DNA of 64,000 nt from Arthrobacter pascens. GTDB lineage: Bacteria > Actinomycetota > Actinomycetes > Actinomycetales > Micrococcaceae. Where the stretch lies: contig NZ_JAUSXF010000001.1 of assembly GCF_030816475.1 (NCBI RefSeq), positions 124,001 through 188,000 on the forward strand, written 5' to 3'. The notes beneath the pieces are model-generated. The model was not told the origin of the DNA. It made no database searches and saw only the letters and a program-made list of their open reading frames with translations. The translations under genes were made by a program, and so were the position numbers. This document shows, piece by piece, positions 1 to 64,000 of this stretch (positions are counted from its first letter, which is position 1; each line of letters opens with the position of its first letter).

Positions 1-1
1 T

Positions 2-1276
2 GTCGCTTGGATTCTGGCCAGCTCCGCGCTGGTCTGTATGATGATTCCCGCTTTGGCCCTGTTCTACGGGGGCATGGTGGGGTCCCGCCGCATTTTGAAC
101 ATGATGATGATGTGCTTCGGCGGCGCCAGCCTGGTTGCCGTCCTCTGGGCACTGTTCGGCTATTCGATGGCATTTGGAAATTCGGTCGGCGGGCTGGGGT
201 TGATCGGTGATCTTACCGAGTACCCCGGCATGGGTCAGATGCTGGCCAAAGACGACTCCGCTTCCATTCCGCTCATCCTGTTCGCCGCGTTCCAGCTGTT
301 CTTCGCATGCGTCACCACGGCCCTGGTTGCCGGAGCGGCTGCCGGGCGGATGAAATTCGGCGCTTGGATGCTGTTCGCCGGGATCTGGTCCACTGTGGTG
401 TATTTCCCGATTGCACACTGGGTGTTCGCCTTCACCTCTGCTGACGGCAGCGTCGTCGGCGGGTGGATCGCCAGCGGTATCAAAGCCATCGACTTCGCAG
501 GCGGAACTGCAGTGCATATGAACGCGGGCGCCGCGGCCCTGGCCCTGGCACTGGTTCTGGGCAAGAGCTCGGGTTGGCCGAAGATGGAACACACCAAGCC
601 GCACAGCAGGCCGCTTGTACTTGTGGGCGCGGGACTGCTCTGGGTTGGCTGGTTCGGCTTCAACGCCGGTTCCGCCCTCACCGCAGGCCAGTCCGCAGCC
701 GTTGTCTTCCTGAACACAGCTGTGGCAGCCTCCGCAGGCCTGCTCGCTTGGGCCCTGGTGGAGCGGGTGCGTCATGGTGCCGCCACCAGCATGGGCGCAG
801 CTTCCGGTCTGATCGCGGCCCTGGTCGCCATCACCCCCGCTTGTGGCGCTGTGAGCCCGCTGGGCGCATTGGCCATCGGCGCCATCGCCGGTGCAGTCTG
901 CTCACTTGCCATCGAATGGAAGTTCCGCCTCGGCTTCGACGACTCGCTCGATGTAGTGGGCGTGCACCTGGTGGGTGGCATCATCGGGACCCTGCTGATC
1001 GGTCTGTTCGCAACGGATGCTGCGCCGAACGGAGTAAACGGGCTCTTCTATGGCGGTGGCTTTACTCAGTTGGGTATCCAGGCACTGGCCACTGTCAGCG
1101 TCCTGGTCTACTCCTTCGGCGTCACATGGATCCTCGCCAAGATCCTGGACCGGACGATCGGGCTGCGTATCAAGCCTGAGGACGAAATGCGCGGCATCGA
1201 CCTCGCCGCGCACTCCGAGCTCGCCTACCTTACAGACGAAGACCCCGTGGAGCTGGGTTCCCCGCAGCGGGCTTAA
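2..1276 (+). CDS. amt: Ammonium transporter, 5'-partial
   Basis: The reading frame is open from base 2, so the true start and probably the first 20-30 residues lie outside the window. The protein is an Amt/MEP/Rh-family channel that conducts ammonia/ammonium across the membrane. Visible family signatures are the FYGGMVG segment after the first helix, the GGTAVHMNAGAAALAL stretch with the first pore histidine, and GVHLVGGIIGTLL with the second pore histidine. About ten hydrophobic helices remain, ending in a charged cytoplasmic tail. In the family a glnB-type gene often follows, but here the next gene is convergent and unrelated. A strong inverted repeat follows the stop codon. Confidence 0.95.
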   Translation, partial: VAWILASSALVCMMIPALALFYGGMVGSRRILNMMMMCFGGASLVAVLWALFGYSMAFGNSVGGLGLIGDLTEYPGMGQMLAKDDSASIPLILFAAFQLFFACVTTALVAGAAAGRMKFGAWMLFAGIWSTVVYFPIAHWVFAFTSADGSVVGGWIASGIKAIDFAGGTAVHMNAGAAALALALVLGKSSGWPKMEHTKPHSRPLVLVGAGLLWVGWFGFNAGSALTAGQSAAVVFLNTAVAASAGLLAWALVERVRHGAATSMGAASGLIAALVAITPACGAVSPLGALAIGAIAGAVCSLAIEWKFRLGFDDSLDVVGVHLVGGIIGTLLIGLFATDAAPNGVNGLFYGGGFTQLGIQALATVSVLVYSFGVTWILAKILDRTIGLRIKPEDEMRGIDLAAHSELAYLTDEDPVELGSPQRA

Positions 1277-1286
1277 CTCGTTCCCG

Positions 1287-1354
1287 TCAAAGGGCCGAAC
1301 CGCGGACCGGTGCCAGCATCAGCTGGCTTATAGTTCCGCGGTTCGGCCCTTTGA
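1287..1354. terminator. Bidirectional terminator between amt and the HNH gene
   Basis: A perfect 20-bp inverted repeat has arms at 1287-1306 and 1335-1354, with an inner ccagc/gctgg mini-hairpin in the 28-nt loop. It sits between the convergent amt and DUF222-HNH genes, so it probably ends both transcripts. There is no long T-tract, which is common for high-GC actinobacterial terminators. Confidence 0.7.
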
Positions 1355-1392
1355 TGTGCAGCTGAGGCGCGCAGGAGCTAGGTGCGCCAGTG

Positions 1393-2908
1393 TCACTCGT
1401 GGAATATCGCCCACTTTGGGAAGGGGTTTCGGGATTGCCGTGCCTCGACGTCATGGATTTCGTGCATGGCGTTGTTGGGCCAGTGGGGTGGTTCCCAGTT
1501 TTGTTGTTCGCTTTGGTAGTGGCGTCCGGTGGGTGAGGTCCAGCCTGGTGGTTTGTTTTTGGTGGCCTGGGTTGGTTTCCACGCGGTGGTGTGTTTGAGC
1601 CTGTGGTGTTTTCGGCAGGGTTGGCTGAGGTTGGTGATGCCGGTGGTTCCGCCTTTGTGCCAGGCGAGGAGGTGGTCTGCTTCGTTGTCCAGGGAGTGGT
1701 TGTTGCAGCCGGGGAAGGGGCATTTGCCGTCCCTAAGCCTTAGCCATTGCCGCATGGCTGTGGGGATGCGGTAGCTGGTGCGGCCGATTTCCAGGGGTGC
1801 GCCGTCGCGGGGGTCGGTCAGGACGCGGTGGAAGGAGTCGGCGCCGTCGGCGACGAGCGTGCGGGCCATTGAGGCAGGGATGGGGCCGTAGCCGTCCAGG
1901 GTGGCGGGTTCATCGGTGAGGCCCATGAGGGCGAACACCGGGACGGTGATGAGGACCTGGGCTTTGGGTGATGGCACCCCGCCGGAGATAGTAGTGCCGG
2001 CGTCCATAGCTCCGGTGGTGGCTGTCGTGGTGCCGGTGCCGGTAATTGTGGCCGTGTTGCCGGGCGTCGGTGGTGGTGCCTTCGAGGAGCCAGGTGGCCA
2101 TGGTGTCGGCGCGGAGTTGGGTGAGGGTCCTGCGCTCGTCCGGGCCTTGCAGGTCGCGGGCGGCGGTGGTGGTCCGGTCCCAGATCCCGGCCGCGGTGTC
2201 GGCGGGCAGGTAGGCGGAGAGCCAGGCCATGCCGTCCCGGTCCGGGGCGTACTCGACCCGCCGGTCCAGAATGCTGCGGGTATGGCGGATCTCGATGGTT
2301 TCGGCGTGGTGGCGCTCGCGCCAGGTCCGCGCTTTGGCCCGGAACCGGGACGGAACCAGCTCCCCGGCCGGACAGCTCCACACAGACCCTGGTTTCTCAG
2401 GGTCCACGTTCAGCAGGTCGGGGGCCAGGAAATGTGACTCCAAAGCAGCGGCCCCTGCCGCGTCAAGGCCAGTGGTTTCATCGACCATCACCTGGGCGTG
2501 CTGCCACGAAATTGACCCGTCCTGCAAAGCGGCCAGCGTCCGCGGCAAGGAACTGGTCAGAGCCTGGGACTCGGCAAGCAAAGCACTGGCGGCGCGTTCG
2601 CTCACGGTCAGGACGCACGCGACCTCAGCGACCACGGCCATCTCCTGGGCCGTGTGCTCCTGAGGCGATGCAGCCGGCGGCGCCATGGCCTGGGTTGCTT
2701 GCTCAAATCCCGCGGCCAACAAGACCTTTAGCCCCGCCAGCTGGGCTTCCGTCCGGGCAACCCGGGCCAGCCCGTCCAGACACGCGTCCGCCTGCTCCCG
2801 GAGCGGATCCGGGCCAGCGGACACAGTGTTGCCAGTACCGCGGCGCACCTGGGAAACCAGCGCAGCGACAGAAGCCTCAAACGCCCCCAACACTGCTGTG
2901 CTTTCCAT
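1393..2908 (-). pseudogene. DUF222 / HNH endonuclease protein, frameshifted
   Basis: Two overlapping minus-strand frames together make one DUF222-HNH protein. The upstream part (from ATG 2908, AGGA upstream; in-frame ATGs also at 2920 and 2932) holds the helical DUF222 domain. The downstream part (to 1393) carries the HNH nuclease with CPFPGC, the N-E-A-D-H motif and CRKHHRLKH. The switch falls near 2050-2070. Before it the frame reads a family-like GTTTDAR, then turns into low-complexity His/Arg; the other frame continues sensibly as TATITGTG. A single-base indel explains this. These genes are multicopy in Arthrobacter relatives and their role is unclear. It may be a real pseudogene or a sequencing error. 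Confidence 0.8.
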
Positions 2909-2983
2909 ACTGCAAATCATCCTGCGAGGCACTACATTAACACTCAGCCCACTCGCGTCGACCGCGTCACCCTTGAACGGGCG

Positions 2984-5900
2984 TCACTCCTTGAAGAGCC
3001 CTGCGAGGTCCTCGGCCGTGATCGAACCGCCGGACAGTGCGTCGCCCTCCATCACGTCCGCAAACAGCTGTGATTTTCGTGCCTTTAGGGCCATGACCTT
3101 TTCCTCGATCGTGTCTTTGGCAACCAGCCGGTAAACCATCACGTTCCGGGCCTGGCCGATCCTGTGGGTGCGGTCAACGGCCTGCGCTTCGGATGCGGGG
3201 TTCCACCACGGGTCGAGCAGGAATACGTAGTCGGCCTCGGTCAGGTTCAGCCCGAATCCACCGGCCTTCAGTGAAATCAGGAACACCGGCGCGCTGCCGT
3301 TCTTGAACTCGTTGACGACGTCGGTGCGGTTCCGGGTGCCGCCGTCGAGATAGCAGAACTCGATCTTCTCCTCCACAAGCCGCTCGCGCACCTTGCCGAG
3401 GAATCCCGTGAACTGGCTGAAGATCAGCGCCCGGTGGCCTTCCGCCACCAGATCCTCCAGTTGTTCGAAGAGCACGTCGAGCTTGCTGGACCGGACACCG
3501 GCCAGAGACGGATCCACCAGCGAGGCATCCAGGCTGAGCTGCCGCAACAGCGTCAGCGACTGGAAGATCGTGAAGCGGTTCTTATTGACGTCCTCGATCA
3601 GACCCAGGATCTTCTGCCGCTCACGCTGCAGGTGCGTCTGGTAAACCTTCTGATGCCGCGGGTTCAGCACCACTTCCAGGATCTGCTCCTGCTTGGGCGG
3701 CAAGTCCTTGATGACCTGGTCCTTGGTACGCCGCATCATCAGCGGACGGACCCGACGGCGAAGCTTTTCCAACTGCCCTTTGTCCCCGTTCTTCTCCACG
3801 GGCTTTTGGTAGTACTCGGCAAACCGCTTGGGGCTCGCAAACAGGCCTGGCGCGACGATCGACGTCAGAGCCCAGAACTCCATGAGGTTGTTCTCCAGCG
3901 GGGTGCCCGTGATCGCCAGCTTGAACGCCGCGGGCAGCTTGCGGGCACACTGGTATGCCTTGGACTGGTGGTTCTTCACGAACTGGGCTTCGTCCAGTAC
4001 CAGCCCGGCCCAGGTCTTGGAAGCGTAGGAATCGTAGTCGATCCGGAACAGGGCGTAGGACGTGATCACGATGTCCGCGCCCTCCATTGTGTGCGCCGGG
4101 TCCTGGCCGTTCTTCGCAAACGTCTCGCCGATGGCCTTCACTCTCAGGCCGGGGGCGAAGCGCGCGGCCTCCGCCGCCCAGTTGCCCACGACGCTGGTGG
4201 GGGCGACCACCAGGAAGGGAGTGCCGCCGTCGGACGCTGTCTGGCCCGCGTCCGACGCTTTACCCGGCGCTGCGCCCGGCTCCCCTTCGGAAGCAGCGGC
4301 CGCCTGCTCCTTGGCGGCGCACATCAGGGCGAGGGCCTGCACAGTCTTGCCCAGGCCCATGTCGTCAGCGAGGACTCCGCCCAGGCTGTGCCGGTACAGG
4401 AAGGTCAGCCAGTTGAAGCCCTCCAGCTGGTAGGGACGCAGCTCGGCGTTGAGCGAATCGGGCAGCGGCAGCCCGTCCACGCCGCCGTCGAGCAGCCCGC
4501 CCACGGCCTCGCGCCAGGCACTGGCCTGCTCGTCCACGATGCCCAGGTGCGCGAGTTCGTCCCAGAGCCCTGCCTGGAAGCGGCTGATCTGCAGCGGGGC
4601 GTCCTTGTTGTCCTGCAGCGAACGGGCCTCCTCGATGAGGGCGCGGAGCTGATGCAGTTCGGGAAGGTCCAGTGAGAAGTAGGCGCCGCTGGGCAGCAGC
4701 ATCTTGGTCTGCCCGGCGGCAAGGGCGGAGAAAACGGCGGCGAAGGAAACCGGCTGGCCTTCCAGGGTGATCTGGATGCCGAGGTCGAACCAGTCGCGCT
4801 GCTCCGTGGCCTTGGTGGAGATGGAAACCACGGGAGCTTCCTCGGCCTCCCGGTAGTCGGCAATGTCCCCGGCGGTATCAACCACAACGTCCGGTGCATT
4901 CCGGAGCCGGGGCAGCACTTCCTCGGTAAAGGCCAGGGTGTCCAGGCCGCTGAGTTCGGCGGATGCGGCCAGCCGGGGGGTGCCCCAGCCGCCGGTGGCA
5001 GATTCGCCCAGGGCCGGGACCGTGTTCCAGGGCTGGCCGATGCCCTCCAGGATGCGCGCCTCGGCGGCGTCGTCCCGGTAGCCGTGGTCGCCAGGATGAC
5101 GCCACAGGGGCTGGGCCGTGACCAGGTTTCCGGACGTGTAGTGCCATTCCCAGTGCAGCCGGACGCGATGGTCGGCGCCGTAGTTGGCCAGGAGGGACAG
5201 GGTGGGAAGGGCCAGGGCAGGCAACTCCACTGACTCGTCCGAGGCGGTGACACGGGCGGCCTGCTTGAGTTTGGGGTAGAAGCCGGTGAGGAACCGTGTC
5301 TCGTCCTTGGCCGGGATATGCAAAGTGCTGCCGGCGGTAACGAACGTGAGGAGTTCCTCACTCAGCCCGCTTTCGAGCGGAGCCAGCGTGATCACACTCT
5401 CCGCGACACCCGGCAAGGCATCCCCGTCGGAGGTCAGGAAGATGCCGTGCGCCGGCCGGCCGATGGTACCTACCGCCCCAGGATCAACCTCGACGCTCTC
5501 AACAGTGATGGTTGGCGCCAGCTCCAGCCCGCCGTCGTCGTGCGTTTTTCCTCCTGCGGGCTCGGCATCTTCACCGACGGGGGAGCCGAACCGGCTCAAA
5601 TTAAGTCCGACGGCGGCCGGAGAGTCCGCGAGCCGCACTGGTTCGGTGCCGCGGCTGTGAACGAGCGCGAGGCCTATCTTTTTCGCGTCTGCCAGGAGGC
5701 TCCACATGTTCTTTCCGGCGAACGTGTTCAGCCCGAGCCACAGCGCGGAGGAGTTGTGTAGGCGGTTGGCGGCGGCGGTATGGGCGGCCAGGAATTCCTG
5801 CATCCACTCCACGTGCTGTTCATTGCATTCGCGCCGGAAGTTCAGGTAGCTGAGCGTGTTCCAGGAGACGTCGCCGCGGATCCATTTGCCTTTGGATCCC

Positions 5901-6517
5901 ATGATCACGGGCCGGGCCTTAAGCTGGCGGACGCTGCGGAGCGGATCGCGCCGGCCTGTGTAGGAGAAGTGCGGGGCCGGTTCCTCGATCTCGAACTGAA
6001 GTGCCAGCGGGATGCCGTTGCTGGACTGGGTGATGCCGGGCTGGGAAATGAGCGGGCTCAGGGCCTGCTCCCAGTCGGCGAGCTCCGGACCGGCAGGCTG
6101 GCGTGACAGCCGGGAAACCTCGGAAGGGGCGAGCAGCTGGACGCGGGTGGCCGGGTTGTCCTCGGCCGCGAACAGCAGCGCTGCCACGTGCTTGCAGTCC
6201 TTGCGCACAGGGCAGCTGCACACGCCCACGGTGCAGCTCCAGCCGCCGGCTTTCCGGACGAGCTTGGCTGTGGTGGAGTACGGGATTTCCGCGCCGCCAC
6301 GGACTTTGCCCAGCATCAGGCCGGTGGCGGCGTCGAAAGAGATCCCGGAAACGCGGCTTCCCATGGCATAGGCCAGCCCGGCCGCGAGGGAGCGGTCGTT
6401 GATGGCGGGGGTCTGTATTGCCAGTGCCGCACTCTCGTCCGGTTGGGATGGCATGGTGCGCGCTACTTTCAGCAGGCCACGGCGGGCCCGTGTCCGATGG
6501 TTGGTTATCTGATCCAT
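2984..6517 (-). CDS. SWIM zinc-finger SNF2-family helicase
   Basis: A protein of up to 1177 residues that is probably a DNA-dependent ATPase remodelling protein-DNA or transcription complexes (HepA/RapA-like superfamily 2). An N-terminal SWIM finger is visible (C100-x-C102-x5-C108-x-H110). A long unassigned middle region follows, then the SNF2 core in the last 450 residues: DMGLGKTVQ (Walker A), LVLDEAQ (DEAQ-type motif II), TGTPLENN (motif III), SQFTGFL, and GGFGLNLTEAD with DRTHRIGQ (motifs V-VI). The start is uncertain: ATG 6517 or ATG 6454 (MPSQPDES), neither with a clear ribosome site. Neighbours suggest no operon. Function is inferred from domains only. Confidence 0.9.
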   Translation of the reverse strand: MDQITNHRTRARRGLLKVARTMPSQPDESAALAIQTPAINDRSLAAGLAYAMGSRVSGISFDAATGLMLGKVRGGAEIPYSTTAKLVRKAGGWSCTVGVCSCPVRKDCKHVAALLFAAEDNPATRVQLLAPSEVSRLSRQPAGPELADWEQALSPLISQPGITQSSNGIPLALQFEIEEPAPHFSYTGRRDPLRSVRQLKARPVIMGSKGKWIRGDVSWNTLSYLNFRRECNEQHVEWMQEFLAAHTAAANRLHNSSALWLGLNTFAGKNMWSLLADAKKIGLALVHSRGTEPVRLADSPAAVGLNLSRFGSPVGEDAEPAGGKTHDDGGLELAPTITVESVEVDPGAVGTIGRPAHGIFLTSDGDALPGVAESVITLAPLESGLSEELLTFVTAGSTLHIPAKDETRFLTGFYPKLKQAARVTASDESVELPALALPTLSLLANYGADHRVRLHWEWHYTSGNLVTAQPLWRHPGDHGYRDDAAEARILEGIGQPWNTVPALGESATGGWGTPRLAASAELSGLDTLAFTEEVLPRLRNAPDVVVDTAGDIADYREAEEAPVVSISTKATEQRDWFDLGIQITLEGQPVSFAAVFSALAAGQTKMLLPSGAYFSLDLPELHQLRALIEEARSLQDNKDAPLQISRFQAGLWDELAHLGIVDEQASAWREAVGGLLDGGVDGLPLPDSLNAELRPYQLEGFNWLTFLYRHSLGGVLADDMGLGKTVQALALMCAAKEQAAAASEGEPGAAPGKASDAGQTASDGGTPFLVVAPTSVVGNWAAEAARFAPGLRVKAIGETFAKNGQDPAHTMEGADIVITSYALFRIDYDSYASKTWAGLVLDEAQFVKNHQSKAYQCARKLPAAFKLAITGTPLENNLMEFWALTSIVAPGLFASPKRFAEYYQKPVEKNGDKGQLEKLRRRVRPLMMRRTKDQVIKDLPPKQEQILEVVLNPRHQKVYQTHLQRERQKILGLIEDVNKNRFTIFQSLTLLRQLSLDASLVDPSLAGVRSSKLDVLFEQLEDLVAEGHRALIFSQFTGFLGKVRERLVEEKIEFCYLDGGTRNRTDVVNEFKNGSAPVFLISLKAGGFGLNLTEADYVFLLDPWWNPASEAQAVDRTHRIGQARNVMVYRLVAKDTIEEKVMALKARKSQLFADVMEGDALSGGSITAEDLAGLFKE

Positions 6518-6829
6518 CTTAGTTTGCCCGGCGAGTAGGTGCTGTCTCCCTGCCTGGCACCCCCGGCCCGGCCTGGTGCCGCCGTGCCCGCGACACTGGG
6601 CTCCCCCCGGCCGAAATCGCGGGAAAGGTGCCAGTTACGCCGGAACGTTCCAGCGAACAGGCAGCGATCCCGCGATCTCGACGGCGTCTCAACGGCGCGG
6701 GGGCCAGAGCGACAGCCGTACTTTGAAACTTCGCCCGACGTTAACTTCGTCCTCGACAACGCGTCCGCCCGGCCCGCATAGCGTGAAAGGTGTCCTGAGC
6801 AGCACCGTCCTTTCGCAGTGAGGATTCCC
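6518..6829. other. Intergenic region between the SNF2 helicase and DUF4375 genes
   Basis: A 312-bp divergent gene-free stretch. It contains a 9-bp inverted repeat (ATCGCGGGA 6616-6624, TCCCGCGAT 6668-6676) enclosing the palindrome GGAACGTTCC at 6642-6651. I see no convincing promoter pair, coding frame or RNA signature. The palindromes could be operators for either gene. Confidence 0.4.
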
Positions 6830-7681
6830 ATGACCACGATCCAGCAGCCAGTCGTTCTGACCACCGCCAGTATTGAAGCAAGCGACGAGGAGGTCGTCGA
6901 CGCAAACGTGAGTGTGGTTGATGCCATGCACAGGGAACTCCTCGAGTCCCCGGAGATTTCTCCGGTGGCGCTCCGCAGCTACTACGTGGACTTCTACCTG
7001 ACGCAGTCCCTGGAGGGCGGCTTCGCACAGTACGTTTTTACCTCCGTTGACCGGGTCGAAAGCGACACACTCATCCGGGAAGGCATGGCCGCCATGGGTG
7101 CCACCGCCCACCTGGGACTGTTCAACCGGACCGCCGAGGCGTTCGATGCGCTGTCCGAGGAGGACGCCGAGCGCTACCTCGACGGCGGGCTCGACGAGGA
7201 CGGGGAGGCCCCCGACGGCGTACGCCGGATGGAAGAGCTCGACGGCGACTTCGAGGAGCTGCTGGAATCCGAGAACATTACTGCGCTCAACGCGGCCTGG
7301 CTCCGCGGGCAGGAAGGGCTGCTGGTGCTGGATGAAGCGGAGCTGGCTGCTCACATTGCGCGGCTCGTTGCACTCATTCCTGACCTTGCGGAGCGGCAGG
7401 CCAAGGCTGATGCTGCGGCGCTGGAGGACGCACCGGACTTCGAAATCATCATCCGGGAACTGTGCGGTATTTCCGGTTACGCCCTGGTGAGAATCACCAT
7501 GGGCGACCCCAACTATCTGCACGACGGCGTGAAGACGGTGGCTTGGCATTTCAGTACTGATCATGGCGACTTCCTGATGATCGAAGAGGATGACGAAGCG
7601 TTCATGATCGACCCGCAGACCCGGGAAATCGTGGCTGTCGTGGAGTTCGAGGACGCCGACGGCGAGATGGTCGACGCCTAA
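6830..7681 (+). CDS. DUF4375 (DMP19-like) protein
   Basis: A soluble, very acidic protein of about 283 residues. The region around SYYVDFYLTQSLEGGFAQYVF resembles DUF4375/DMP19, where a YVxxxxxGGFxQYF-type segment is typical. The DMP19 name comes from a Neisseria DNA mimic, but most bacterial members are uncharacterised and I do not assign a function. The ATG at 6830 was preferred over the in-frame GTG at 6818 because GTGAGGA lies five bases before it. It stands alone and is followed by a 17-bp inverted repeat. Confidence 0.7.
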   Translation: MTTIQQPVVLTTASIEASDEEVVDANVSVVDAMHRELLESPEISPVALRSYYVDFYLTQSLEGGFAQYVFTSVDRVESDTLIREGMAAMGATAHLGLFNRTAEAFDALSEEDAERYLDGGLDEDGEAPDGVRRMEELDGDFEELLESENITALNAAWLRGQEGLLVLDEAELAAHIARLVALIPDLAERQAKADAAALEDAPDFEIIIRELCGISGYALVRITMGDPNYLHDGVKTVAWHFSTDHGDFLMIEEDDEAFMIDPQTREIVAVVEFEDADGEMVDA

Positions 7682-7692
7682 AGCAGCCGGCT

Positions 7693-7748
7693 CGCCGGAA
7701 GCCTGCGTGGTCGCCGTGAACTTCCGGCGGGCACGCAGGCTTCCGGCG
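7693..7748. terminator. Inverted-repeat terminator after the DUF4375 gene
   Basis: Perfect 17-bp arms at 7693-7709 and 7732-7748 with a 22-nt loop, beginning 12 nt after the stop codon. No T-tract follows. Confidence 0.6.
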
Positions 7749-7921
7749 ATTTCGACGGCGGGTGGTGCCCGACGTCGGCCGTCTACCCAGCCCGCGAGAG
7801 AGACAGTGTCGGGGAAATTTTCAGGGCCACCGTAACTTTCCCGGATCCGGCAGCGATGTACATGGTGATTGGCTCCCCACGGAGCCGCATCTGCATTGTT
7901 GTCTAGGTTTTGGAGTGTCGC

Positions 7922-8560
7922 ATGTCCTTGTTCACTGTTCTTGCCACCAGCAAAGTCGCCGCCGGAATCCTGGCCGCAGGCACCCTGGCCGTCGGTGGAA
8001 CCGGCGTTGCCGCTGTTGCAGGCGCCCTTCCGTCGGACGCACAGCAGACCGCCCACGACCTTCTCGGCGCCCCGGCTCCGAAGCTGCCCGCTGCAGCCGC
8101 TGCCGCCACCGCTGATAGCGATGCTGCCGCAGACGCTTCCGGCACGGCCGCTGTCTCCGACAAGAAGGTAACCGCCCAGGCAAAGACGTCAGCCGAAGCA
8201 GGAACCGCTGTTGACGCCGCCGGTGCCGCCTCCTTCGGCCTGTGCACGGCCTTCACCCACGGCGGACTGAACGCCAAGTCCGAAGGCTTCGCCTCGCTGG
8301 TTGTTGCAGCCAAGGGTGAAGCAAACGTTGAGAGCTTCTGCAAGGACGTCATCGCCAAGTCCGACGCCGCTGCTGACGCCAAGGCTGCTGCCAAGGGTTC
8401 CGCCGCTGTTGAGACCGAGGCTCCCGAGGTTCCGGCAGTTCCTGCTGTCCCCGCAGTTCCCGCTGTTCCGGGTGTCGACGGAGCGCCTGCTGTTCCTGCC
8501 GTTCCGGCCGTGCCCGCTGTCCCCGCCCACGCTGACGCTCCCGCCGTTTCGGCCCGCTAA
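7922..8560 (+). CDS. Envelope protein with C-terminal PAVPAV repeats
   Basis: About 212 residues starting at ATG 7922 (TTGGAG six bases upstream). One hydrophobic segment near residues 10-33 is a signal peptide or membrane anchor. It is followed by an ALPSDAQQTAHDLLGAPAP motif, an Ala-rich linker, and a GLCTAFTHGGL...FCKDVIA segment whose two cysteines may form a disulfide. The C-terminus is a Val-Pro-Ala tandem repeat typical of cell-wall-spanning or extracellular linkers. The gene immediately precedes an ECF sigma gene and a second Pro-rich membrane protein, and I recall similar proteins next to sigma loci in actinobacteria. The function is unknown; an envelope role under that sigma factor is inference. 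Confidence 0.7.
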   Translation: MSLFTVLATSKVAAGILAAGTLAVGGTGVAAVAGALPSDAQQTAHDLLGAPAPKLPAAAAAATADSDAAADASGTAAVSDKKVTAQAKTSAEAGTAVDAAGAASFGLCTAFTHGGLNAKSEGFASLVVAAKGEANVESFCKDVIAKSDAAADAKAAAKGSAAVETEAPEVPAVPAVPAVPAVPGVDGAPAVPAVPAVPAVPAHADAPAVSAR

Positions 8561-8575
8561 CACCCCTTCAGCTAG

Positions 8576-8624
8576 TGTGGACTGCGGAAACCGGACCTCC
8601 CCGGCCGGATTTCCGCAGTCCACA
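8576..8624. terminator. Inverted-repeat terminator after the PAVPAV gene
   Basis: Perfect 15-bp arms (8576-8590, 8610-8624), with CCGG/CCGG extending the stem inward. It separates the PAVPAV gene from the ECF sigma gene, so the two are probably separate transcripts or linked only by read-through. Confidence 0.6.
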
Positions 8625-8707
8625 TTGGCAGTCCACGAGGGAGCGGAGAAGTCCGCGCCGGTTACCGGGATGCGCGGGTTCCGCCGCCCGGGATGGAGGA
8701 GCCGCTG

Positions 8708-9268
8708 GTGCTTGACGCGTTGGCTGAAGAAGACATCGAGATATTGGCAGACACAGCCGGGACTGATCCGGCTGTGCTTTTTGGTGCTGCCTACCGGATG
8801 TTCTCCGGCGCCGTCCTGGGCTACCTCCGGGCCCGTGGTGTCGATGATCCCGAGGCCGTCACGCAGGATGTTTTCCTGGCCTTCTTCCCCAAGGTCGGCG
8901 AGCTGACGGGGGGTCTCCAGGGCGCCAAGTCGCTGCTGTTCTCGATAGCCCACGCGCGGATGGTCGACTACTACCGGCGGCTCGAACGCAGGCCCGATTT
9001 CACACCCTACGATCCCCTGCAGGACGGGCGCAGCACCGCTTCCGCCGAGGATCACGCGCTGGGCCACGACGGCGGCGCCGCGGCCCTTTTGGAGGGCCTT
9101 GCCGACGACCACCGCGAAGTCCTGGCCCTGCGTGTGGTGGCCGACCTTTCCATCGACCAGGTGGCAGGCATTATGGGCAAATCGCCAGGTGCCATCAAGC
9201 AGCTGCAACGCAGGGCGCTGCAAAACCTCAAGGACCAGACGCTAAGAAGAAACCAGGCACAAACATGA
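8708..9268 (+). CDS. ECF-family RNA polymerase sigma factor
   Basis: About 186 residues with sigma region 2 (AVLGYLRARGVDDPEAVTQDVFLAFF, then KSLLFSIAHARMVDYYRRLER) and region 4 (ALRVVADLSIDQVAGIMGKSPGAIKQLQRRAL, a helix-turn-helix). It should direct RNA polymerase to a small envelope- or stress-related regulon. The GTG at 8708 is chosen because GGAGGAG lies exactly six bases before it; an ATG at 8693 would place that sequence inside the gene. The stop overlaps the next start by 4 nt, so the downstream membrane protein is co-translated and probably regulates the sigma factor. Confidence 0.9.
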   Translation: MLDALAEEDIEILADTAGTDPAVLFGAAYRMFSGAVLGYLRARGVDDPEAVTQDVFLAFFPKVGELTGGLQGAKSLLFSIAHARMVDYYRRLERRPDFTPYDPLQDGRSTASAEDHALGHDGGAAALLEGLADDHREVLALRVVADLSIDQVAGIMGKSPGAIKQLQRRALQNLKDQTLRRNQAQT

Positions 9269-10014
9269 GTGACAACGCAGGCTCCCGCAACGCCCTGACC
9301 GTTGACCAGCTGCTCCGCGAGGCGGAGCTGGAGGCCGACGGCGTGCTCCGCCCTGCCCTGCTGGAGCTCCAGGCTTTGGCAGCGGAACGGCCGCAACCTT
9401 CTGCCGCAGTCGCCGCCCTCATGGTCCCGGCAACCCGCCGGCTCGAAGCCGTCCCGTCGCTCCCAACAGCGCACCAGCCGGACACGGCCGCCCTTCCCGC
9501 TCCCCGGCACGCAGCGCCGGCAGCCGGAGCAGCGGGCGATGAACTCGCGGCCCGCCGTCGGGCCAAGCGCCGGATTACCCTGACAACACTCTCCGTGGCC
9601 GTTTCGCTTGCTGCCGGTGGGGCGGTGGCCGTTGCTTCTGACCAGGGCATCCGTGACTCAGTGAATCACGCAGTCACGTCATTCGTTTCCACAGTTGGCG
9701 GAGGGCAGGCAAAGGCGCCAGCCAAAGCCCCGGCTCCGGTCACTGAGCGGCCTGGAAGCCCATCAACGGTTCCCGCCCCGACGGCGCCGGCGGTGCCAGC
9801 GCCTGCCGCCAGCGAAACGGACTCCCACGGCACGAAGGGGCCCCAGAAGCATCCTTCGCCGACTCCGTCAGGCGGCGTACCCCTCCCGGAGCTCCCCGTG
9901 CCGGAGAGCATCACGCCCGGCGCTCCCGGGGGCGGCCCCCTTCATGGCGAAGGACAGCCCTCGCTGCCTGTACCTGAGACGCCGCAGGTCCCGCTGCCCA
10001 ACCACGTGCCGTAA
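9265..10014 (+). CDS. Single-pass Pro-rich membrane protein, putative anti-sigma factor
   Basis: A 249-residue protein overlapping the sigma gene by 4 nt. It has a cytoplasmic N-terminus of about 100 residues, a basic RRRAKRR stop signal, one membrane helix near residues 105-125, a short DQGIRDSVNHAV segment, and a Pro/Ala/Thr-rich outside tail of about 110 residues. No zinc-binding H-x3-C-x2-C motif is present, so it is not a classical ZAS anti-sigma factor. The anti-sigma role is inferred from topology and coupling. The Pro-rich tail resembles in composition the PAVPAV protein upstream, suggesting both reach into the cell wall. Confidence 0.65.
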   Translation: MSDNAGSRNALTVDQLLREAELEADGVLRPALLELQALAAERPQPSAAVAALMVPATRRLEAVPSLPTAHQPDTAALPAPRHAAPAAGAAGDELAARRRAKRRITLTTLSVAVSLAAGGAVAVASDQGIRDSVNHAVTSFVSTVGGGQAKAPAKAPAPVTERPGSPSTVPAPTAPAVPAPAASETDSHGTKGPQKHPSPTPSGGVPLPELPVPESITPGAPGGGPLHGEGQPSLPVPETPQVPLPNHVP

Positions 10015-10055
10015 GGCGGGACCGGGCAGCAAGACCCGCTGAGCCCAGCTGAGCC

Positions 10056-10073
10056 GGCTGAGCCTGTTCAGCC
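10056..10073. terminator. Small hairpin between convergent genes
   Basis: GGCTGA-N6-TCAGCC lies between the anti-sigma-like gene and the convergent lipoprotein gene, within a run of repeated GCTGAGCC words. Confidence 0.4.
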
Positions 10074-10087
10074 AACGCCGGTTGCCG

Positions 10088-10615
10088 TCAGTATCCGGAC
10101 GCCGACGCCATCGTCTTGATCATGTCCCCGGCCGGGCTGGCCAGGTACCAGACACCGCCAACGCCTTGCCCTGTGACGTCCCCGGGATTCTTGTCTTTCG
10201 CGAAGTAGTACAGCGGCAGGCCGTTAAGGGTTACCTGCTTTTTCCCGTCCGGCGTCGTAATGGTGCCCAGCTTCCCGGTGACGCCGTCACCGGAGGGTGC
10301 ATCCGAGCGGGTGGTAACCGGCGGCCACTGCGTCAGGCAGGTTCCCGTGCAGGCGCTGGTTCCCGAGTCCTTTGTGTCCTTGGTGTAGAAGTAGACGCTC
10401 ATGCCCTTGGCATCCACCACGATGCTGCCGGCGCTGGACGTCGCAGTCTTGAGGTCGGCGGCGGTTGCCGGGTTTGCCGAGCTGGTGGCCGGCGAGGCGG
10501 ATGTGGCTGCCGGAGCCGGCGCCGTTGTGGTGGTGGTTCCGGGGCTGCCGCCGCAGCCCGTGAGGGCGGCCGCGAGGGCCAGCGCTGCGAAACCGATGCC
10601 CAGATGCTGTTTCAT
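10088..10615 (-). CDS. Secreted-repeat lipoprotein (COG4315-type)
   Basis: A 175-residue lipoprotein. The signal peptide ends in the lipobox LTGC, followed by a Thr/Ala-rich linker and two copies of the short repeat of unknown function seen in COG4315/PF03640 proteins. The first copy has VDAKGMSVYFYTKDTKDSGTSAC...CLTQWPPV; the second has LNGLPLYYFAKDKNPGDVTGQGVGGVWYL. The start is ATG 10615, with AAGGAG seven bases upstream. It is divergent from an ECF sigma/anti-sigma pair, a common arrangement for this family, and is a plausible target of that sigma factor. Biochemical function is unknown. Confidence 0.85.
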   Translation of the reverse strand: MKQHLGIGFAALALAAALTGCGGSPGTTTTTAPAPAATSASPATSSANPATAADLKTATSSAGSIVVDAKGMSVYFYTKDTKDSGTSACTGTCLTQWPPVTTRSDAPSGDGVTGKLGTITTPDGKKQVTLNGLPLYYFAKDKNPGDVTGQGVGGVWYLASPAGDMIKTMASASGY

Positions 10616-10686
10616 GAGAATGCTCCTTGGCTCGTGCCCGGCGGATCACCGGGCGCTAACCGGTACGACGTGCCAGGGTGAAGAAT

Positions 10687-10701
10687 GGTTCAAAGTGAAC
10701 C
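10687..10701. promoter_or_regulatory. Palindrome GGTTCA-AAG-TGAACC between lipoprotein and sigma genes
   Basis: A perfect 6-bp-arm palindrome in the divergent intergenic region, 71 bp upstream of the lipoprotein start and 108 bp upstream of the sigma start. Its position suits an operator or part of a sigma-dependent promoter. The binding factor is unknown. Confidence 0.4.
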
Positions 10702-10809
10702 GTTTCCGGCCTGCCGGCGTCGTATCAGCAGGGATATGCACCGAGTTGCGTAGGTATTTCCGCGCGGGAAGCCTCAACTGAGGAGACAGGGACAGGGAGG
10801 GGTGCGGGC

Positions 10810-11310
10810 ATGTCAATGGACGAGGATGTAGTGGCCGCGATCTATCGCGACCATGGCAGCGCCCTGCGACGCTTTGTCCTCAGCGCATCCCGGGATCCCC
10901 AGCTGGCCGAGGATGTTGTCCAGGAGACGGTGCTCCGCGTCTGGCAGCAGGCCCCGGAGATCACCGGCAGCCTGCGCAGCTACCTCTTCCGGACAGCCCG
11001 AAACATCATGATCGACAATTACCGCAAGGCCCAGCGGCGGCCGCTCGAAGCCCTCGAATACGAGTTCACTGATTCCACTGAGGCCGTGGAGCGGGTGGAC
11101 GAGTTGCTCAACCGGGTGCTGATGGAGGAGGCCCTCCTTCGGCTCAGCAGCGAACACCGTGACGTGCTTGTAGCCCTGCATTACCGGCGGTTTACCGTCA
11201 ACGAGGCCTCCGTGCAGCTGAACATCCCGAGCGGAACCGTTAAGTCGCGGGCTTACTATGCCGTACGGGCCCTGCGGACCATCCTGGATGAAATGGGGGT
11301 GGAACGGTGA
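10810..11310 (+). CDS. ECF sigma factor (SigK/SigL-like)
   Basis: A 166-residue sigma factor. Region 2 is seen as LAEDVVQETVLRVWQQA and SYLFRTARNIMIDNYRKAQRRP; region 4 as HRDVLVALHYRRFTVNEASVQLNIPSGTVKSRAYYAVRALR. It directs transcription of an extracytoplasmic-stress regulon and should be held inactive by the zinc anti-sigma factor encoded next, whose GTG start overlaps this gene's stop. GGGAGGGG precedes the ATG. The divergent lipoprotein gene is the obvious candidate target. Confidence 0.92.
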   Translation: MSMDEDVVAAIYRDHGSALRRFVLSASRDPQLAEDVVQETVLRVWQQAPEITGSLRSYLFRTARNIMIDNYRKAQRRPLEALEYEFTDSTEAVERVDELLNRVLMEEALLRLSSEHRDVLVALHYRRFTVNEASVQLNIPSGTVKSRAYYAVRALRTILDEMGVER

Positions 11311-11975
11311 CCGCCGCCGAGCTTCATCAGCTGCTGGGTGCCTACGTCCTGGGCGGCCTGGATCCTGCCGATTCAGTCCGCTTCGAAGCCCACCTTCAGG
11401 AGTGTGCCGACTGCCGCGCGGAGCTGGACGAGCTGGGCAAGCTGCCGGTACTGCTGGACGCACTTCCGGTCCCGGACGCGGTGGCACTGACCGCCAGCCG
11501 GCCCGGAGGGGGTGCCGCCGAGCCTGCAACCTCTGTCCCGGACACGGTCCTTGACGAACTCGCCGCCCGCCGTCGGAAGTCACGACGGCGGTGGGCGGCG
11601 CTCATGGGGGCCGTCGCCGCAGCGTGCCTCGCCTTGGGCCTGGCAGCGGGGCCGGTATTGAACCGGCCACCGCAGCCGGACGCGAGCTACTCGGTTCAGT
11701 CAGGCAGCGGCCTTCGTTTCAGCGTGGATCTGGCCAGGAAAACCTGGGGCACAGAACTCGCGGTGAGCGGCAGCAGCATGCCGCTGAACGGAACCCTGTC
11801 GCTGTGGATCCGGGACCGCGACGGCAGCGAGGACCGGGCCTGCGCCTGGACGGCAACCCCGAGCGGCAGGATCAAGGTCACCGGGGCAACCCCGGTTCAG
11901 CTGGCCAGCATCGCGAGTGTGGAGCTGCGGGATGGAACCCAGCAGGCTGTTGCAGTGATCACTGTTCCGAAGTAG
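11307..11975 (+). CDS. Zinc-type (ZAS) membrane anti-sigma factor
   Basis: A 222-residue protein with GTG start overlapping the sigma stop (GTGA). The N-terminal anti-sigma domain has the ZAS signature H29-x3-C33-x2-C36 after the HQLLGAYVLGGLDPADS segment. A single membrane helix lies near residues 95-115, followed by an extracytoplasmic RskA-like domain containing AVSGSSMPLNGTLSLWI. It should bind and sequester the preceding ECF sigma factor until an envelope or redox signal triggers release or proteolysis. Confidence 0.9.
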   Translation: MTAAELHQLLGAYVLGGLDPADSVRFEAHLQECADCRAELDELGKLPVLLDALPVPDAVALTASRPGGGAAEPATSVPDTVLDELAARRRKSRRRWAALMGAVAAACLALGLAAGPVLNRPPQPDASYSVQSGSGLRFSVDLARKTWGTELAVSGSSMPLNGTLSLWIRDRDGSEDRACAWTATPSGRIKVTGATPVQLASIASVELRDGTQQAVAVITVPK

Positions 11976-11990
11976 GGGACCCGAGCAGTC

Positions 11991-12047
11991 GTGTCGAAAT
12001 AGCCGTGCCCGAAACAGCGGTGCCGAAACAGAGGTGCTGAACAGACG
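11991..12047 (+). repeat. Four imperfect 14-15 bp tandem repeats
   Basis: Four consecutive units begin GTGTCGAAATAG, GTGCCCGAAACAG, GTGCCGAAACAG and GTGCTGAACAG. They lie 16 bp after the anti-sigma stop and before the convergent DUF1206 gene. The function is unknown. Confidence 0.6.
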
Positions 12048-12093
12048 TTCCGGGGCCAGCCGTATGCCGCCACTGGCCTCGGGATGGCCCCGG

Positions 12094-12918
12094 CTACATT
12101 CTGGCCAGGCGTCCCCGGACCACCATGTACAAGCCATAGCAGATCAGTCCCGAGCCCACCGCAGCCAGCACATAGATGCCGAAGGGCTGGTCACGTAGGG
12201 CTTTGAGTCCGCCGTCCAGGCCGGTGGACTGCTCAGGGTGCAGCTGCACATCGGCGATGACGATGAGCAGCCCGGTCAGGAGCAGCACGGTGCCCTTGGC
12301 GACATAGCCCACAACCCCAAGGATGGTCACGGCCGTCCGGGCGGGCGGAGACGAGGGAAGCACCAGATGTTTTTCGAAGGACTTCCTGAACCCGCGTATG
12401 CCGTAGGCGACACCTGTCACTGCCACCGCAAGGCCGACCACGACCAGCACCGCCGTACCGCCCGGCGCCTGCATGATGGTAATGGTGAGGTCGGTTGCAC
12501 GTTGGCGGTTGTCATCGCCGGACCCCGTTCCCCTGGCGAAAGAAAAGAACGTCAGTGCCAGTGCTGCGTAAACCAGGGCCTGTGCCACCGCGCGGGCCTT
12601 TTTCCCGGCCTTTTTCTTAGTGGACAGATGGTTGAAGTCGAAGATGGCATCGCCGGCCTGCCAGACGGCTAACGCCGCGCAGGCTGCAAAGCAGCTCCAC
12701 AGCAGGAACGGTCCTGCGGGTTGGCCGGCCAGTTCGGCGACTGCGCCGCTGACGTCTGCGCTACCGTTTCCACCCATGGCCAAACGGATGGCGATGGCGC
12801 CCACCAGGAAATGCAGGACCCCGCTCGCTGCGAAACCGGCCCTGGCCAGGAACTCCAGGGGACGCGAGTTGGTGACTTCCTCCGCCGCGTCCGCGGCCTG
12901 CCTGATTTCTCTCTTGAT
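12094..12918 (-). CDS. DUF1206 membrane protein with apparent ATC start
   Basis: A membrane protein with three repeats of a two-helix unit (GFAASGVLHFLVGAIAI, ALVYAALALTFF, YVAKGTVLLLTGLLIVI), as in the DUF1206 family. Function is unknown. The conserved N-terminal part extends well upstream of the first ATG/GTG, through residues KREIRQAADAAEEVTNSRPLEFLARAG. In that frame there is no ATG, GTG or TTG before the upstream stop, but AAAGGA at 12930-12925 is exactly six bases from an ATC at 12918. I therefore place the start there (274 residues). An ATG-to-ATC mutation, a sequencing error or a genuine non-canonical start are all possible. A truncated product could begin at ATG 12804 (236 residues). 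Confidence 0.75.
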   Translation of the reverse strand: MKREIRQAADAAEEVTNSRPLEFLARAGFAASGVLHFLVGAIAIRLAMGGNGSADVSGAVAELAGQPAGPFLLWSCFAACAALAVWQAGDAIFDFNHLSTKKKAGKKARAVAQALVYAALALTFFSFARGTGSGDDNRQRATDLTITIMQAPGGTAVLVVVGLAVAVTGVAYGIRGFRKSFEKHLVLPSSPPARTAVTILGVVGYVAKGTVLLLTGLLIVIADVQLHPEQSTGLDGGLKALRDQPFGIYVLAAVGSGLICYGLYMVVRGRLARM

Positions 12919-13064
12919 GGCCGTTCCTTTGTGCAGGCGCCGTAAAGCGCGGTTCTGCGTGCCTCAACACAAGCCAATCGTGCCACGCCAACGAAGCGGC
13001 GAACAGCCCTCGGCGGCGGCAGGGCTGCCTGCCTTGGCCGGTCTGCTTTCAGGATCCCGGAAGA

Positions 13065-13078
13065 GGCTCGCGCGAGCC
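13065..13078. other. 14-bp palindrome downstream of trmB
   Basis: GGCTCGCGCGAGCC is a perfect palindrome in the 251-bp gap between the trmB stop and the DUF1206 start. It may be a terminator stem or an operator. Confidence 0.35.
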
Positions 13079-13169
13079 CGTCCCGGAGCCCGGTCGGGCG
13101 GGAGTCAGCTCATGCGAGTCCCTGGTCCCCAGTGTCTTCAGGCACTGCACGCAGCCCGGTTAGCCTACG

Positions 13170-14093
13170 TTAGAGCCTGCGGTAGCAGAGGTCGAAGATC
13201 AGCCGGCCGGCCTCATGGGCCTTCGCCTCGAAGCTCGTGCGGATTCGGCCTTCGAAACGTGGCGCCCAGCCGCCCGTTTCATCCACGCCTTCGTTGGGAC
13301 CTGTGTGTTCGGTACTGACCGGGGCCCGGCCTTCACGGACAGGTGCGCCACCCACCACCGATTCCACACCGGACTGCCACACGTGGGTGAGGGGACTTTC
13401 AGGCCCGCGGCGCTCGCCGGTGTGCAGGTTTTCGAAGTCCTCCGAACCCGCCAGGACATCGCGGACATGGACGGCGTAGTTGGACCAGTCGGTGGCGATC
13501 CGCCACAGTCCGCCCTTCTTGAGCGCACGGGCCGCGAGGTCGGCAAATTCCGGCTGGATGAGACGACGCTTGTGGTGGCGGGACTTGTGCCATGGATCCG
13601 GGAAGAAGATCCACAGTTCGTCAACAGACCCGGCGGGCAGCATGGTGGACAGAACCTCAGGCGCGTTGGCTTCCACTACCCGCACGTTACTGAGCCCGCG
13701 GCTGTTGATCTTGATGATGGTGTTGGCAAGACCCGGCGTGTAGACCTCAACGGCCAGGAAGTCCGTGTCCGGGTTCTGCTCGGCTGCATGGCAGATGGCG
13801 TCGCCGAGCCCGGAACCGATCTCCACGATGAGCGGTGCCTTGCGGCCGAACTCTGCTTCTGCATCGAACGTGTAGTCCGGGTGCACAGACGTGTTGGCGA
13901 TGTGCCGGGGAACGTCCACCGCCCAGCGTTCGGCGTGCTGTTCCCACGCGGCCTGGCGGCGTCCTTGCAGCCGGGTTCCGCGGCGGACAAAGCTGACCGG
14001 CCGGCCGCCATAAGTGCCGAAGGACGCCTGGGTACCCGGTGTCACAGGCCGCGGGACATCCGGGGGCTGGGGGGATTCTGGGGATTCGCTCAT
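13170..14093 (-). CDS. trmB: tRNA (guanine-N7-)-methyltransferase
   Basis: About 307 residues of the TrmB family, which methylates G46 of tRNA using SAM. The SAM-binding motif is seen as LIVEIGSGLGDAICHAA, and the signature ELWIFFPDPWHKSRHHKRRLIQPEF is diagnostic. An N-terminal extension rich in Pro, about 50 residues long, precedes the core, as in other actinobacterial members. Start ATG 14093 is preferred; an in-frame GTG at 14120 is possible. A TATTCT hexamer seven bases before the ATG suggests a leaderless mRNA, although GGAAGGG also lies there. Confidence 0.93.
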   Translation of the reverse strand: MSESPESPQPPDVPRPVTPGTQASFGTYGGRPVSFVRRGTRLQGRRQAAWEQHAERWAVDVPRHIANTSVHPDYTFDAEAEFGRKAPLIVEIGSGLGDAICHAAEQNPDTDFLAVEVYTPGLANTIIKINSRGLSNVRVVEANAPEVLSTMLPAGSVDELWIFFPDPWHKSRHHKRRLIQPEFADLAARALKKGGLWRIATDWSNYAVHVRDVLAGSEDFENLHTGERRGPESPLTHVWQSGVESVVGGAPVREGRAPVSTEHTGPNEGVDETGGWAPRFEGRIRTSFEAKAHEAGRLIFDLCYRRL

Positions 14094-14131
14094 CCCTTCC
14101 AGAATAGTGGAGATCACCACGGCGCCGCGGT

Positions 14132-14593
14132 TCAGACAAACGGCAGCAAGCCCTGGGACCTCAGCGTGAGAATCAACCCGATGGTGAAAAGGATCCCGGT
14201 TACCCAGAGCGCGGCCACCGCCGAGGTTCTGCTGCCAGACCAGTCCGGAACCCCCGGGGAAGCCCTGATTGCCGCAACGGCCAGGGTCACCGAAAGGAGC
14301 CCGAGGAGCATCGGGATACTCCAGAGGACCAGGGGCGCAACCCAGAACCGTTCCGATGGCCCCTCGTCGGGGTAGGTAAGAAGTGCGGCGGTCATAGCGA
14401 GAGGTGCAGTCAGGACAAGGGTGACAGGCGCAATGATGGCAAGCACCAGACTGGTGGTGCCTTTACCTGCGCTTCCGCCCGGTGGCGGGACCGGATGAGT
14501 TGGCGGGACGGGCACCTGTGCTGGGACTTGCTGTGGTGGCCGGGCCGCGGGGAGCGCTTGAGGGTGCTGATCGTGTGGCTTCGGAAGATTCAT
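14132..14593 (-). CDS. Small membrane protein with Pro-rich N-terminus
   Basis: A 153-residue hypothetical protein. A cytoplasmic Pro/Gln/Ala-rich stretch of about 50 residues is followed by three hydrophobic segments (LVLAIIAPVTLVLTAPLAM, VLWSIPMLLGLLSVTLAVAAI, VAALWVTGILFTIGLIL). This resembles the DUF4190-like pattern of Pro-rich head plus membrane helices. Start ATG 14593 has GGGAG upstream. No function is assigned. Confidence 0.65.
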   Translation of the reverse strand: MNLPKPHDQHPQALPAARPPQQVPAQVPVPPTHPVPPPGGSAGKGTTSLVLAIIAPVTLVLTAPLAMTAALLTYPDEGPSERFWVAPLVLWSIPMLLGLLSVTLAVAAIRASPGVPDWSGSRTSAVAALWVTGILFTIGLILTLRSQGLLPFV

Positions 14594-14680
14594 TATGCTC
14601 CCAGCGCTGAAGGGGATTTGGTTCGGAGGGACGTTCCCAGCGTAGGAAGGACGCAGGGATACCATCAGTGCCGGGGTGGC

Positions 14681-14738
14681 CTATGTGGATAGCTCCACAT
14701 AGATAACTTTCACGTCGATAATTTCCACATAAATGACT
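14681..14738. repeat. Palindrome plus 15-bp tandem repeats in a divergent promoter region
   Basis: A perfect palindrome CTATGTGGA-TAGC-TCCACATAG (14681-14702) runs into three tandem 15-bp units: TCCACATAGATAACT, TTCACGTCGATAATT and TCCACATAAATGACT (14694-14738). The block is A/T-rich for this genome and lies between the start of the small membrane protein and the cynX-like start. It looks like an array of regulator binding sites. Confidence 0.6.
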
Positions 14739-14779
14739 TGCACACCAGGGGGAGAAAGCAGGCCTGACAGAATAGGGCC

Positions 14780-16063
14780 GTGAGAAACGACCAGACCCCC
14801 GGTACGCCAGGCGTCCTGGTCGACGCCGAAATCGATGACCTTCCCGGGGCTGCGCCAACCACGCTTCCCTGGAGCGGGAACAATAAGGCCGCGCTGGCCT
14901 ACCTGGGCGCATGCCTGGTTCTGATCGGACTTAACCTGCGGACTGTCTTCTCGAGTTTCGCGGCAGTACTGCCCGAACTGGTCTCCGATGCCGGGCTGCC
15001 GAGCTGGGCTGTCGTGGTACTCACCACTGTCCCCGTCACGCTCCTGGGCGGATTCGCTCCGCTGGCTCCGGTGCTGGCCCGCCGCTTCGGCGCGGAAAAA
15101 GTCCTGCTGGGCGCCATGGCTGTTCTCACCGCGGGGCTCATCCTGCGGCCTGCCGACTTGGGCGGCGTGTTTCCCGGTATGGGCCATCTGCCGGCACTGT
15201 TAGCGGGAACTGCGGCCTGCGGTGCCGCCATCGCCCTGTGCAACGTGCTTCTGCCAGGGCTGGTAAAGCGTGACTTCCCGCACCGGCTCGGGCTGATGGG
15301 CGGGCTCTACACCACTGCCATCTGCGCCTCGGCTGCGCTGGGGGCGGGCTTTACGTATCCCGTCTTCCTGTCGACGGGGGAGTGGACGTCGGCGCTCTGG
15401 GTCTGGGCGGTTCCTGCCGCCGTCGTACTCTTCCTGTTCCTCCCGGTGGCGCTGAACCAGCGGCCCGTCCGGCATCAGACAGCCAAGGACGGCGTAAACG
15501 TGTGGCGCTCGCCGGTGGCCTGGCAGGTGACCGTCTTCATGGCGCTGCAGGCCATGATGTCCTTCAGCGTCTTCGCGTGGCTGGCCCCGATCCTGAGGGA
15601 ACGCGGGGAGGACGGGGCCACGGCCGGGCTCATGGTGTCGGTATCCATTGTGCTGCAGATGCTGGGTTCGCTGTTCGCCCCGGCGCTGGCAACGAGGTTC
15701 CGGGACCAGCGGGCCATCAACACGATAGTGGCCCTGATGACCGGCGGCGGGTTCGCGCTGAGCATCTTCGGCCCGCTGGAGCTCGGCTGGGTGTGGACAG
15801 GACTGCTCGGGCTGGGGCAGGGGAGCCTCACGGCGGTGGCGCTGACCATGATCATGGTCCGGACGCGGGACGGCCACACTGCTGCGCATTTGTCCGGAAT
15901 GATGCAGGGGGTTGGCTACGGTCTCGGGTCCACCGGAACGCTAATGGTGGGCCAACTGCACCAGGCAACCGGATCTTTCGCGGCCGCCGGCGTGCTTTTC
16001 CTGGTGGTGGGTTCACTGGCCGCCGTCTTTGGTTACCAATCGGGCCGGAACCGGTACGTCTGA
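14780..16063 (+). CDS. MFS transporter of the CynX/NimT family
   Basis: A 427-residue transporter with twelve predicted membrane helices. The first helix region GACLVLIGLNLRTVFSSFAAVLPELV is typical of CynX-type carriers, whose known members act on cyanate or nitroimidazole; the substrate here cannot be read from sequence. The GTG start at 14780 is preceded by CAGAAT exactly six bases upstream, suggesting a leaderless transcript. Tandem repeats upstream may be its operator. The convergent soxR gene and a hairpin follow. Confidence 0.88.
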   Translation: MRNDQTPGTPGVLVDAEIDDLPGAAPTTLPWSGNNKAALAYLGACLVLIGLNLRTVFSSFAAVLPELVSDAGLPSWAVVVLTTVPVTLLGGFAPLAPVLARRFGAEKVLLGAMAVLTAGLILRPADLGGVFPGMGHLPALLAGTAACGAAIALCNVLLPGLVKRDFPHRLGLMGGLYTTAICASAALGAGFTYPVFLSTGEWTSALWVWAVPAAVVLFLFLPVALNQRPVRHQTAKDGVNVWRSPVAWQVTVFMALQAMMSFSVFAWLAPILRERGEDGATAGLMVSVSIVLQMLGSLFAPALATRFRDQRAINTIVALMTGGGFALSIFGPLELGWVWTGLLGLGQGSLTAVALTMIMVRTRDGHTAAHLSGMMQGVGYGLGSTGTLMVGQLHQATGSFAAAGVLFLVVGSLAAVFGYQSGRNRYV

Positions 16064-16081
16064 CCAGGCACGCGGTACCAG

Positions 16082-16111
16082 GTGCCGGTTTCATCGGCCC
16101 CAAAACGGCAC
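16082..16111. terminator. Hairpin between cynX-like gene and soxR
   Basis: GTGCCGGTTT and AAAACGGCAC pair with a single mismatch across a 10-nt loop, between the two convergent genes. Further ACCAGG/CCTGGT words flank it. Confidence 0.5.
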
Positions 16112-16117
16112 GTGCCG

Positions 16118-16609
16118 CTAACTGGTTGTGTCTGCCTGGTTAGCCGCAGCCGTCGCCGCGTTCCAGCGGACCGCTCCCGTGCCGGCCTCGCCCAGTTGGT
16201 CGTCCGGATTCTGCAGCCGGCACGACTTCAGGCTCAGGCAGCCGCAGCCGATACAGCCTTCCAGGTCCGCGCGCAGGTGTTCCAACGCCTCGATTCGGGC
16301 ATCGAGTTCCGTACGCCAGAGCCGCGAAAGCCTGGTCCAGTCGCGCTTGGTGGGCGTGCGCCCCTCGGGCAGCGAGTCCAGGGCCGCCCGGATGTCCTTC
16401 AGCGGAATGCCGACCCGCTGAGATACCCGGATGAACGCGACCCGCCGAAGAGCGTCCCTGCGGTAGCGCCGTTGGTTGCCGGCGGTGCGCGCGGAGGAGA
16501 TGAGGCCGTTGCGCTCATAGAAGTGAAGGGCCGACGGCGCCACGCCGCTCCGGTCCGACAACTCGCCAATGCTGAGCACATGATTCACCCCGCCTGCGAG
16601 TTGTGGCAT
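16118..16609 (-). CDS. soxR: Redox-sensitive transcriptional activator SoxR
   Basis: A 163-residue MerR-family regulator. The N-terminal HTH reads LSIGELSDRSGVAPSALHFYERNGLI. The C-terminal [2Fe-2S] motif C119-x2-C122-x-C124-x5-C130 identifies SoxR, which senses redox-cycling compounds and activates promoters with over-long spacers. Start ATG 16609 has AGGGGA upstream. It is divergent from an MFS pump gene whose promoter carries a near-canonical SoxR box, so that gene is very likely its target. Confidence 0.95.
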   Translation of the reverse strand: MPQLAGGVNHVLSIGELSDRSGVAPSALHFYERNGLISSARTAGNQRRYRRDALRRVAFIRVSQRVGIPLKDIRAALDSLPEGRTPTKRDWTRLSRLWRTELDARIEALEHLRADLEGCIGCGCLSLKSCRLQNPDDQLGEAGTGAVRWNAATAAANQADTTS

Positions 16610-16676
16610 GCTTCCCCTTGTTGGACCAACGGTGTTCCGGCTTTGGTCCAGCGCTTTCCGCAAGCCGGACATGACC

Positions 16677-16707
16677 TTGACCTCAACCTTAGTTGAGGTT
16701 CTACGGT
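16677..16707 (+). promoter_or_regulatory. SoxR-box promoter of the MFS pump
   Basis: TTGACC (16677-16682) and TACGGT (16702-16707) are separated by 19 bp. The 18-bp palindromic element CCTCAACCTTAGTTGAGG (16681-16698) overlaps the -35 end and lies in the spacer. It differs from the enterobacterial soxS box only in the central bases. The 19-bp spacer is the hallmark of MerR/SoxR-activated promoters. The predicted transcript starts at or next to the ATG at 16715. Confidence 0.85.
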
Positions 16708-16714
16708 TGCGTCC

Positions 16715-18142
16715 ATGACAACTGATCAGGCCGCTAACGTGCGCGATTCCACCCTTCCAGCCACCCATTCCACCGCCGGCATCCTGCAGCGGCCATACCG
16801 ATGGGTGACCATCGGCGCGTGCTCCCTGGTTTTCCTGGCTGCCTTCGAATCGCTCGCGGTGACCACCATCATGCCCCTAGTCAGCCGCGAACTGAACGGG
16901 GCGGGCCTCTACGCGCTGGCTTTCGCGGGGCCGCTGGCCACGGGCATGATCGGCATGGTGACGGCCGGGAACTGGTCGGACCGGAGAGGCCCGGCCGCGC
17001 CGCTGTACGCGTCGGTGGCCCTCTTTATCGTTGGCCTGCTGATCGCAGGTACAGCGGTTTCCATGCCGATGCTGGTCGCGGGCAGGCTGGTGCAGGGACT
17101 TGGCGGCGGAGCGCTGACTGTGGCCCTCTACGTCGTCGTCGCCCGCGTCTACCCGTCGGCGCTGCATCCCGGAATCTTCGCGGCCTTCTCTGCCGCCTGG
17201 GTGGTCCCCTCCCTGGTGGGCCCGTTTGCGGCCGGGGTCGTGGCGCAGGTCCTGAGCTGGCACTGGGTGTTTCTGGGCGTGGTGGGGCTGGTAGTTCCGG
17301 CGCTGGTGATGATAGTTCCGGTGCTGCGGGGGATGGCACGCAATCCCAAGCAAAACGGCGGGACGCCAGCTCCGTGGGCTCTGCGGCGCATTTCATGGGC
17401 AGCGCTCGCCGCCCTGGCCATTCTGGGGCTGAACCTTTCTGCCCAGATCAGGATTCCAGGCCTTCCCGTTGCCACTGTCGTCATGGCTGCAGCCGCCGTG
17501 GCCCTCGCCCTCGTGTCCGTGCGGCCGCTGGTGCCGCGTGGCACGCTGACTGCCCGGAAGGGTCTGCCCAGCGTCATCCTCACCCGCGGCCTGGCCTCGG
17601 CCGCGTTCTTCGGCGCAGAGGTCTATCTGCCTTACCTGCTCGTGGAGCAGTACGCCTTCCCGCCCACCCTCGCGGGCCTCACTCTCACCGGCGGCGCGCT
17701 GGCGTGGGCCGGTGCCGCGGCCATCCAAGGGCGCCTCGGCACGAGGCTCGCCCACAGTACTGCCGTGCGGATCGGCTCTGTACTCGTCCTGGGAGCCATC
17801 CTCCTGGCACTCGTCACAACAGCACTGCACTGGCCGCCCGCCGTCGCAATTTCCGGCTGGATCTTCGCAGGCGGCGGGATGGGGCTGCTCTATCCGCGGC
17901 TCAGCGTGATGACACTGGCCCTCTCCACCGAGGATGACGAAGGCTTCAACAGCTCCGCCATGTCGATTTCCGATTCGCTCGGCGGCGCGCTGGCACTTGC
18001 CACCACGGGCATCGTCTTTCCGGCATTTACGACGGCGACGGCCTCCTTCTCCGGTGTCTTCGCCTTGACCGCGCTGGTTGCGGTAGCCGCCGTCGTCGTG
18101 GCGCCAAGGGTCCTGGCACCTGGCGCCGGCCAGCCCCGGTAG
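16715..18142 (+). CDS. MFS efflux transporter, SoxR-regulated
   Basis: A 475-residue major facilitator with about fourteen hydrophobic segments, resembling DHA2-type drug exporters. Motif-A-like NWSDRRGPAAPLY follows helix 2 and the motif-C-like region is near AAWVVPSLVGPFAAGV. Its promoter carries a SoxR box, so it probably exports redox-active compounds such as phenazines or quinones; this is inferred from the regulator. The ATG lies seven bases after the -10, indicating a leaderless mRNA. Confidence 0.9.
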   Translation: MTTDQAANVRDSTLPATHSTAGILQRPYRWVTIGACSLVFLAAFESLAVTTIMPLVSRELNGAGLYALAFAGPLATGMIGMVTAGNWSDRRGPAAPLYASVALFIVGLLIAGTAVSMPMLVAGRLVQGLGGGALTVALYVVVARVYPSALHPGIFAAFSAAWVVPSLVGPFAAGVVAQVLSWHWVFLGVVGLVVPALVMIVPVLRGMARNPKQNGGTPAPWALRRISWAALAALAILGLNLSAQIRIPGLPVATVVMAAAAVALALVSVRPLVPRGTLTARKGLPSVILTRGLASAAFFGAEVYLPYLLVEQYAFPPTLAGLTLTGGALAWAGAAAIQGRLGTRLAHSTAVRIGSVLVLGAILLALVTTALHWPPAVAISGWIFAGGGMGLLYPRLSVMTLALSTEDDEGFNSSAMSISDSLGGALALATTGIVFPAFTTATASFSGVFALTALVAVAAVVVAPRVLAPGAGQPR

Positions 18143-18192
18143 GTTCGCCGTCACGACAGGGCGGTCGCGAGGGCGGTCGCGAGGGCAGCGCG

Positions 18193-18912
18193 TCAGGGAA
18201 GCCGGGTCGCGCGCAGGACGGTGTCCCCGATGACGGCTTCCTGGCCGTCCGGACCCGTGGCCAGCCGGTCACGGGTCGTGAGGACTTCCAGTTGCCACCC
18301 CGGGGAGTCCAGGTCCAGCTCCTGGACCAGCTGGTCAGGGGTGTACAACATCTCATGCGAAGTGTGCAATCCCCCCGGCGGCAGCCGGTCCGGATGGTGT
18401 CCCACGATCAGCAGGGTGCCGCCTGGCCTGACCGCCGCAGCCGCCGCCCGCAGCGGGCCTTGCCATGGCAGGGACGGCGAATGCAGGAACTGCGAGGACA
18501 CCAGATCAAACTCGCCTTCCGGCTTCCACTCCTCCAGGTCAGCCTGCAGCCACTGGATCCGGCTGGGGACGGCGTCCTCACCAGCATGCACGCTTGCCTT
18601 GTCGCGAGCCACTTTTTCGTTGACGGCCGCCCGTTCCAGCGCAACGGCGGAAACGTCGACGGCGGTGACAGTCCAGCCGTGCTGTGCGAGCCAGATGGCG
18701 TCAGCTCCCTCGCCGCAGCCCAGGTCCAAGGCCTTGCCCGGATGCAATCCCGCAGCTTCCCGTACCAGCTGGACATTGGGTTTGCCGCTCCAGATCTGCG
18801 GCTTGCTCCGATACCTCTCGTCCCACGCGACGGCCGCGCCTTGGTGCGGTTCCTCGTCAAGGCGGGGTCCGCCGTCGTTCGTTATGTGGTGGTGATCAGC
18901 GTGGTGCGTCAT
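18193..18912 (-). CDS. SAM-dependent methyltransferase
   Basis: A 239-residue class I methyltransferase. Motif I is LDLGCGEGADAIWLA, followed by VTAVDVS with the acidic ribose-binding residue and FDLVSSQFLH. The N-terminus has a His cluster (HHADHHH). The fold resembles thiopurine/tellurite-type methyltransferases (SGKPNVQLVREA precedes motif I), but the substrate is unknown. Monocistronic. The gap to the convergent MFS gene holds a 12-bp tandem duplication, GGGCGGTCGCGA (18159-18182). Confidence 0.85.
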   Translation of the reverse strand: MTHHADHHHITNDGGPRLDEEPHQGAAVAWDERYRSKPQIWSGKPNVQLVREAAGLHPGKALDLGCGEGADAIWLAQHGWTVTAVDVSAVALERAAVNEKVARDKASVHAGEDAVPSRIQWLQADLEEWKPEGEFDLVSSQFLHSPSLPWQGPLRAAAAAVRPGGTLLIVGHHPDRLPPGGLHTSHEMLYTPDQLVQELDLDSPGWQLEVLTTRDRLATGPDGQEAVIGDTVLRATRLP

Positions 18913-18991
18913 GCCTCAAGCGTGCTCCTGCACCACCAGTCAAGGCAACAATTCCGGGGAACCCAAGGAGGTCCTCCCACGAACCCAAGTA

Positions 18992-19041
18992 GGTAGCAGC
19001 AGGTGTCGTTTTGGGCCCCCAAAACGACACCTGCTGCTACC
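18992..19041. repeat. 24-bp perfect inverted repeat with 2-nt loop
   Basis: Arms at 18992-19015 and 19018-19041 are perfectly complementary, forming an almost uninterrupted palindrome beginning GGTAGCAGCAGGTGTCG. It lies upstream of both the methyltransferase (divergent) and the DEAD-box promoter, so it is not in a simple terminator position. It could be a mobile palindromic repeat. Confidence 0.7.
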
Positions 19042-19112
19042 CAGTTGGGGGGGCGGAAGGGTGCGGGGGAGGGGCCGCCAAAGGCCCGGGGATTCGGGAT
19101 GGTAGACTGGTG

Positions 19113-19167
19113 GAACTTGATGTGCAGTGATGCCCGCTTAGTCCCTCATCGGGGAGTGGGCTTTTTT
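19113..19167 (+). promoter_or_regulatory. DEAD-box helicase promoter and leader terminator (attenuator candidate)
   Basis: A -10-like TAGACT (19113-19118) precedes a stem-loop at 19132-19161 (GCCCGCT...AGTGGGC with an inner TCCC/GGGG pair). It is followed directly by six T residues (19162-19167), the clearest intrinsic terminator in the window. It lies about 170 nt upstream of the helicase ATG in the same direction, so it would attenuate the helicase transcript and release a short leader RNA of about 40-45 nt. Confidence 0.6.
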
Positions 19168-19335
19168 CATGTGAGAGGCACATCCTGCGTCGATGAACGC
19201 GTTCTATTTGGTCCTGGCCGCCGCTTTGCACAAACGGCACCGGTTGATCACCTGACTTTTCTTCGGCGACCCCCTGAGCCAACCGGCGTCGGGGGCCGAT
19301 ATCCGCACGGATACCGCCTGAAAGACCTTTGATAC

Positions 19336-21252
19336 ATGACTACTTTTGCTGCCCTCGGCACGCCCAAGGCCCTCGCCGACACCCTCACCGCCCAGGGAAT
19401 CGACACCCCGTTCCCCATCCAGGTGAAGACCCTCCCCGACACCCTGGCCGGACGCGACGTCCTGGGCCGCGGCCGCACCGGCTCCGGCAAGACCATCGCC
19501 TTCGCCATCCCGCTTGTAGCACGACTCGCTGAGCGGGAAGCCAAGCACTTCCGCAAGCCCGGCCGCCCCATGGGCCTGGTCCTCGCGCCGACCCGTGAAC
19601 TTGCCACCCAGATCAACGCCACCATCGAACCGATGGCCAAAGCCATGGGCCTGAACACCACCGTGATCTACGGCGGCATCTCCCAGGCCCGCCAGGAAAA
19701 GGCACTGCGCGCCGGCGTGGATATCGTCATCGCCTGCCCCGGCCGCCTGGAGGACCTCATCCGCCAGCGCATCCTCACCCTCGAGGCCGTGGAGATCACC
19801 GTCCTGGACGAGGCCGACCACATGGCTGACCTCGGCTTCCTGCCCGTGGTCAAGAAGCTCATGGACATGACCCCCAGCCAGGGCCAGCGCCTGCTGTTCT
19901 CCGCCACCCTGGATAACGGCGTCGACAAGATCGTCCAGCGTTACCTGTCCAACCCGCTGACCCACTCGGTTGACGATCCGCAGGCCGCGGTGACCACCAT
20001 GGAGCACCACGTGCTGGTGGTCAACGACCAGACGGTCAAGAAGCAGCTGATCGTGGAGCTCGCCTCGGGTGCCGGCCGCCGCGTCCTCTTCATGCGGACG
20101 AAGCACCACGCCCGCAAGCTGGCAAAGACCCTGACCGACGCCGGGATCCCCGCCGTTGACCTGCACGGGAACCTCTCGCAGAACGCACGTGACCGCAACC
20201 TCGCAGAGTTTTCCTCCGGCGACGTCCGCGTCCTGGTGGCCACCGACGTCGCGGCCCGCGGCGTGCACGTGGACGACGTCGAACTGGTGATCCACGTTGA
20301 TCCGCCCACAGAGCACAAGGCCTACCTGCACCGCTCAGGCCGCACGGCCCGCGCAGGTTCGGACGGCACCGTCGTCACACTGACCCTCCCGGAGCAGCAG
20401 TCTGACGTCAAGAAGCTCATGAAGGCTGCCGGCGTCGAGGTTAACTTCGAGCGCGTCACCGCCAACTCCCCGCTGGTTGCAGAACTCGTGGGCGAAATGG
20501 CCGACAAGATCGATCCCCGCACCCGGGCAGCCCTGCTGGCCGCCAAGGCCAACCAGGGCGGCGGCACCTCCACCGGTGCCAACGCCGAACGCAAGCGCGC
20601 CCGTCGGCAGGCCGCACCCACCGCTGGTGGCCGTGGCGGACGCGGCGGACGTGGACGCGTTTCGGCTGAGGCGCCCCGCACCGATATCCCCCGGGCAGAG
20701 CGCCGCGCCGTGGCCTACGAAGGCCAGGCCGCTGCGCGCAACGCGGCAGACCGTGTCATCGAACAGAACGAGGACCGCGCCCAGGCAGCTGCGGCAGCAC
20801 GCCGCAACTCCCGCGGCCGCAGCACGGCCTACTCCACGCACCGCAACGATGTCCCCGCGGCAGGTGGCCGTTCATCGGCTGGCCGCGGCTCGGACGGCCG
20901 TGCCCCTGAAGGCCGTTCGGATTCACGTGTCACCCGCAGCGACGCTCCCCGCGGTGGCACCGGACGTCCGGCAACGTCCGGCGGACAGCGCAGCGGACGC
21001 CCGGCAACCGGCCAGCGTGCAGCGGCCGGCGCAGGTGCAGGCGGCCGCAGCGGCGGACAGCGCTCCGCAGGCGCCGGCGCAGGTGCGGCCGGCGGCGGCA
21101 ACAAGGCTGTCTGGTCCTCCAACACCGGCGGAACCTCCGGTGGATCCTACGCCGGCAACGGCGGCGGCGGTCGGTCGAGCGATGGCCGTCCGGCCCGCAG
21201 CGGTCCCCGCCGCGCGTCAGCCCCGGCGTCGAACGAACGCCGCAGCCGCTAG
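19336..21252 (+). CDS. DEAD-box ATP-dependent RNA helicase
   Basis: A 638-residue helicase. The Q-motif region (TPFPIQ), Walker A GRTGSGKT, PTRELATQI, DEADHMADLGF, SATL, ATDVAARGVHV and HRSGRTARAG are all present in about 375 residues. The remaining 260 residues are low-complexity Arg/Gly/Ala/Ser, a basic RNA-binding tail as in actinobacterial RhlE/DeaD proteins. It likely unwinds structured RNA during ribosome assembly or cold adaptation. The long leader with a terminator suggests control by attenuation. Confidence 0.93.
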   Translation: MTTFAALGTPKALADTLTAQGIDTPFPIQVKTLPDTLAGRDVLGRGRTGSGKTIAFAIPLVARLAEREAKHFRKPGRPMGLVLAPTRELATQINATIEPMAKAMGLNTTVIYGGISQARQEKALRAGVDIVIACPGRLEDLIRQRILTLEAVEITVLDEADHMADLGFLPVVKKLMDMTPSQGQRLLFSATLDNGVDKIVQRYLSNPLTHSVDDPQAAVTTMEHHVLVVNDQTVKKQLIVELASGAGRRVLFMRTKHHARKLAKTLTDAGIPAVDLHGNLSQNARDRNLAEFSSGDVRVLVATDVAARGVHVDDVELVIHVDPPTEHKAYLHRSGRTARAGSDGTVVTLTLPEQQSDVKKLMKAAGVEVNFERVTANSPLVAELVGEMADKIDPRTRAALLAAKANQGGGTSTGANAERKRARRQAAPTAGGRGGRGGRGRVSAEAPRTDIPRAERRAVAYEGQAAARNAADRVIEQNEDRAQAAAAARRNSRGRSTAYSTHRNDVPAAGGRSSAGRGSDGRAPEGRSDSRVTRSDAPRGGTGRPATSGGQRSGRPATGQRAAAGAGAGGRSGGQRSAGAGAGAAGGGNKAVWSSNTGGTSGGSYAGNGGGGRSSDGRPARSGPRRASAPASNERRSR

Positions 21253-21370
21253 TCCCCAACCGCTCCCTAACCTCGCAAGGCCACACCGGCTCCCTGCCCT
21301 CGCAAGCTCAGGCCGGGTCCCTCGCCGGAGCGGATCCACGGTCAGGGAACCCGGCGGTCGTGGGCCCAGC

Positions 21371-21447
21371 TTAACCACCATCGAGTGTTCCGCTTGCGCC
21401 GTTTAGAAGGTTCATGACGGCGCTTACGGAGCACTCGATGGGGTTAA
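21371..21447. terminator. Long bidirectional terminator after the helicase
   Basis: A 77-nt imperfect hairpin. The outer arms TTAACCaCCATCGAGTG and CACTCGATGGgGTTAA and an inner TGCGCCGT/ACGGCGC pair surround a 14-nt loop. It lies between the convergent helicase and metallo-hydrolase genes. Confidence 0.7.
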
Positions 21448-21450
21448 TCC

Positions 21451-22110
21451 CTACCAGCCGCGGGCGCGCCACTCCGCAAGGTGCGGCCGTTCCGCACCCA
21501 GCGTGGTGGGCCGGCCGTGGCCGGGATGAATCACGGTGTCGTCAGGGTACACGTCAAACAACCGCTCGCTGACGTCGCCGATTAGCTGCTGAAAACGGGA
21601 CGGATCCTTCTGCGTGTTCCCCACGCCGCCGGGAAAGAGCGAGTCGCCGGAGAAGATGTGCGCCCTGCCCTCGGGATCCTGGTACACCAGGGCAATTGAG
21701 CCGGGCGTATGCCCGCGCAGATGCACTGCTGTCACGTCGAAGCCGTCGAATGCATGGACGTCGCCGTGGTCCAGCAGCACGTCCACCTTCACTGGCAGCT
21801 CAGGGGCGTCATCCCTGCCCGCTGCCGTCCGCGCCCCCGTGGCTTCCACCAGGGCCGGAAGCGCCCTGACATGGTCCCAATGCTGGTGGGTCGTAGCGAT
21901 CAGCTCAAGCCTGGGCGTGGCCGCGGTATCACTGGCGGCCTCGGCGAGCAGTCCCTGGATGGCGGGAAGGTCATCCGCGGCGTCAATCAGCAGTTGGGCG
22001 CCGGATTCCTTGGCGGTCAGCAGATACACATTGTTGTCCATCTCGCTGACGGAGATCCGGCGGATCGTGATGTCCCTGAGGTCATGGATCAGCGTGTCCG
22101 TCCGATCCAC
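21451..22110 (-). CDS. MBL-fold metallo-hydrolase
   Basis: A 219-residue metallo-beta-lactamase-fold hydrolase. The metal motif is THQHWDH, followed by LRGHTPGS, SGDSLF and a late PGHGRPTTLG, the pattern of glyoxalase-II/thioesterase-like members. It starts with GTG 22110, one base after the TAA of the aldo-keto reductase, so the two are co-transcribed. Pairing with a reductase suggests aldehyde or thioester detoxification; the substrate is unknown. Confidence 0.85.
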   Translation of the reverse strand: MDRTDTLIHDLRDITIRRISVSEMDNNVYLLTAKESGAQLLIDAADDLPAIQGLLAEAASDTAATPRLELIATTHQHWDHVRALPALVEATGARTAAGRDDAPELPVKVDVLLDHGDVHAFDGFDVTAVHLRGHTPGSIALVYQDPEGRAHIFSGDSLFPGGVGNTQKDPSRFQQLIGDVSERLFDVYPDDTVIHPGHGRPTTLGAERPHLAEWRARGW

Positions 22111-22111
22111 T

Positions 22112-23107
22112 TTATTCGCGGCCTTCTGATACCCAGCGCGGGTCGGCGGAGCGGGAGCCGACGACGGCGACCGCGGCCTGGTCCAGTGCGTCCAGTTGCG
22201 CCTGGCTCAGGTTCAGCGCCAGGGCTCCGAGATTCTCATCGATCCGGTGCGTCTTCCGCGTGCCGGGGATGGGTACGACGGAAAGTCCGAGCCGCTTGCC
22301 TTGGGACAGCAGCCAGGCGAGTGCCACCTGGGCAGGCGTTGCAGCCAGTTCGGTGGCCACAGCCTGTACTGCCGCCACCACTCCCTGGTTGGCGTCAAAG
22401 GCGTTTTCAGCGAAACGGGGGATCCGGCGTCGGAAGTCATTTTCTCCGAGGCTGGAAGCGTCAACGGTGCCGGTGAGGAATCCCCGGCCCAGCGGCGAAT
22501 ACGGCACAAAACCCACTCCGAGCCGGGCCGCGGCAGGAACAACGTTGCGTTCCACGTCGCGGCTCCAGATGGACCATTCGCTCTGCACCGCGGCGATCGG
22601 GTGCACGGCGTGGGCTTCGGCCAGTTCCTCGGCCGTCACCTCGGACAGACCAAGATGCTTGACCTTGCCTAGCTGCACCAGCTCCGCCATGGCCTCTACG
22701 GTTTCCACAATCGGAACGCGGAGGTCACGGCGGTGCATGTAGTAGAGGTCGATCACGTCAGTGTCCAGGCGTTTCAGGCTGGCGTCCACGGCATGCCGCA
22801 CGTAGGCGGCATCGCCCCGGACGTCCCGGTACCCGTCGGCCGGGCTGCCCACCAGGGCGAATTTGGTGGCCAGCTGCACCTCTTCGCGACGCTCCTTGAG
22901 CAGCAGCGAAATGAGTTCCTCGTTGCTGCCCCCGCCATAGATGTCCGCGGTGTCGATGAAGGTGATCCCGGCGTCGACCGCGTGGTTCAGGGTTTTCAGT
23001 GCTTCTGCAGGGTCAACGCCCCCGTAGACGGGGGTGAGGGCCATTCCGCCGAAGCCGAGGGGGCTGACGGTGAGGCCGTCGCCGAGCCGGACTGAGGTTT
23101 CTGCCAT
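22112..23107 (-). CDS. Aldo/keto reductase
   Basis: A 331-residue NADPH-dependent reductase. The catalytic tetrad context is present: FIDTADIYGGGSNE (Asp, Tyr), LATKFAL (Lys) and DLYYMHRRD (His). The NADP-binding region VVPIPGTRKTHRIDENLGA is near the C-terminus. It resembles members acting on aldehydes or quinones; the substrate is not deducible. GGAG precedes ATG 23107. First gene of a two-gene operon with the MBL hydrolase. Confidence 0.9.
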   Translation of the reverse strand: MAETSVRLGDGLTVSPLGFGGMALTPVYGGVDPAEALKTLNHAVDAGITFIDTADIYGGGSNEELISLLLKERREEVQLATKFALVGSPADGYRDVRGDAAYVRHAVDASLKRLDTDVIDLYYMHRRDLRVPIVETVEAMAELVQLGKVKHLGLSEVTAEELAEAHAVHPIAAVQSEWSIWSRDVERNVVPAAARLGVGFVPYSPLGRGFLTGTVDASSLGENDFRRRIPRFAENAFDANQGVVAAVQAVATELAATPAQVALAWLLSQGKRLGLSVVPIPGTRKTHRIDENLGALALNLSQAQLDALDQAAVAVVGSRSADPRWVSEGRE

Positions 23108-23233
23108 GATGCGCTCCGTTCGCTCTAAATTCGTCTCCCAGCCAAGAACTCCGGGTTCCGCGTCTCTATTCCGGCTTGCCTGGACACGCCGGTGGGCTGC
23201 CCCGAAAAGGGCAGATTCAGGAAGGAAGAGGCG

Positions 23234-23764
23234 TTAGAGGGCGCCGCCGGCCGCCACCGGGGCGGAAGAGTCCCGGCCGCCGTCGCCGATGGTTTCGCGG
23301 GCGATGAAGTTCTCGATGTCGAACAGGTTGTCCGCCCGTTCGGCGATGTTCAGCAGGGTGGTCATGGCGGCCACTTCCTCCACCTGCTCCTTGAGGAACC
23401 AGAGCATGAACTGTTCGCCCAGGGCGTCGTCCTCTCCGCGGGCGGCCCGGAAGAGGGCTTCGATGTTGCCGGTGACTTCCTTTTCCTGCTGGAGCGCCAG
23501 GGCGAGCGGTTCCGTGACGGATGAGAAGTCGTTGCGGACCGTGGGGACACCGGGAATCGTAAACGCGATGTCGCGGTCCAGCATGTACTGGACCATCATC
23601 ATCGCGTGGTTCCGTTCCTCAATCGACTGCCGGTAGAAGTAGCGGGCAAGCTGCGGCAGGTCCTGGTTGGCGAACCAGGTGGCCACGGCAATGTACTGCT
23701 GCGAAGCCGCGAATTCGTTTCCGATTTGGGTGGACAGGAGTGCATTGAAAGATGTGGTGGTCAT
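23234..23764 (-). CDS. Ferritin (non-heme iron storage)
   Basis: A 176-residue four-helix ferritin. Ferroxidase-site motifs are visible: NEFAASQQYIAVATWF, QSIEERNHAMMM and LKEQVEEVAAMTTLL. There is no heme-binding Met context of bacterioferritin. It oxidises and stores iron and limits Fenton chemistry. No Shine-Dalgarno is present; instead TAGACT lies exactly six bases before the ATG, so the mRNA is probably leaderless. Monocistronic. Confidence 0.93.
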   Translation of the reverse strand: MTTTSFNALLSTQIGNEFAASQQYIAVATWFANQDLPQLARYFYRQSIEERNHAMMMVQYMLDRDIAFTIPGVPTVRNDFSSVTEPLALALQQEKEVTGNIEALFRAARGEDDALGEQFMLWFLKEQVEEVAAMTTLLNIAERADNLFDIENFIARETIGDGGRDSSAPVAAGGAL

Positions 23765-23849
23765 AGCCCGAGTCTATGGACTGCTCTAACCAGTGACCAG
23801 TGTGGGCAGGCTCAGCTTCAGAAGGGAAGGCTGGCCTGTCCACCGGAAG

Positions 23850-24425
23850 CTATTCCGCAACCGGGTCGATCGAGACTATGGCCAGGAATCCGCGTCCCAG
23901 GATGTCGGGAGTGTCGATGTCGGAGCCCACGACGGCGTCGTACCTAGCCAGGGGCTCCGGGTCATGTGTTTCGTCCGCAGCCGTGGCCTGGCCCTGCAGC
24001 AGTATGGCCAACTGGCCCTCGAACACCGGCTGGGCCCGCTTCTTGGAGAGTTCGATGATGGAGGTGTAGCCCTTGAACGAGCTGGACCTTGTGATGACGT
24101 TGAGATTCCGGATATCGCCCGTGGGAAGGGCCCCGTGGCTCATGGCCTCGCCGCCAAACCTGAACGGCCGGTACTTCTCCAGCGGGTGCTCGGCGCCGTC
24201 CACGGTGAGCAGGAGCAACTCGCCCTCGATCACTGTCAGCACTCGTTCCATTCCCGGGAACGCTGAGAACTCTCCGGCCTTGGTGATTTCTGCGATGCTC
24301 ACCCGCCAGTCCCACGCACCGTCCTGGGCGGAGGCCGCCTGCGGATGGCTGGCCAGCTCTCGCGTGACACCGCCCCCGTTCCGCCACGGTTGGGGCCTGA
24401 GGTCTGCATAACGGATGATTTCCAT
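23850..24425 (-). CDS. HutD/Ves family protein
   Basis: A 191-residue cupin-fold protein. The start RYADLRPQPWRNGGGVTRELA and WDWRVSIAEI...GEFSAFPGMERVLTVIEG are characteristic of HutD/Ves. In Pseudomonas hutD is linked to histidine utilisation, but no hut genes are present here, so the role is open. TAGGCT lies six bases before the ATG, suggesting a leaderless mRNA. Confidence 0.88.
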   Translation of the reverse strand: MEIIRYADLRPQPWRNGGGVTRELASHPQAASAQDGAWDWRVSIAEITKAGEFSAFPGMERVLTVIEGELLLLTVDGAEHPLEKYRPFRFGGEAMSHGALPTGDIRNLNVITRSSSFKGYTSIIELSKKRAQPVFEGQLAILLQGQATAADETHDPEPLARYDAVVGSDIDTPDILGRGFLAIVSIDPVAE

Positions 24426-24574
24426 CCGTCCAGCCTAGATGTTTTGACCACCGACGGCGGGCAGCAGCAGGCAGTCGGCGGCCGCCAAAGTAGATCGTGA
24501 CATCGGCGGTGCCGGCCGTTCCCTGCTAACCTCCTCGCGGGGGGAAAGTGCTTGAGACGCCCTAAGGAGCCGGA

Positions 24575-25174
24575 ATGTTCGTCAAAGTGTGCGGGCTGAG
24601 TACGCCCGAATCCGTCCGCGAGGCCGTAGACGCCGGCGCGGACGCCGTCGGCTTTGTCCTGACCGCCAGCCCGCGCGTTGTCTCGCCCGCGCAGGTTTCC
24701 AGGCTTCTGGCGGATGTGCCAAGCGGCGTGGCCGCCGTCGGCGTTTTCCGGCATGAACCCCTCGCCGATGCCATTGCCATCGCCCGTGCCGCCGGACTCG
24801 AGTGGGTCCAACTCCACGGTGACCTCGCCCCGGAAGACGTCACAGCAGTGCACGACGCCGGCATGAAGCTGATCAGGGCGGTCACCATGGCAGCCGCTGC
24901 GGACGCATTCGCCGACTGGGGCGAGGAACTCCTCCTGATCGACGCGGCCGTCCCCGGGTCCGGCGAGGCGTGGGACTACGCCTCCATGGTGGACGTGACG
25001 GCGCTCCAGGACCGCAAATGGCTGCTGGCGGGCGGCCTTGACCCTGCCAACGTTGCCCAGGCGTCCGCAGCGGCTGGTGCGTGGGGCGTGGATGTCTCCT
25101 CCGGCGTCGAGGTCTCCAGGGGAGTGAAGGACCTGGCCAAGATCCGCGCCTTCGTAAAGGCAGCAAAAAGCTAG
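24575..25174 (+). CDS. trpF: Phosphoribosylanthranilate isomerase
   Basis: A 199-residue TIM-barrel enzyme that catalyses the Amadori rearrangement of phosphoribosylanthranilate in tryptophan synthesis. Signatures are VKVCGLSTPESV (catalytic Cys), VGFVLTASPRVVSP, LEWVQLHGD, LLIDA, LAGGLDPANV and GVDVSSGVE. AAGGAG lies well placed before ATG 24575. It stands apart from other trp genes. Confidence 0.95.
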   Translation: MFVKVCGLSTPESVREAVDAGADAVGFVLTASPRVVSPAQVSRLLADVPSGVAAVGVFRHEPLADAIAIARAAGLEWVQLHGDLAPEDVTAVHDAGMKLIRAVTMAAAADAFADWGEELLLIDAAVPGSGEAWDYASMVDVTALQDRKWLLAGGLDPANVAQASAAAGAWGVDVSSGVEVSRGVKDLAKIRAFVKAAKS

Positions 25175-25251
25175 GCACGAGGGCCGTTACCAGGGAAGAA
25201 TCAGGGCACACCCCTGGTTTTTTGTCGGCCCCCGCAGGGCACAATGGACAG

Positions 25252-25653
25252 ATGAAGACACTGCTCAACATCATCTGGCTGGTTTTCGGCGGCCTCTGGC
25301 TTGCCCTGGGCTACTTCCTGGCCGGCGTCATCTGCTGCCTGCTCATCGTCACCATCCCCTGGGGGATCGCGTCGTTCAGGATTGCCGCCTACACACTCTG
25401 GCCGTTCGGACGCATGGTGGTGGACAAGCCCGGCGGGACGGGCGTGTTCACGCTGCTTGGCAACGTGATCTGGCTGCTGGTCGCCGGCATCTGGATCGCA
25501 ATCGGCCATGTGGTTACGGCCATTGCCATGGCCATCACTATCATCGGCATCCCGCTGGCGGTCGCCAACCTGAAGCTCATCCCGGTGTCCCTCATGCCGC
25601 TGGGCAAGCAGATCGTTCCCACCAGCACGCCGTTCGTCGCCAGCTACCGCTAG
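25252..25653 (+). CDS. YccF domain membrane protein
   Basis: A 133-residue protein with two tandem YccF domains (LNIIWLVFGGLWLALGYFLAGVICCLLIVTIPWGIASFRIA and LGNVIWLLVAGIWIAIGHVVTAIAMAITIIGIPLAVANLKL), about four membrane helices. Function is unknown. The ATG at 25252 is preceded by CACAAT exactly six bases upstream, consistent with a leaderless transcript. Confidence 0.9.
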   Translation: MKTLLNIIWLVFGGLWLALGYFLAGVICCLLIVTIPWGIASFRIAAYTLWPFGRMVVDKPGGTGVFTLLGNVIWLLVAGIWIAIGHVVTAIAMAITIIGIPLAVANLKLIPVSLMPLGKQIVPTSTPFVASYR

Positions 25654-25664
25654 CCGGCGCGTCC

Positions 25665-25696
25665 ATGCGTCCTAGGAACCATGCGTCCTAGGAACC
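25665..25696. repeat. 16-bp perfect tandem duplication
   Basis: ATGCGTCCTAGGAACC occurs twice head-to-tail (25665-25680 and 25681-25696). The second copy contains the TAG stop codon of the minus-strand VOC gene, so the duplication probably arose by slippage at its 3' end. Confidence 0.8.
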
Positions 25697-26113
25697 CGCC
25701 TGCCCCTCCAGCCCGGGCACCAGGCCCTGGGCTTCCAGCTCCTCACTCCGCAGGGCCCGCAGGACACAGAACTCGTTGCCGTCGGGATCGGCCATCACCA
25801 CCCAGGTCACGTCCTTGCCCTGGCCCACCGAAACCCGGGTGGCGCCCAGAGCTTCCAGGCGCTGGACTTCCACAGCCTGGTCTTCGGGCCGCAGGTCAAG
25901 GTGCAGCCTGTTCTTGACCTCCTTGCGCTCCGGTACCTTCAGGAACAGCAGGTCGGGGGAGACGCCGTCCTGCGGACTGCCTGCGGGCGGCTCCAGGACG
26001 ATTTCGTCCTCCACCTCGTAGGTCCGGCGCCATCCCAGGGCCTTCTCCCAGAAGTCCGCGGGCACGCCGGGGTCGGTTGAGTCGATGCTCAGTGCTTGGA
26101 TTCGCAGGTTCAT
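25688..26113 (-). CDS. VOC-family (glyoxalase-like) protein
   Basis: A 141-residue vicinal-oxygen-chelate protein with paired halves: IQALSIDSTDPGVPADFWEKALGWRR and NRLHLDLRPEDQAVEVQRLEALGATRV...VMADPDGNEFCVL. The substrate is unknown; such proteins include antibiotic-binding and isomerase members. AAGACT six bases before ATG 26113 suggests a leaderless mRNA. Confidence 0.85.
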   Translation of the reverse strand: MNLRIQALSIDSTDPGVPADFWEKALGWRRTYEVEDEIVLEPPAGSPQDGVSPDLLFLKVPERKEVKNRLHLDLRPEDQAVEVQRLEALGATRVSVGQGKDVTWVVMADPDGNEFCVLRALRSEELEAQGLVPGLEGQAGS

Positions 26114-26164
26114 CCGAGCAGTCTTGCATTAGCCCTCCGGGGCGGTAAAGGCCGGCGCCTGGCT

Positions 26165-27034
26165 TCAGGCCAGTTCGCCCTGCAGGTTCCGCCGGGCGGC
26201 GTCCAGCCACAGCTCCCGCGCCCGCTGGCTGTGGAACAGCGGGTCCAGTTCCAGTAGGTGACGGACGACGGCGGCGCGCCCCGCCGCGAAGTCAGCGTCG
26301 CCGATGTGCGCATAGTCTTTCCGGACCGCTGCCACATACCGGGCGTACGGCTCCGGGTCGCCGCCGAGGACTGACAGGTCCGCGTCACAGAGGAGTGCGC
26401 CGTCGTCGTCCCCCGGGTCCGGGCGGTGGTCCGAGGTCAGCCGGACAAGGCGGGCCACCTCCTCGATTTCCGCGTCAGGAAGTCCTGTGCCGGCCAGCCT
26501 GTCTTCTGCAAGCCGGGCAGACTCCTCCTCATCCTGGCCTGCGACTCCGCGATACACCGCATCGTGGAACCAGGCCGCCAGCAGCACCGTCCGCGGCGGT
26601 TCTGCGGGTTCGGTCAGCAGGTCCAGGGCCTCCAGCACGGCGAGGAGGTGGGTGCAGCCGTGGTACTGGCGGTGCTCCTCGCCCCAGCGGTCCAGCAGGT
26701 CAAGAAAGAGTGCGTCGTGGCCGTGCATGACGGTGTTCCACCGGTTCAGGAGTGGCACCTTGAGCGATGTGTTCCTTGCGCGGGCGGGGATGCGGAGCCC
26801 GCTGGCTATCAGTTTGCGGACCAGGATCCGGGCCTCCACGGGGATCGCACCGGCGGCAACCAGGTCATCGAAGCGGCGTTCCGGGACGTCGTAGTGGTCG
26901 CCGTCGAAGGCCCGGTCCGGGACTCCGGCCGCGGCGGCAAAGGCGTGGAGTTCCTCGAGCGAAGTGTCCGAGATCAGGTGCGAGAAATGCGTTCCGTGGG
27001 CAGGCCAGAGGGGCGGGTCAACAAAGATGGCCAT
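26165..27034 (-). CDS. DUF4031-HD phosphohydrolase fusion
   Basis: A 289-residue two-domain protein. Residues 1-90 match DUF4031 (MAIFVDPPLWPAHGTHFSHLISDTSLEELHAFA...VPERRFDDLVAAGA). Residues 95-285 form a COG4339-like HD-superfamily domain, with RQYHGCTHLLAVL, AAWFHDAVY (the HD pair) and LCDADLSVLG. Fusion suggests the HD domain hydrolyses a small phosphorylated or nucleotide substrate linked to whatever DUF4031 recognises; neither is known. TAGACT lies exactly six bases before the ATG. Confidence 0.85.
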   Translation of the reverse strand: MAIFVDPPLWPAHGTHFSHLISDTSLEELHAFAAAAGVPDRAFDGDHYDVPERRFDDLVAAGAIPVEARILVRKLIASGLRIPARARNTSLKVPLLNRWNTVMHGHDALFLDLLDRWGEEHRQYHGCTHLLAVLEALDLLTEPAEPPRTVLLAAWFHDAVYRGVAGQDEEESARLAEDRLAGTGLPDAEIEEVARLVRLTSDHRPDPGDDDGALLCDADLSVLGGDPEPYARYVAAVRKDYAHIGDADFAAGRAAVVRHLLELDPLFHSQRARELWLDAARRNLQGELA

Positions 27035-27081
27035 GCACGAAGTCTAGTGCGGGGCGGGCCGGACAGGCACGCGCAAGGGAG

Positions 27082-27116
27082 CGGCGGCCGGCCTCCCCCA
27101 AGGTGGCCGGCCGCCG
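27082..27116. terminator. Terminator of the two-component/secreted-protein operon
   Basis: Perfect 12-bp GC-rich arms (27082-27093 and 27105-27116) with an 11-nt loop, just past the stop codon of the minus-strand secreted protein gene. Confidence 0.6.
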
Positions 27117-27127
27117 GGATTGTGGGC

Positions 27128-27994
27128 CTATTTGCTGAAGCTTGCCGCCCTGGCCGCCGCCTGTTTCCGGATCTCAGTCACCGTGGCAATCTCCGGCTCC
27201 AGCTGCTGCATGCGGGTGGTGAGGTACTTGTCCAGCACTGCGTCGAGTTGGCCATGGAAGTTGACCTGCTCGCGGCATGTTGTATCAGTGACCGCGATCT
27301 TGAACTCGTTCAGGCCGCCGGCCTTCAGGCCGGCAGTGACGGCGTCGGCAGGGCTGCGGAAGTTGGCGTAGGGCGATGAGGACATGCAGTCCTTCCAGGA
27401 GTTGATGGCTTTCGGGTACCCGGAATCGGACATGGCAGCACCGGCAGCGGAGTTCAGCGCATTCTCGGTGACCCCCGTGGCCAGGACGTAATTCTCCATG
27501 CTGCCGTAGATCTTTCGCGCAGCTTCGCCGCGGCAGCCGCCGCCGGACGTGCCCATGCCGTTCACTGTCACCATCGTGTCCGCTGTCTTTGGGCCCGAAA
27601 GGGCGGCCACAAACGCGGGATCCTCGAAGAGCTTTGCTTCATCGGAGCCGGGGGCCGGTTCGCCAGGTCCTGTCGGCTGCAGGGAGGCGTACCCGCTCGC
27701 CTTGGCAGTGGCCACGTCCAGACGCTTGAGGCCCATGTTGGCGTTGAAATCCACGCGGTAGGCATCCACGGGCGGAGCGTAATCATAGCCGGCCGCGGCC
27801 ATGCACTCGCGGATGGCGGCGGCCCGTCCAGTTTCGGCTGCCACATCAGGGCTGGCGTAGGCCTGCGCCTGGGCCGTGATGCCGCTAATGGGCGTTCCCG
27901 AGGCCGCGATGGTGCCTCCCGGGATTGCGGAGGCCGCCAGTGCTGCCGTTGCCCCGGCCGCCAGTACGGCGAGTCCGATCAGATTCCTTTTCAT
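27128..27994 (-). CDS. Secreted protein of unknown function
   Basis: A 288-residue protein starting at ATG 27994, with GGGGGA five bases upstream. An N-terminal signal peptide (KRNLIGLAVLAAGATAALA) is followed by a mature domain with conserved-looking CMAAAGYDY, CRGEAA, DCMSSSPY and CREQV cysteine segments. Such IRECM-x-x-AGY proteins are common exported proteins in actinobacteria, without known function. It lies 58 bp downstream of the response regulator on the same strand and is probably in its operon. Confidence 0.75.
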   Translation of the reverse strand: MKRNLIGLAVLAAGATAALAASAIPGGTIAASGTPISGITAQAQAYASPDVAAETGRAAAIRECMAAAGYDYAPPVDAYRVDFNANMGLKRLDVATAKASGYASLQPTGPGEPAPGSDEAKLFEDPAFVAALSGPKTADTMVTVNGMGTSGGGCRGEAARKIYGSMENYVLATGVTENALNSAAGAAMSDSGYPKAINSWKDCMSSSPYANFRSPADAVTAGLKAGGLNEFKIAVTDTTCREQVNFHGQLDAVLDKYLTTRMQQLEPEIATVTEIRKQAAARAASFSK

Positions 27995-28052
27995 GATTTC
28001 CCCCAATAGTTGGTGATGCTGCGGTGATCTTCGTGCGTCCCGGGCGCCGGCT

Positions 28053-28724
28053 TCAGTTGCCCAGCAGCCCGTTCTGATAGGCGTAAGCCACAAGTTGGAT
28101 ACGGTTGCGGAGCTTGAGTTTGGCCAGGATGCTTCCCACGTGGGACTTCACAGTGGCCTCGCTCAGCACCAGGCCGGCGGCAATTTCGGCGTTACCTTGC
28201 CCGGCTGCGGCGAGCAGGAACACGTCCTTTTCCCGCCCGGACAGCGCATCTAGTGCCGCGGTGTTGCCGGATACGGGAGTGGTGTAGTCGCGGAGAAGCT
28301 GGTTGGTGGCGTGCGGGGCCATCACCGCATGCCCTGAGTGGACCGTGCGAATGGCCGCCAGCAGGAACTCAGGCGTGGCATCCTTCGTCAGGAATCCGGC
28401 GGCGCCGGCCTGGATGGCCCGGACCACCGCCTCGTCGTGCTGGATGGTGGTGAGCACAATGACCTTGGGCGGAGTGCCGGGACCTGAGGCAATGGTGCGC
28501 GTGGCCGTGATCCCGTCCATGACCGGCATCCTGATGTCCATCAGCATGATGTCAGGCCCGACGGCGGCTGCAAGTTCCACAGCCGCCGCACCATCCTGGG
28601 CCTCACCAACGAAGTCCAGGTCGGGCTGGCTGCGCAGGATCATTTTCAGGCCGGCGCTAAACAGCGGCTGGTCGTCCACCAGGGCGATCCGGATGGCTGG
28701 TGCTGCGATGTCTGTGCCGGTCAT
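28053..28724 (-). CDS. NarL/LuxR-type response regulator
   Basis: A 223-residue regulator. The receiver domain has the acidic pair VDDQP, phospho-acceptor D63 in LMDIRMP and K114 in FLTKDA. The LuxR-type HTH reads LSGREKDVFLLAAAGQGNAEIAAGLVLSEATVKSHVGSILAKLKL. It is the cognate partner of the histidine kinase encoded just upstream, whose stop overlaps this start by 4 nt. Likely targets include its own operon and the secreted protein gene downstream. Confidence 0.95.
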   Translation of the reverse strand: MTGTDIAAPAIRIALVDDQPLFSAGLKMILRSQPDLDFVGEAQDGAAAVELAAAVGPDIMLMDIRMPVMDGITATRTIASGPGTPPKVIVLTTIQHDEAVVRAIQAGAAGFLTKDATPEFLLAAIRTVHSGHAVMAPHATNQLLRDYTTPVSGNTAALDALSGREKDVFLLAAAGQGNAEIAAGLVLSEATVKSHVGSILAKLKLRNRIQLVAYAYQNGLLGN

Positions 28725-29920
28725 GGCAGCACCGCCTCCACATCGAAGCGGTTTCCGGCCGTGACGGCCGTGAGGTAGCCGCCTGCCGCCGTCGCACGTT
28801 CCTTCATCCCGGGGATGCCCCTGCCTGTACTCGGGCCGGGAGCCAAGGGACCGCCGGATAACGCTGAAGTGACGCGGACAGTGAGTCCTCCCTCGCCGGA
28901 CCGGACTGAAACGGCGGCACCCTTGGACCTGTCACCATGCCGGAACGCATTCGTCAGGCTTTCCTGAATCACGCGGTAGGCCGTGAGCTCCTGGAGCGGT
29001 GTCACCCCGGGCGGCAATGCCGGGGCATCCACCGTGACGGGCATTCCGCTGGCGGTGAACTGGTCTGCCAGTATGCCCAGCTGTCCGAGGGAAGGTGCCG
29101 GCGAAGTGGGCGGGGCCGGATCCGCCGTGAAGACGTTCTCCAGCATGTGGCGGGTTTCAACCAGGGCCGTGCGGGCGGCCGTGGCGATGATCCGGGCAGA
29201 CTCCTCCACCGCCTCCGGCTCACTCCGGTGGATGTAGCGGATTCCCTCCGCCTGGGCGGTGATGACGGTCAGCGAGTGGGCCAGGACGTCGTGGAGTTCC
29301 CGCGCGATCCGGTTGCGTTCCTGTTCAACGGCGAGTTCCGTGACTGTCTGCTGCAGGTCCGTCTCCGCCCGGAGCTGGGCGCGGCGGCTGCGGGAAGCAT
29401 TGTTGACGGCCAGTGCTGCGGCCCAGGCGGCCAGGTTGAAGGCTGCGGAGGCGCCGAAGACCAGGAAGACGTACGTGCCTGTTCGGAGCGCGCCGCGGCC
29501 ATAGATCTGCGGGGGAAAGACGAAATTGACCCATGTCGCGTCGCTGAACCAATTCGTGGTGATCAGCCCGGCGGAGGCGAGGGCAAACGCCGGAAGCAGC
29601 CAGCGGTGGCGCCCTCGGTAGCCCAGGCCAGCGAACAGGATGGCCAGCGGAATTGCGCTGTAGCTGAGGACGCCGGACAGCATGACACCCGGAACCATCC
29701 TGGCGCTTTGCAGCAGCAGCACGCCGGCCGTAAACGCCAGTGCGCCCAACGGAATCAATCGGGCTGCCGCCACCGCGGATAGTAGGGCCACCAGGAGGGC
29801 GCTGTCCCGGTTGAACCCGCGCTGCTCCAGCACCATGAGGGCCAGCAAAACTGCCAGTGCAGTCGCAGGGGCAGCCGCCATGCCGGCCAGCCGGCGGGAG
29901 GGGTTGAGGAGGGGAAACAT
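28721..29920 (-). CDS. Sensor histidine kinase (DesK/NarX type)
   Basis: A 399-residue membrane kinase. About five helices span residues 15-175. A HisKA_3 dimerisation domain carries phospho-acceptor H210 in ERNRIARELHDVLAHSL, and an HATPase domain ends with GRGIPGMKERATAAGG. It has no large extracytoplasmic sensor, so it probably senses membrane state or an intramembrane signal. TAGGGT six bases before the ATG is compatible with leaderless initiation, though AGGAG also overlaps that gap. Confidence 0.92.
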   Translation of the reverse strand: MFPLLNPSRRLAGMAAAPATALAVLLALMVLEQRGFNRDSALLVALLSAVAAARLIPLGALAFTAGVLLLQSARMVPGVMLSGVLSYSAIPLAILFAGLGYRGRHRWLLPAFALASAGLITTNWFSDATWVNFVFPPQIYGRGALRTGTYVFLVFGASAAFNLAAWAAALAVNNASRSRRAQLRAETDLQQTVTELAVEQERNRIARELHDVLAHSLTVITAQAEGIRYIHRSEPEAVEESARIIATAARTALVETRHMLENVFTADPAPPTSPAPSLGQLGILADQFTASGMPVTVDAPALPPGVTPLQELTAYRVIQESLTNAFRHGDRSKGAAVSVRSGEGGLTVRVTSALSGGPLAPGPSTGRGIPGMKERATAAGGYLTAVTAGNRFDVEAVLP

Positions 29921-30106
29921 GCTCCTACCCTATGTGCGGCTTTGGGCCGGAAAGGCCGCGACGGCAGGGGTTCAGCATCAAGGATGAGGAAGTTCAACCG
30001 AAGTGATGAGGCCGGTGCCCGGTTCCTGCTTCCGGGAGGCTGGCGGGAACCGGTAATGCGGTTTCCTCAGGAGCATCCAACCGCATATGAGGACTAGACT
30101 GGCGAA

Positions 30107-30517
30107 ATGCCCACTATTCGCGTTTCCGAAGCCGCCCGGTTCCTCGGCGTCAGCGATGACACCGTCCGCCGCTGGACGGAGCACGGAACGCTGACCCCGG
30201 TGAAGGACGACGGCGGCCGGCTCGCCGTGGACGGGCTGGAACTGGCCCGTCATGCCCGGAAGCTCGCCCAGCTTCCGGACGATGCGCAGCGGCGGGGAAG
30301 CTCTGCCCGCAACAGGTTTGTCGGCCTGGTCACCGGCATCACAGCGGACACCGTGATGGCCCAGGTGGAACTGCAGTGCGGACCGTTCCGGGTGGTGTCG
30401 CTCATGAGCAGTGAGGCGGTACGCGAGCTTGGCCTGGAGCTCGGCTCGGTGGCCACGGCCGTCGTCAAAGCCACCACGGTGATCATCGAGACGCCGCACG
30501 GAAGGGCCACAGCGTGA
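30107..30517 (+). CDS. HTH-TOBE molybdate-responsive protein
   Basis: A 136-residue fusion of an excisionase/MerR-like DNA-binding domain (IRVSEAARFLGVSDDTVRRWTEHGTLTP) to a TOBE/Mop molybdate-binding domain (RNRFVGLVTGITADTVMAQVELQCG...LGLELGSVATAVVKATTVIIE). First gene of the mod operon, overlapping modA by 4 nt. It probably senses molybdate and either regulates the operon or stores the oxyanion. TAGACT lies exactly six bases before the ATG, so the operon mRNA appears leaderless. Confidence 0.9.
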   Translation: MPTIRVSEAARFLGVSDDTVRRWTEHGTLTPVKDDGGRLAVDGLELARHARKLAQLPDDAQRRGSSARNRFVGLVTGITADTVMAQVELQCGPFRVVSLMSSEAVRELGLELGSVATAVVKATTVIIETPHGRATA

Positions 30518-31317
30518 GGCGCTTGCCCCGGGGCCGTCGGGGAGTCATTGCCTGGGTCATCCTCCTGGTGCTGGCGCTCGCCGGGTGCGCCCCGCCAGCA
30601 GGGGGCGGAAACAGCGACGCCGGCTCGTCAAGATCAGGGGGCACCGTCACGGTCTTCGCGGCAGCCTCGCTTCAGGCCGCCTTCACCGAGCTGGCGGGGA
30701 AGTTCGAGGCCAGCCACCCGGGAACCAAAGTCACCCTGAGCTTCGCCGGCTCGGCAGACCTTGCCACGCAGATCACCCAGGGCGCACCGGCGGACGTGTT
30801 TGCGTCCGCGGACACGCGGAACATGGCCAAGCTGCAGGACGCCGGCCTGGCCGATGGGGAGCCCCGGGACTTCGCCACGAACACGCTCACCATTGCCGTT
30901 CCACAGGGCAACCCCGCCGGCATTACCGGCTTCCGTGACCTTGCCAGGCCGGGCACCAAAGTGGTGGTATGCGCCAGCCAGGTGCCGTGCGGTGCCGCCG
31001 CGCTGGCCATCGAGCAGTCGACGCGCACCGTGCTGAGCCCAGTCAGCGAGGAGTCCTCTGTCACTGATGTCCTGGGCAAAGTGACTTCCGGCGAAGCCGA
31101 CGCCGGCCTGGTCTATGTCACGGACGCCAAGACCGCGGGCAGCAAGGTGGAGTCCATCCCGTTCCCGGACGCAGCGAAGGCGGTCAACACCTACCCGATA
31201 ACCATCGTGAAGGGGGCCAGAAACAAGCAGGCGGCGGACGCCTTCCTGGACCTGGTACTGGGCAGTGAGGGCCAGGCGGTGCTGGGCAACGCCGGCTTCG
31301 GAGCAGCGCCCAAGTGA
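30514..31317 (+). CDS. modA: Molybdate ABC transporter, substrate-binding lipoprotein
   Basis: A 267-residue ModA. The signal peptide ends in lipobox LAGC; the mature protein has [42 protein letters not shown] and the late [11 protein letters not shown]. It captures molybdate outside the membrane and hands it to ModB. GTG start overlaps the HTH-TOBE stop codon (GTGA). Confidence 0.96.
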
Positions 31318-32219
31318 TGCCAGCCATGGACCGGACCACCACGAGGCCACGGGCCAAGCGAGCCGGCAAAGCCCTGACCTACACCGGCATCCCGGCGTGG
31401 ATCTATGCCGTGGCCGCCGCCGGGGGGCTGCTGGTCCTGCTGCCGCTGCTGGCGATGGTGGCCAGGGTCAACTGGCCCCGGTTCATTCCCCTGGTCACCT
31501 CTGAATCGTCCCTCACGGCGTTGGGCCTGAGCCTGCGAACGTCGGCGGCCAGTACCGCCCTGTGCCTCGTGCTGGGTGTGCCGCTTGCCCTGGTCCTTGC
31601 CCGCGCTAGCTTCCCCGGCCAGCGGGTGCTGCGGTCCCTGGTCCTGCTCCCGCTGGTACTCCCGCCCGTGGTGGGAGGCATCGCGCTGCTGTACACCTTC
31701 GGGCGGCAGGGCCTGCTGGGCCGCACCCTGGATGTTCTGGGCCTGCAGATAGCGTTCTCCACCACCGCCGTGGTGCTCGCCCAGACGTTCGTTGCCCTCC
31801 CGTTCCTGGTGGTCAGCCTCGAGGGTGCCTTGAGAACGGCCGGCCCAAGGTACGAGGCAGTTGCCGCTTCCCTGGGAGCCCGGCCCGGCACCGTTCTGCG
31901 CCGCGTCACGCTCCCCTTGGTATTGCCGGGTCTCGCCTCAGGCGCTGTATTGTCCTTCGCACGCGGCCTGGGCGAGTTCGGGGCGACCCTTACCTTTGCG
32001 GGGAGCCTCCAGGGCGTGACCAGGACACTGCCCCTGGAAATCTACCTGCAGCGGGAAACTGACGCGGACGCCGCCGTCGCCCTTTCCCTGGTCCTGGTGG
32101 CCGTCGCCCTAAGTGTCGTGGCGCTCGCCTATCGCGGCACCCGCCCTGCCGGCAGTGAAGGTGCTGCCGGCAGGGGAATCACGACGGCGCCGGCGCCCTC
32201 CCGCCGGGGCGTCCTGTGA
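31317..32219 (+). CDS. modB: Molybdate ABC transporter permease
   Basis: A permease of about 300 residues with six membrane helices and the EAA-type loop [31 protein letters not shown] that contacts ModC. Start is ATG 31317, overlapping the modA stop; a GTG one codon earlier and ATG 31326 are alternatives. Confidence 0.95.
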
Positions 32220-33280
32220 CTTTCATGGTCAGGGCAGCCGTGGAGGACAGGGGCTTCGAGGTGTCGCTCTCGCTCGGCCCCACCGAGACCGTGGCCGTCA
32301 TGGGCCCCAATGGTGCAGGCAAATCGACGCTGCTTGCGGTCATCGCCGGGCTGCTCCACCCCGATACGGGCAGGGCCGAGTTGGACGGCCGGGTACTGTT
32401 CGACCTCACGGACGGCCGGGGAACATGGACAGCGCCCCACCGCCGCGGCACCGCACTGCTGGCCCAGGAACCGCTGCTTTTCCCACACCTCAGCGCCCTG
32501 GATAATGTCGCCTTCGGGCCGAGGAGCGCGGGCGTTCCGAAACTACAGGCGAGGGAATCAGCACGCCGCTGGCTTGCCGAGGTGGAAGCCGGGGAGCTGC
32601 AGCGCCGGCGTCCGGGGCAGCTCTCCGGCGGACAGGGCCAGCGCGTGGCCGTCGCCCGGGCGCTGGCCGCGGACCCGGGGCTCCTGCTCCTGGATGAGCC
32701 CATGGCCGCGCTGGATATCCATGCAGCCCCGCTGCTGCGGCGGCTGCTCAAGCGTGTGCTCGCAAGGCGTCGGGCGATTATCATCACCCATGATGTCCTG
32801 GATGCGCTCATGCTGGCTGACCGGGTGGTGATCCTTGAGAACGGCCGGGTCAGCGAGGAAGGGCCCACCCGGGACGTGCTGCTGCGTCCCCGGAGCCGCT
32901 TTGCGGCGGGGCTGGCCGGGTTGAACTTTGTATCCGGCACCATCACCGAACACGGCCTGCAGGCCAAGGACCTGGCCATCTACGGCCAGCACGACGACCT
33001 TCCCGGGCCGCTGCCAGCCGGGCAGCCGGGCGTGGCTGTGTTCACGCCGGCGGCCGTTTCCGTTTTCCTCACGGAGGCGCACGGCTCCCCCCGGAACTCA
33101 TTTGCAGTCGTGGTCAGCGAACTGGAGCCCCATGGAGACCGGGTCAGGGTCCGGGCGGGGGAAGGCGGACAGCTGAGCGCCGACATCACCCCCGAGGCTT
33201 CAGCCGACCTGGGACTGGTGCCCGGCCTGAAGGTGTACTTCGTGATTAAGGCCGGAGCAGTGTCCATCTACCCCGGCTGA
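32216..33280 (+). CDS. modC: Molybdate ABC transporter ATP-binding protein
   Basis: A 354-residue ATPase. Walker [11 protein letters not shown]-loop [12 protein letters not shown], signature [15 protein letters not shown], Walker [13 protein letters not shown] and switch His in [10 protein letters not shown] are all present. A C-terminal TOBE/Mop-like domain may bind molybdate for trans-inhibition. GTG start overlaps the modB stop by 4 nt; an in-frame ATG lies three codons further on. Confidence 0.95.
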
Positions 33281-33326
33281 TCCTGATGCCAGGGTCCGGA
33301 ACCAATTGACCGATCTGTCATTTAAC

Positions 33327-33355
33327 GTGACAGAGTTCAGCACTGCCGGTAATAT
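33327..33355 (+). promoter_or_regulatory. Orphan sigma70-like promoter overlapped by a palindrome
   Basis: GTGACA (33327-33332), a 17-bp spacer, and TAATAT (33350-33355) make one of the best vegetative-type promoters in the window. A palindrome CTGTCA-N7-TGACAG (33315-33333) overlaps the -35. No recognisable gene follows on this strand before a hairpin at 33454-33492. Confidence 0.5.
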
Positions 33356-33361
33356 CGGACC

Positions 33362-33495
33362 TGGACCGTGCACTCAGACGTCGGTCCGCCACTGGAGCTG
33401 ACCACGGCTCGCCGCGGATTGCTGCCGCTTCCGGGTCTACTTTCAGAAAGACACCCTGGCGGGCGGTTTATTGGGGGAGCCCCCCGCCAGGGACC
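33362..33495 (+). ncRNA. Candidate small RNA downstream of modC
   Basis: This would be the transcript from the promoter at 33327-33355 to the hairpin at 33454-33492 (perfect 10-bp arms CCCTGGCGGG/CCCGCCAGGG). It is about 130 nt and has no convincing coding frame; the short GTG frame at 33368 has no ribosome site and overlaps the YCII gene. The evidence is only promoter plus terminator-like element. Confidence 0.3.
33454..33492. terminator. Hairpin between the candidate sRNA and the YCII gene
   Basis: Perfect 10-bp arms (33454-33463 and 33483-33492) enclosing a 19-nt loop, 17 bp past the YCII stop codon on the minus strand. It probably ends transcripts in both directions. Confidence 0.6.
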
Positions 33496-33508
33496 TCTCC
33501 GCTGCGAC

Positions 33509-33850
33509 CTACATGCCGGGGAGATCGAGGGATTCGTACACCTGGATGCTGGCTCCGGGCATCATGAGGTGCGGGTGGCCCTCTAGCAGCGCCTGGGCGC
33601 CGCCCAGGTCCTCAGCCTGGAGAATGCCATACCCGGCCACGTTCGTGTCGGTGTCAGAGGTCTCGGATGTGGTGATTTCCTTGCCTGCGCCAAGCGGCGT
33701 TCCCATATCCACGATGCCGTCGCCGGCACGGTCTGCCCACTCCAGCCAGGCCTTCATGCCCTCCTGGGCGGCCTCCGGCGAGCTCTCCGCCATCTGTGCT
33801 TGTGCCGACTGCGGTGCTACGTAAAGAACCATGAATTTCTTCATTGCCAT
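33509..33850 (-). CDS. YCII-related small protein
   Basis: A 113-residue protein of the YCII/DGPF type (MKKFMVLYVAP...WLEWADRAGDGIVDMGTPLGAGKEI...EDLGGAQALLEGHPHL). Small YCII proteins are dimeric ferredoxin-like folds, sometimes near ECF sigma genes; no such partner is adjacent here. Start is ATG 33850 or 33844, both after GACGGG. Confidence 0.85.
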   Translation of the reverse strand: MAMKKFMVLYVAPQSAQAQMAESSPEAAQEGMKAWLEWADRAGDGIVDMGTPLGAGKEITTSETSDTDTNVAGYGILQAEDLGGAQALLEGHPHLMMPGASIQVYESLDLPGM

Positions 33851-34034
33851 CCCGTCTCGAGTAGGCCGGGGAACCTACTCCCCGGTCACCAACTGATCCT
33901 AGGGTGATCCGGCCGCTGGCGGTACAGTGCAAGGACCACTTGTGCGACCGGATCGCCGGACCGCCGGAAAACCTCAGTCCTTCCGGTACCCGGGTTCGCT
34001 GTGGGCAAACAAGGAGCAAAAGACGCGCGCGGCA

Positions 34035-34059
34035 AAGTTGAGCGTAGTAGACTCAACTT
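34035..34059 (+). promoter_or_regulatory. HAIR-type HspR operator at the clpB promoter
   Basis: AAGTTGAG (34035-34042) and CTCAACTT (34052-34059) form a perfect 8-bp inverted repeat with 9-nt spacing. It matches the layout of the HspR-associated inverted repeat (CTTGAGT-N7-ACTCAAG). It overlaps a -10-like TAGACT (34048-34053), so bound HspR would block the promoter. This is the standard actinobacterial control of clpB and dnaK. Confidence 0.8.
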
Positions 34060-34089
34060 AGTTGAATGCATCCCCGGAAGGAGCTCTCT

Positions 34090-36747
34090 TTGGACGTCAA
34101 ATTCACCACCAAGAGCCAGGAGGCTCTTTCGGCGGCAGCTATGAACGCCTCCACGGCAGGTAATCCGCAGGTTGAGCCCGCGCACCTGCTCAAGGCCCTG
34201 ATGGACCAGCGGGAGGGAGTCGCCGTCGCGCTTCTCCGCGCCACCGGGGCCGATCCGGATGCCGTGAGTGTCCAGGCAAGCAGCGCCATCAAGGCATTGC
34301 CAGCGACGTCCGGTTCTTCCACCCAGCAGGCCCAGCTCTCCAGGCCTGCCCTGCAGGCCATCCAGAACGCCAAGAACGAAGCCGACAGGCTCGGTGATAC
34401 CTTCGTCTCCACCGAAGTCCTGCTCCTGGGGCTCTCCACCGGAAGCGACGCCGTCGGACGGTTGCTGCGCGACGCCGGCGCCTCCCACGAGGCGCTGCTT
34501 GCGGCCCTGCCCGGTGTGCGCGGGGACCGCAAGGTGGACAGTCCCGACCCGGAGAACACCTTCCAGTCCCTGGAGAAGTTCGGCACCGATCTGACCGCGA
34601 TGGCGCGTTCCGGGAAACTGGACCCCGTTATCGGCCGCGATAACGAAATCCGGCGGATCATCCAGGTCCTGAGCCGCCGCACCAAGAACAATCCCGTGCT
34701 CATCGGCGAGCCGGGGGTCGGAAAGACGGCCGTCGTGGAGGGCCTGGCCCAACGCATCGTGGCCGGTGACGTTCCGGAAAGCCTGCGGGGCAAGACGCTG
34801 ATTGGCCTGGATCTCGCCTCCATGGTGGCCGGCGCCAAGTACCGTGGTGAGTTCGAGGAGCGGCTGAAGGCTGTCCTGGAGGAGATCAAGAACTCTGAAG
34901 GCCAGATTGTCACCTTCATCGACGAGATCCACACTGTAGTGGGCGCCGGCGCAACGGGGGAGTCCTCGATGGACGCCGGCAACATGCTCAAGCCGATGCT
35001 GGCCCGCGGCGAACTGCGACTGATCGGCGCGACCACGCTTGACGAATACCGCGAGAACATCGAGAAGGACCCCGCTCTGGAACGCCGCTTCCAGCAGGTG
35101 TACGTGGGCGAGCCAAGCGTTGATGACACCATCGGCATCCTCCGCGGGCTCAAGGAACGCTACGAGGCCCACCACAAGGTGACCATTGCTGATTCCGCGC
35201 TTGTCGCTGCAGCAACCCTCTCCAACCGCTACATCTCCGGCCGCCAGTTGCCGGACAAGGCCATCGACCTCGTGGATGAGGCCGCCTCCCGGCTCCGGAT
35301 GGAGATCGACTCAGCCCCGGAGGAGATCGACCAACTCCGCCGTGCTGTGGACCGGCTGACCATGGAGGAACTCGCCCTCGAGAACGAGACAGATCCTGCC
35401 TCCGTGGAGCGCCTCGCTGCGATCCGGGCGGACAAAGCGGACAAGAACGAGGAACTGGCTGCGCTCAATGCCCGTTGGGAAGCCGAAAAGGCCGGGCTGA
35501 ACCGGGTAGGTGACCTGAAGGCCAAGCTGGACGAACTGCGCTCCACCGCGGATAAAGCCCAGCGCGAAGGTGACCTGGAGACCGCATCCCGGGTCCTGTA
35601 CGGGGAGATCCCCGCCCTGGAACGCGAACTGAGCGCCGCAGCCGCCGCCGAAGAGGCAGTGACTGACAAGTCCGGACAGATGGTGGCGGAGCAGGTTACG
35701 GCGGATGACATCGCCGAGGTCATCTCCGCGTGGACCGGGATCCCCGCCGGGCGGATGCTGCAGGGCGAGAGCCAGAAGCTCCTGCACATGGAGGAGGAGC
35801 TCGGAAGGCGCCTGATCGGCCAGTCCAAGGCTGTGACGTCAGTCTCCGACGCAGTCCGCCGCGCCCGCGCCGGTATCAGCGATCCCAACCGGCCCACCGG
35901 ATCGTTCCTGTTCCTGGGCCCGACAGGTGTGGGCAAGACGGAGCTCGCCAAGGCCCTGGCCGACTTCCTCTTCGACGACGAGCGTGCCATGGTTCGGATC
36001 GACATGTCCGAGTACAGCGAGAAGCACTCGGTGGCCCGGCTGGTCGGCGCTCCTCCCGGTTATGTCGGCTATGAGGAGGGCGGCCAGCTGACTGAGGCTG
36101 TCCGGCGCCGGCCCTACTCTGTGATCCTCCTGGACGAGGTGGAAAAGGCCCATCCTGAGGTGTTCGACATCCTCCTGCAGGTGCTCGACGACGGCCGCCT
36201 CACCGACGGCCAGGGCCGCACCGTGGACTTCAGGAACGTGATCATGGTGCTGACCTCAAACCTTGGCGGCCAGTTCCTGGTGGACCAGACCCTGGATGCC
36301 CAGGCCAAGCGCAACGCGGTGATGGCGACCGTCAACGCGTCCTTCAAGCCGGAGTTCCTGAACCGGCTGGACGAAGTGGTGCTGTTCGATGCCTTGACCG
36401 TGGATGAACTGGCACGGATCGTTGAACTTCAGGTCGCTGAGCTGGGCAGGAGGCTGCACGAGCGCCGGCTGACCCTGGAAGTGACGGATGGCGCCCGTGC
36501 CTGGCTGGCGATGTCCGGGTTCGATCCCGCCTACGGTGCCCGGCCATTGCGCCGGCTGGTGCAGCGTGAAATCGGCGACCGCCTTGCCAAGGCCATCCTG
36601 GCCGGGGACATCGTTGACGGTGACACCGTGCTCGTGGACACAGCCGCCGACGTCGACGAACTCACCATTGCCGGGCTGGAGAACCTGGCCGGGCCCGACG
36701 GCGGCGCGTCCGCAGGCACCGGGTTATCGGTCCGGCGGAAAGCCTAG
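34090..36747 (+). CDS. clpB: ATP-dependent disaggregase ClpB
   Basis: An 885-residue Hsp100 chaperone that rescues aggregated proteins with DnaK. Order: Clp-N repeats (1-145), AAA1 with GEPGVGKT and [11 protein letters not shown], the coiled-coil middle domain (about 400-525), AAA2 with GPTGVGKTE and [12 protein letters not shown], and a C-terminal D2-small domain. The start is TTG 34090 because GGAAGGAG lies six bases upstream and the resulting [13 protein letters not shown] matches actinobacterial ClpB. An ATG at 34066 would add eight residues upstream of the ribosome site. Confidence 0.97.
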
Positions 36748-36790
36748 CTGTATTAGCCGGCCGCTGTGTGCTCCCTTGGAGCAGGCTGCG

Positions 36791-37507
36791 CTAGGGGAGC
36801 ACGCTGGCGTTGATGGCGTTTCCGTCGGCGGTGACATAGCAGTCCACGCGCCGGTCGCCGGAGTCCCAACTGGAGCTGCTGGGGTAGGTCCGTTCGAAGT
36901 TCAGCGTGTAATTGTTGGCAGCCGGGGCCAGCTTGGCGGCCTGGCAGGCTTCCAGTGCCTTCGCCTTCAGGGCATCCGCGCCCGGGTAGGAGTCGCTGGC
37001 CGGATAGCGGTAGATGGCCACGAGCTGGGCTGAATGGGCTGTATCGCAGGCCACGATGGTTGATTTCAGTGCCTCCGGCTGAAAGTCCTTGAAGCAATCC
37101 CCCAGCCTGAAGTCCGGCGGAGCCACGCCTTCCCGGGGGAGCGGCAAGGGCGTGGCCAGTGGTGTGGGTGACGTTTCGACGACGCCGGTGGTGCCCTTGT
37201 CGGCGGAGCCGGTGTTCTGTCCACTGGATGTAAGCCACACGGCAAGCCAGACCAGGGAGCCGACAACGCCCAGGATGAGCAGCGCAAAAGCGGCCGTAAG
37301 CACGGTCCGCCCGGCCCGGCGGGGCTTCCGGAAGGCGGAGCGACTGGTCCTACCCGAAGGTTCCAGGGGCCCGGCAGGGGCCGTCCGCGGCAGGCTGGCT
37401 GTCGGCGGCGCGGCAGGTTTGGGCGGGACCGGGCGGCGCTGGCCGTCCTGCGCGGGGGCGTCCGGATGTTCTTCCGGTTGCCGGTCCGGCATGTCCTGAT
37501 GATTCAC
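36791..37507 (-). CDS. Septum_form-domain membrane protein
   Basis: A 238-residue protein: a Pro-rich cytoplasmic N-terminus of 60 residues, a membrane helix (VLTAAFALLILGVVGSLVWLAVWL), then an extracytoplasmic domain. The latter carries FRLGDCFKDF, TIVACDTAHSAQLVAIYRYP, a later CQAAK and DRRVDCYV, the cysteine pattern of the actinobacterial Septum_form family. The role is poorly known. Start is GTG 37507 or ATG 37492. Convergent with clpB; the 43-bp gap holds no strong hairpin. Confidence 0.8.
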   Translation of the reverse strand: MNHQDMPDRQPEEHPDAPAQDGQRRPVPPKPAAPPTASLPRTAPAGPLEPSGRTSRSAFRKPRRAGRTVLTAAFALLILGVVGSLVWLAVWLTSSGQNTGSADKGTTGVVETSPTPLATPLPLPREGVAPPDFRLGDCFKDFQPEALKSTIVACDTAHSAQLVAIYRYPASDSYPGADALKAKALEACQAAKLAPAANNYTLNFERTYPSSSSWDSGDRRVDCYVTADGNAINASVLP

Positions 37508-37783
37508 TGGGATGCACCTTCCCGCATTCTCTCCGCATCGAGCAAGCCGGTCCGTCGGGCCGGGATCAGCAGCTGTTGAACAGACTCTACCGAAGAAAAA
37601 AGCCGGGAAGCTTGCGGTCCGCCGCCAAAATGGTGGCCGACATGCCGTAGGGGTCCGTCACTGGCAAGCAGGGGCCGCCGAAAGCATGTAATCTAGGGAT
37701 ACGACAAATTGACCAAACATTCCGGGGCCTCACCGATAGCCAAGGTGACCACCTCCGGTCCAAGTACAAAAGGGGGTCACGCC

Positions 37784-38017
37784 ATGGGGCGCGGCCGTCA
37801 AAAGGCAAAAGCTACCAAGCAGGCTCGGGATATCAAGTACTACTCCCCGAACACTGACTACACGGCACTTCAGCGCGAGCTGACGGGTCCGGGCAGTCGT
37901 GCCACGAGCCATTTCGCGAATGAGCCGGTTGAACCGGACTATTCGGCTTATGTGGATAAGTACGCGGACGATTTGGAAGAAGACGACGACGAGGTAGACA
38001 CCCGTCGGATCGGCTAG
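37784..38017 (+). CDS. DUF3073 small protein
   Basis: A 77-residue basic-then-acidic protein beginning MGRGRQKAKATKQARDIKYYSP, the conserved start of the actinobacterial DUF3073 family, and ending in an Asp/Glu-rich tail. Function is unknown. It often lies close to purM, as here (about 1.2 kb). The ATG at 37784 is chosen from this conserved N-terminus. The 276-bp region upstream contains TAATCT and GATACG -10-like words but no other gene. Confidence 0.85.
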   Translation: MGRGRQKAKATKQARDIKYYSPNTDYTALQRELTGPGSRATSHFANEPVEPDYSAYVDKYADDLEEDDDEVDTRRIG

Positions 38018-38171
38018 TTGTCGCAACCGGTGTGGCCGCAAGGCACCCGCGCCGTGACGCCGCAGTACGATCGGATTCCGCAGGTTATTTGCGCGGTTCT
38101 TTCGACAGTACAGCGCTTCTTTTTCAGCACCCTGGAACCAGCCGGAACCAGTGCGCTGACCTCAGTTATCA

Positions 38172-38216
38172 GGCCCGCTGCCTGCGCCGGAACTCCGGTG
38201 CAGACGGCGGGCCTTT
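38172..38216 (+). terminator. Intrinsic terminator of the DUF3073 gene
   Basis: GGCCCGC pairs with GCGGGCC around an inner CCGG/CCGG stem and is followed by TTTT, in the + direction about 155 nt after the stop codon. Confidence 0.7.
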
Positions 38217-38260
38217 TGGTTTCCTGCTGTTTCACGACCGGCTCTGCATCCCCCGTCAGG

Positions 38261-38298
38261 TGGTCAATTCCCCCCGTAATGCCGGGGGGAACTGACCA
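38261..38298. terminator. 16-bp near-perfect hairpin before the VOC gene
   Basis: TGGTCAATTCCCCCCG and CGGGGGGAACTGACCA pair with one mismatch around a 6-nt loop. It lies just upstream of the VOC gene, so it could also be a leader attenuator. Confidence 0.55.
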
Positions 38299-38364
38299 TC
38301 TTGACGGTGGATTTCCGGCGTTCGCTCCCGCATGAAGCGAATGTTCACCCCGAAAGTACCTCCT

Positions 38365-39144
38365 ATGCCAGAAAACGTCAGCTCACGCCGCTACCGCCAT
38401 GGTGAGCCATGCTGGGCAGACGTCCAGACCCGCGACGTTGAGGCTGGGAAGGACTTTTACCGGGCAGTGTTCGGCTGGCGATTCCAGGACATGCCCACCC
38501 CTGACGGACGCAGCTATGCGCAGGCCTACCTGGACGACGACCTCGTGGCAGTTGTGGCGCCGCAGAACCCACATCAGGAGTCGCTGGACTCGGAGGCCCG
38601 GTGGAACATCTACTTCGCGGCTGACGATGCCCGCGCCGTGGCTGAGGAAACACCCTATGCCGGCGGAGCCGTGCAGTTCGGTCCGGAGGACGTGGCGGAC
38701 ACCGGGGTCATGGTCTTCGTGGACCCGCCGGGCGGTGGCACCACTGGCGTGTGGCAGGCCGGTACTCACACGGGCACCGCCCGCTACAACCAGCCCGGGG
38801 CGCTCTCCTGGGCGGAACTCCTGACGCCCGAGCCGCAGGCCGCCGTCGCATTTTTCCAGCAGCTGTTCGGTCACGAGGTGACGGAGTATCCACAGGACGA
38901 CGGCGGCACGTATACAAGGCTGATGGTGGATGAAGCGGAGGTGGCGGGGATCGTGGCCACCGACGGGGCGGCCAGCTGGCAGATCTATTTTGGCGTCTCT
39001 GACGTGGCCGATACTGTCCGAAAAGCCCTGGCGGCCGGAGCCGAGGTACTGGTTGCACCCGAGGCAGAGGATGAGGAGACGCCGGGTGCCACAGCCACGC
39101 TCAAGGATCCGCAAGGAGGCGTGTTCAGCCTCCTGGAAGTTTAA
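38365..39144 (+). CDS. Two-domain VOC-family protein
   Basis: About 259 residues made of two tandem glyoxalase-like domains: GEPCWADVQTRDVEAGKDFYRAVFGWRF and GALSWAELLTPEPQAAVAFFQQLFGHEVTEYP, each followed by a beta-rich half. This resembles actinobacterial 27-kDa antigen/hydroxylase-type VOC proteins. No substrate is known. Start ATG 38365 (MPENVSS) was chosen; ATG 38332 is in frame and no ribosome site decides between them. Confidence 0.8.
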   Translation: MPENVSSRRYRHGEPCWADVQTRDVEAGKDFYRAVFGWRFQDMPTPDGRSYAQAYLDDDLVAVVAPQNPHQESLDSEARWNIYFAADDARAVAEETPYAGGAVQFGPEDVADTGVMVFVDPPGGGTTGVWQAGTHTGTARYNQPGALSWAELLTPEPQAAVAFFQQLFGHEVTEYPQDDGGTYTRLMVDEAEVAGIVATDGAASWQIYFGVSDVADTVRKALAAGAEVLVAPEAEDEETPGATATLKDPQGGVFSLLEV

Positions 39145-39195
39145 GTGCGTGTGCCCGGCAAACCGAAGTGGTTGCCGGGCACACAAAGAAGCGGG

Positions 39196-40365
39196 TTAGG
39201 CGTAGGAATTGACCAAGCGGACAGCGCCGCCGTCGACGCCCTTGGCGCCTTGGATGTAGTCCGGGCCGGACTTGAGGATGGAATCCGAATCCGCCGTGAC
39301 AGTACCCATGACCCAGGACGGCAGGCCGCGGTCGTTGAGCCGGGCCACGGCGGCGTCGGCCGCCTCGGCGGAGACGATGGCGACCATTCCGACGCCCAGG
39401 TTCAGGGTGCGCTCCAGATCGGCCAGCGGCACGTTGCCCAGTTCGGAGACAAGCTTGAAGATCGCGGGCAGCTCCCATGTGGCGCGGTCAACCGTTGCCA
39501 CCAGGCCCTGTGGAAGCACACGGGCCAGGTTGGCCGCAAGGCCGCCTCCGGTGACGTGGCTGAAGCCGTGGATGGCTTTACCGCCGGCGGAGGCGTTCAC
39601 CGGGAAGGTGCGGGCCAGGTCCAGGCAGTCGGCCGCGTAGACGCGGGTCGGTTCCAGCAGCTCCTCGCCCAAGGTCCTGCCGAGTTCTGAGACCTGCCGG
39701 TCCAGAGCCCAGCCGGCGTGGTTGATGACGCGGCGGACCAGGGAGTAACCGTTGGAGTGCAGGCCGGAGGATGCCATGCCGATTACGACGTCGCCGGCCC
39801 GGACCCGGTCCGGGCCCAGCAGGGCGTCGGCTTCAACAATGCCGGTGGCGGCACCGGCAACATCGTATTCGTGCTCGCCCAGCAGCCCAGGGTGCTCGGC
39901 GGTTTCGCCGCCCACCAGTGCAGTTCCGGCAACCGAGCAGGCTGCGGCAATGCCCCGGACGATGTCCGCGATGCGTTCGGGAACAACCTTGCCGCAGGCG
40001 ATGTAGTCGGTCATGTAGAGCGGTTCCGCGCCGACCACCACGATGTCGTCAACCACCATGCCCACCAGGTCAAAACCGATGGTGTCGTGGATGTCCATGG
40101 CCTGTGCGATGGCAACCTTGGTGCCCACGCCGTCGGTGGACGTGGCCAGGAGCGGGCGCTTGTAGGTGAGCAGTCTGGAGACGTCGTAAAGTCCCGCGAA
40201 ACCGCCGACGCCGCCGATCACGGACGGGTTGTGTGTGGCCTTGACTGCACCCTTCATCAGCTCAACGGCGAGGTCGCCTGCTTCAACGTCAACGCCGGCG
40301 GAGGCATAGGTGATGCCTGCGGCGTTTCCTGACGGGGTGCCGGCGGAGGGGGTTGCGGAAGTCAT
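39196..40365 (-). CDS. purM: Phosphoribosylformylglycinamidine cyclo-ligase
   Basis: A 389-residue PurM (AIR synthetase), fifth step of purine synthesis. Diagnostic stretches are YASAGVDVEAGD, LLATSTDGVGTKVAIA, DIVVVGAEPLYMTDYIACGKV, ALVGGETAEHPGL and GFSHVTGGGLAANLARVLP. The start overlaps the purF stop by 4 nt (ATGA), so the two are translationally coupled. Confidence 0.97.
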   Translation of the reverse strand: MTSATPSAGTPSGNAAGITYASAGVDVEAGDLAVELMKGAVKATHNPSVIGGVGGFAGLYDVSRLLTYKRPLLATSTDGVGTKVAIAQAMDIHDTIGFDLVGMVVDDIVVVGAEPLYMTDYIACGKVVPERIADIVRGIAAACSVAGTALVGGETAEHPGLLGEHEYDVAGAATGIVEADALLGPDRVRAGDVVIGMASSGLHSNGYSLVRRVINHAGWALDRQVSELGRTLGEELLEPTRVYAADCLDLARTFPVNASAGGKAIHGFSHVTGGGLAANLARVLPQGLVATVDRATWELPAIFKLVSELGNVPLADLERTLNLGVGMVAIVSAEAADAAVARLNDRGLPSWVMGTVTADSDSILKSGPDYIQGAKGVDGGAVRLVNSYA

Positions 40366-42047
40366 AGGGACTCTTTCTTGTCAGCGCCGGCGGTGGCGGC
40401 GTCGAGGTGAACGTCTGGCACAAGGTCGGCTTCGGTCAGAAGGTTCTCGAACTCGGCGTCGGGTCCGGGGTCGCAGCCGGTGGCACCGGTCTTTTCCGCG
40501 GGATCCGCGTCGGCGTCGATGACGGAGCCGGCCAACCCGGCGGTGGCGCCGGGAAGGGCCGACGGCGACGCCGCAAGGCCGAGGTCGGTGCGTTCGAGCA
40601 GGTTCTTGCCCAGCTTGTCCGAGGCTGGCAGTTCGATGGGGTACTTGCCCGTGAAGCAGGCGGTGCAGAGCCGCTCCCGCGGCTGCCGGGTGGCATCGAT
40701 CATGCCGTCTTCGGAGATGTACGCGAGCGAATCGGCGCCGATGGCCTGGGTGATTTCGTCGATGGTGGCGCCGTTGGCGATCAGCTCCGCCCGGGAGGCG
40801 AAGTCGATGCCATAGAAGCAGGGCCACTTGACCGGAGGGGAGGAGATCTTGATGTGGACGCTCGCGGCACCGGCTTCCCGAAGCATCCGCACGATGGCCC
40901 GCTGGGTGTTGCCGCGGACGATTGAATCGTCCACCACCACGACACGCTTGCCGCGGATCACGGATTCCAAGGCGTTGAGTTTGAGCCGGATGCCCAGCTG
41001 CCGGAGCGTCTGGGAGGGCTGGATGAAGGTGCGGCCCACGTAGGAGTTCTTGACGAATCCGTGCGCGAAGGGAATGCCGGATTCCTCGGCGTAGCCTACT
41101 GCCGCCGGCGTGCCGGATTCCGGGACCGGAATAACAATGTCCGCTTCCTGGGTGTTTTCGCGGGCCAGCTGGCGGCCCATCTCCACACGGGACTCGTAGA
41201 CGGACCTGCCGGCGATGGCGGCGTCCGGACGGGCAAGGTACACGTACTCGAAAACGCAACCGGCCGGCGTCGGCTCGGCGAAGCGCTGGGAGCGCACCCC
41301 GTCCTCGTCGATGGCGATGAATTCGCCCGGTTCGATTTCCCGGATGAAGCTGGCGCCCACGGTGGCCAGCGCGGACTGCTCGGAGGCGACCACCCAGCCG
41401 CGTTCCAGCCGGCCAAGGACCAGCGGACGGATGCCGTAGGTGTCACGTGCCGCGTAGAGGGTGCCCTCGTCCATGAAGACGAAGCAGAAGCCGCCCTTGA
41501 TCTTGGGCAAAAGCTCTATGGCGGTCTGTTCGAGGGACTTGCCCTCCTCGCCTTCCAGCAGGGCCGTGACAAGGGCGGTGTCCGACGTGTTGCCCTGCTT
41601 CATTTCGCCGCTGAGCTGGCCGCCGTTGCGCTCCATGATCATGGCGTTGAGTTCGGCCGTGTTGGTCAGGTTGCCGTTGTGTGCCAGAGCAACCGTGCCG
41701 GTGCTGGTGGCGCCGAGCGTCGGCTGGGCGTTGGCCCAGTGGCTGGCTCCGGTGGTGGAGTAGCGGCAGTGCCCGACCGCGAGGTGGCCGGTCAGGGTGT
41801 TCAGGGTGGTCTCGTCGAAGACCTGGGAGACGAGTCCCATGTCCTTGTAGACGTTGATCCGCTTGCCGTCACTGGTGGCAATACCAGCGGACTCCTGACC
41901 GCGGTGCTGCAGTGCATACAGCCCGTAATAGGTGAGTTTTGCTACTTCTTCACCTGGTGCCCAGACCCCGAAAACGCCGCAAGCGTCCTGAGGGCCTTTT
42001 TCGCCAGGGAGAAGATCATGAGAAAGTTTTCCATCGCCGCGTGCCAC
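40362..42047 (-). CDS. purF: Amidophosphoribosyltransferase
   Basis: A 561-residue PurF, first committed step of purine synthesis. A short propeptide precedes the Ntn nucleophile C23 (DACGVFGVW). The glutaminase part has YALQHRGQESAGI and HNGNLTN; the PRPP site is VVVVDDSIVRGNTQRAIV; Fe-S-type cysteines occur in KWPCFYGID and LCTACFTGKYP. A variable tail of about 70 residues follows. GTG 42047 is the only reasonable start; GATAAT lies six bases upstream, suggesting a leaderless purFM mRNA. Confidence 0.97.
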   Translation of the reverse strand: MARGDGKLSHDLLPGEKGPQDACGVFGVWAPGEEVAKLTYYGLYALQHRGQESAGIATSDGKRINVYKDMGLVSQVFDETTLNTLTGHLAVGHCRYSTTGASHWANAQPTLGATSTGTVALAHNGNLTNTAELNAMIMERNGGQLSGEMKQGNTSDTALVTALLEGEEGKSLEQTAIELLPKIKGGFCFVFMDEGTLYAARDTYGIRPLVLGRLERGWVVASEQSALATVGASFIREIEPGEFIAIDEDGVRSQRFAEPTPAGCVFEYVYLARPDAAIAGRSVYESRVEMGRQLARENTQEADIVIPVPESGTPAAVGYAEESGIPFAHGFVKNSYVGRTFIQPSQTLRQLGIRLKLNALESVIRGKRVVVVDDSIVRGNTQRAIVRMLREAGAASVHIKISSPPVKWPCFYGIDFASRAELIANGATIDEITQAIGADSLAYISEDGMIDATRQPRERLCTACFTGKYPIELPASDKLGKNLLERTDLGLAASPSALPGATAGLAGSVIDADADPAEKTGATGCDPGPDAEFENLLTEADLVPDVHLDAATAGADKKESL

Positions 42048-42116
42048 TGGTCGATTATCTCACGTAATGGGGTAACACTTTTCCGCTGGAGGGATTGTGA
42101 CTGCGGCCCCGCCGGA

Positions 42117-42425
42117 CTAGGGCTGGGCGCCGTCGTCGGACTCCGGGACGGCTTCCACAATCGCGCGCCGCTGGCGCTTTACGCTCAGCCTGTCCAGCAC
42201 CAGGGCGGCCACGGCGCCCAGAATCGCGCCGGCAGCGCCGAACATGACCAGGAAGAACCCGAATACCGATCCCCTGTCGAAGCTCGGGTCCCCCGGCAGC
42301 CCGTACGCGACAAAGGCCGCCGCGGCAACGCCCAGGATGCCGCCGAGGACGAGGAACGGCACGTACCTGGGTGCCCGGCGGACGGTGACCTCGCGGCGTT
42401 CAGCGGGGGTTTCTTCAAAAGACAT
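42117..42425 (-). CDS. Small two-helix membrane protein
   Basis: A 102-residue protein with two membrane helices (VPFLVLGGILGVAAAAFVAYGL and FGFFLVMFGAAGAILGAVAALVL) joined by a short PGDPSFDRGS loop and ending in a basic then acidic tail. Genes of this kind commonly lie beside purF in Arthrobacter relatives. No function known. TAGGCT seven bases before the ATG suggests a leaderless mRNA. Confidence 0.75.
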   Translation of the reverse strand: MSFEETPAERREVTVRRAPRYVPFLVLGGILGVAAAAFVAYGLPGDPSFDRGSVFGFFLVMFGAAGAILGAVAALVLDRLSVKRQRRAIVEAVPESDDGAQP

Positions 42426-42463
42426 GCCATCCAGCCTACCCGTCCGGAAAGGCCATCCTGCCT

Positions 42464-42802
42464 TTAGCTGCCGCGGTACGTGGAGTAGGCGAACGGGCTC
42501 AGCAGCAGCGGCACGTGGTAGTGCTCGTCGCCTGTGACCTCGAAAACCAGATCCACTTCCGGGAAGAAAGTGGCCGTGCCCAGGCCGGCGTAGTAGGCGC
42601 CGGTACCGAAGCTGAGCCTGTAACGTCCGGGAGCCAGCTGTTCGGGACCCAGGTCCTTGGCGCGGCCGTCGGCGTCAGTAGCGGAGCGGGCAAGTTCGTC
42701 CCAGCTGCCGCCGTCGTTCCGGTAGAGCACGACGGCGACCCCCGCCGCCGGGCGTCCGGCACCGGTGTCCAGGACATGGGTGGTGACGTGGGAAACACTC
42801 AT
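42464..42802 (-). CDS. uraH: 5-hydroxyisourate hydrolase
   Basis: A 112-residue transthyretin-like protein. The N-terminal HVTTHVLDTGAGRPAAGV and C-terminal YHVPLLLSPFAYSTYRGS (the YRG[S/T] terminus) are diagnostic. It hydrolyses 5-hydroxyisourate to OHCU, the second step of urate degradation. The start overlaps the uraD stop by 4 nt. Confidence 0.96.
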   Translation of the reverse strand: MSVSHVTTHVLDTGAGRPAAGVAVVLYRNDGGSWDELARSATDADGRAKDLGPEQLAPGRYRLSFGTGAYYAGLGTATFFPEVDLVFEVTGDEHYHVPLLLSPFAYSTYRGS

Positions 42803-43296
42803 TCGCCGATCACTCCTTCGAGCCGCAGCACCGCGATTTCGCGCAACTCCTGGGCGACTATGGCGTCTTCCTCGGCAGCGGAATGGCCAAGCCGCTCGTC
42901 GAGGGCCGCCAGGATTTCCGGCGCAGTACGGCCGGCGGCACGGATCAGGAAGACCCTGCCAAACTTTTCCTCGTAGTCCAGGTTGCCCCGAGCCAGCGCC
43001 TGCCCGACCTCGGCGTCGGCCGTATTCACGCCGGACTGCTCGGAGCGGGACATCGACGCCTCTTCAGTGCGGGCCGTCGGCCTTTCACCGATCCGCGGAT
43101 GGTGTGCCATGGCGGCCTCGACCTCGGCGGCCGTGAACGGATCTGCTGCTTCTGCGGCAAAGGCCAGCAGTGACTGCTTCGAAGGGAAAGGCCGGGCAGC
43201 CGTGATGGCCTCCATCCAGCGCGGCACATCGAGGCAAGGCTTAAGGACTTCGGCGGCCGCGGCCGGGTCCGCGCTGTTAAATTCGGCAAAGTTCAT
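42799..43296 (-). CDS. uraD: OHCU decarboxylase
   Basis: A 165-residue decarboxylase converting OHCU to S-allantoin. Signatures are FNSADPAAAAEVLKPCL, the catalytic MAHHPRIGE and SQSGVN-like RSEQSGVNTADAEVGQALARGNLDYEEKFGRVFLIRAAGR. Start ATG 43296 has GAGGA upstream; an ATG 11 codons earlier is less likely. No urate oxidase gene lies beside this pair. Confidence 0.95.
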   Translation of the reverse strand: MNFAEFNSADPAAAAEVLKPCLDVPRWMEAITAARPFPSKQSLLAFAAEAADPFTAAEVEAAMAHHPRIGERPTARTEEASMSRSEQSGVNTADAEVGQALARGNLDYEEKFGRVFLIRAAGRTAPEILAALDERLGHSAAEEDAIVAQELREIAVLRLEGVIGE

Positions 43297-43479
43297 GCTG
43301 CTGCTTCCTCGCGTGAAAGGTGCTGGCATCCATGGCGACGGCTATGCGGAAGGCCGGCAGGTTGCGCTGGCATGCGCCCGAGACTGCTCAAGCTGATTCC
43401 GCATCATGGAACTGTTATTTCAGCATACGTAATAGTGAAGCGGAAGGCGTGTGCGGTGTCAAGGGTGCCTGACGCCGGT
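43297..43479. other. Intergenic region upstream of the urate operon
   Basis: 183 bp between the urate operon start and the 3' end of the RsbW-like gene. It contains an A/T-rich patch around TACGTA (43418-43440) with TTTCA and TGAA flanks, a plausible uraDH promoter and operator. No gene is seen. Confidence 0.4.
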
Positions 43480-43902
43480 TTAGGCCCCCGACGTCCTCGA
43501 CAGGACCCAGGTGTTGGTTCCGTCCTGCCGCTCGAACGTCACAGTGGTCACCAGCGCCTGGATGAGCGCAAGGCCGCGGCCGGACTCCGAGTCATTGTCG
43601 ACGGGAACGGGGTCCATCGGCCCGAACGGCGGTTTGGCGTGGAAGGCGCTGACACGGGCCTGCAGGAGTGCGGGCTGGACGCTGATTTCCACCCCCAGCT
43701 CCACGGGCAGGGTGCCGGCCGGCTGGGCGTGCTGGACGATGTTGGACGCGGCCTCGATAACTGCCGTGGCAAACGTCATCTGGTCCATATCCAGGACGAA
43801 CGGTGCATCCTGCCAGAGGCCGTCCAGCTCGTCATGGACCGCATCGATAGCCTCCGCGGTGGCAAGCCCCCGGAAGCTCCGCCGTGCCAGGACCTCAGTC
43901 AT
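43480..43902 (-). CDS. RsbW-like anti-sigma/serine kinase ATPase
   Basis: A 140-residue HATPase_c_2 domain protein. The N-box reads FATAVIEAASNIVQHA and the glycine box GRGLALIQALVTTVTFERQDGTNTWVLSR, as in SpoIIAB/RsbW kinases. These phosphorylate a STAS antagonist and bind a sigma factor or other partner. Last gene of the operon; it overlaps the STAS gene by 8 nt, so the two form an obvious switching pair. No sigma gene is adjacent, so its target may be elsewhere or may be a non-sigma protein. Confidence 0.9.
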   Translation of the reverse strand: MTEVLARRSFRGLATAEAIDAVHDELDGLWQDAPFVLDMDQMTFATAVIEAASNIVQHAQPAGTLPVELGVEISVQPALLQARVSAFHAKPPFGPMDPVPVDNDSESGRGLALIQALVTTVTFERQDGTNTWVLSRTSGA

Positions 43903-44227
43903 TGCTGAACGCCTCCTCGGCCGAGGCGTAGGACGTCAGCACGCGGTCCATGCTGGTCAGTTCGAGCACCATCTTCACCTGCGGCTGAACGGCCGCGATC
44001 CGAAGGTCGCCCCCGGCCTGCCGCGCTGCTTTGAGGCAGCCGATGAGGGCTCCGAGTCCTGAGGAATCCATGAATGCCGTGTTCTCCAGGTTCACGACTA
44101 TCCTGCTGGAGCCGCCGGCGATGACGTCCGTGACGAACTCACGAAGCTTCGGTGCGGATACCATGTTGAGCCGTCCGTTGGCCTTCACCTCCGCATACGA
44201 GTCCTTGATTTCGTAGCTAAATTCCAC
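43895..44227 (-). CDS. STAS-domain anti-anti-sigma factor
   Basis: A 110-residue single STAS domain. The phosphorylatable serine region is NTAFMDSSGLGALIGCLKAARQAGG (S55/S56). Starts at GTG 44227, with AGAGGA six bases upstream, overlapping the glycosyltransferase end by 11 nt. It should be phosphorylated by the RsbW-like kinase and dephosphorylated by the PP2C protein of the same operon. Confidence 0.9.
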   Translation of the reverse strand: MEFSYEIKDSYAEVKANGRLNMVSAPKLREFVTDVIAGGSSRIVVNLENTAFMDSSGLGALIGCLKAARQAGGDLRIAAVQPQVKMVLELTSMDRVLTSYASAEEAFSND

Positions 44228-46184
44228 CGGATTTCCTCTCTTCGGGCGTTGACTCCACCAGGGGTTCAAACCCCTTGTAGCGAACGGCCCGGACCAGGAC
44301 GCTCATAACCGCCAGGTCAAAAATAACCCACGCCACGTTCACCAGGGTGCCAAGCGGTTCCGCCAGTCCCGTGGCCAGTCGGATCAGGCCGACGACGGCG
44401 GCAACCGCCAGCAGGGCGGCCACCACGATCTGGGGGCGGATCAGGCTCCAGGACGGTCCTCCGCTCTGGCGGGCCTTGGGGGTGACGGCGAACCCCAGCG
44501 GTCGTCCGAACCAGACGTTCCGGGCCGCCGTCGAGCAGGCCTTGATCCAGGTGGGGAAGAGCGCAAGGCTGTACTGCTGGCCGCGCCACGTGCTGATGCC
44601 GCGGCCGGCCACGGCGAACAGCAGCTGGTTCACGATCATGAACGGCACGAAGCGGATGAAGAAGTCTGTGCTGAGGCTGGCCACCGGCAGGATGCCCAGC
44701 AGCAGGTAAATGATGGGGGCGGCGAAATAGATGACCGCGGTGTAGCCGCTCAAGTAAGTCCACATCGTTGCGAAGTACATCAGGCGCTGGCCCAGTTTGA
44801 GGCCGCGCTGGACCAGCGGGTTCTCCCGGAGCATCACCTGGATGGTCCCCTGCGCCCAGCGGAGCCGTTGGGTCAGCATCGTCTTGAGATCCTCCGGGGC
44901 CAGGCCGTAGGCGAGGATCTCATGGTGATAGACGCTTTCCCAGCCCATCGCGTGCATCCGCATCGCGGTGGCCATGTCCTCCGTCACGGAGATAGTCGCC
45001 AGCGGCATGACAGGCTGTGCCTCGTCGTTGCGCTCCACTGACAGCGCGTCCAGGACCGCCTGCACGGATTCCAGGGCGCCCAGCGGGGACCAGTCCCTGG
45101 CGGACATCCGTTTCACTGCATCATCGGCAACCACAGGGACGCCGGCCTCACCCACATGGGCCAGTTCCATGGCTGCGATTTCTTCAAGGTCCGCCTGGAG
45201 TGCCGAAACGTCAGCCATCACCAGCGCCTGCACGGCCTGGTCCACCCGCCGGCGCACGCGGTAGGTGATCTCACTCAACGGACCGCCCTCGTCCAGCTGC
45301 CGCTGGGCTTCGCGGGTGGCCGCCTCGACTTCGTCCAGGACCCGGGCGATCAGGGGCGATTCAACGTCCGATGATTTCCTGGCCTGCCGGATCGCTGACC
45401 GCGATGCGCCGAGGGCCCGGCGGATGCTCTTTTCCGTCTCCTTGACATACCCCACCAGGCCCAGCTGCATCAGGGCCTCCCGGCGCAGGATGGCATTCGA
45501 GCCGCAGAAGAAGGCCGCATTCCAGCCGTCCTTGCCCTGCTGGATAGGCCCGTAGAACAGGGGCGCCTGGCTGCCAAGCGGATCATCGGCCGGGACATTG
45601 TTGAAGTATTGCGGGGTCTGGACCAGTGCCACCCGGCGGTTGTTGAAGTAGCCGATTGTTTTTTCCAGGATGTCCGGCTCGGGGACCTGGTCCGCGTCCA
45701 GGATCAGCAGGAACTCGCCATGGGTGACCATCAGCGCATTGTTCAGGTTGCCTGCCTTGGCATGCCTGGGCATGTCCGTCCAGTCCTCGCCGCGTGTCAC
45801 GTACCCCAGGCCGTGCTGTTCGGCGAGGGCTTTGAGTTCGGGCCGGGCGCCGTCATCCAGGATCCAGGTGCTGTGCGGGTGCCGGATCCGCTGGGCGGCC
45901 AGGGCTGTGTCCATCACCATGTCCAGGGGCTCGTTGTAGGTGGTGATGAACACATCGACCGTGGCGTCACGCGGTGCTTCCGGCGCTCCCTTGCGCAGCT
46001 TCAGGTTCCAGACAGTCATGCCGAACAGCAAGACGTCGATAAGGCTGTAGGTCTCGGCCAGCACCAACGGAACGGAGATCCACCACGCGTCCCAATTCAG
46101 CGAAGCGGTCCAGCGCCAGGCCACATAGTTCAGGCCGAGGATGACGGTCAGCACCACCACCAAGCGGGTCCAGAAGCGGGTCAT
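44217..46184 (-). CDS. BcsA-like processive glycosyltransferase with helical insertion
   Basis: A 655-residue membrane GT2 enzyme. Two N-terminal helices are followed by the catalytic domain with D110-D111, the L-D163-A-D165 metal motif, FFCGSNAILRR, T-E-D (401-403) and the product-binding QRLRW (439-443). Several C-terminal helices follow (about 465-650). This is the cellulose/hyaluronan-synthase pattern of processive polymerases that extrude polysaccharide. Two features are unusual. Residues about 246-398 form a largely helical, charged insertion where BcsA has only some 20 residues. There is also no C-terminal PilZ domain, so cyclic-di-GMP control of the usual kind is absent. It is flanked by a PP2C phosphatase (overlap 4 nt) and a STAS gene. 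Confidence 0.88.
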   Translation of the reverse strand: MTRFWTRLVVVLTVILGLNYVAWRWTASLNWDAWWISVPLVLAETYSLIDVLLFGMTVWNLKLRKGAPEAPRDATVDVFITTYNEPLDMVMDTALAAQRIRHPHSTWILDDGARPELKALAEQHGLGYVTRGEDWTDMPRHAKAGNLNNALMVTHGEFLLILDADQVPEPDILEKTIGYFNNRRVALVQTPQYFNNVPADDPLGSQAPLFYGPIQQGKDGWNAAFFCGSNAILRREALMQLGLVGYVKETEKSIRRALGASRSAIRQARKSSDVESPLIARVLDEVEAATREAQRQLDEGGPLSEITYRVRRRVDQAVQALVMADVSALQADLEEIAAMELAHVGEAGVPVVADDAVKRMSARDWSPLGALESVQAVLDALSVERNDEAQPVMPLATISVTEDMATAMRMHAMGWESVYHHEILAYGLAPEDLKTMLTQRLRWAQGTIQVMLRENPLVQRGLKLGQRLMYFATMWTYLSGYTAVIYFAAPIIYLLLGILPVASLSTDFFIRFVPFMIVNQLLFAVAGRGISTWRGQQYSLALFPTWIKACSTAARNVWFGRPLGFAVTPKARQSGGPSWSLIRPQIVVAALLAVAAVVGLIRLATGLAEPLGTLVNVAWVIFDLAVMSVLVRAVRYKGFEPLVESTPEERKSGGI

Positions 46185-47293
46185 GCCCCGGCTGGTACCG
46201 GCAGCCGACGCATCACCACAGCGGTGACGTCATCCTCCGCTGAATCCGCGGGCGCCAGGGACAGGATGGCGTCGCTGGCGGACTGAGCGGACTGCTGGCC
46301 GTGGGTGGCCACCAGCACGGCCTCGGCGAAGGCCTCCACAGAGTCAAAGACGTCCAGCACGCCGTCGCTGGCGACCACGAGCGCATCGCCCGGCGCCAGG
46401 GTAAGGGTGGACTGCGGCCAGCTGGATCCTGCCCAGGCGCCAACCGGAGGCCCGCCGGAGGGAAGCCGGCGTACCGTTCCCGCGGCCTTCACGTGCAGGG
46501 CAAGTCCGTGACCGGCGTCGACGTAGTTCACGGTGCCGGATGCGGCATCCAGGCGGGCGTGGAAAAGGGTGACGAAGGAGCTGGATGAGTCGAGGTCAGC
46601 GGCGATGGCAGTGCTGGCGGCAGTGAACGCCCCGTCGAGGTCTTCGCGGCGACTGGTTGAGCGCATCACAGCACGCACGGTGGCCGCGATGAGAGCCGCG
46701 CCCATACCCTTGCCCATGGCATCGGCGAAGGTCAGGTGCAGGCCATCCGGGCTCCGGTACCAGTCGTAGAAGTCGCCACCCACATTGCGTGACGGGCGGA
46801 AGGCGCCGGCGAGGTCGTAGCCGTCCACCCGGATGTCTTCGTTGGGGAGCAGGCTTTGCTGCACCTCGGTGGCGCGTTCCAGTTCCTTGGCCGCGCCGGT
46901 GTCCACGGCCGGGACCTGGCGGCGCCGGAAGAGGGCGTTGATCCTGGACTGAAGCTCCCGCGGACTGAAGGGCTTGCTGATGTAGTCATCGGCGCCGTTG
47001 TCCAGTCCCGTGAGTTTGTCCAGCTCATCGGTGCGCGCCGTCAGCATCACAATGAAGGCGTCGGAAAATTCGCGAAGGAGTTTGCAGACCTCCAGGCCGT
47101 CCAGGTCAGGAAGGTTCAGGTCCAGGGTGACCAGGTCCGGCCGGACCCGGCGGACTTCCTCAACCCCTGGCAGGCCCGCCTCCGCCTGCGTGACCTCGAA
47201 ACCCTGCTTGACCAGCACATGCACCAGCAGGCCCCTGATGTCCGGATCGTCCTCTATCACTACAGCTCGACGCGTTTCCGGAATAGACGACAT
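46181..47293 (-). CDS. Response regulator-PP2C (RsbU/SpoIIE-type) phosphatase
   Basis: A 370-residue protein. The receiver domain (1-125) has EDD at 14-16, phospho-acceptor D58 in TLDLNLPD and K in ISKPFSP. A short linker helix is followed by a SpoIIE/PP2C domain (about 140-368) with NVGGDFYDW, FADAMGKGMGAALIAATVRA and VASDGVLDVF supplying metal-binding aspartates. Phosphorylation by an unlinked histidine kinase should activate it to dephosphorylate the STAS protein. First gene of the four-gene operon; its stop overlaps the glycosyltransferase start. Confidence 0.93.
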   Translation of the reverse strand: MSSIPETRRAVVIEDDPDIRGLLVHVLVKQGFEVTQAEAGLPGVEEVRRVRPDLVTLDLNLPDLDGLEVCKLLREFSDAFIVMLTARTDELDKLTGLDNGADDYISKPFSPRELQSRINALFRRRQVPAVDTGAAKELERATEVQQSLLPNEDIRVDGYDLAGAFRPSRNVGGDFYDWYRSPDGLHLTFADAMGKGMGAALIAATVRAVMRSTSRREDLDGAFTAASTAIAADLDSSSSFVTLFHARLDAASGTVNYVDAGHGLALHVKAAGTVRRLPSGGPPVGAWAGSSWPQSTLTLAPGDALVVASDGVLDVFDSVEAFAEAVLVATHGQQSAQSASDAILSLAPADSAEDDVTAVVMRRLPVPAGA

Positions 47294-47408
47294 GCTCTAT
47301 TAACTACCGTATTTACAGCGGTTGTCACATCCTTGCCACGGGACGCGGACCTATTATTTCGCTTACCCTTGGGCAGGCAGGCACAGTCGTTGCCGACGGG
47401 TGGCTCTA

Positions 47409-47437
47409 TTGACACCCGATGTGCCTGCTGCCATATT
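47409..47437 (+). promoter_or_regulatory. mscR promoter
   Basis: TTGACA (47409-47414), 17-bp spacer, CATATT (47432-47437). Predicted transcript start near 47444, giving a leader of about 93 nt that contains the palindrome at 47465. Confidence 0.6.
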
Positions 47438-47464
47438 TTTCAGGTACGCGTTATCTGCATCATG

Positions 47465-47479
47465 TTGCGCATTACGCAA
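47465..47479. promoter_or_regulatory. Palindromic operator TTGCG-N5-CGCAA (copy 1)
   Basis: A perfect 5-bp-arm palindrome just downstream of the predicted mscR transcription start, where a repressor would block elongation. The same palindrome, extended as GTTGCG-N5-CGCAAT, occurs at 57972-57986 in front of the betaine-cluster reductase gene. Confidence 0.6.
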
Positions 47480-47536
47480 TTGGCCATCCTCGGCCATCAG
47501 GGAATCCCCCTGGATTCAGGAAAGGAACACTAGCCA

Positions 47537-48640
47537 GTGGTTCATAAGGTAAAGGCAGTCATTGCCAAGGAAAAGAACGCTCCGGTTACTGTGGAGACCA
47601 TCCTGGTGCCGGACCCCGGTCCCGGCGAGGCCTTGGTGGACATCCTCACCTGCGGGGTCTGCCACACCGACCTGCACTACAAGCAGGGCGGAATCACTGA
47701 CGACTTCCCCATCCTGCTGGGCCACGAAGCCACCGGCGTGGTCAGCGCCGTTGGCCCCGGCGTCACCGATGTGGAACCAGGGGACAGAGTCATCCTGAAC
47801 TGGCGTGCCGTGTGTGGTCACTGCCGTGCCTGCGCCAAGGGCCAGCCGCAGTACTGCTTCAACACCCACAACGCCACGCAGAAGATGACCCTTGAGGACG
47901 GCACCGAACTCTCGCCCGCCCTCGGCATCGGCGCGTTCGCGGAGAAGACCCTCGTTGCCGCCGGCCAGTGCACCAAGGTGGATGACGACGTCGACCCCGC
48001 CGCCGTCGGACTGCTCGGCTGCGGTGTGATGGCAGGCATCGGGGCCGCAATCAATACCGGCGAGGTTAAGCGCGGCGAGTCCGTCGCCGTCATCGGCTGC
48101 GGCGGTGTGGGCATTGCCGCGATCGCGGGCGCCAAGCTGGCCGGTGCCACCACCATCATCGCCGTAGACATTGACGCCAACAAGGTTGAGCTGGCCAAGT
48201 CTTTGGGCGCCACCCACGGTATCGATTCCTCCACGACGGACCCCGTCGAGGCCATCCGGGCCCTGACCGGAGGCAACGGTGCCGATCTGGTGATAGACGC
48301 CGTCGGCCGTCCTGAAACGTACAAGCAGGCGTTTTACGCCCGCGACCTTGCCGGCCGCGTGGTGCTGGTGGGCGTCCCGACGCCGGACATGAAACTTGAG
48401 CTGCCCCTGCTGGACGTCTTTGGCCGGGGCGGTTCGTTGAAGTCCTCCTGGTACGGGGACTGCCTGCCCTCCCGCGACTTCCCGATGCTGGTCCAGCACT
48501 ACAAACAGGGCAACCTGGACCTGGACGCCTTTGTGACTGAGCGGATCAGCATCGACCAGGTGGAGGAGGCGTTCGCCAAAATGCACGAGGGCAAGGTCCT
48601 CCGCTCCGTGGTTGAACTCCCCTCGGCGGTGCGGCTCTGA
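47537..48640 (+). CDS. mscR: S-(hydroxymethyl)mycothiol dehydrogenase
   Basis: A 367-residue zinc alcohol dehydrogenase of the mycothiol-dependent formaldehyde dehydrogenase type. Catalytic zinc ligands are C42 (CGVCHTD) and H63 (GHE), structural zinc ligands are C93, C96, C99 and C107, and the NAD site is [10 protein letters not shown]. It oxidises the formaldehyde-mycothiol adduct. Starts with GTG 47537. Coupled to the next gene by a 1-nt overlap (TGATG). The shared palindrome links it to betaine demethylation, which releases formaldehyde. Confidence 0.93.
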
Positions 48641-49257
48641 TGGGCGTCACCATCGAGAACCTGGTCACCTCGGGCATCTTCTCGCTCGACGGCGGCACCT
48701 GGGACGTGGACAACAACGTCTGGATCGTGGGCAACAACGACGAATGCGTGATCATCGATTCCCCGCATGACGCCTCCGCAATCATCAGCCAGGTCCGCGG
48801 CCGGCAGGTCAAAGCGATCCTGCTGACCCATGCGCACAACGACCACATCGGGGCGGCCCTCGAAGTCGCCGAGGCGGTGGATGCGCCGATTTTCCTGAAC
48901 GCAGAGGACCTGATGCTCTGGGAACAGATCTATCCCGACGCCAGACCGCACCACTTTCTCGCAGACGGAGACGTATTCCAGGTTGCCGGTGCGGAACTGA
49001 GGGCCATTCACACCCCAGGTCATTCGCCCGGCTCCACCTGCTTCCACCTGGAAAGCGAGGGAACCGTCTTCACCGGAGACACGCTGTTCAACGGGGGTCC
49101 GGGCGCGACGGGCAGGTCCTTCAGCGACTACCCGACCATCCTCGCCTCCATCCGGAACCGGCTGCTGACCCTCCCGGCCGAAACGGTGGTCCGCACCGGT
49201 CACGGCGAGAGCACAACCATCGGGGCGGAGCGGGAGACCCTGTCCCGGGTTCCGTAG
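48640..49257 (+). CDS. MBL-fold hydrolase of the mycothiol formaldehyde pathway
   Basis: A 205-residue metallo-hydrolase with LLTHAHNDHIGAA, IHTPGHSPGST, TGDTLF and a late GHGESTTIG. It is translationally coupled to mscR. That pairing is common in actinobacteria and suggests it cleaves S-formylmycothiol to formate and mycothiol; this function is inferred from context. Confidence 0.88.
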   Translation: MGVTIENLVTSGIFSLDGGTWDVDNNVWIVGNNDECVIIDSPHDASAIISQVRGRQVKAILLTHAHNDHIGAALEVAEAVDAPIFLNAEDLMLWEQIYPDARPHHFLADGDVFQVAGAELRAIHTPGHSPGSTCFHLESEGTVFTGDTLFNGGPGATGRSFSDYPTILASIRNRLLTLPAETVVRTGHGESTTIGAERETLSRVP

Positions 49258-49269
49258 TCAACTCCGGCC

Positions 49270-49319
49270 CGACTCCACCCGGTCTTTACCCTGTAATGGG
49301 GCAAGGCCGGGTGGAGTCG
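49270..49319. terminator. Terminator of the mscR operon
   Basis: Perfect 13-bp arms CGACTCCACCCGG (49270-49282) and CCGGGTGGAGTCG (49307-49319), followed by TTTAA. Confidence 0.75.
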
Positions 49320-49494
49320 TTTAACGGATGGCGCGCATTACGGATGGTACGCACGGGGTGGCGCCGAAACCTCCCTGCAGATTCATTTTGAGGAAATCCT
49401 CGCACCCCCTTGAGGGGAACTTGAGTATCCTTCGCCACACTCGAATTGAACAGCTCAACGAAGAGCTGGCGAGAGTGCTGGAGGACGGTGCGGT

Positions 49495-49797
49495 ATGGAA
49501 AGAACTCAATCAAGGCGGATGCTGCCGGCCGTCGTGGCGGGTACACGCGAGCTTCTGAGGAAAAGCCGGGAGCGCAAGGAATACGCCCTTCTCCATCTGC
49601 AGCACTCGTGGAAGGTCTATGCCCTGACCAGGGCCCTGGCAAAGGCCCTGCAGGACTCCTGGGAGTCATCCAGTTGGCCCGGCGACCGCCTTGCCGTGGG
49701 GGCCCACTTCTCGGAACAGGTCGAAGTGATCACCCAGCGCCTTCAGCGCGAAAGGGATTCGTGGGCAAAATACGTCACCCACCCAGGGTTTCCCTGA
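49495..49797 (+). CDS. Hypothetical small protein
   Basis: A 100-residue charged, mostly helical protein with codon use typical of the genome (G/C at most third positions) and GGAGG ten bases before ATG 49495. No recognisable family. It is followed by a strong hairpin that overlaps its last codons. An overlapping frame on the same strand (49446-49805) is less credible because it is rich in Arg/Gly/Pro as expected for a shadow frame. Confidence 0.45.
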   Translation: MERTQSRRMLPAVVAGTRELLRKSRERKEYALLHLQHSWKVYALTRALAKALQDSWESSSWPGDRLAVGAHFSEQVEVITQRLQRERDSWAKYVTHPGFP

Positions 49798-49806
49798 GTG
49801 GGTGAC
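49774..49806. terminator. Bidirectional terminator before the betaine transporter
   Basis: GTCACCCAC...GTGGGTGAC with an inner CAGGG/CCCTG stem and a three-base loop, 33 nt in all, between convergent genes. Confidence 0.7.
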
Positions 49807-49849
49807 GGTCAACTGCTAGCGCGGCGTCTTAACCGGCCCGGCAAACGGC

Positions 49850-50827
49850 TTACTTAAGCCAGGAAGCCACGACGTCCTGGTGCGCGTCCACCCACTTCTT
49901 GGCGGCCGCCTCAGGCGCCGTGCCGCCCTGGATGTCCGTGGCAACGGCATTCTGGTCGTCGTTGGTCCACTTGAAGCCCTTGGCGAGCTTGGCTGCGGGG
50001 GAGCCGCTGTCCGCGAACTTTGTGGACATGACCTTGTTGAGCGTGTAGACCGGGTAGTCACAGGCCACCTTTTCCGCATCGGCGTCGCAGCCCTTGGTCC
50101 AGGCCGGCAGGGCGACCTTCTTCAGCGGAACCTCTGACAGGAACCATTGCGGCTCGTAGAAGTAGCCCAGCAGCGGCGTCTTGTTCTGCTGCGCCGTCCT
50201 GAATGACTGGATCAGGGCTGCCTCTGATCCCGAGAACACCACCTTGTAGTCCAGGTTCAGGTTCTTCACCAGGGCCTCGTCGTTGGTGACGAAGGCTGGA
50301 TCGCCGTCGAGGACCTGGCCTTTTCCGCCTGACTCGGACGTGGCAAACATCGAGGCGTACTTGTTCAGGTTCTTCCCGTCCGTGATGTCCGGGTACTTTT
50401 CGGCCATCCATGGTGGTACGTACCACCCGATGTGACCTTCGTTGCCGGTGGGACCGGCGTCGACGGCCGCTTTCTGGTCCGTGATGTACTGCTTGGCCAG
50501 GTCATCATGGCCCCAGTTCTCCATGATGACGTCCACCTCACCGGAGGAGAAACCCTGCCAGGAGATCTGCTCGTTCAGGTCCTTCTGGACCACTGTGCAG
50601 CCAAGCTGGTTTTTCGCCACGTAGCTGTAGACGGCGGCATTGGCGGTATAGCCCACCCATGCGTTCATGGCGACATTAACGGCTCCACAGGGGGCGGCGG
50701 AGGAACCGCCGGCGGCAGCTACCTGGTTCACGGAGGCGCCGCCGCAGGCTGACAGAAGCAGGGCGGCGGCGGCTGCACCCGCCACGGCCGGGATAGTTCG
50801 TTTCAACAGATGTCCAGCTTTTTTCAT
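49850..50827 (-). CDS. Glycine betaine/choline ABC transporter, substrate-binding lipoprotein
   Basis: A 325-residue OpuAC-family lipoprotein starting at ATG 50827 (AAGGAG eight bases upstream), with lipobox LLSAC. Type features are VNVAMNAWVGYTANAAVYSYVAKN, SSGEVDVIMENWGHD and HIGWYVPPW, supplying aromatic residues for a quaternary-amine cage. Last gene of the five-gene bet operon, 53 bp after the permease gene. Confidence 0.9.
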   Translation of the reverse strand: MKKAGHLLKRTIPAVAGAAAAALLLSACGGASVNQVAAAGGSSAAPCGAVNVAMNAWVGYTANAAVYSYVAKNQLGCTVVQKDLNEQISWQGFSSGEVDVIMENWGHDDLAKQYITDQKAAVDAGPTGNEGHIGWYVPPWMAEKYPDITDGKNLNKYASMFATSESGGKGQVLDGDPAFVTNDEALVKNLNLDYKVVFSGSEAALIQSFRTAQQNKTPLLGYFYEPQWFLSEVPLKKVALPAWTKGCDADAEKVACDYPVYTLNKVMSTKFADSGSPAAKLAKGFKWTNDDQNAVATDIQGGTAPEAAAKKWVDAHQDVVASWLK

Positions 50828-50880
50828 GGTTAGGTCTCCTTGTTGGGGCGGGGAGTGCACGGGGTCTAGCTTCAGGGCGG

Positions 50881-52935
50881 TCACGTTGCAGGGACCTTGG
50901 TGGAGGGGGTCTTGGTTGAGGGGATTTTCCGCACCGGAGTGGCTGCGGCTGCCTGGGTCATCCTGTCAAGCAGGATGCCGAGGAAGACGATGGCAAGGCC
51001 TGCGGCGAGGCCCTTGCCGAAGAGCGCGCTTTGGACAAAGCCGGCGACGACGTCGTACCCGAGGCCACCTGCACCTACAAGCGCACCTACTACCACCATG
51101 GCCAGGACATAGATCAAGCCCTGGTTGGCGGCGAGGGCCAGGGATTTCCTGGCCATCGGAAGCTGGACCTTGGTGATCACCTGCCAGGGGGTAGAGCCGC
51201 TGGAGACAGCAGCCTCGACAACTGTCGGGGAGATGGCTGCGATGCCGTCGGCTGTGATCTTGATGGCTACGGGGGCCGCGTAAATGATGCCGGCGATGAT
51301 GGCCGTGAAGCGGGTGGCGCCGAACAGGCCCAGGAACGGGACCAGGTAGACAAAGGCCGGCATGGTCTGGCCGGCATCCAGCATGGGCCGAAGGATCTGG
51401 TCCACCCGTGCGGACCGGCCCATTGCGACGCCGAAGATGACGCCCAGGATCATGACCACCACGGTGGCTACCAGCGTTCCGGCCAGGGTGACCATGGAGT
51501 CGCTCCAGAGGCCAAGGTAGATAATCACACCCAGGCATGCCGTGGTCACAGCAGCGAGCTTCCAGCCGCCCAGTGCGTAGGCCGCGATGGCAATGACCGC
51601 TACGAGGACGTAGAAGGGGGTGTCCGTGAGCAGGGATTGGAACGGGTTGAGGATTCCGGTGGTGACAGCTTCCCTGAAGGACACCGTGAACAGGGACAGG
51701 TTGGTCTGCAGCCAATGGCTGGCGGACCCGACGCCCTGGATGATGACCGGGCCGAGGTTGAGGTCCTTGGGAAAAGCCGCAGCCCACAGCATGCTCCGGG
51801 AGAACTGCACCATGGCCAGTGCCAGTACCAGCGTGACGCCGAGGAGGATGTACCTGGTCCTGGGGGAAATCCTGCGGTTCCGGGCTGCTCCCGGTTCCGC
51901 CCGGCGGCTCGCCGCAGTGGTCACCCGGTCCAGCATGATCGCGAGCAGGACAATGGAGAGGCCGGCGTTCACAGCAGTGCCCACGTCGAGGGATTGCAGC
52001 GCCCGGACCACCACTTGGCCAAGCCCTGGAGCTGCAATCAGCGCTGCGATGGTGACCATGGACAGGGCCGCCATGGTGCTTTGGTTGATGCCCATGACAA
52101 CCGTGCGCCGGGCCATGGGAAGCTGCAGGGTGAGCAACCGCTGCAGGCCCGTTGTACCCAGCGAGTCGGAGGCTTCACGGGTGTTCTCCGGGATAGCCCG
52201 GATGCCGTGCGCGGTCAGCCGGATAACTGGCGGCGCTGCATAGATCACCGTGGCGATGACGGCCGAAGCCGGGCCGATGAGGAAGATCAGGGCCAGCGGA
52301 GCCAGGTAAACGAACGTGGGCAGCGTCTGCATGAAGTCCAGTACCGGCGTGATCACCTTGGCAACCTGGCCATAGACACCGGCCAGGAGACCGAGCGGGA
52401 TCCCGATCAGGAGGGTCAGCAGTACAGCGGTGAGGACCAGGGCGAACGTGAACGTGGCCTCAACGAACAAGCCCTGGAGCCCGAAGAATATGAAGACGCA
52501 AACTGTCAGCAGGGCGACCCGGGCGTTCCCGAACGCGAACGCTATCCAACCAAGCAGTCCTATGGTTCCAAGCCAGCCGATCTCCGGCAGGCGCAGGCCC
52601 GTGGAACTCGCGGCAAACATCGTGATGAAGAGATTGGCCACACCGTCGACTGCTGCCCTCAGGGGCGTGAAGATGTACAGGAACACCGGGTTGTCGGCGC
52701 GGTTGGCAGCCACCCAGGCGTTGAACTGGTTGAGGGAGCGGTGCAGGTCAGTCAGTTCGGAGGCAGGCAAGTTCAGCGTGGATGTCCCGTGCAGGACCGC
52801 AAATCCCAGGATCCAGATGATGGCAGCCCCGGCCAGCAGCACGGTGCGCCGGCTGGGCCGGCGGCGTGGTTCTTTGAGAGCGGGGGGTGCCGGCTGCGTC
52901 GTGGCCCGGTCACGGTCCCGGACGAGCGTAGACAT
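50881..52935 (-). CDS. Fused two-domain QAT-family ABC permease
   Basis: A 684-residue permease that contains two complete ProW/OpuAB-like domains in tandem. The first has ASDSLGTTGLQRLLTLQLPMARRTVVMGINQ (EAA loop); the second has VEAAVSSGSTPWQVITKVQLPMARKSLALAANQ. Each domain brings its own set of helices, so one chain can supply both membrane halves of the transporter. It should import glycine betaine, choline or related compounds. The start ATG 52935 overlaps the ATPase stop (ATGA). Confidence 0.9.
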   Translation of the reverse strand: MSTLVRDRDRATTQPAPPALKEPRRRPSRRTVLLAGAAIIWILGFAVLHGTSTLNLPASELTDLHRSLNQFNAWVAANRADNPVFLYIFTPLRAAVDGVANLFITMFAASSTGLRLPEIGWLGTIGLLGWIAFAFGNARVALLTVCVFIFFGLQGLFVEATFTFALVLTAVLLTLLIGIPLGLLAGVYGQVAKVITPVLDFMQTLPTFVYLAPLALIFLIGPASAVIATVIYAAPPVIRLTAHGIRAIPENTREASDSLGTTGLQRLLTLQLPMARRTVVMGINQSTMAALSMVTIAALIAAPGLGQVVVRALQSLDVGTAVNAGLSIVLLAIMLDRVTTAASRRAEPGAARNRRISPRTRYILLGVTLVLALAMVQFSRSMLWAAAFPKDLNLGPVIIQGVGSASHWLQTNLSLFTVSFREAVTTGILNPFQSLLTDTPFYVLVAVIAIAAYALGGWKLAAVTTACLGVIIYLGLWSDSMVTLAGTLVATVVVMILGVIFGVAMGRSARVDQILRPMLDAGQTMPAFVYLVPFLGLFGATRFTAIIAGIIYAAPVAIKITADGIAAISPTVVEAAVSSGSTPWQVITKVQLPMARKSLALAANQGLIYVLAMVVVGALVGAGGLGYDVVAGFVQSALFGKGLAAGLAIVFLGILLDRMTQAAAATPVRKIPSTKTPSTKVPAT

Positions 52936-53972
52936 CAGGCCGCTGCTTCCGCTGGCTGCAGCACCGACAGGATGCTGTCGCGGTCGATCTGCCCGGTGAT
53001 CCTGCCTTCCGCATCCTCCACGAGGACGGGGCAGGAGGAGTGCATGACGGCAGCGATGGCGTCCCTGATGATCGTCCCGGAACTGAGGACGGGGGCGTCC
53101 AAGGGAGTTCCGGCCGCCACGGGACGGGTGATCCACTTCAAGGTCAGGACGTCCGCGCGGGGAACCTCGGACACAAAATCCTGGATGTATTTGTCTGCAG
53201 GGGATCCCACCAGCTCGTCCCCTGTGCCGCACTGGACCATCTCGCCGTTGCGCATGATCAGGATGCGGTCGCCAAGCTTGAGCGCCTCGGAGAGGTCATG
53301 GGTGACGAACACCATGGTTTTGCCCATTTCCTTGTGCAGCCGGATGACCTCCGCCTGCATGTCGCGGCGGATGAGGGGATCCAGCGCTGAGAAAGGTTCG
53401 TCGAAGAGGATGGTGTCCGGATCGCCGGCCAAGGCACGGCCCAGGCCAACGCGCTGCTGCATGCCGCCGGAGAGCTGGTCCGGGTAATGCTGTTCATAGC
53501 CTTTCAGCCCAACCAGCTCGATGATCTCCCTGGCCCGGCCGTAGCGTTCCTTCTTGGCCGCGCCGCGGATCTGCAGCCCGTAGGAGACGTTGTCCAGCAC
53601 TGTCCGGTGCGGGAGGAGTCCGAAGTGCTGGAACACCATGGACATCTTCCGCCGTCGCAGTTCCCGCAGTTCCCCGATACCTGCCTGCAGGACATCTTTG
53701 CCGTCTACGAGCACTTGGCCCGAAGTAGGTTCGATCAGCCGGGTGAGGCAGCGGATCAGGGTTGATTTTCCGGATCCGGAAAGTCCCATGACCACGAAGA
53801 CCTCGCCCTTTGCGACGTCGAAACTCAGGTTCCGGACGGCGGCCACGCAGCCGGTGCCTTCCAGCAGTTCAGCAGAACCGAGGGACGAAAGCTCAGGATT
53901 CTCCGGGATCTTTTCGCCCCCCGGTCCAAACACCTTCCAGAGGTTTCGTACTGAGATATCGGGGCTGTTCAT
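52935..53972 (-). CDS. Glycine betaine ABC transporter ATP-binding protein
   Basis: A 345-residue ProV/OpuAA-type ATPase. Walker [11 protein letters not shown]-loop [13 protein letters not shown], signature [15 protein letters not shown], Walker [13 protein letters not shown] and switch His FVTHDLSEA are present. A C-terminal CBS-like region follows ([33 protein letters not shown]). AGGAG lies seven bases before ATG 53972, which overlaps the betB stop. Confidence 0.93.
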
Positions 53973-55516
53973 AGCTGTACTCCTGCATGTGGAGGCTCGA
54001 ACCAATGGCCGGGCTGTGGATTGACGTTTTGCCAGATGTGCTTGGTCTCCCTGTACTCCGCAAGACCTTGGAGCCCCAGTTCGCGCCCGTTTCCGGACTT
54101 GCCGAAGCCGCCCCACTCGGCTTGCGGTACATAGGGGTGGTAGTCATTGATCCAGACGGTGCCGTGGCGCAGCGCGGTGGCCACGCGTTGGGCCCGTGAT
54201 CCGTCATGCGTCCACACGGCTCCCGCCAATCCGTAGGCGGTGTCGTTGGCCAGCGTGATGGCTTCCTGTTCGGTGCTGAAGGTCTCCACCGTCAGGACCG
54301 GTCCGAACGACTCGTCCTGGACTACCTTCATGGAGGTGTGGCAGCCGTCCAGGATAGTGGGCGGGTAGTAGGTGCCGAGTGCTTCCGCGCCGGTAGCGGG
54401 AATGTAGCCGCCGCACAGCAGCGTGGCTCCTTCAGCGATGCCCGCCTGGACGTAGGCATGTACCTTGTCCCGGTGCGCGGCCGAGATCAGCGGGCCGGTT
54501 TCCGCGAGTTCGTCGAAGGGACCGCCAAGCCGGATGGCCCGGGCGCGGCGTACAAGTTCCGCCACGAATTCATCGTGGATTGATTCTTCGATGATGAGCC
54601 TGGTCCCGGCCGAGCACACCTGCCCCGAATGCAGGAACACCGCGGTGAGGGCGTTGTCCAGTGCGGACTCACGGTCGGCATCGGCGAAGACAATGTTCGG
54701 ATTTTTCCCGCCCAGTTCCAGGGCGACCCGCTTCACGGTGTCGGCGGCGGTCTTCATGATGTGGATCCCGGTGGCCAGGCCGCCCGTGAAAGAGACCAGG
54801 TCAACGTCCGGGCTTTCGCTTAGGACAGCGCCGACTTCGGGACCGGTGCCGGTAACGAGGTTGGCCACACCTGCGGGGAGCCCGGCCTCAAGGAGCGTAT
54901 CCATCAGCAGGATGGACGTGGAGGGCGTTAGTTCGCTGGGTTTGAGGACGAAAGTATTACCGGCCAGCAGGGCCGGGGCCACCTTCCACGATGCCTGCAG
55001 GAGGGGGTAGTTCCATGGCGTGATGAGCCCGCACACACCTACCGGGGCATGGACGATGCGGCTGATGGTGCCGGGAACTCCCGTATCGATCACGCGGCCG
55101 GCGTCTGTTCCGGCAATACCGCCGTAGTACCGAAAGCAGGCGGCGATATCGTCGATGTCGTATTCCGCCTCGACGTAGCGCTTACCCGTGTCGAGGGCTT
55201 CGGCGCGGGCGTAGACGGCCTTGTCGCGCTCCAGCAGTTCTGCGGTTCTGAGGAGAACCTTTCCCCGTTCCTTTTCACTGGTACCGGGCCACGCGCCGCC
55301 GTCGAACGCCCGGCGGGCGCTGCCAACTGCTTCCCTGGCGTCGGCGGAGGTGCACTCAGCAACCTCGGTGACCCTAGCGCCATCCGCAGGGCACGTGATG
55401 ACGCGTGTTTTTCCGGCGGAGGGTTCACTCCACCGGCCGTCGATAAACAGACCCTTCAGCAGCGCCGCGTCCTGGTCCGTCGCCTGGACAGTCCCGGCCA
55501 GCTGGATGCCGCTCAT
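53969..55516 (-). CDS. betB: Betaine-aldehyde dehydrogenase
   Basis: A 515-residue NAD-dependent aldehyde dehydrogenase. Landmarks are [33 protein letters not shown], general-base Glu in [12 protein letters not shown] and catalytic Cys in [10 protein letters not shown]. Position between betA and the transporter genes supports betaine aldehyde as substrate. The start overlaps the betA stop by 4 nt. Confidence 0.93.
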
Positions 55517-57246
55517 GCCCGACCCAGGCTGGGTGCGGGTTCGGCCGGGAGCTCGGCGGCGGCCGGGAGTTCGGCGTCCACCTGCGTGTCAATCTGGTGC
55601 CGGTAGAAGTCCGCCTGCTGCGGTGCCAGCGGCTTACGGCCGAGGATCAGGTCCGCTGCCTTCTCCGCCAGCATCATGACGGGGGCGTAGATGTTGCCGT
55701 TGGTCACGTACGGCATTGCCGAGGCATCGGCCACGCGCAGCCCGGTTGTGCCGTGGACCTTCATGGTGAGCGGGTCCACCACGGCCAAGGGGTCGGTGGC
55801 GGGGCCCATCTTGGCGGTGCAGGACGGATGCAGGGCCGTCTCGGCGTCGCGCGCCACCCAGTCGAGGATCTCCTCGTCTGTCTGGACGGAAGGGCCGGGT
55901 GAGAGCTCGCCGCCGCTGTAGGGCGCGAGGGCCTTCTGGGCGAGGATGTCCCTTGTGACGCGGATGGCCTCGACCCATTCACGCCGGTCCTGTTCGGTGG
56001 AGAGGTAGTTGAACTGCATTGAGGGGTGGGCGGCCGGATCTGTGGAAGTGATCTTCAGGCTTCCCCGCGCGTCTGAGTACATGGGGCCCACGTGGACCTG
56101 GTAGCCATGCTTGGCGTCGGCCTTCTGGCCGTCGTAGCGGACTGCCACCGGCAGGAAGTGGAACATCAGGTTGGGGTAAGAGACGTCCTCATTGGAACGG
56201 ACGAAGCCGCCGCCCTCGAAGTGGTTGGTCGCTGCCGGCCCCTTGCGCCCCAGCAGCCACTGGAGCCCGATCAGCGGGTAGCGCCACAGGCTGAGGTTTG
56301 GCTGCATGGAGACGGGCAGCTTACAGGAGTGCTGGACGTAGACTTCCAGGTGGTCCTGCAGGTTTTCGCCGACACCCGGCAGGTCCACTACGGGCTTGAT
56401 GCCCAGTGACTTCAGGTGTGCAGAGTTTCCGACGCCGGAAAGCTGGAGCAGTTGGGGAGTATTGATCGCTCCGCCGCACAGCACCACTTCCCTGGCTTTG
56501 ACCGTGTGCAGCCGGCCATTGCGGCGGTAGGTGACCCCGGTTGCTGTGGTGCCGTCGAAGTTGACCTTGGCGGCCAGCGCGCGGGTGCGGATTGTCAGGT
56601 TCGGCCGGCCCTTGTTGGGGCGCAGGTAGGCGCGGGATGCCGAGAGCCGCTGGCCCTTGTGGACGTTCCGGTCGAAGGGGCCGAAGCCCTCCTGCCGGAA
56701 GCCGTTGACGTCGTCGGTCCGCTGGTGGCCGGCCTCCTCCGAAGCCCGGAAGAAGGCCTGGAACAAGGGGTTCCGTGCCGGCCCGCGCTCCAGGACCAGC
56801 GGTCCGTCATGGCCTCGCAGTTCGTCGTCCGGAGCTGCCGCCAACGCGTTCTCCATGCGCTTGAAGTAGGGAAGGCAGTGGGCAAAATCCCACGTATCCA
56901 TACCGGCATCGCCGCCCCACCGCTCGTAGTCCAGGGGATTGCCGCGCTGGAAGATCATGCCGTTGATGGAGCTCGAGCCGCCCAGAACCTTGCCGCGTGC
57001 GTGGGCGATCCGCCGGCCGTGCATGTGGGGTTCGGGATCTGACTCGTACCGCCAGTCGTAGAACCTGCTGCCGCTGGGAAAGGTCAGTGCGGCGGGCATC
57101 TGGATGAAGAGGTCCCAGGGGTAGTCGCTGCGTCCTGCCTCGAGTACCAGCACGGTGCTGGACCCGTCTGCGCTCAGTCTGTCGGCCAGGACGGATCCGG
57201 CGCTGCCGCCGCCTACAATCACGTAGTCATAGCTCTCGTTCGTCAT
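55513..57246 (-). CDS. betA: Choline dehydrogenase (GMC oxidoreductase)
   Basis: A 577-residue FAD enzyme. The N-terminal dinucleotide fold is [23 protein letters not shown] signatures include [18 protein letters not shown] and [15 protein letters not shown]; the C-terminal active-site region is HPSCTAKMG...[16 protein letters not shown]. It oxidises choline to betaine aldehyde. First gene of a five-gene operon (betA, betB, ATPase, permease, binding protein); AGGAG lies nine bases before the ATG. Confidence 0.94.
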
Positions 57247-57370
57247 GCTTCAGATCTCCTAGGCGTGGGTTGGGTCGTCGTGTTTGAAGGGCTGGCGGCC
57301 CGGCTCAGGCGCGAAGGCGTTCCATGGCAGGGACCACGCGCGGTTCGGTTGACACGGTCGCCGCCGCGCT

Positions 57371-57411
57371 GGTCACGTAACCAGTAAGGAACTTCACCTT
57401 TTAGCGTGAAG
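57371..57411. promoter_or_regulatory. Palindromes between the betA operon and the Rieske gene
   Basis: TGGT-cacgta-ACCA (57371-57384) and CTTCAC-N8-GTGAAG (57392-57411) lie about 125-165 bp upstream of betA and just beyond the 3' end of the Rieske ferredoxin gene. They may be an operator or a terminator stem. Confidence 0.35.
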
Positions 57412-57431
57412 CGGAGTGTGGCCGGTGGTGC

Positions 57432-57782
57432 CTAGACATGACCGTTGATGGTCAGGCCGGGCGGAAGGTTGGGTGCGTGGCTGGATTCTTCGACCATGAT
57501 TTGGCCATCCACAACGAAGACTTTGTGCGCCCGTACCGGCAGCTTGGCAGGTGGAGCGTCCACTTCACCGGTGCGGAGGTTGAACTTTGAGGCGTGCAGA
57601 GGGCATTCCACCTCGCAGCCCTCCACCCAGCCGTCGGCGAGCGAAGCGTCCTGATGGGTGCAGGTGTCGTCCAGGGCGAACAGCTCCCCGTCCTCCGTAT
57701 GGAAGACGGCGATCGGGGGCGACGTCTCAAGACGCATCGCTTCTCCGGGTGCCAACGCGGTGAGGGGGCAGGCGTGGTGCAT
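57432..57782 (-). CDS. Rieske-type [2Fe-2S] ferredoxin
   Basis: A 116-residue NirD/HcaC-like Rieske protein with C41-T-H43 and C60-P-L-H63 as cluster ligands (two Cys, two His). As the ferredoxin of a multicomponent oxygenase it would pass electrons from a reductase to the GbcA-like oxygenase. AGAGG lies eight bases before ATG 57782. It is divergent from the reductase gene. Confidence 0.92.
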   Translation of the reverse strand: MHHACPLTALAPGEAMRLETSPPIAVFHTEDGELFALDDTCTHQDASLADGWVEGCEVECPLHASKFNLRTGEVDAPPAKLPVRAHKVFVVDGQIMVEESSHAPNLPPGLTINGHV

Positions 57783-58016
57783 CTGTCAAAACCTCTTTTC
57801 CAATTGATGTGCACAGTCCCGGCCAGGGGTTGTGTCATCATCAACGCCAATCACAATACGCAACAGAGTGATTCATGCCACTGTGTCTTGTCAAGGGTTA
57901 TGGGTTAATCCGCCGGGCCCTTGACACCGCCTCGTGGCCTGCGTCACACTGTCTCGCATAAAGAACGCTGTTGCGTCATGCGCAATAGGCGGGATTGAAG
58001 TAGGGGGAGGGCGCTC
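57783..58016. other. Divergent regulatory region of the betaine demethylation genes
   Basis: 234 bp between the Rieske ferredoxin and the reductase gene. It holds an AATCAC-N13-GTGATT repeat (57849-57873) that includes a GTTGCG half-site on the minus strand (57864-57859). Next comes a promoter for the reductase, TTGACA (57921-57926)-N18-CACACT (57945-57950), and then the full palindrome at 57972-57986. Confidence 0.55.
57972..57986. promoter_or_regulatory. Palindromic operator TTGCG-N5-CGCAA (copy 2)
   Basis: Arms identical to the mscR copy, also placed about 15-30 nt downstream of the predicted transcription start and 30 bp before the reductase ATG. The IclR regulator encoded 4 kb away is a candidate binder. 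Confidence 0.6.
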
Positions 58017-58964
58017 ATGCAGACACTGGCAATAGTAGGGGCGTCGCTGGCTGGAATATCGGCTGCGCGCGCCGCCCGGGCCCGGGGCTTCGCCGGGCGC
58101 CTGGTCATCATCGGTGACGAGCCGCACCGCCCCTATGACAGGCCGCCTCTTTCCAAAGACTTCCTGGCAGGAAAGATCAGCGTGGAGCACCTCGGACTGG
58201 AGAGCCCGTATGAGGCTGAACGCGGAGATCCGCTGCAGGCTGAGTGGCTCGGGGGAGCAGCGGCATGCTGCCTGGATGCAGCCGCAAGGACGGTGAAGCC
58301 CACCGATGGCAGGGAAATAGAGGCCGACGGCGTCGTCATCGCCACGGGGGCATCCGCGCGGATTCTGCCCGTACTCGCCGGACTGGCCAACGTCTTCACC
58401 CTGCGTACCTTGGACGATGCACAGTACCTCGGCAGCCAATTGATACCAGGCGTCAGGCTCGTCATCGTAGGGGCAGGATTTATCGGCGCCGAGGTTGCTT
58501 CCACGGCCCGCACCCTTGGAGCTGACGTCACCGTCGTCTCCTCGGAGTCCGTTCCCCTCAGCCGTCCATTCGGAGTGGAGATGGCAGCCGAAATCGCCCG
58601 GTTACATGGAATTAACGGGGTGGAGCTGATTTGTGACGCTGCCATCGACTCGTATGACGTCAGCGAAGGAGAGGTAAGCGGGCTCCGCCTGGAAGGTGGC
58701 CGCTACCTGCCTGCCGACGTCGTCCTGGTTGTAGAGATCGAAGCCGGCGACCCGGCGGCCCACAACTTCCTTGCTGTGTACCTCCGGGGGAGCGAGCCTC
58801 TGGCCGTCCTGGGAGCCAACCAGACCCGCCTCTTCACCAAATGGCGCCGGCAGTTGAACCCTGCACGGCCAGCCGCAAACCAGGCTGCTGTTGTGCAGCC
58901 AGTTCCGCCAGATACCTGGCAGACCCCTGGAGCCCGGCCAGTGCTGGCACCCAGTTTTGCCTGA
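58017..58964 (+). pseudogene. Ferredoxin reductase with internal deletion
   Basis: A 315-residue relative of FAD/NAD-dependent ferredoxin reductases. FAD motif VGASLAGISAARAARARG, PYDRPPLSK, ATGASAR and the NAD motif VIVGAGFIGAEVASTARTLGADVTVV are normal. At about residue 240 (base 58730) the chain jumps from YLPADVVLVV directly to the C-terminal HNFLAVYLRGSEPLAVLGANQTRLFTKWRRQL. It skips some 100 residues that normally include the second FAD-binding YAxGDV motif and the conserved Trp/Gln region. The frame is intact, so it is an in-frame deletion; activity is doubtful. Its promoter and operator look complete. Confidence 0.75.
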
Positions 58965-59015
58965 TCCTTACTGGCCTTTCAAAGACGACGTCAGTCACCG
59001 CAGAGGAGTAACAGA

Positions 59016-60152
59016 ATGACCGTTGAGGTAACCACGCCGAGCCTGATTCCCACGTTGCCGGGGTCCACTTATGTGGATGAGGGTGTTTTCCGTGCTGAGC
59101 AGGAGCGGATTTTTGAGCAGATGTGGTTTTGTGCCATCCGTTCTGCTGATTTGGATAAGCCAGGTGCCTGGCGGACTGTCCAGGTCGGTCGCGAGAGTGT
59201 ATTGATCAGCCGGACCCGTAAGGGCCAGATCCGTGCGTTTTATAACATCTGCCGTCACCGCGGGGTGAAGTTGTGCATGGAAGAGCAGGGCGAAACGGCC
59301 CGGAACTTCCAGTGCCCGTACCACGCCTGGACCTATGACTTTGAGGGCAAGCTGATTGCCGCTCCGAACCTGACCAAGATGCCTGACATCGACCGGGACG
59401 AGTATGGCCTGGTCAAGGTCCACGTCCGTGAATACCTTGGCTATGTCTGGGTATGCCTGGCCGACGAGCCGCCCTCGTTCGAAGAGGACGTCATGGGCGC
59501 CATCGAAGAGCGGCTGGGAGATGTCCATGCCATTGACGGTTACGACGTGGCCAACCTGAGCCTGGGCCGGCGGATCCGGTATGACGTGAAGGCCAACTGG
59601 AAACTCATCATTGAGAATTTCATGGAGTGCTATCACTGCGCGACGATCCACCCGGAGCTGACCGAGGTCCTGCCGGAGTTCGCGGACGGCCTGGCCGCCC
59701 AGTACTTCGTGGGTCACGGTGCCGAGTTCGGTGAGGACATCAAAGGCTTCACCATCGACGGCTCAGAAGGCCTGGACCTGATTCCGGGTGTCGGCGAAGA
59801 CCAGGACCGGCGCTATTACGCGATCACCATCAAGCCCACAGTGTTCGTGAACCTGGTCCCTGACCACGTGATCATCCACCGGATGTTCCCGATGGCCGCT
59901 GACCACACCATCGTTGAGTGCGACTGGCTGTATCTGCCGAGCGTGGTCGAAAGCGGCAAGGACGTCACCGCATCCGTGGAGCTGTTCCACCGGGTCAACC
60001 AGCAGGACTTCGACGCGTGCGAACGCTGCCAGCCGGCCATGGGCTCCAGGATCTACGCCAAGGGCGGCGTGCTGGTCCCCAGCGAGCACCACATCGGCGC
60101 GTTCCACGACTGGATCCAGGAAAAAGTCGGCGACGTCGTCCCGAAAACCTAG
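59016..60152 (+). CDS. Rieske oxygenase alpha subunit, GbcA-like glycine betaine demethylase
   Basis: A 378-residue ring-hydroxylating-type oxygenase. The Rieske cluster ligands are C79-x-H81 and C100-x2-H103; the mononuclear iron site region is ENFMECYHCATIHPEL. The family includes GbcA, which removes a methyl group from glycine betaine giving dimethylglycine and formaldehyde. Betaine as substrate is inferred from the neighbouring choline/betaine genes and its similarity in layout. GAGGAG lies eight bases before ATG 59016. Confidence 0.88.
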   Translation: MTVEVTTPSLIPTLPGSTYVDEGVFRAEQERIFEQMWFCAIRSADLDKPGAWRTVQVGRESVLISRTRKGQIRAFYNICRHRGVKLCMEEQGETARNFQCPYHAWTYDFEGKLIAAPNLTKMPDIDRDEYGLVKVHVREYLGYVWVCLADEPPSFEEDVMGAIEERLGDVHAIDGYDVANLSLGRRIRYDVKANWKLIIENFMECYHCATIHPELTEVLPEFADGLAAQYFVGHGAEFGEDIKGFTIDGSEGLDLIPGVGEDQDRRYYAITIKPTVFVNLVPDHVIIHRMFPMAADHTIVECDWLYLPSVVESGKDVTASVELFHRVNQQDFDACERCQPAMGSRIYAKGGVLVPSEHHIGAFHDWIQEKVGDVVPKT

Positions 60153-60205
60153 GGATATTTCCCCAGCCGGGGTTGGCTATTGGGATGCCTGCCGGCGTCC
60201 CTTCT

Positions 60206-60263
60206 CCCCGCCATGTGGACTTTTCCCCGCGGAAGCCCCGGGGGAAAAGTCCATATGGCGGGG
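60206..60263. terminator. 23-bp inverted-repeat terminator after the oxygenase
   Basis: Arms at 60206-60228 and 60241-60263 pair with a single mismatch that becomes a G-U pair in one orientation. It lies between the convergent oxygenase and patatin genes. Confidence 0.75.
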
Positions 60264-60294
60264 TATCGGGACCCGACTGGACCTGCAGCGGGCC

Positions 60295-61290
60295 TCAGCC
60301 CCAGAACTCTGTGAGCTGCCCTCCAGTGGCCCTGCCCTGGTCGTAACCGGCCCGAGCGGCGGGCGGACGCGTCGACGGATCCATGAGATTGCTGCCGAAC
60401 GCCTCGAGCGAGCTGCTGTCCGGGACAATGACTTCGACCCTGCTGCCGCTGGCGCGTAGTTCGTCGGCCTGCGCTGCAAGGTGCATGCCCCACTCCAGAG
60501 GCGCCCGCGATCTGCCGCCAAGGGGTGACAGCACCAGCACCCGCCCGTATCCGGCCGCCAGATCGGCATTGTCGCTGGATCGCCGGTAGCCGCCGTCGAT
60601 GAACCGGCTGCCGTCGATACCGTAGGGCAAGCCGCTGGCACAGCTGGCGGCGACGGCGTCCACCAGGTCAACTCCGCTGTGGCGATCGAACACGACCGGT
60701 TCGCCGGTTCGGGCATCGACCGCAGTGATCAACACCGTTCGTTCCGGCCATTGCTGGATGGGAAGCCGGGCGGCGACGGTAGCCCGCCACTGCGCTTGCC
60801 AGGAGCCGTCCGACGCCGCGTCCATTTCGAGCGCCGCCGCGCCCAGCCTGCGGCGCATGTCGGCCGGATCCCCGGCAGCGGCGATGACCTCGCCCGTCCT
60901 CCGCATATGGTCGGCCACGGGCGCAACGGGAGTGCGTCCGCCGCCGGTTCCGGCCGGACCAGTCCGTGCCGGGGGTACAGCGGCAAGGATGTCGGCAAGC
61001 AACCGGGCCGGGCTCGCGCCACTGATCTGCGCCGCGGCCGTCGATCCGGCCGACGTCCCGACGATCAGATCGGCACCGGTCACGTCCAACCCGGCATCAA
61101 ACAGGCCGGCTATGGCACCGATCAACCACGCATTGCCTGCCGATCCGCCACCACCGAGGACCAAAGCCCGCCCGCCCGAGGCTGGCGCGGGGCTCGGCGC
61201 CTCGACTTGTGGCTGATCCTGGCCGGAATTCGGCCGGGCAGGGGCCGTCGTCGCGGTGAAGTGGAGAGTTGAAAAAGGTGTTGTGTTCAT
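60295..61290 (-). CDS. Patatin-like phospholipase
   Basis: A 331-residue serine lipase-like protein. The oxyanion loop is LVLGGGGSAGNAW, the nucleophile is S80 in GTSAGS, and the catalytic Asp is in FIDGGYRRSSDNADLA. It would hydrolyse acyl lipids; the target is unknown. The N-terminal 38 residues are low-complexity. No cyclase or other CBASS gene is near, so a defence role is not supported. AAAGG lies eight bases before the ATG. Confidence 0.9.
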   Translation of the reverse strand: MNTTPFSTLHFTATTAPARPNSGQDQPQVEAPSPAPASGGRALVLGGGGSAGNAWLIGAIAGLFDAGLDVTGADLIVGTSAGSTAAAQISGASPARLLADILAAVPPARTGPAGTGGGRTPVAPVADHMRRTGEVIAAAGDPADMRRRLGAAALEMDAASDGSWQAQWRATVAARLPIQQWPERTVLITAVDARTGEPVVFDRHSGVDLVDAVAASCASGLPYGIDGSRFIDGGYRRSSDNADLAAGYGRVLVLSPLGGRSRAPLEWGMHLAAQADELRASGSRVEVIVPDSSSLEAFGSNLMDPSTRPPAARAGYDQGRATGGQLTEFWG

Positions 61291-61319
61291 GGGAGTCGCC
61301 TTTCGCGAATTGCCTGTCA

Positions 61320-61375
61320 GGCGCTCCCGGCTGCGACTATCCCAGTCGCGCGATAGTGGACTGCAGGGGAGCGCC
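61320..61375. repeat. Long imperfect hairpin upstream of the patatin gene
   Basis: Outer arms GGCGCTCCC (61320-61328) and GGGAGCGCC (61367-61375) and inner arms ACTATC (61336-61341) and GATAGT (61352-61357) form a two-tier stem-loop. The adjoining 11-bp palindrome GCCTGTCAGGC overlaps its left end. Located 30-85 bp upstream of the patatin start, it could be a leader structure or a palindromic repeat element. Confidence 0.5.
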
Positions 61376-61577
61376 CATTGCGGATACTGCGTTCATTGGG
61401 TCCCACCTCCTGCCGGTTGATCACGATCCATGGAAAACTAGCACGCTGGCCGGGCGAGGCGCAACGGTCGCCAGATGGTGGGCGCTTACCTGTTATTTTC
61501 CGGACAAGCTGAAAGCATTTTCGGGACACGCTGAAGGGCTGCGCCATCCTGTCGGTGCCCGGAGGGACCATGGTCCT

Positions 61578-61862
61578 ATGACGGCTCCAACGGTGGAGGC
61601 GGCCATCCATGAACTGATGGATCTCGCCTGGAATGTTGTGTATGACCTGCTCGAGGATCGGGGACTGCTCGGCGACGGGCTCTTCGTTGAGGAGTACAGC
61701 GGCATCCACTCCTGGGTGGAAGACCTGACCCGGTACACGGTGGTCCACTCCCGCTTGGTGGCGGTCCTCTTCGTGGATACCCGGCCGGTGGACGCCATCG
61801 TGTTCCATCACGACCTCCTGGGCGCCGACGACCCGAAAAGCTTCTTCACTGTTCGAGGTTAG
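61578..61862 (+). CDS. Hypothetical small protein
   Basis: A 94-residue acidic protein (VEAAIHELMDLAWNVVYDLLEDRGLL...FVDTRPVDAIVFHHDLLGADD) with GGAGG about ten bases before ATG 61578. The frame stays open upstream as far as 61269, but the sequence there does not look coding. No family recognised. It lies between the divergent patatin gene and the convergent iclR gene. Confidence 0.55.
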   Translation: MTAPTVEAAIHELMDLAWNVVYDLLEDRGLLGDGLFVEEYSGIHSWVEDLTRYTVVHSRLVAVLFVDTRPVDAIVFHHDLLGADDPKSFFTVRG

Positions 61863-61918
61863 AGCAGCCCCGGCCAGGTAGCAGCTTGGCCCCCAGACTT
61901 ACGGTCGGTGAACGTGGG

Positions 61919-62659
61919 TCACCGGTGTGTGTAGCCCATTTTCGCGCTGATCCGGGTTCCGGCCTCGCGCAGCGTGCCAATGAGTCCAGGGATCGTTTTC
62001 GGGTCAAACCTGAAAGCTGGTCCTGAGATGCTGACGGCTCCGACGACTGCTGCCATGTGGTTGTAGAGAGGCACTGCAATTGCGTTCAGTCCGATCTCGA
62101 GCTCCTCCCGCGCCTCTGCATATCCATTGTGGGCCACTTCGATCAGTTGCCTCTCCAGGTCTTCCCGTTTGGTGATGGTCCGCGGCGTCCGGGCGAGGAG
62201 TCCCGCCTCCCTGAAGATCCGGTCACGTTCATCGGCGGACAGGGCGGCCAGCAAAACCTTGCCGCTCGACGTCGCATGAAGGGGCGTCAGGCCGCCCACC
62301 CAGTCGTGGGTGGCCAATGTGGATGGTCCCATGGCCTGGTCCACGTTGACGGCATAGTTCGAGCGAAGGACGGCAAGGTTGACGGTTTCCTTGCATTCTT
62401 CCGCGAGGCTTTCCAGGAATGGCCGGGCCTCCCGGACGATGCTGAGGCGGGCGGGGATTGAGGTGGCGAGCCGAAGGATGCCAAAGCCGAGCTGGTACTT
62501 TCCGCGGTCGTTGTTTTGGTGGACCATGTCCCGGCTGACGAGGGATCCGAGCAACCGGAAGACCGTGGACTTGTGGACGCCCATTTCCTCAGCGATGTCG
62601 CTCACTCCGGCGTGTCCATCCCTGGCAAGGATCTCCAGGACCTGGAAGGCACGGTCCAC
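61919..62659 (-). CDS. IclR-family transcriptional regulator
   Basis: A 246-residue regulator. The N-terminal winged HTH is DRAFQVLEILARDGHAGVSDIAEEMGVHKSTVFRLLGSLVSRDMV; the C-terminal effector domain includes LHATSSGKVLLAALS and AVPLYNHMAAVVGAVSISGP. GTG 62659 is the start, with GGAGG ten bases upstream; the frame stays homologous a few residues further (VQSVDRA) but has no standard start there. By position it is the likely regulator of the betaine genes and perhaps mscR. Confidence 0.92.
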   Translation of the reverse strand: MDRAFQVLEILARDGHAGVSDIAEEMGVHKSTVFRLLGSLVSRDMVHQNNDRGKYQLGFGILRLATSIPARLSIVREARPFLESLAEECKETVNLAVLRSNYAVNVDQAMGPSTLATHDWVGGLTPLHATSSGKVLLAALSADERDRIFREAGLLARTPRTITKREDLERQLIEVAHNGYAEAREELEIGLNAIAVPLYNHMAAVVGAVSISGPAFRFDPKTIPGLIGTLREAGTRISAKMGYTHR

Positions 62660-62797
62660 AGACTGGACGCCTCCGCCTTGGCCGTCGGCGTCCTTTACGA
62701 TGTCCGGGCTCCGTTAAATGCGGTCATCATGCTCCCTGAATTTTCATGTGTTCGGGTACCGGGTCTCAAGTTTGATCCGACCTACCTCAGGTCTGAT

Positions 62798-62813
62798 CCT
62801 ACCGGAAGGTAGG
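62798..62813. promoter_or_regulatory. Palindrome CCTACC-GGAA-GGTAGG upstream of iclR
   Basis: A perfect 6-bp palindrome about 140 bp upstream of iclR, with nearby direct repeats of TGATCC and CCTACC (62773-62803). A possible autoregulatory site; it does not resemble the TTGCG palindromes. Confidence 0.4.
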
Positions 62814-62870
62814 TTTTGCACTCATCCCGGGATCCTGAATCAAAAGGAGAGCTACCGGCCAAACAACAAA

Positions 62871-62899
62871 CGCCCCGTCACGGAGACCGTGACGGGGCG
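62871..62899 (-). terminator. Terminator of moeA-fdhD
   Basis: Perfect 13-bp arms CGCCCCGTCACGG/CCGTGACGGGGCG with a three-base loop. On the minus strand it is followed by TTTGTTGTTT, a proper U-rich tail. Confidence 0.8.
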
Positions 62900-62920
62900 G
62901 AAGGGGTTCAAGCCTAAATC

Positions 62921-63802
62921 TCAAAGCCGGGCATAGTCCTCCACACGGCTCACCTGGCGCGGGCGGGCTAATCTTTCCCGTCCGGCATAGACATTCAGGC
63001 TGTGCCCCCGGCTGAATCCAACCAACGTCACTCCTGTCTCGGCAGCGAGGTCGGCGGCGAGGCTTGAGGGCGCGCTCACGGCGGACAGGACGGGGATGCC
63101 GGCCAGGGCCGTCTTCTGGACAAGTTCGAAGGATGCCCGCCCCGAAACCTGGAGGACGGTTCCGCTCAACGGCAGCAGGCCCTCGCGAAGGGCCCAGCCC
63201 ACCACTTTGTCCACCGCATTATGCCGGCCTACGTCTTCCCGCAGGCACAGCAGCTCCGGACTATCGCCGTCGAACTTGAACAGGCCGGCCGCATGGACGC
63301 CGCCGGTCTTGTCGAACAGGCTCTGGGCCTCGCGAAGCCGCTCGGGCAGTTCGGCGAGGACATCCACAGGAATCCGCAGCGCGTCCCGGGACGGGTCGAA
63401 ATGGAGGGTCTTGCGGACGGCGTCGATCGAGTCGGTCCCGCAGATGCCGCAGGAGCTGGACATGTAGACATGCCGCATCGTGTCCGGCAGGGGTACGTCG
63501 GCCCTGAGCTGGGCCTCGATCACGTTGAACGTTTGCGTCCCTCCGGCGTCCCCGGCACAGAAGCGGAGTGAAACCAGCTCGGATTGGGAACGAATGATGC
63601 CTTCCGAGACCAGGAAGCCCGCCACCAGGTCAAAGTCGTCCCCGGGAGTCCTCATAGTGACTGCGAAGGAGCGGCCGCCGAGACGGATTTCCAGGGGCTC
63701 CTCGGCGGCCAGCACGTCTTCCTTGAAACGGACCGGGTATTCAGTGCCGGAACTGTCCAGATGGAAGCGGTGGATCTTTCGACGCTGTGTCATGCGTGCC
63801 AT
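62921..63802 (-). CDS. fdhD: Formate dehydrogenase accessory sulfurtransferase FdhD
   Basis: A 293-residue FdhD, which delivers sulfur to the molybdenum cofactor of formate dehydrogenase. The CxxC motif is in SSSCGICGTDSID; other signatures are EDVGRHNAVDKVVG and VSGRASFELVQKTALAGIPVLSAVSAPSSLA. GGAG lies six bases before ATG 63802. The start overlaps the upstream moeA-like gene by 13 nt. Confidence 0.96.
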   Translation of the reverse strand: MARMTQRRKIHRFHLDSSGTEYPVRFKEDVLAAEEPLEIRLGGRSFAVTMRTPGDDFDLVAGFLVSEGIIRSQSELVSLRFCAGDAGGTQTFNVIEAQLRADVPLPDTMRHVYMSSSCGICGTDSIDAVRKTLHFDPSRDALRIPVDVLAELPERLREAQSLFDKTGGVHAAGLFKFDGDSPELLCLREDVGRHNAVDKVVGWALREGLLPLSGTVLQVSGRASFELVQKTALAGIPVLSAVSAPSSLAADLAAETGVTLVGFSRGHSLNVYAGRERLARPRQVSRVEDYARL

Positions 63803-64000
63803 GCGGTGCTCCGTGCTCGGTAGGTTGAGGGGACGACGGCCGCGGCCGGCTGCGTCCAGGGGAGGGGGATCACCGGAACCGGCTCGCCGGACTGGACTCC
63901 GCCGGGCGGAACGGCCATGACGCCGTCGGCCCAGGCGAGGCCGCGCATCATGCCGGGTGCGGTATGCGCAGCGGGGAACGCAAGCCCTTCAATGAAGTTG
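63790..64000 (-). CDS. MoeA-like molybdopterin molybdotransferase, 3' part only
   Basis: The last 69 residues of a gene entering from the right edge. The sequence GLAWADGVMAVPPGGVQSGEPVPVIPL matches the C-terminal domain IV pattern of MoeA, which inserts molybdate into molybdopterin. Coupling to fdhD and the modABC operon elsewhere in the window fits molybdoenzyme maturation. Assignment rests only on this short tail. Confidence 0.65.
   Translation of the reverse strand, partial: NFIEGLAFPAAHTAPGMMRGLAWADGVMAVPPGGVQSGEPVPVIPLPWTQPAAAVVPSTYRARSTAWHA

Follow-up and report, generated by a model that had tools for sequence, protein, structure and literature searches.

The operon

The window (the whole 64,000-nucleotide stretch analysed here, of DNA from the soil bacterium Arthrobacter pascens) contains a compact minus-strand operon between positions 43480 and 47293, encoding a receiver–PP2C phosphatase, a BcsA-fold glycosyltransferase (GT), a STAS protein and an RsbW-like ATPase (Table 1). 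The original prediction had proposed four overlapping genes here, and all four were found with Pfam support; its naming of the four families was sound, but an insert in the GT and the loss of an Asp residue from the G1 box of the ATPase had been overlooked. A complete set of PP2C, STAS and RsbW-like proteins around a synthase, as it had also proposed, is indeed encoded together, according to Pfam and to matches with profiles and relatives of known structure.

Table 1. Features of the operon, in positions of the window.
Feature	Position	Strand	Details
Receiver + SpoIIE-type PP2C serine phosphatase	46181..47293	minus	370 aa; Pfam
PP2C protein, receiver part	~46940-47263	minus	Pfam Response_reg, residues 11-118, 2.4e-26
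PP2C protein, phosphatase part	~46205-46750	minus	Pfam SpoIIE/PP2C, residues 182-363, 1.4e-33
BcsA-fold GT2 polysaccharide synthase (GT)	44217..46184	minus	655 aa; Pfam GT2/cellulose synthase families
GT insert, family-specific	44997..45458	minus	residues ~243-396; alignments and structure model, predicted mainly helical
STAS protein, SpoIIAA/RsbV-like	43895..44227	minus	110 aa from GTG 44227, the probable start
STAS reading frame from TTG 44269	43895-44269	minus	Pfam STAS, 2.8e-18
Codon of Ser55 of STAS, predicted phospho-acceptor	44063..44065	minus	motif MDSSG; DSSG alignment to SpoIIAA
RsbW/SpoIIAB-like GHKL ATPase, putative STAS kinase	43480..43902	minus	140 aa; Pfam HATPase_c_2, 2.2e-10

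The STAS gene most likely starts at GTG 44227 rather than at TTG 44269, because AGAGGAAA lies directly upstream and homologues have a Met at the same place. With this start, the overlaps are four bases (PP2C/GT), 11 bases (GT/STAS) and eight bases (STAS/ATPase). The operon is flanked on one side by genes for OHCU decarboxylase and HIU hydrolase and on the other by a gene for mycothiol-dependent formaldehyde dehydrogenase. Reading frames and Pfam revealed no sigma gene within or next to the operon and no GGDEF or export-type further component inside it. A scan gave one promoter-like site (0.6 expected), on the opposite strand, and five terminator-like sites (2.3 expected, s.d. 1.8); none of these was used.

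The synthase and its helical insert

The GT has the D,D,D,QxxRW residues of the BcsA fold in the motifs DDG, DAD, TED and QRLRW. It scores 354.8 bits against the NCBIfam CelA profile (TIGR03030), which is below the cut-off of 699.1, so that 'BcsA-like' is a fair description and 'cellulose synthase' is not established. No PilZ domain was matched by Pfam in the GT; in the structure model the C-terminus consists of a helix (residues 610–635) followed by a low-confidence tail.

The insert of the GT is about 150 residues long and is predicted to be mainly helical, with helices at residues 235–269, 277–298, 303–322, 330–338, 354–362 and 367–381 of the structure model. An insert of this kind, 94–170 residues long, is present in every STAS-linked GT that could be measured by pattern; L224, L225 and the GTs that are split or partial fall outside this set, and the L131 figure stems from a pattern error. 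The insert is missing from eight related GTs without STAS (L037–L040 and L140–L143), in which the profile pieces abut; three such GTs were aligned. The insert needs no linked STAS, since insert-bearing paralogues without an adjacent STAS gene exist, one of them in the window's own genome (L031) and the others at L032, L117, L168, L183, L192 and L201. A profile of the insert (32 sequences) had no match better than E = 0.13 among PDB sequences.

Distribution of the module

STAS and ATPase genes are linked to 105 non-identical GT matches, nearly all from Actinomycetota, and 94 of these also have a PP2C gene on the same strand; such GTs have 85 distinct PP2C proteins encoded directly upstream. Any GT that repeated another over its last 200 residues was dropped before counting, and the set of 150 GT matches counted takes in partial and split GTs. 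The original prediction had suggested searching for the co-occurrence of the four families, and with 94 linked four-gene sets and 85 distinct upstream phosphatases the arrangement is not due to chance: it is a widespread module, and its wide recurrence across genomes rules out a local oddity or artefact. The sensor parts of the 85 PP2C proteins vary (GAF in 51, receiver in 26, MASE1 in three and PAS in one) and the output set is constant. Kinase and phosphatase are fused only in a spirochaete locus (L236). Spirochaete, chloroflexot and Anaeromyxobacter-named relatives were among the 120 matches listed of 3672 in a second homologue search, and none of these 120 was a GT carrying a STAS domain.

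Across 79 thinned loci, the distances of the GT core, STAS and ATPase correlate (raw r of about 0.7). The partial correlations are 0.356 (insert with STAS given the core) and 0.385 (core with STAS given the insert), and in this set the distances single out neither the insert over the core nor STAS over the ATPase.

The STAS protein and the ATPase

The closest solved relative of the STAS protein is SpoIIAA (PDB entry 1th8, chain B, 1th8_B; 3.7e-15), and the DSSG motifs of the two align; the serine of this motif is presumably the residue that is phosphorylated in SpoIIAA. It is kept in all 105 ATPase-linked STAS proteins (105/105). Ten further loci have STAS next to the GT with no linked ATPase or PP2C, and in nine of these ten the serine is missing, the motifs being GASG (five), SPSG (two), DAMG (one) and DWSG (one); the exception is L198, with DSSG and no linked ATPase. 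L235, at a contig edge, was left out of the serine count. As STAS persists in the kinase-less loci and the serine is mostly lost, its role there seems to be independent of phosphorylation. The pattern is strong by raw counts but not significant on the tree, which leaves three kinase changes and two serine changes (sign test, p = 0.5); L236, in which the ATPase is fused to the upstream PP2C, was placed by hand among the kinase-linked loci for the tree and lies outside the 105. The nine serine losses thus amount to only two or three events. At least four genomes with a kinase-less GT–STAS pair (G008, G023, G034 and G120) also carry the full operon, so a kinase is available there in trans.

The ATPase family profile matches RsbW (6m36_A; 8.9e-14), and the window protein itself scores 20.4 bits against the NCBIfam RsbW profile (NF003144; cut-off 145). 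By sequence alignment, it has kept the Glu, Asn and His of the N box and the GRGL of G2, with the G1-box Asp replaced by Ala, which leaves the Bergerat ATP site (N, G1 and G2) incomplete. The residue at this G1 position is Asp in 79, Ala in 26, Glu in eight and His in three of 116 family members. Owing to the loss of the Asp, the window ATPase may not be an active kinase.

The reading that we prefer is that STAS controls the synthase directly and that the ATPase is the kinase of STAS. The main rival is that the ATPase, not STAS, docks on the GT and holds it inactive until unphosphorylated STAS removes it, an arrangement that would directly mirror the canonical one, where RsbW holds a sigma factor. 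For the window lineage, the missing G1 Asp may be more in keeping with a binding protein than with a kinase, and 11 loci of the Curtobacterium type (ten from Curtobacterium and one Microbacteriaceae record) keep the ATPase next to the GT with STAS absent there. However, the ten loci described above retain STAS with no linked ATPase, and the Curtobacterium case is, from its membership, probably a single event. Moreover, all seven examined Curtobacterium genomes with a STAS-less GT operon have an unlinked DSSG STAS adjoining an ATPase; the view that the loss of STAS from these operons is fatal to STAS as the effector was rejected on account of this STAS in trans. We consider docking by the ATPase to be unlikely.

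Sigma factors and other unlinked components

Ninety loci have 4 kb or more on each side of the GT. Only one of them carries a sigma gene within 2.5 kb of this GT, and that gene is of the SigA type. The absence of an adjacent sigma factor noted in the original prediction therefore holds for the window and for 89 of the 90 loci, and homologous operons do not always carry a sigma gene next to rsbW.

The operon could still be an ordinary switch, in which an unlinked SigB/F-type sigma factor has the ATPase as its anti-sigma factor and the GT is merely co-transcribed or part of the regulon. The window's genome (G000) has one SigBFG-like sigma gene (C1:3911446; 221 bits, cut-off 234), and no RsbW-like gene was seen beside it within 5 kb by eye (L046). 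The operon ATPase is the sole stand-alone RsbW-like protein recognised, by frame length and by eye, among the 14 HATPase_c_2 matches of this genome. In a set of 24 four-gene genomes, 20 have such a sigma factor at more than 200 bits. Against this, the other four have none at 150 bits or more, and a SigB/F/G match (TIGR02980) of at least 150 bits, a threshold of our own choice, is missing from ten of 35 operon genomes that were not picked for that property. With G013 and G014, which were included because they had already been seen to have no SigBFG sigma factor, the count is 12 of 37; this set omits G091, G266, G308, G463, G483, G690, G995 and G1064, which have only partial, kinase-less or edge loci. 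Among 12 genomes of the same genus that do not have the operon, seven have the sigma factor anyway; sigma genes are absent within 2.5 kb of the GT in 89 of the 90 loci, and STAS remains next to the GT in loci with neither a linked kinase nor a linked phosphatase. An ordinary switch is in our view the least probable of the alternatives.

The original prediction also took the lack of a PilZ domain to mean that c-di-GMP control had been replaced. We reject this as an established point: the window's genome has five GGDEF matches, and Sinorhizobium meliloti BgsA is described as having no PilZ domain and yet binding c-di-GMP through a C-terminal peptide (PMC10374906). The GGDEF genes are also consistent with a third, unlinked component (an additional export protein, for instance, or one in c-di-GMP metabolism) relaying the switch, such that the GT and STAS never touch, and the direct output of SiaABCD is described as a diguanylate cyclase (PMC8457831). 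However, no such gene lies within the window operon, and only 37 of the 90 loci have a GH26-like hydrolase, the one recurrent neighbour that was scored, no more than 4 kb away. We think such a relay quite unlikely, slightly more so than docking by the ATPase.

Proposed mechanism

On balance, we consider it slightly more likely than not that the output of this partner switch is the synthase enzyme and not a sigma factor. A histidine kinase would phosphorylate the PP2C protein on its receiver domain, and the activated phosphatase, judging by motif and family, would strip the phosphate from Ser55 of STAS. Once unphosphorylated, STAS would turn polymer synthesis on by binding the BcsA-fold synthase on its cytoplasmic face; the likeliest docking place would be the helical insert next to the active site, or its immediate surroundings. 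Binding and phosphorylation by the RsbW-like ATPase would switch STAS off. The set stays together in relatives, including those in which the usual sigma target was not found, and this suggests that the enzyme may be the direct target of the switch. More tentatively, and with somewhat less than an even chance in our estimation, docking of STAS on the dedicated insert would gate the enzyme allosterically through serine phosphorylation in place of PilZ-type gating, making this a widespread, undescribed class of synthase in many Actinomycetota.

Direct control by STAS is favoured by the lack of regular linkage or co-occurrence of SigB/F/G sigma factors with the operon, by the constancy of the output set behind varied PP2C sensor parts and by the retention of STAS beside GTs with no linked ATPase or PP2C. 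The presence of the insert in the measured STAS-linked GTs and its absence from the eight STAS-less relatives, the unlinked DSSG STAS of the seven Curtobacterium genomes, and the linkage at 105 GT matches together with the correlated GT-core, STAS and ATPase distances point the same way; SiaC–SiaD and Anabaena all4160 are precedents. Against it stand the few events behind the kinase/serine pattern and the exception of L198, the kinase in trans in at least four kinase-less genomes, the ATPase kept in Curtobacterium-type loci, the missing G1 Asp of the window ATPase, the SigBFG sigma factors of the window's genome and of 20 of the 24 four-gene genomes, the insert-bearing GTs without adjacent STAS and the failure of the distance correlations to single out the insert. 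The likely purpose of the switch is to govern polymer synthesis, as originally predicted. Two routes had been offered for this; direct action on the synthase is the one that we favour, while an unlinked sigma factor is weakened by the ten of 35 genomes without a SigBFG match.

Comparison with known systems

The operon resembles the SigB and SigF switches (RsbU–RsbV–RsbW and SpoIIE–SpoIIAA–SpoIIAB) in its SpoIIE-type PP2C, its DSSG STAS and its GHKL ATPase related to RsbW and SpoIIAB; it differs in having no sigma gene, a polysaccharide synthase inside the operon and an ATPase without the G1 Asp. Compared with the BcsA cellulose synthase, the GT has no PilZ domain, an extra helical insert and a sub-cut-off CelA score, and there is no BcsB in the operon.

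The SypA/SypE system of Vibrio fischeri is likewise described as a STAS phospho-switch over exopolysaccharide (PMC8256260, PMC11112999, PMC4517449). By these descriptions its locus has 18 genes, and a single protein, SypE, is both kinase and phosphatase, whereas the window-type STAS adjoins one BcsA-fold synthase and has a separate kinase and phosphatase (fused only in L236). Nostoc HmpU–HmpV–HmpW is described as a similar phosphatase–STAS–kinase set tied to polysaccharide and motility, with no synthase named in that account, unlike the window operon (PMC8256260). The same source describes Anabaena all4160 as a glycosyltransferase fused to an N-terminal STAS domain, while the STAS of the window is a separate protein. 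Pseudomonas SiaABCD, as described in PMC8457831, also has a switch protein served by a phosphatase and a kinase, and its direct output is an enzyme, unphosphorylated SiaC binding the stalk of SiaD; that enzyme is a diguanylate cyclase, whereas the output of the window operon would be a polymer synthase.

A description of this operon was not found in the titles or abstracts listed by searches of the open-licence PMC literature, and a term search for STAS and PP2C in the main text of a paper on Actinoplanes GT2/GH26 gene clusters found neither (PMC13390465). The target of the biofilm-polysaccharide STAS proteins SypA and HmpV is still called unknown in papers from 2021 and 2024 (PMC8256260, PMC11112999). 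In many genera, the operon offers a candidate for such a target, namely the BcsA-fold synthase encoded right next to the switch; if the proposed mechanism is correct, serine-phosphorylation switching would join c-di-GMP as a means of gating polymer synthases.

Composition of the window operon

The four genes read PP2C, glycosyltransferase (GT), STAS and ATPase in an Arthrobacter-like genome, G000; the named GT proteins nearest to this one are from Arthrobacter/Pseudarthrobacter. Domain matches agree with the original prediction of four overlapping minus-strand genes and of a GT lacking PilZ. With the STAS start placed by inference at GTG 44227, successive genes share 4, 11 and 8 bases, and these overlaps suggest translational coupling, as had been proposed. 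The alignment of STAS with SpoIIAA runs through the DSSG motif, which holds the predicted phospho-acceptor serine, and the profile of the ATPase family matches RsbW and SpoIIAB. Of the other genes in the window, the dehydrogenase scores 671.8 bits, above the model cut-off, and the permease ORF 358.1 bits, slightly below its cut-off of 363.

Features of the operon, its surroundings and related loci
Feature	Coordinates	Strand	Description
PP2C gene		minus	receiver + SpoIIE phosphatase domains
GT		minus	GT2/cellulose-synthase-like; no PilZ domain
STAS gene		minus	STAS domain
ATPase	43480-43902	minus	HATPase_c_2 domain
Neighbour pair	47537-49257	divergent	S-(hydroxymethyl)mycothiol dehydrogenase; metallo-beta-lactamase-fold protein
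Permease ORF	50881-53232		783 aa, single frame; two glycine-betaine/choline-type ABC permease units
L031 (G000:C1:3962828)	5823-7742		second insert-bearing GT of the window genome, 62% identical
L221 (Roseiflexus-labelled)	98-3381		histidine-kinase-like gene immediately before receiver-PP2C gene (by eye)
L236 (spirochaete)	3767-5977		PP2C and HATPase in one fused protein, just upstream of GT and STAS

The second GT has none of the three partner genes (STAS, ATPase, PP2C) beside it and might be served in trans. With a profile seeded by a protein matching Pfam GH26, a GH26-like gene was detected no more than 4 kb from the GT at 37 of 90 loci, but not next to the operon in the window.

Distribution and inputs

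A search of 59 relatives found the complete four-gene set in G053 and in 23 members of the window's genus (G000 included), counting genes split over frames (GT in G026 and G030, PP2C in G017). The partner genes are still there at both split-GT loci, L026 (G026) and L022 (G030), the latter with its ATPase split as well. At E 1e-60 or better, GT matches occur in 21 of 347 genomes at order level, 24 of 394 at class level and 4 of 396 at phylum level; these samples overlap, all include G000, and a few matches are short and N-terminal only. The best 80 of 582 relatives in a genome-contig scan are mostly Actinomycetota (Arthrobacter, Cellulomonas, Nocardioides, Mycolicibacterium, Gordonia, Curtobacterium and others) and include records labelled Roseiflexus, Pseudomonadota and Spirochaetes; labels of metagenome bins may be wrong.

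Removal of repeats left 150 GT hits, which are not phylogenetically independent. STAS and ATPase are both linked to the GT in 105, and at 94 of those loci a PP2C gene also lies no more than 2.6 kb away; this is the co-occurrence of the four families that the original prediction proposed to look for. Neither is linked in 22, and STAS stands without ATPase by position in 12 (ten after setting aside L236, with its upstream fusion, and L235, at a contig edge).

Where PP2C immediately precedes the GT (85 distinct proteins), the sensor domains matched are GAF (51), receiver (26), MASE1 (three) and PAS (one); the sensor part therefore varies, whereas the output set is constant. The single PAS-bearing protein is presumably the L236 fusion, which probably contains PAS as well and recalls the dual-function SypE. 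The histidine-kinase-like gene of L221 is a candidate input for the switch.

Sigma factors

The original prediction allowed two routes to polymer synthesis, an unlinked sigma factor or direct control of the synthase. The SigB/F/G profile TIGR02980 was searched in the 59 relatives and separately in 37 operon genomes, with a line of 150 bits (our choice; the SigA group lies at about 130 bits). No match of at least 150 bits was found in 12 of the 37 (G013, G014, G218, G123, G327, G347, G255, G337, G260, G132, G231 and G567), or in ten of 35 without G013 and G014, which were chosen for an absence already seen. Three of the ten differ in PP2C: in G347 and G255 the gene does not immediately precede the GT, and the stretch covered for G567 does not contain one. 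Among the 59 relatives, the sigma is absent from four of the 24 four-gene genomes (G013, G014, G030 and G032) and present in the other 20. Twelve genomes of the genus lack the operon, and seven of these have the sigma. Thus, the module and the sigma are not tied to each other, and output through an unlinked sigma is the less likely route. In its favour, G000 has one SigBFG-like sigma (221 bits, below the curated cut-off of 234), and this genome, taken by itself, is compatible with the route.

Candidate effectors

Direct control is the best reading: an enzyme-output partner switch in which STAS, as effector, would act on the GT. The serine is kept in 105 of 105 ATPase-linked STAS proteins and absent from nine of ten without a linked ATPase (GASG in five, SPSG in two, DAMG, DWSG), L198 being the exception. 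On the GT tree of 90 thinned rows, kinase state changes three times and the serine twice; of three independent pairs two agree and none oppose (p 0.5), so that the link between kinase and serine is suggestive. At least four genomes with an ATPase-less STAS-GT pair (G008, G023, G034 and G120) also have a full operon elsewhere.

The chief rival makes the ATPase the effector instead. Against a pure STAS-effector reading, 11 of the 150 hits (ten Curtobacterium, one other Microbacteriaceae) retain the ATPase beside the GT rather than STAS. An unlinked DSSG STAS with an adjoining ATPase was found in all seven genomes examined from these loci (L237-L243, all Curtobacterium), the GT operon retaining another ATPase; sigma and PP2C profiles gave no match in the 7.5-9 kb covered at each pair.

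The G1 Asp of GHKL proteins contacts adenine. In the window ATPase and its near relatives it is replaced by Ala (across 116 ATPases: D 79, A 26, E 8, H 3); the N-box and GRGL box are kept, as is the serine wherever STAS is linked. The ATPase may be either a kinase working without the G1 Asp or by now mainly a binder.

Switches of this proposed kind have precedents in SiaC-SiaD (PMC8457831) and in Anabaena all4160 (PMC8256260).
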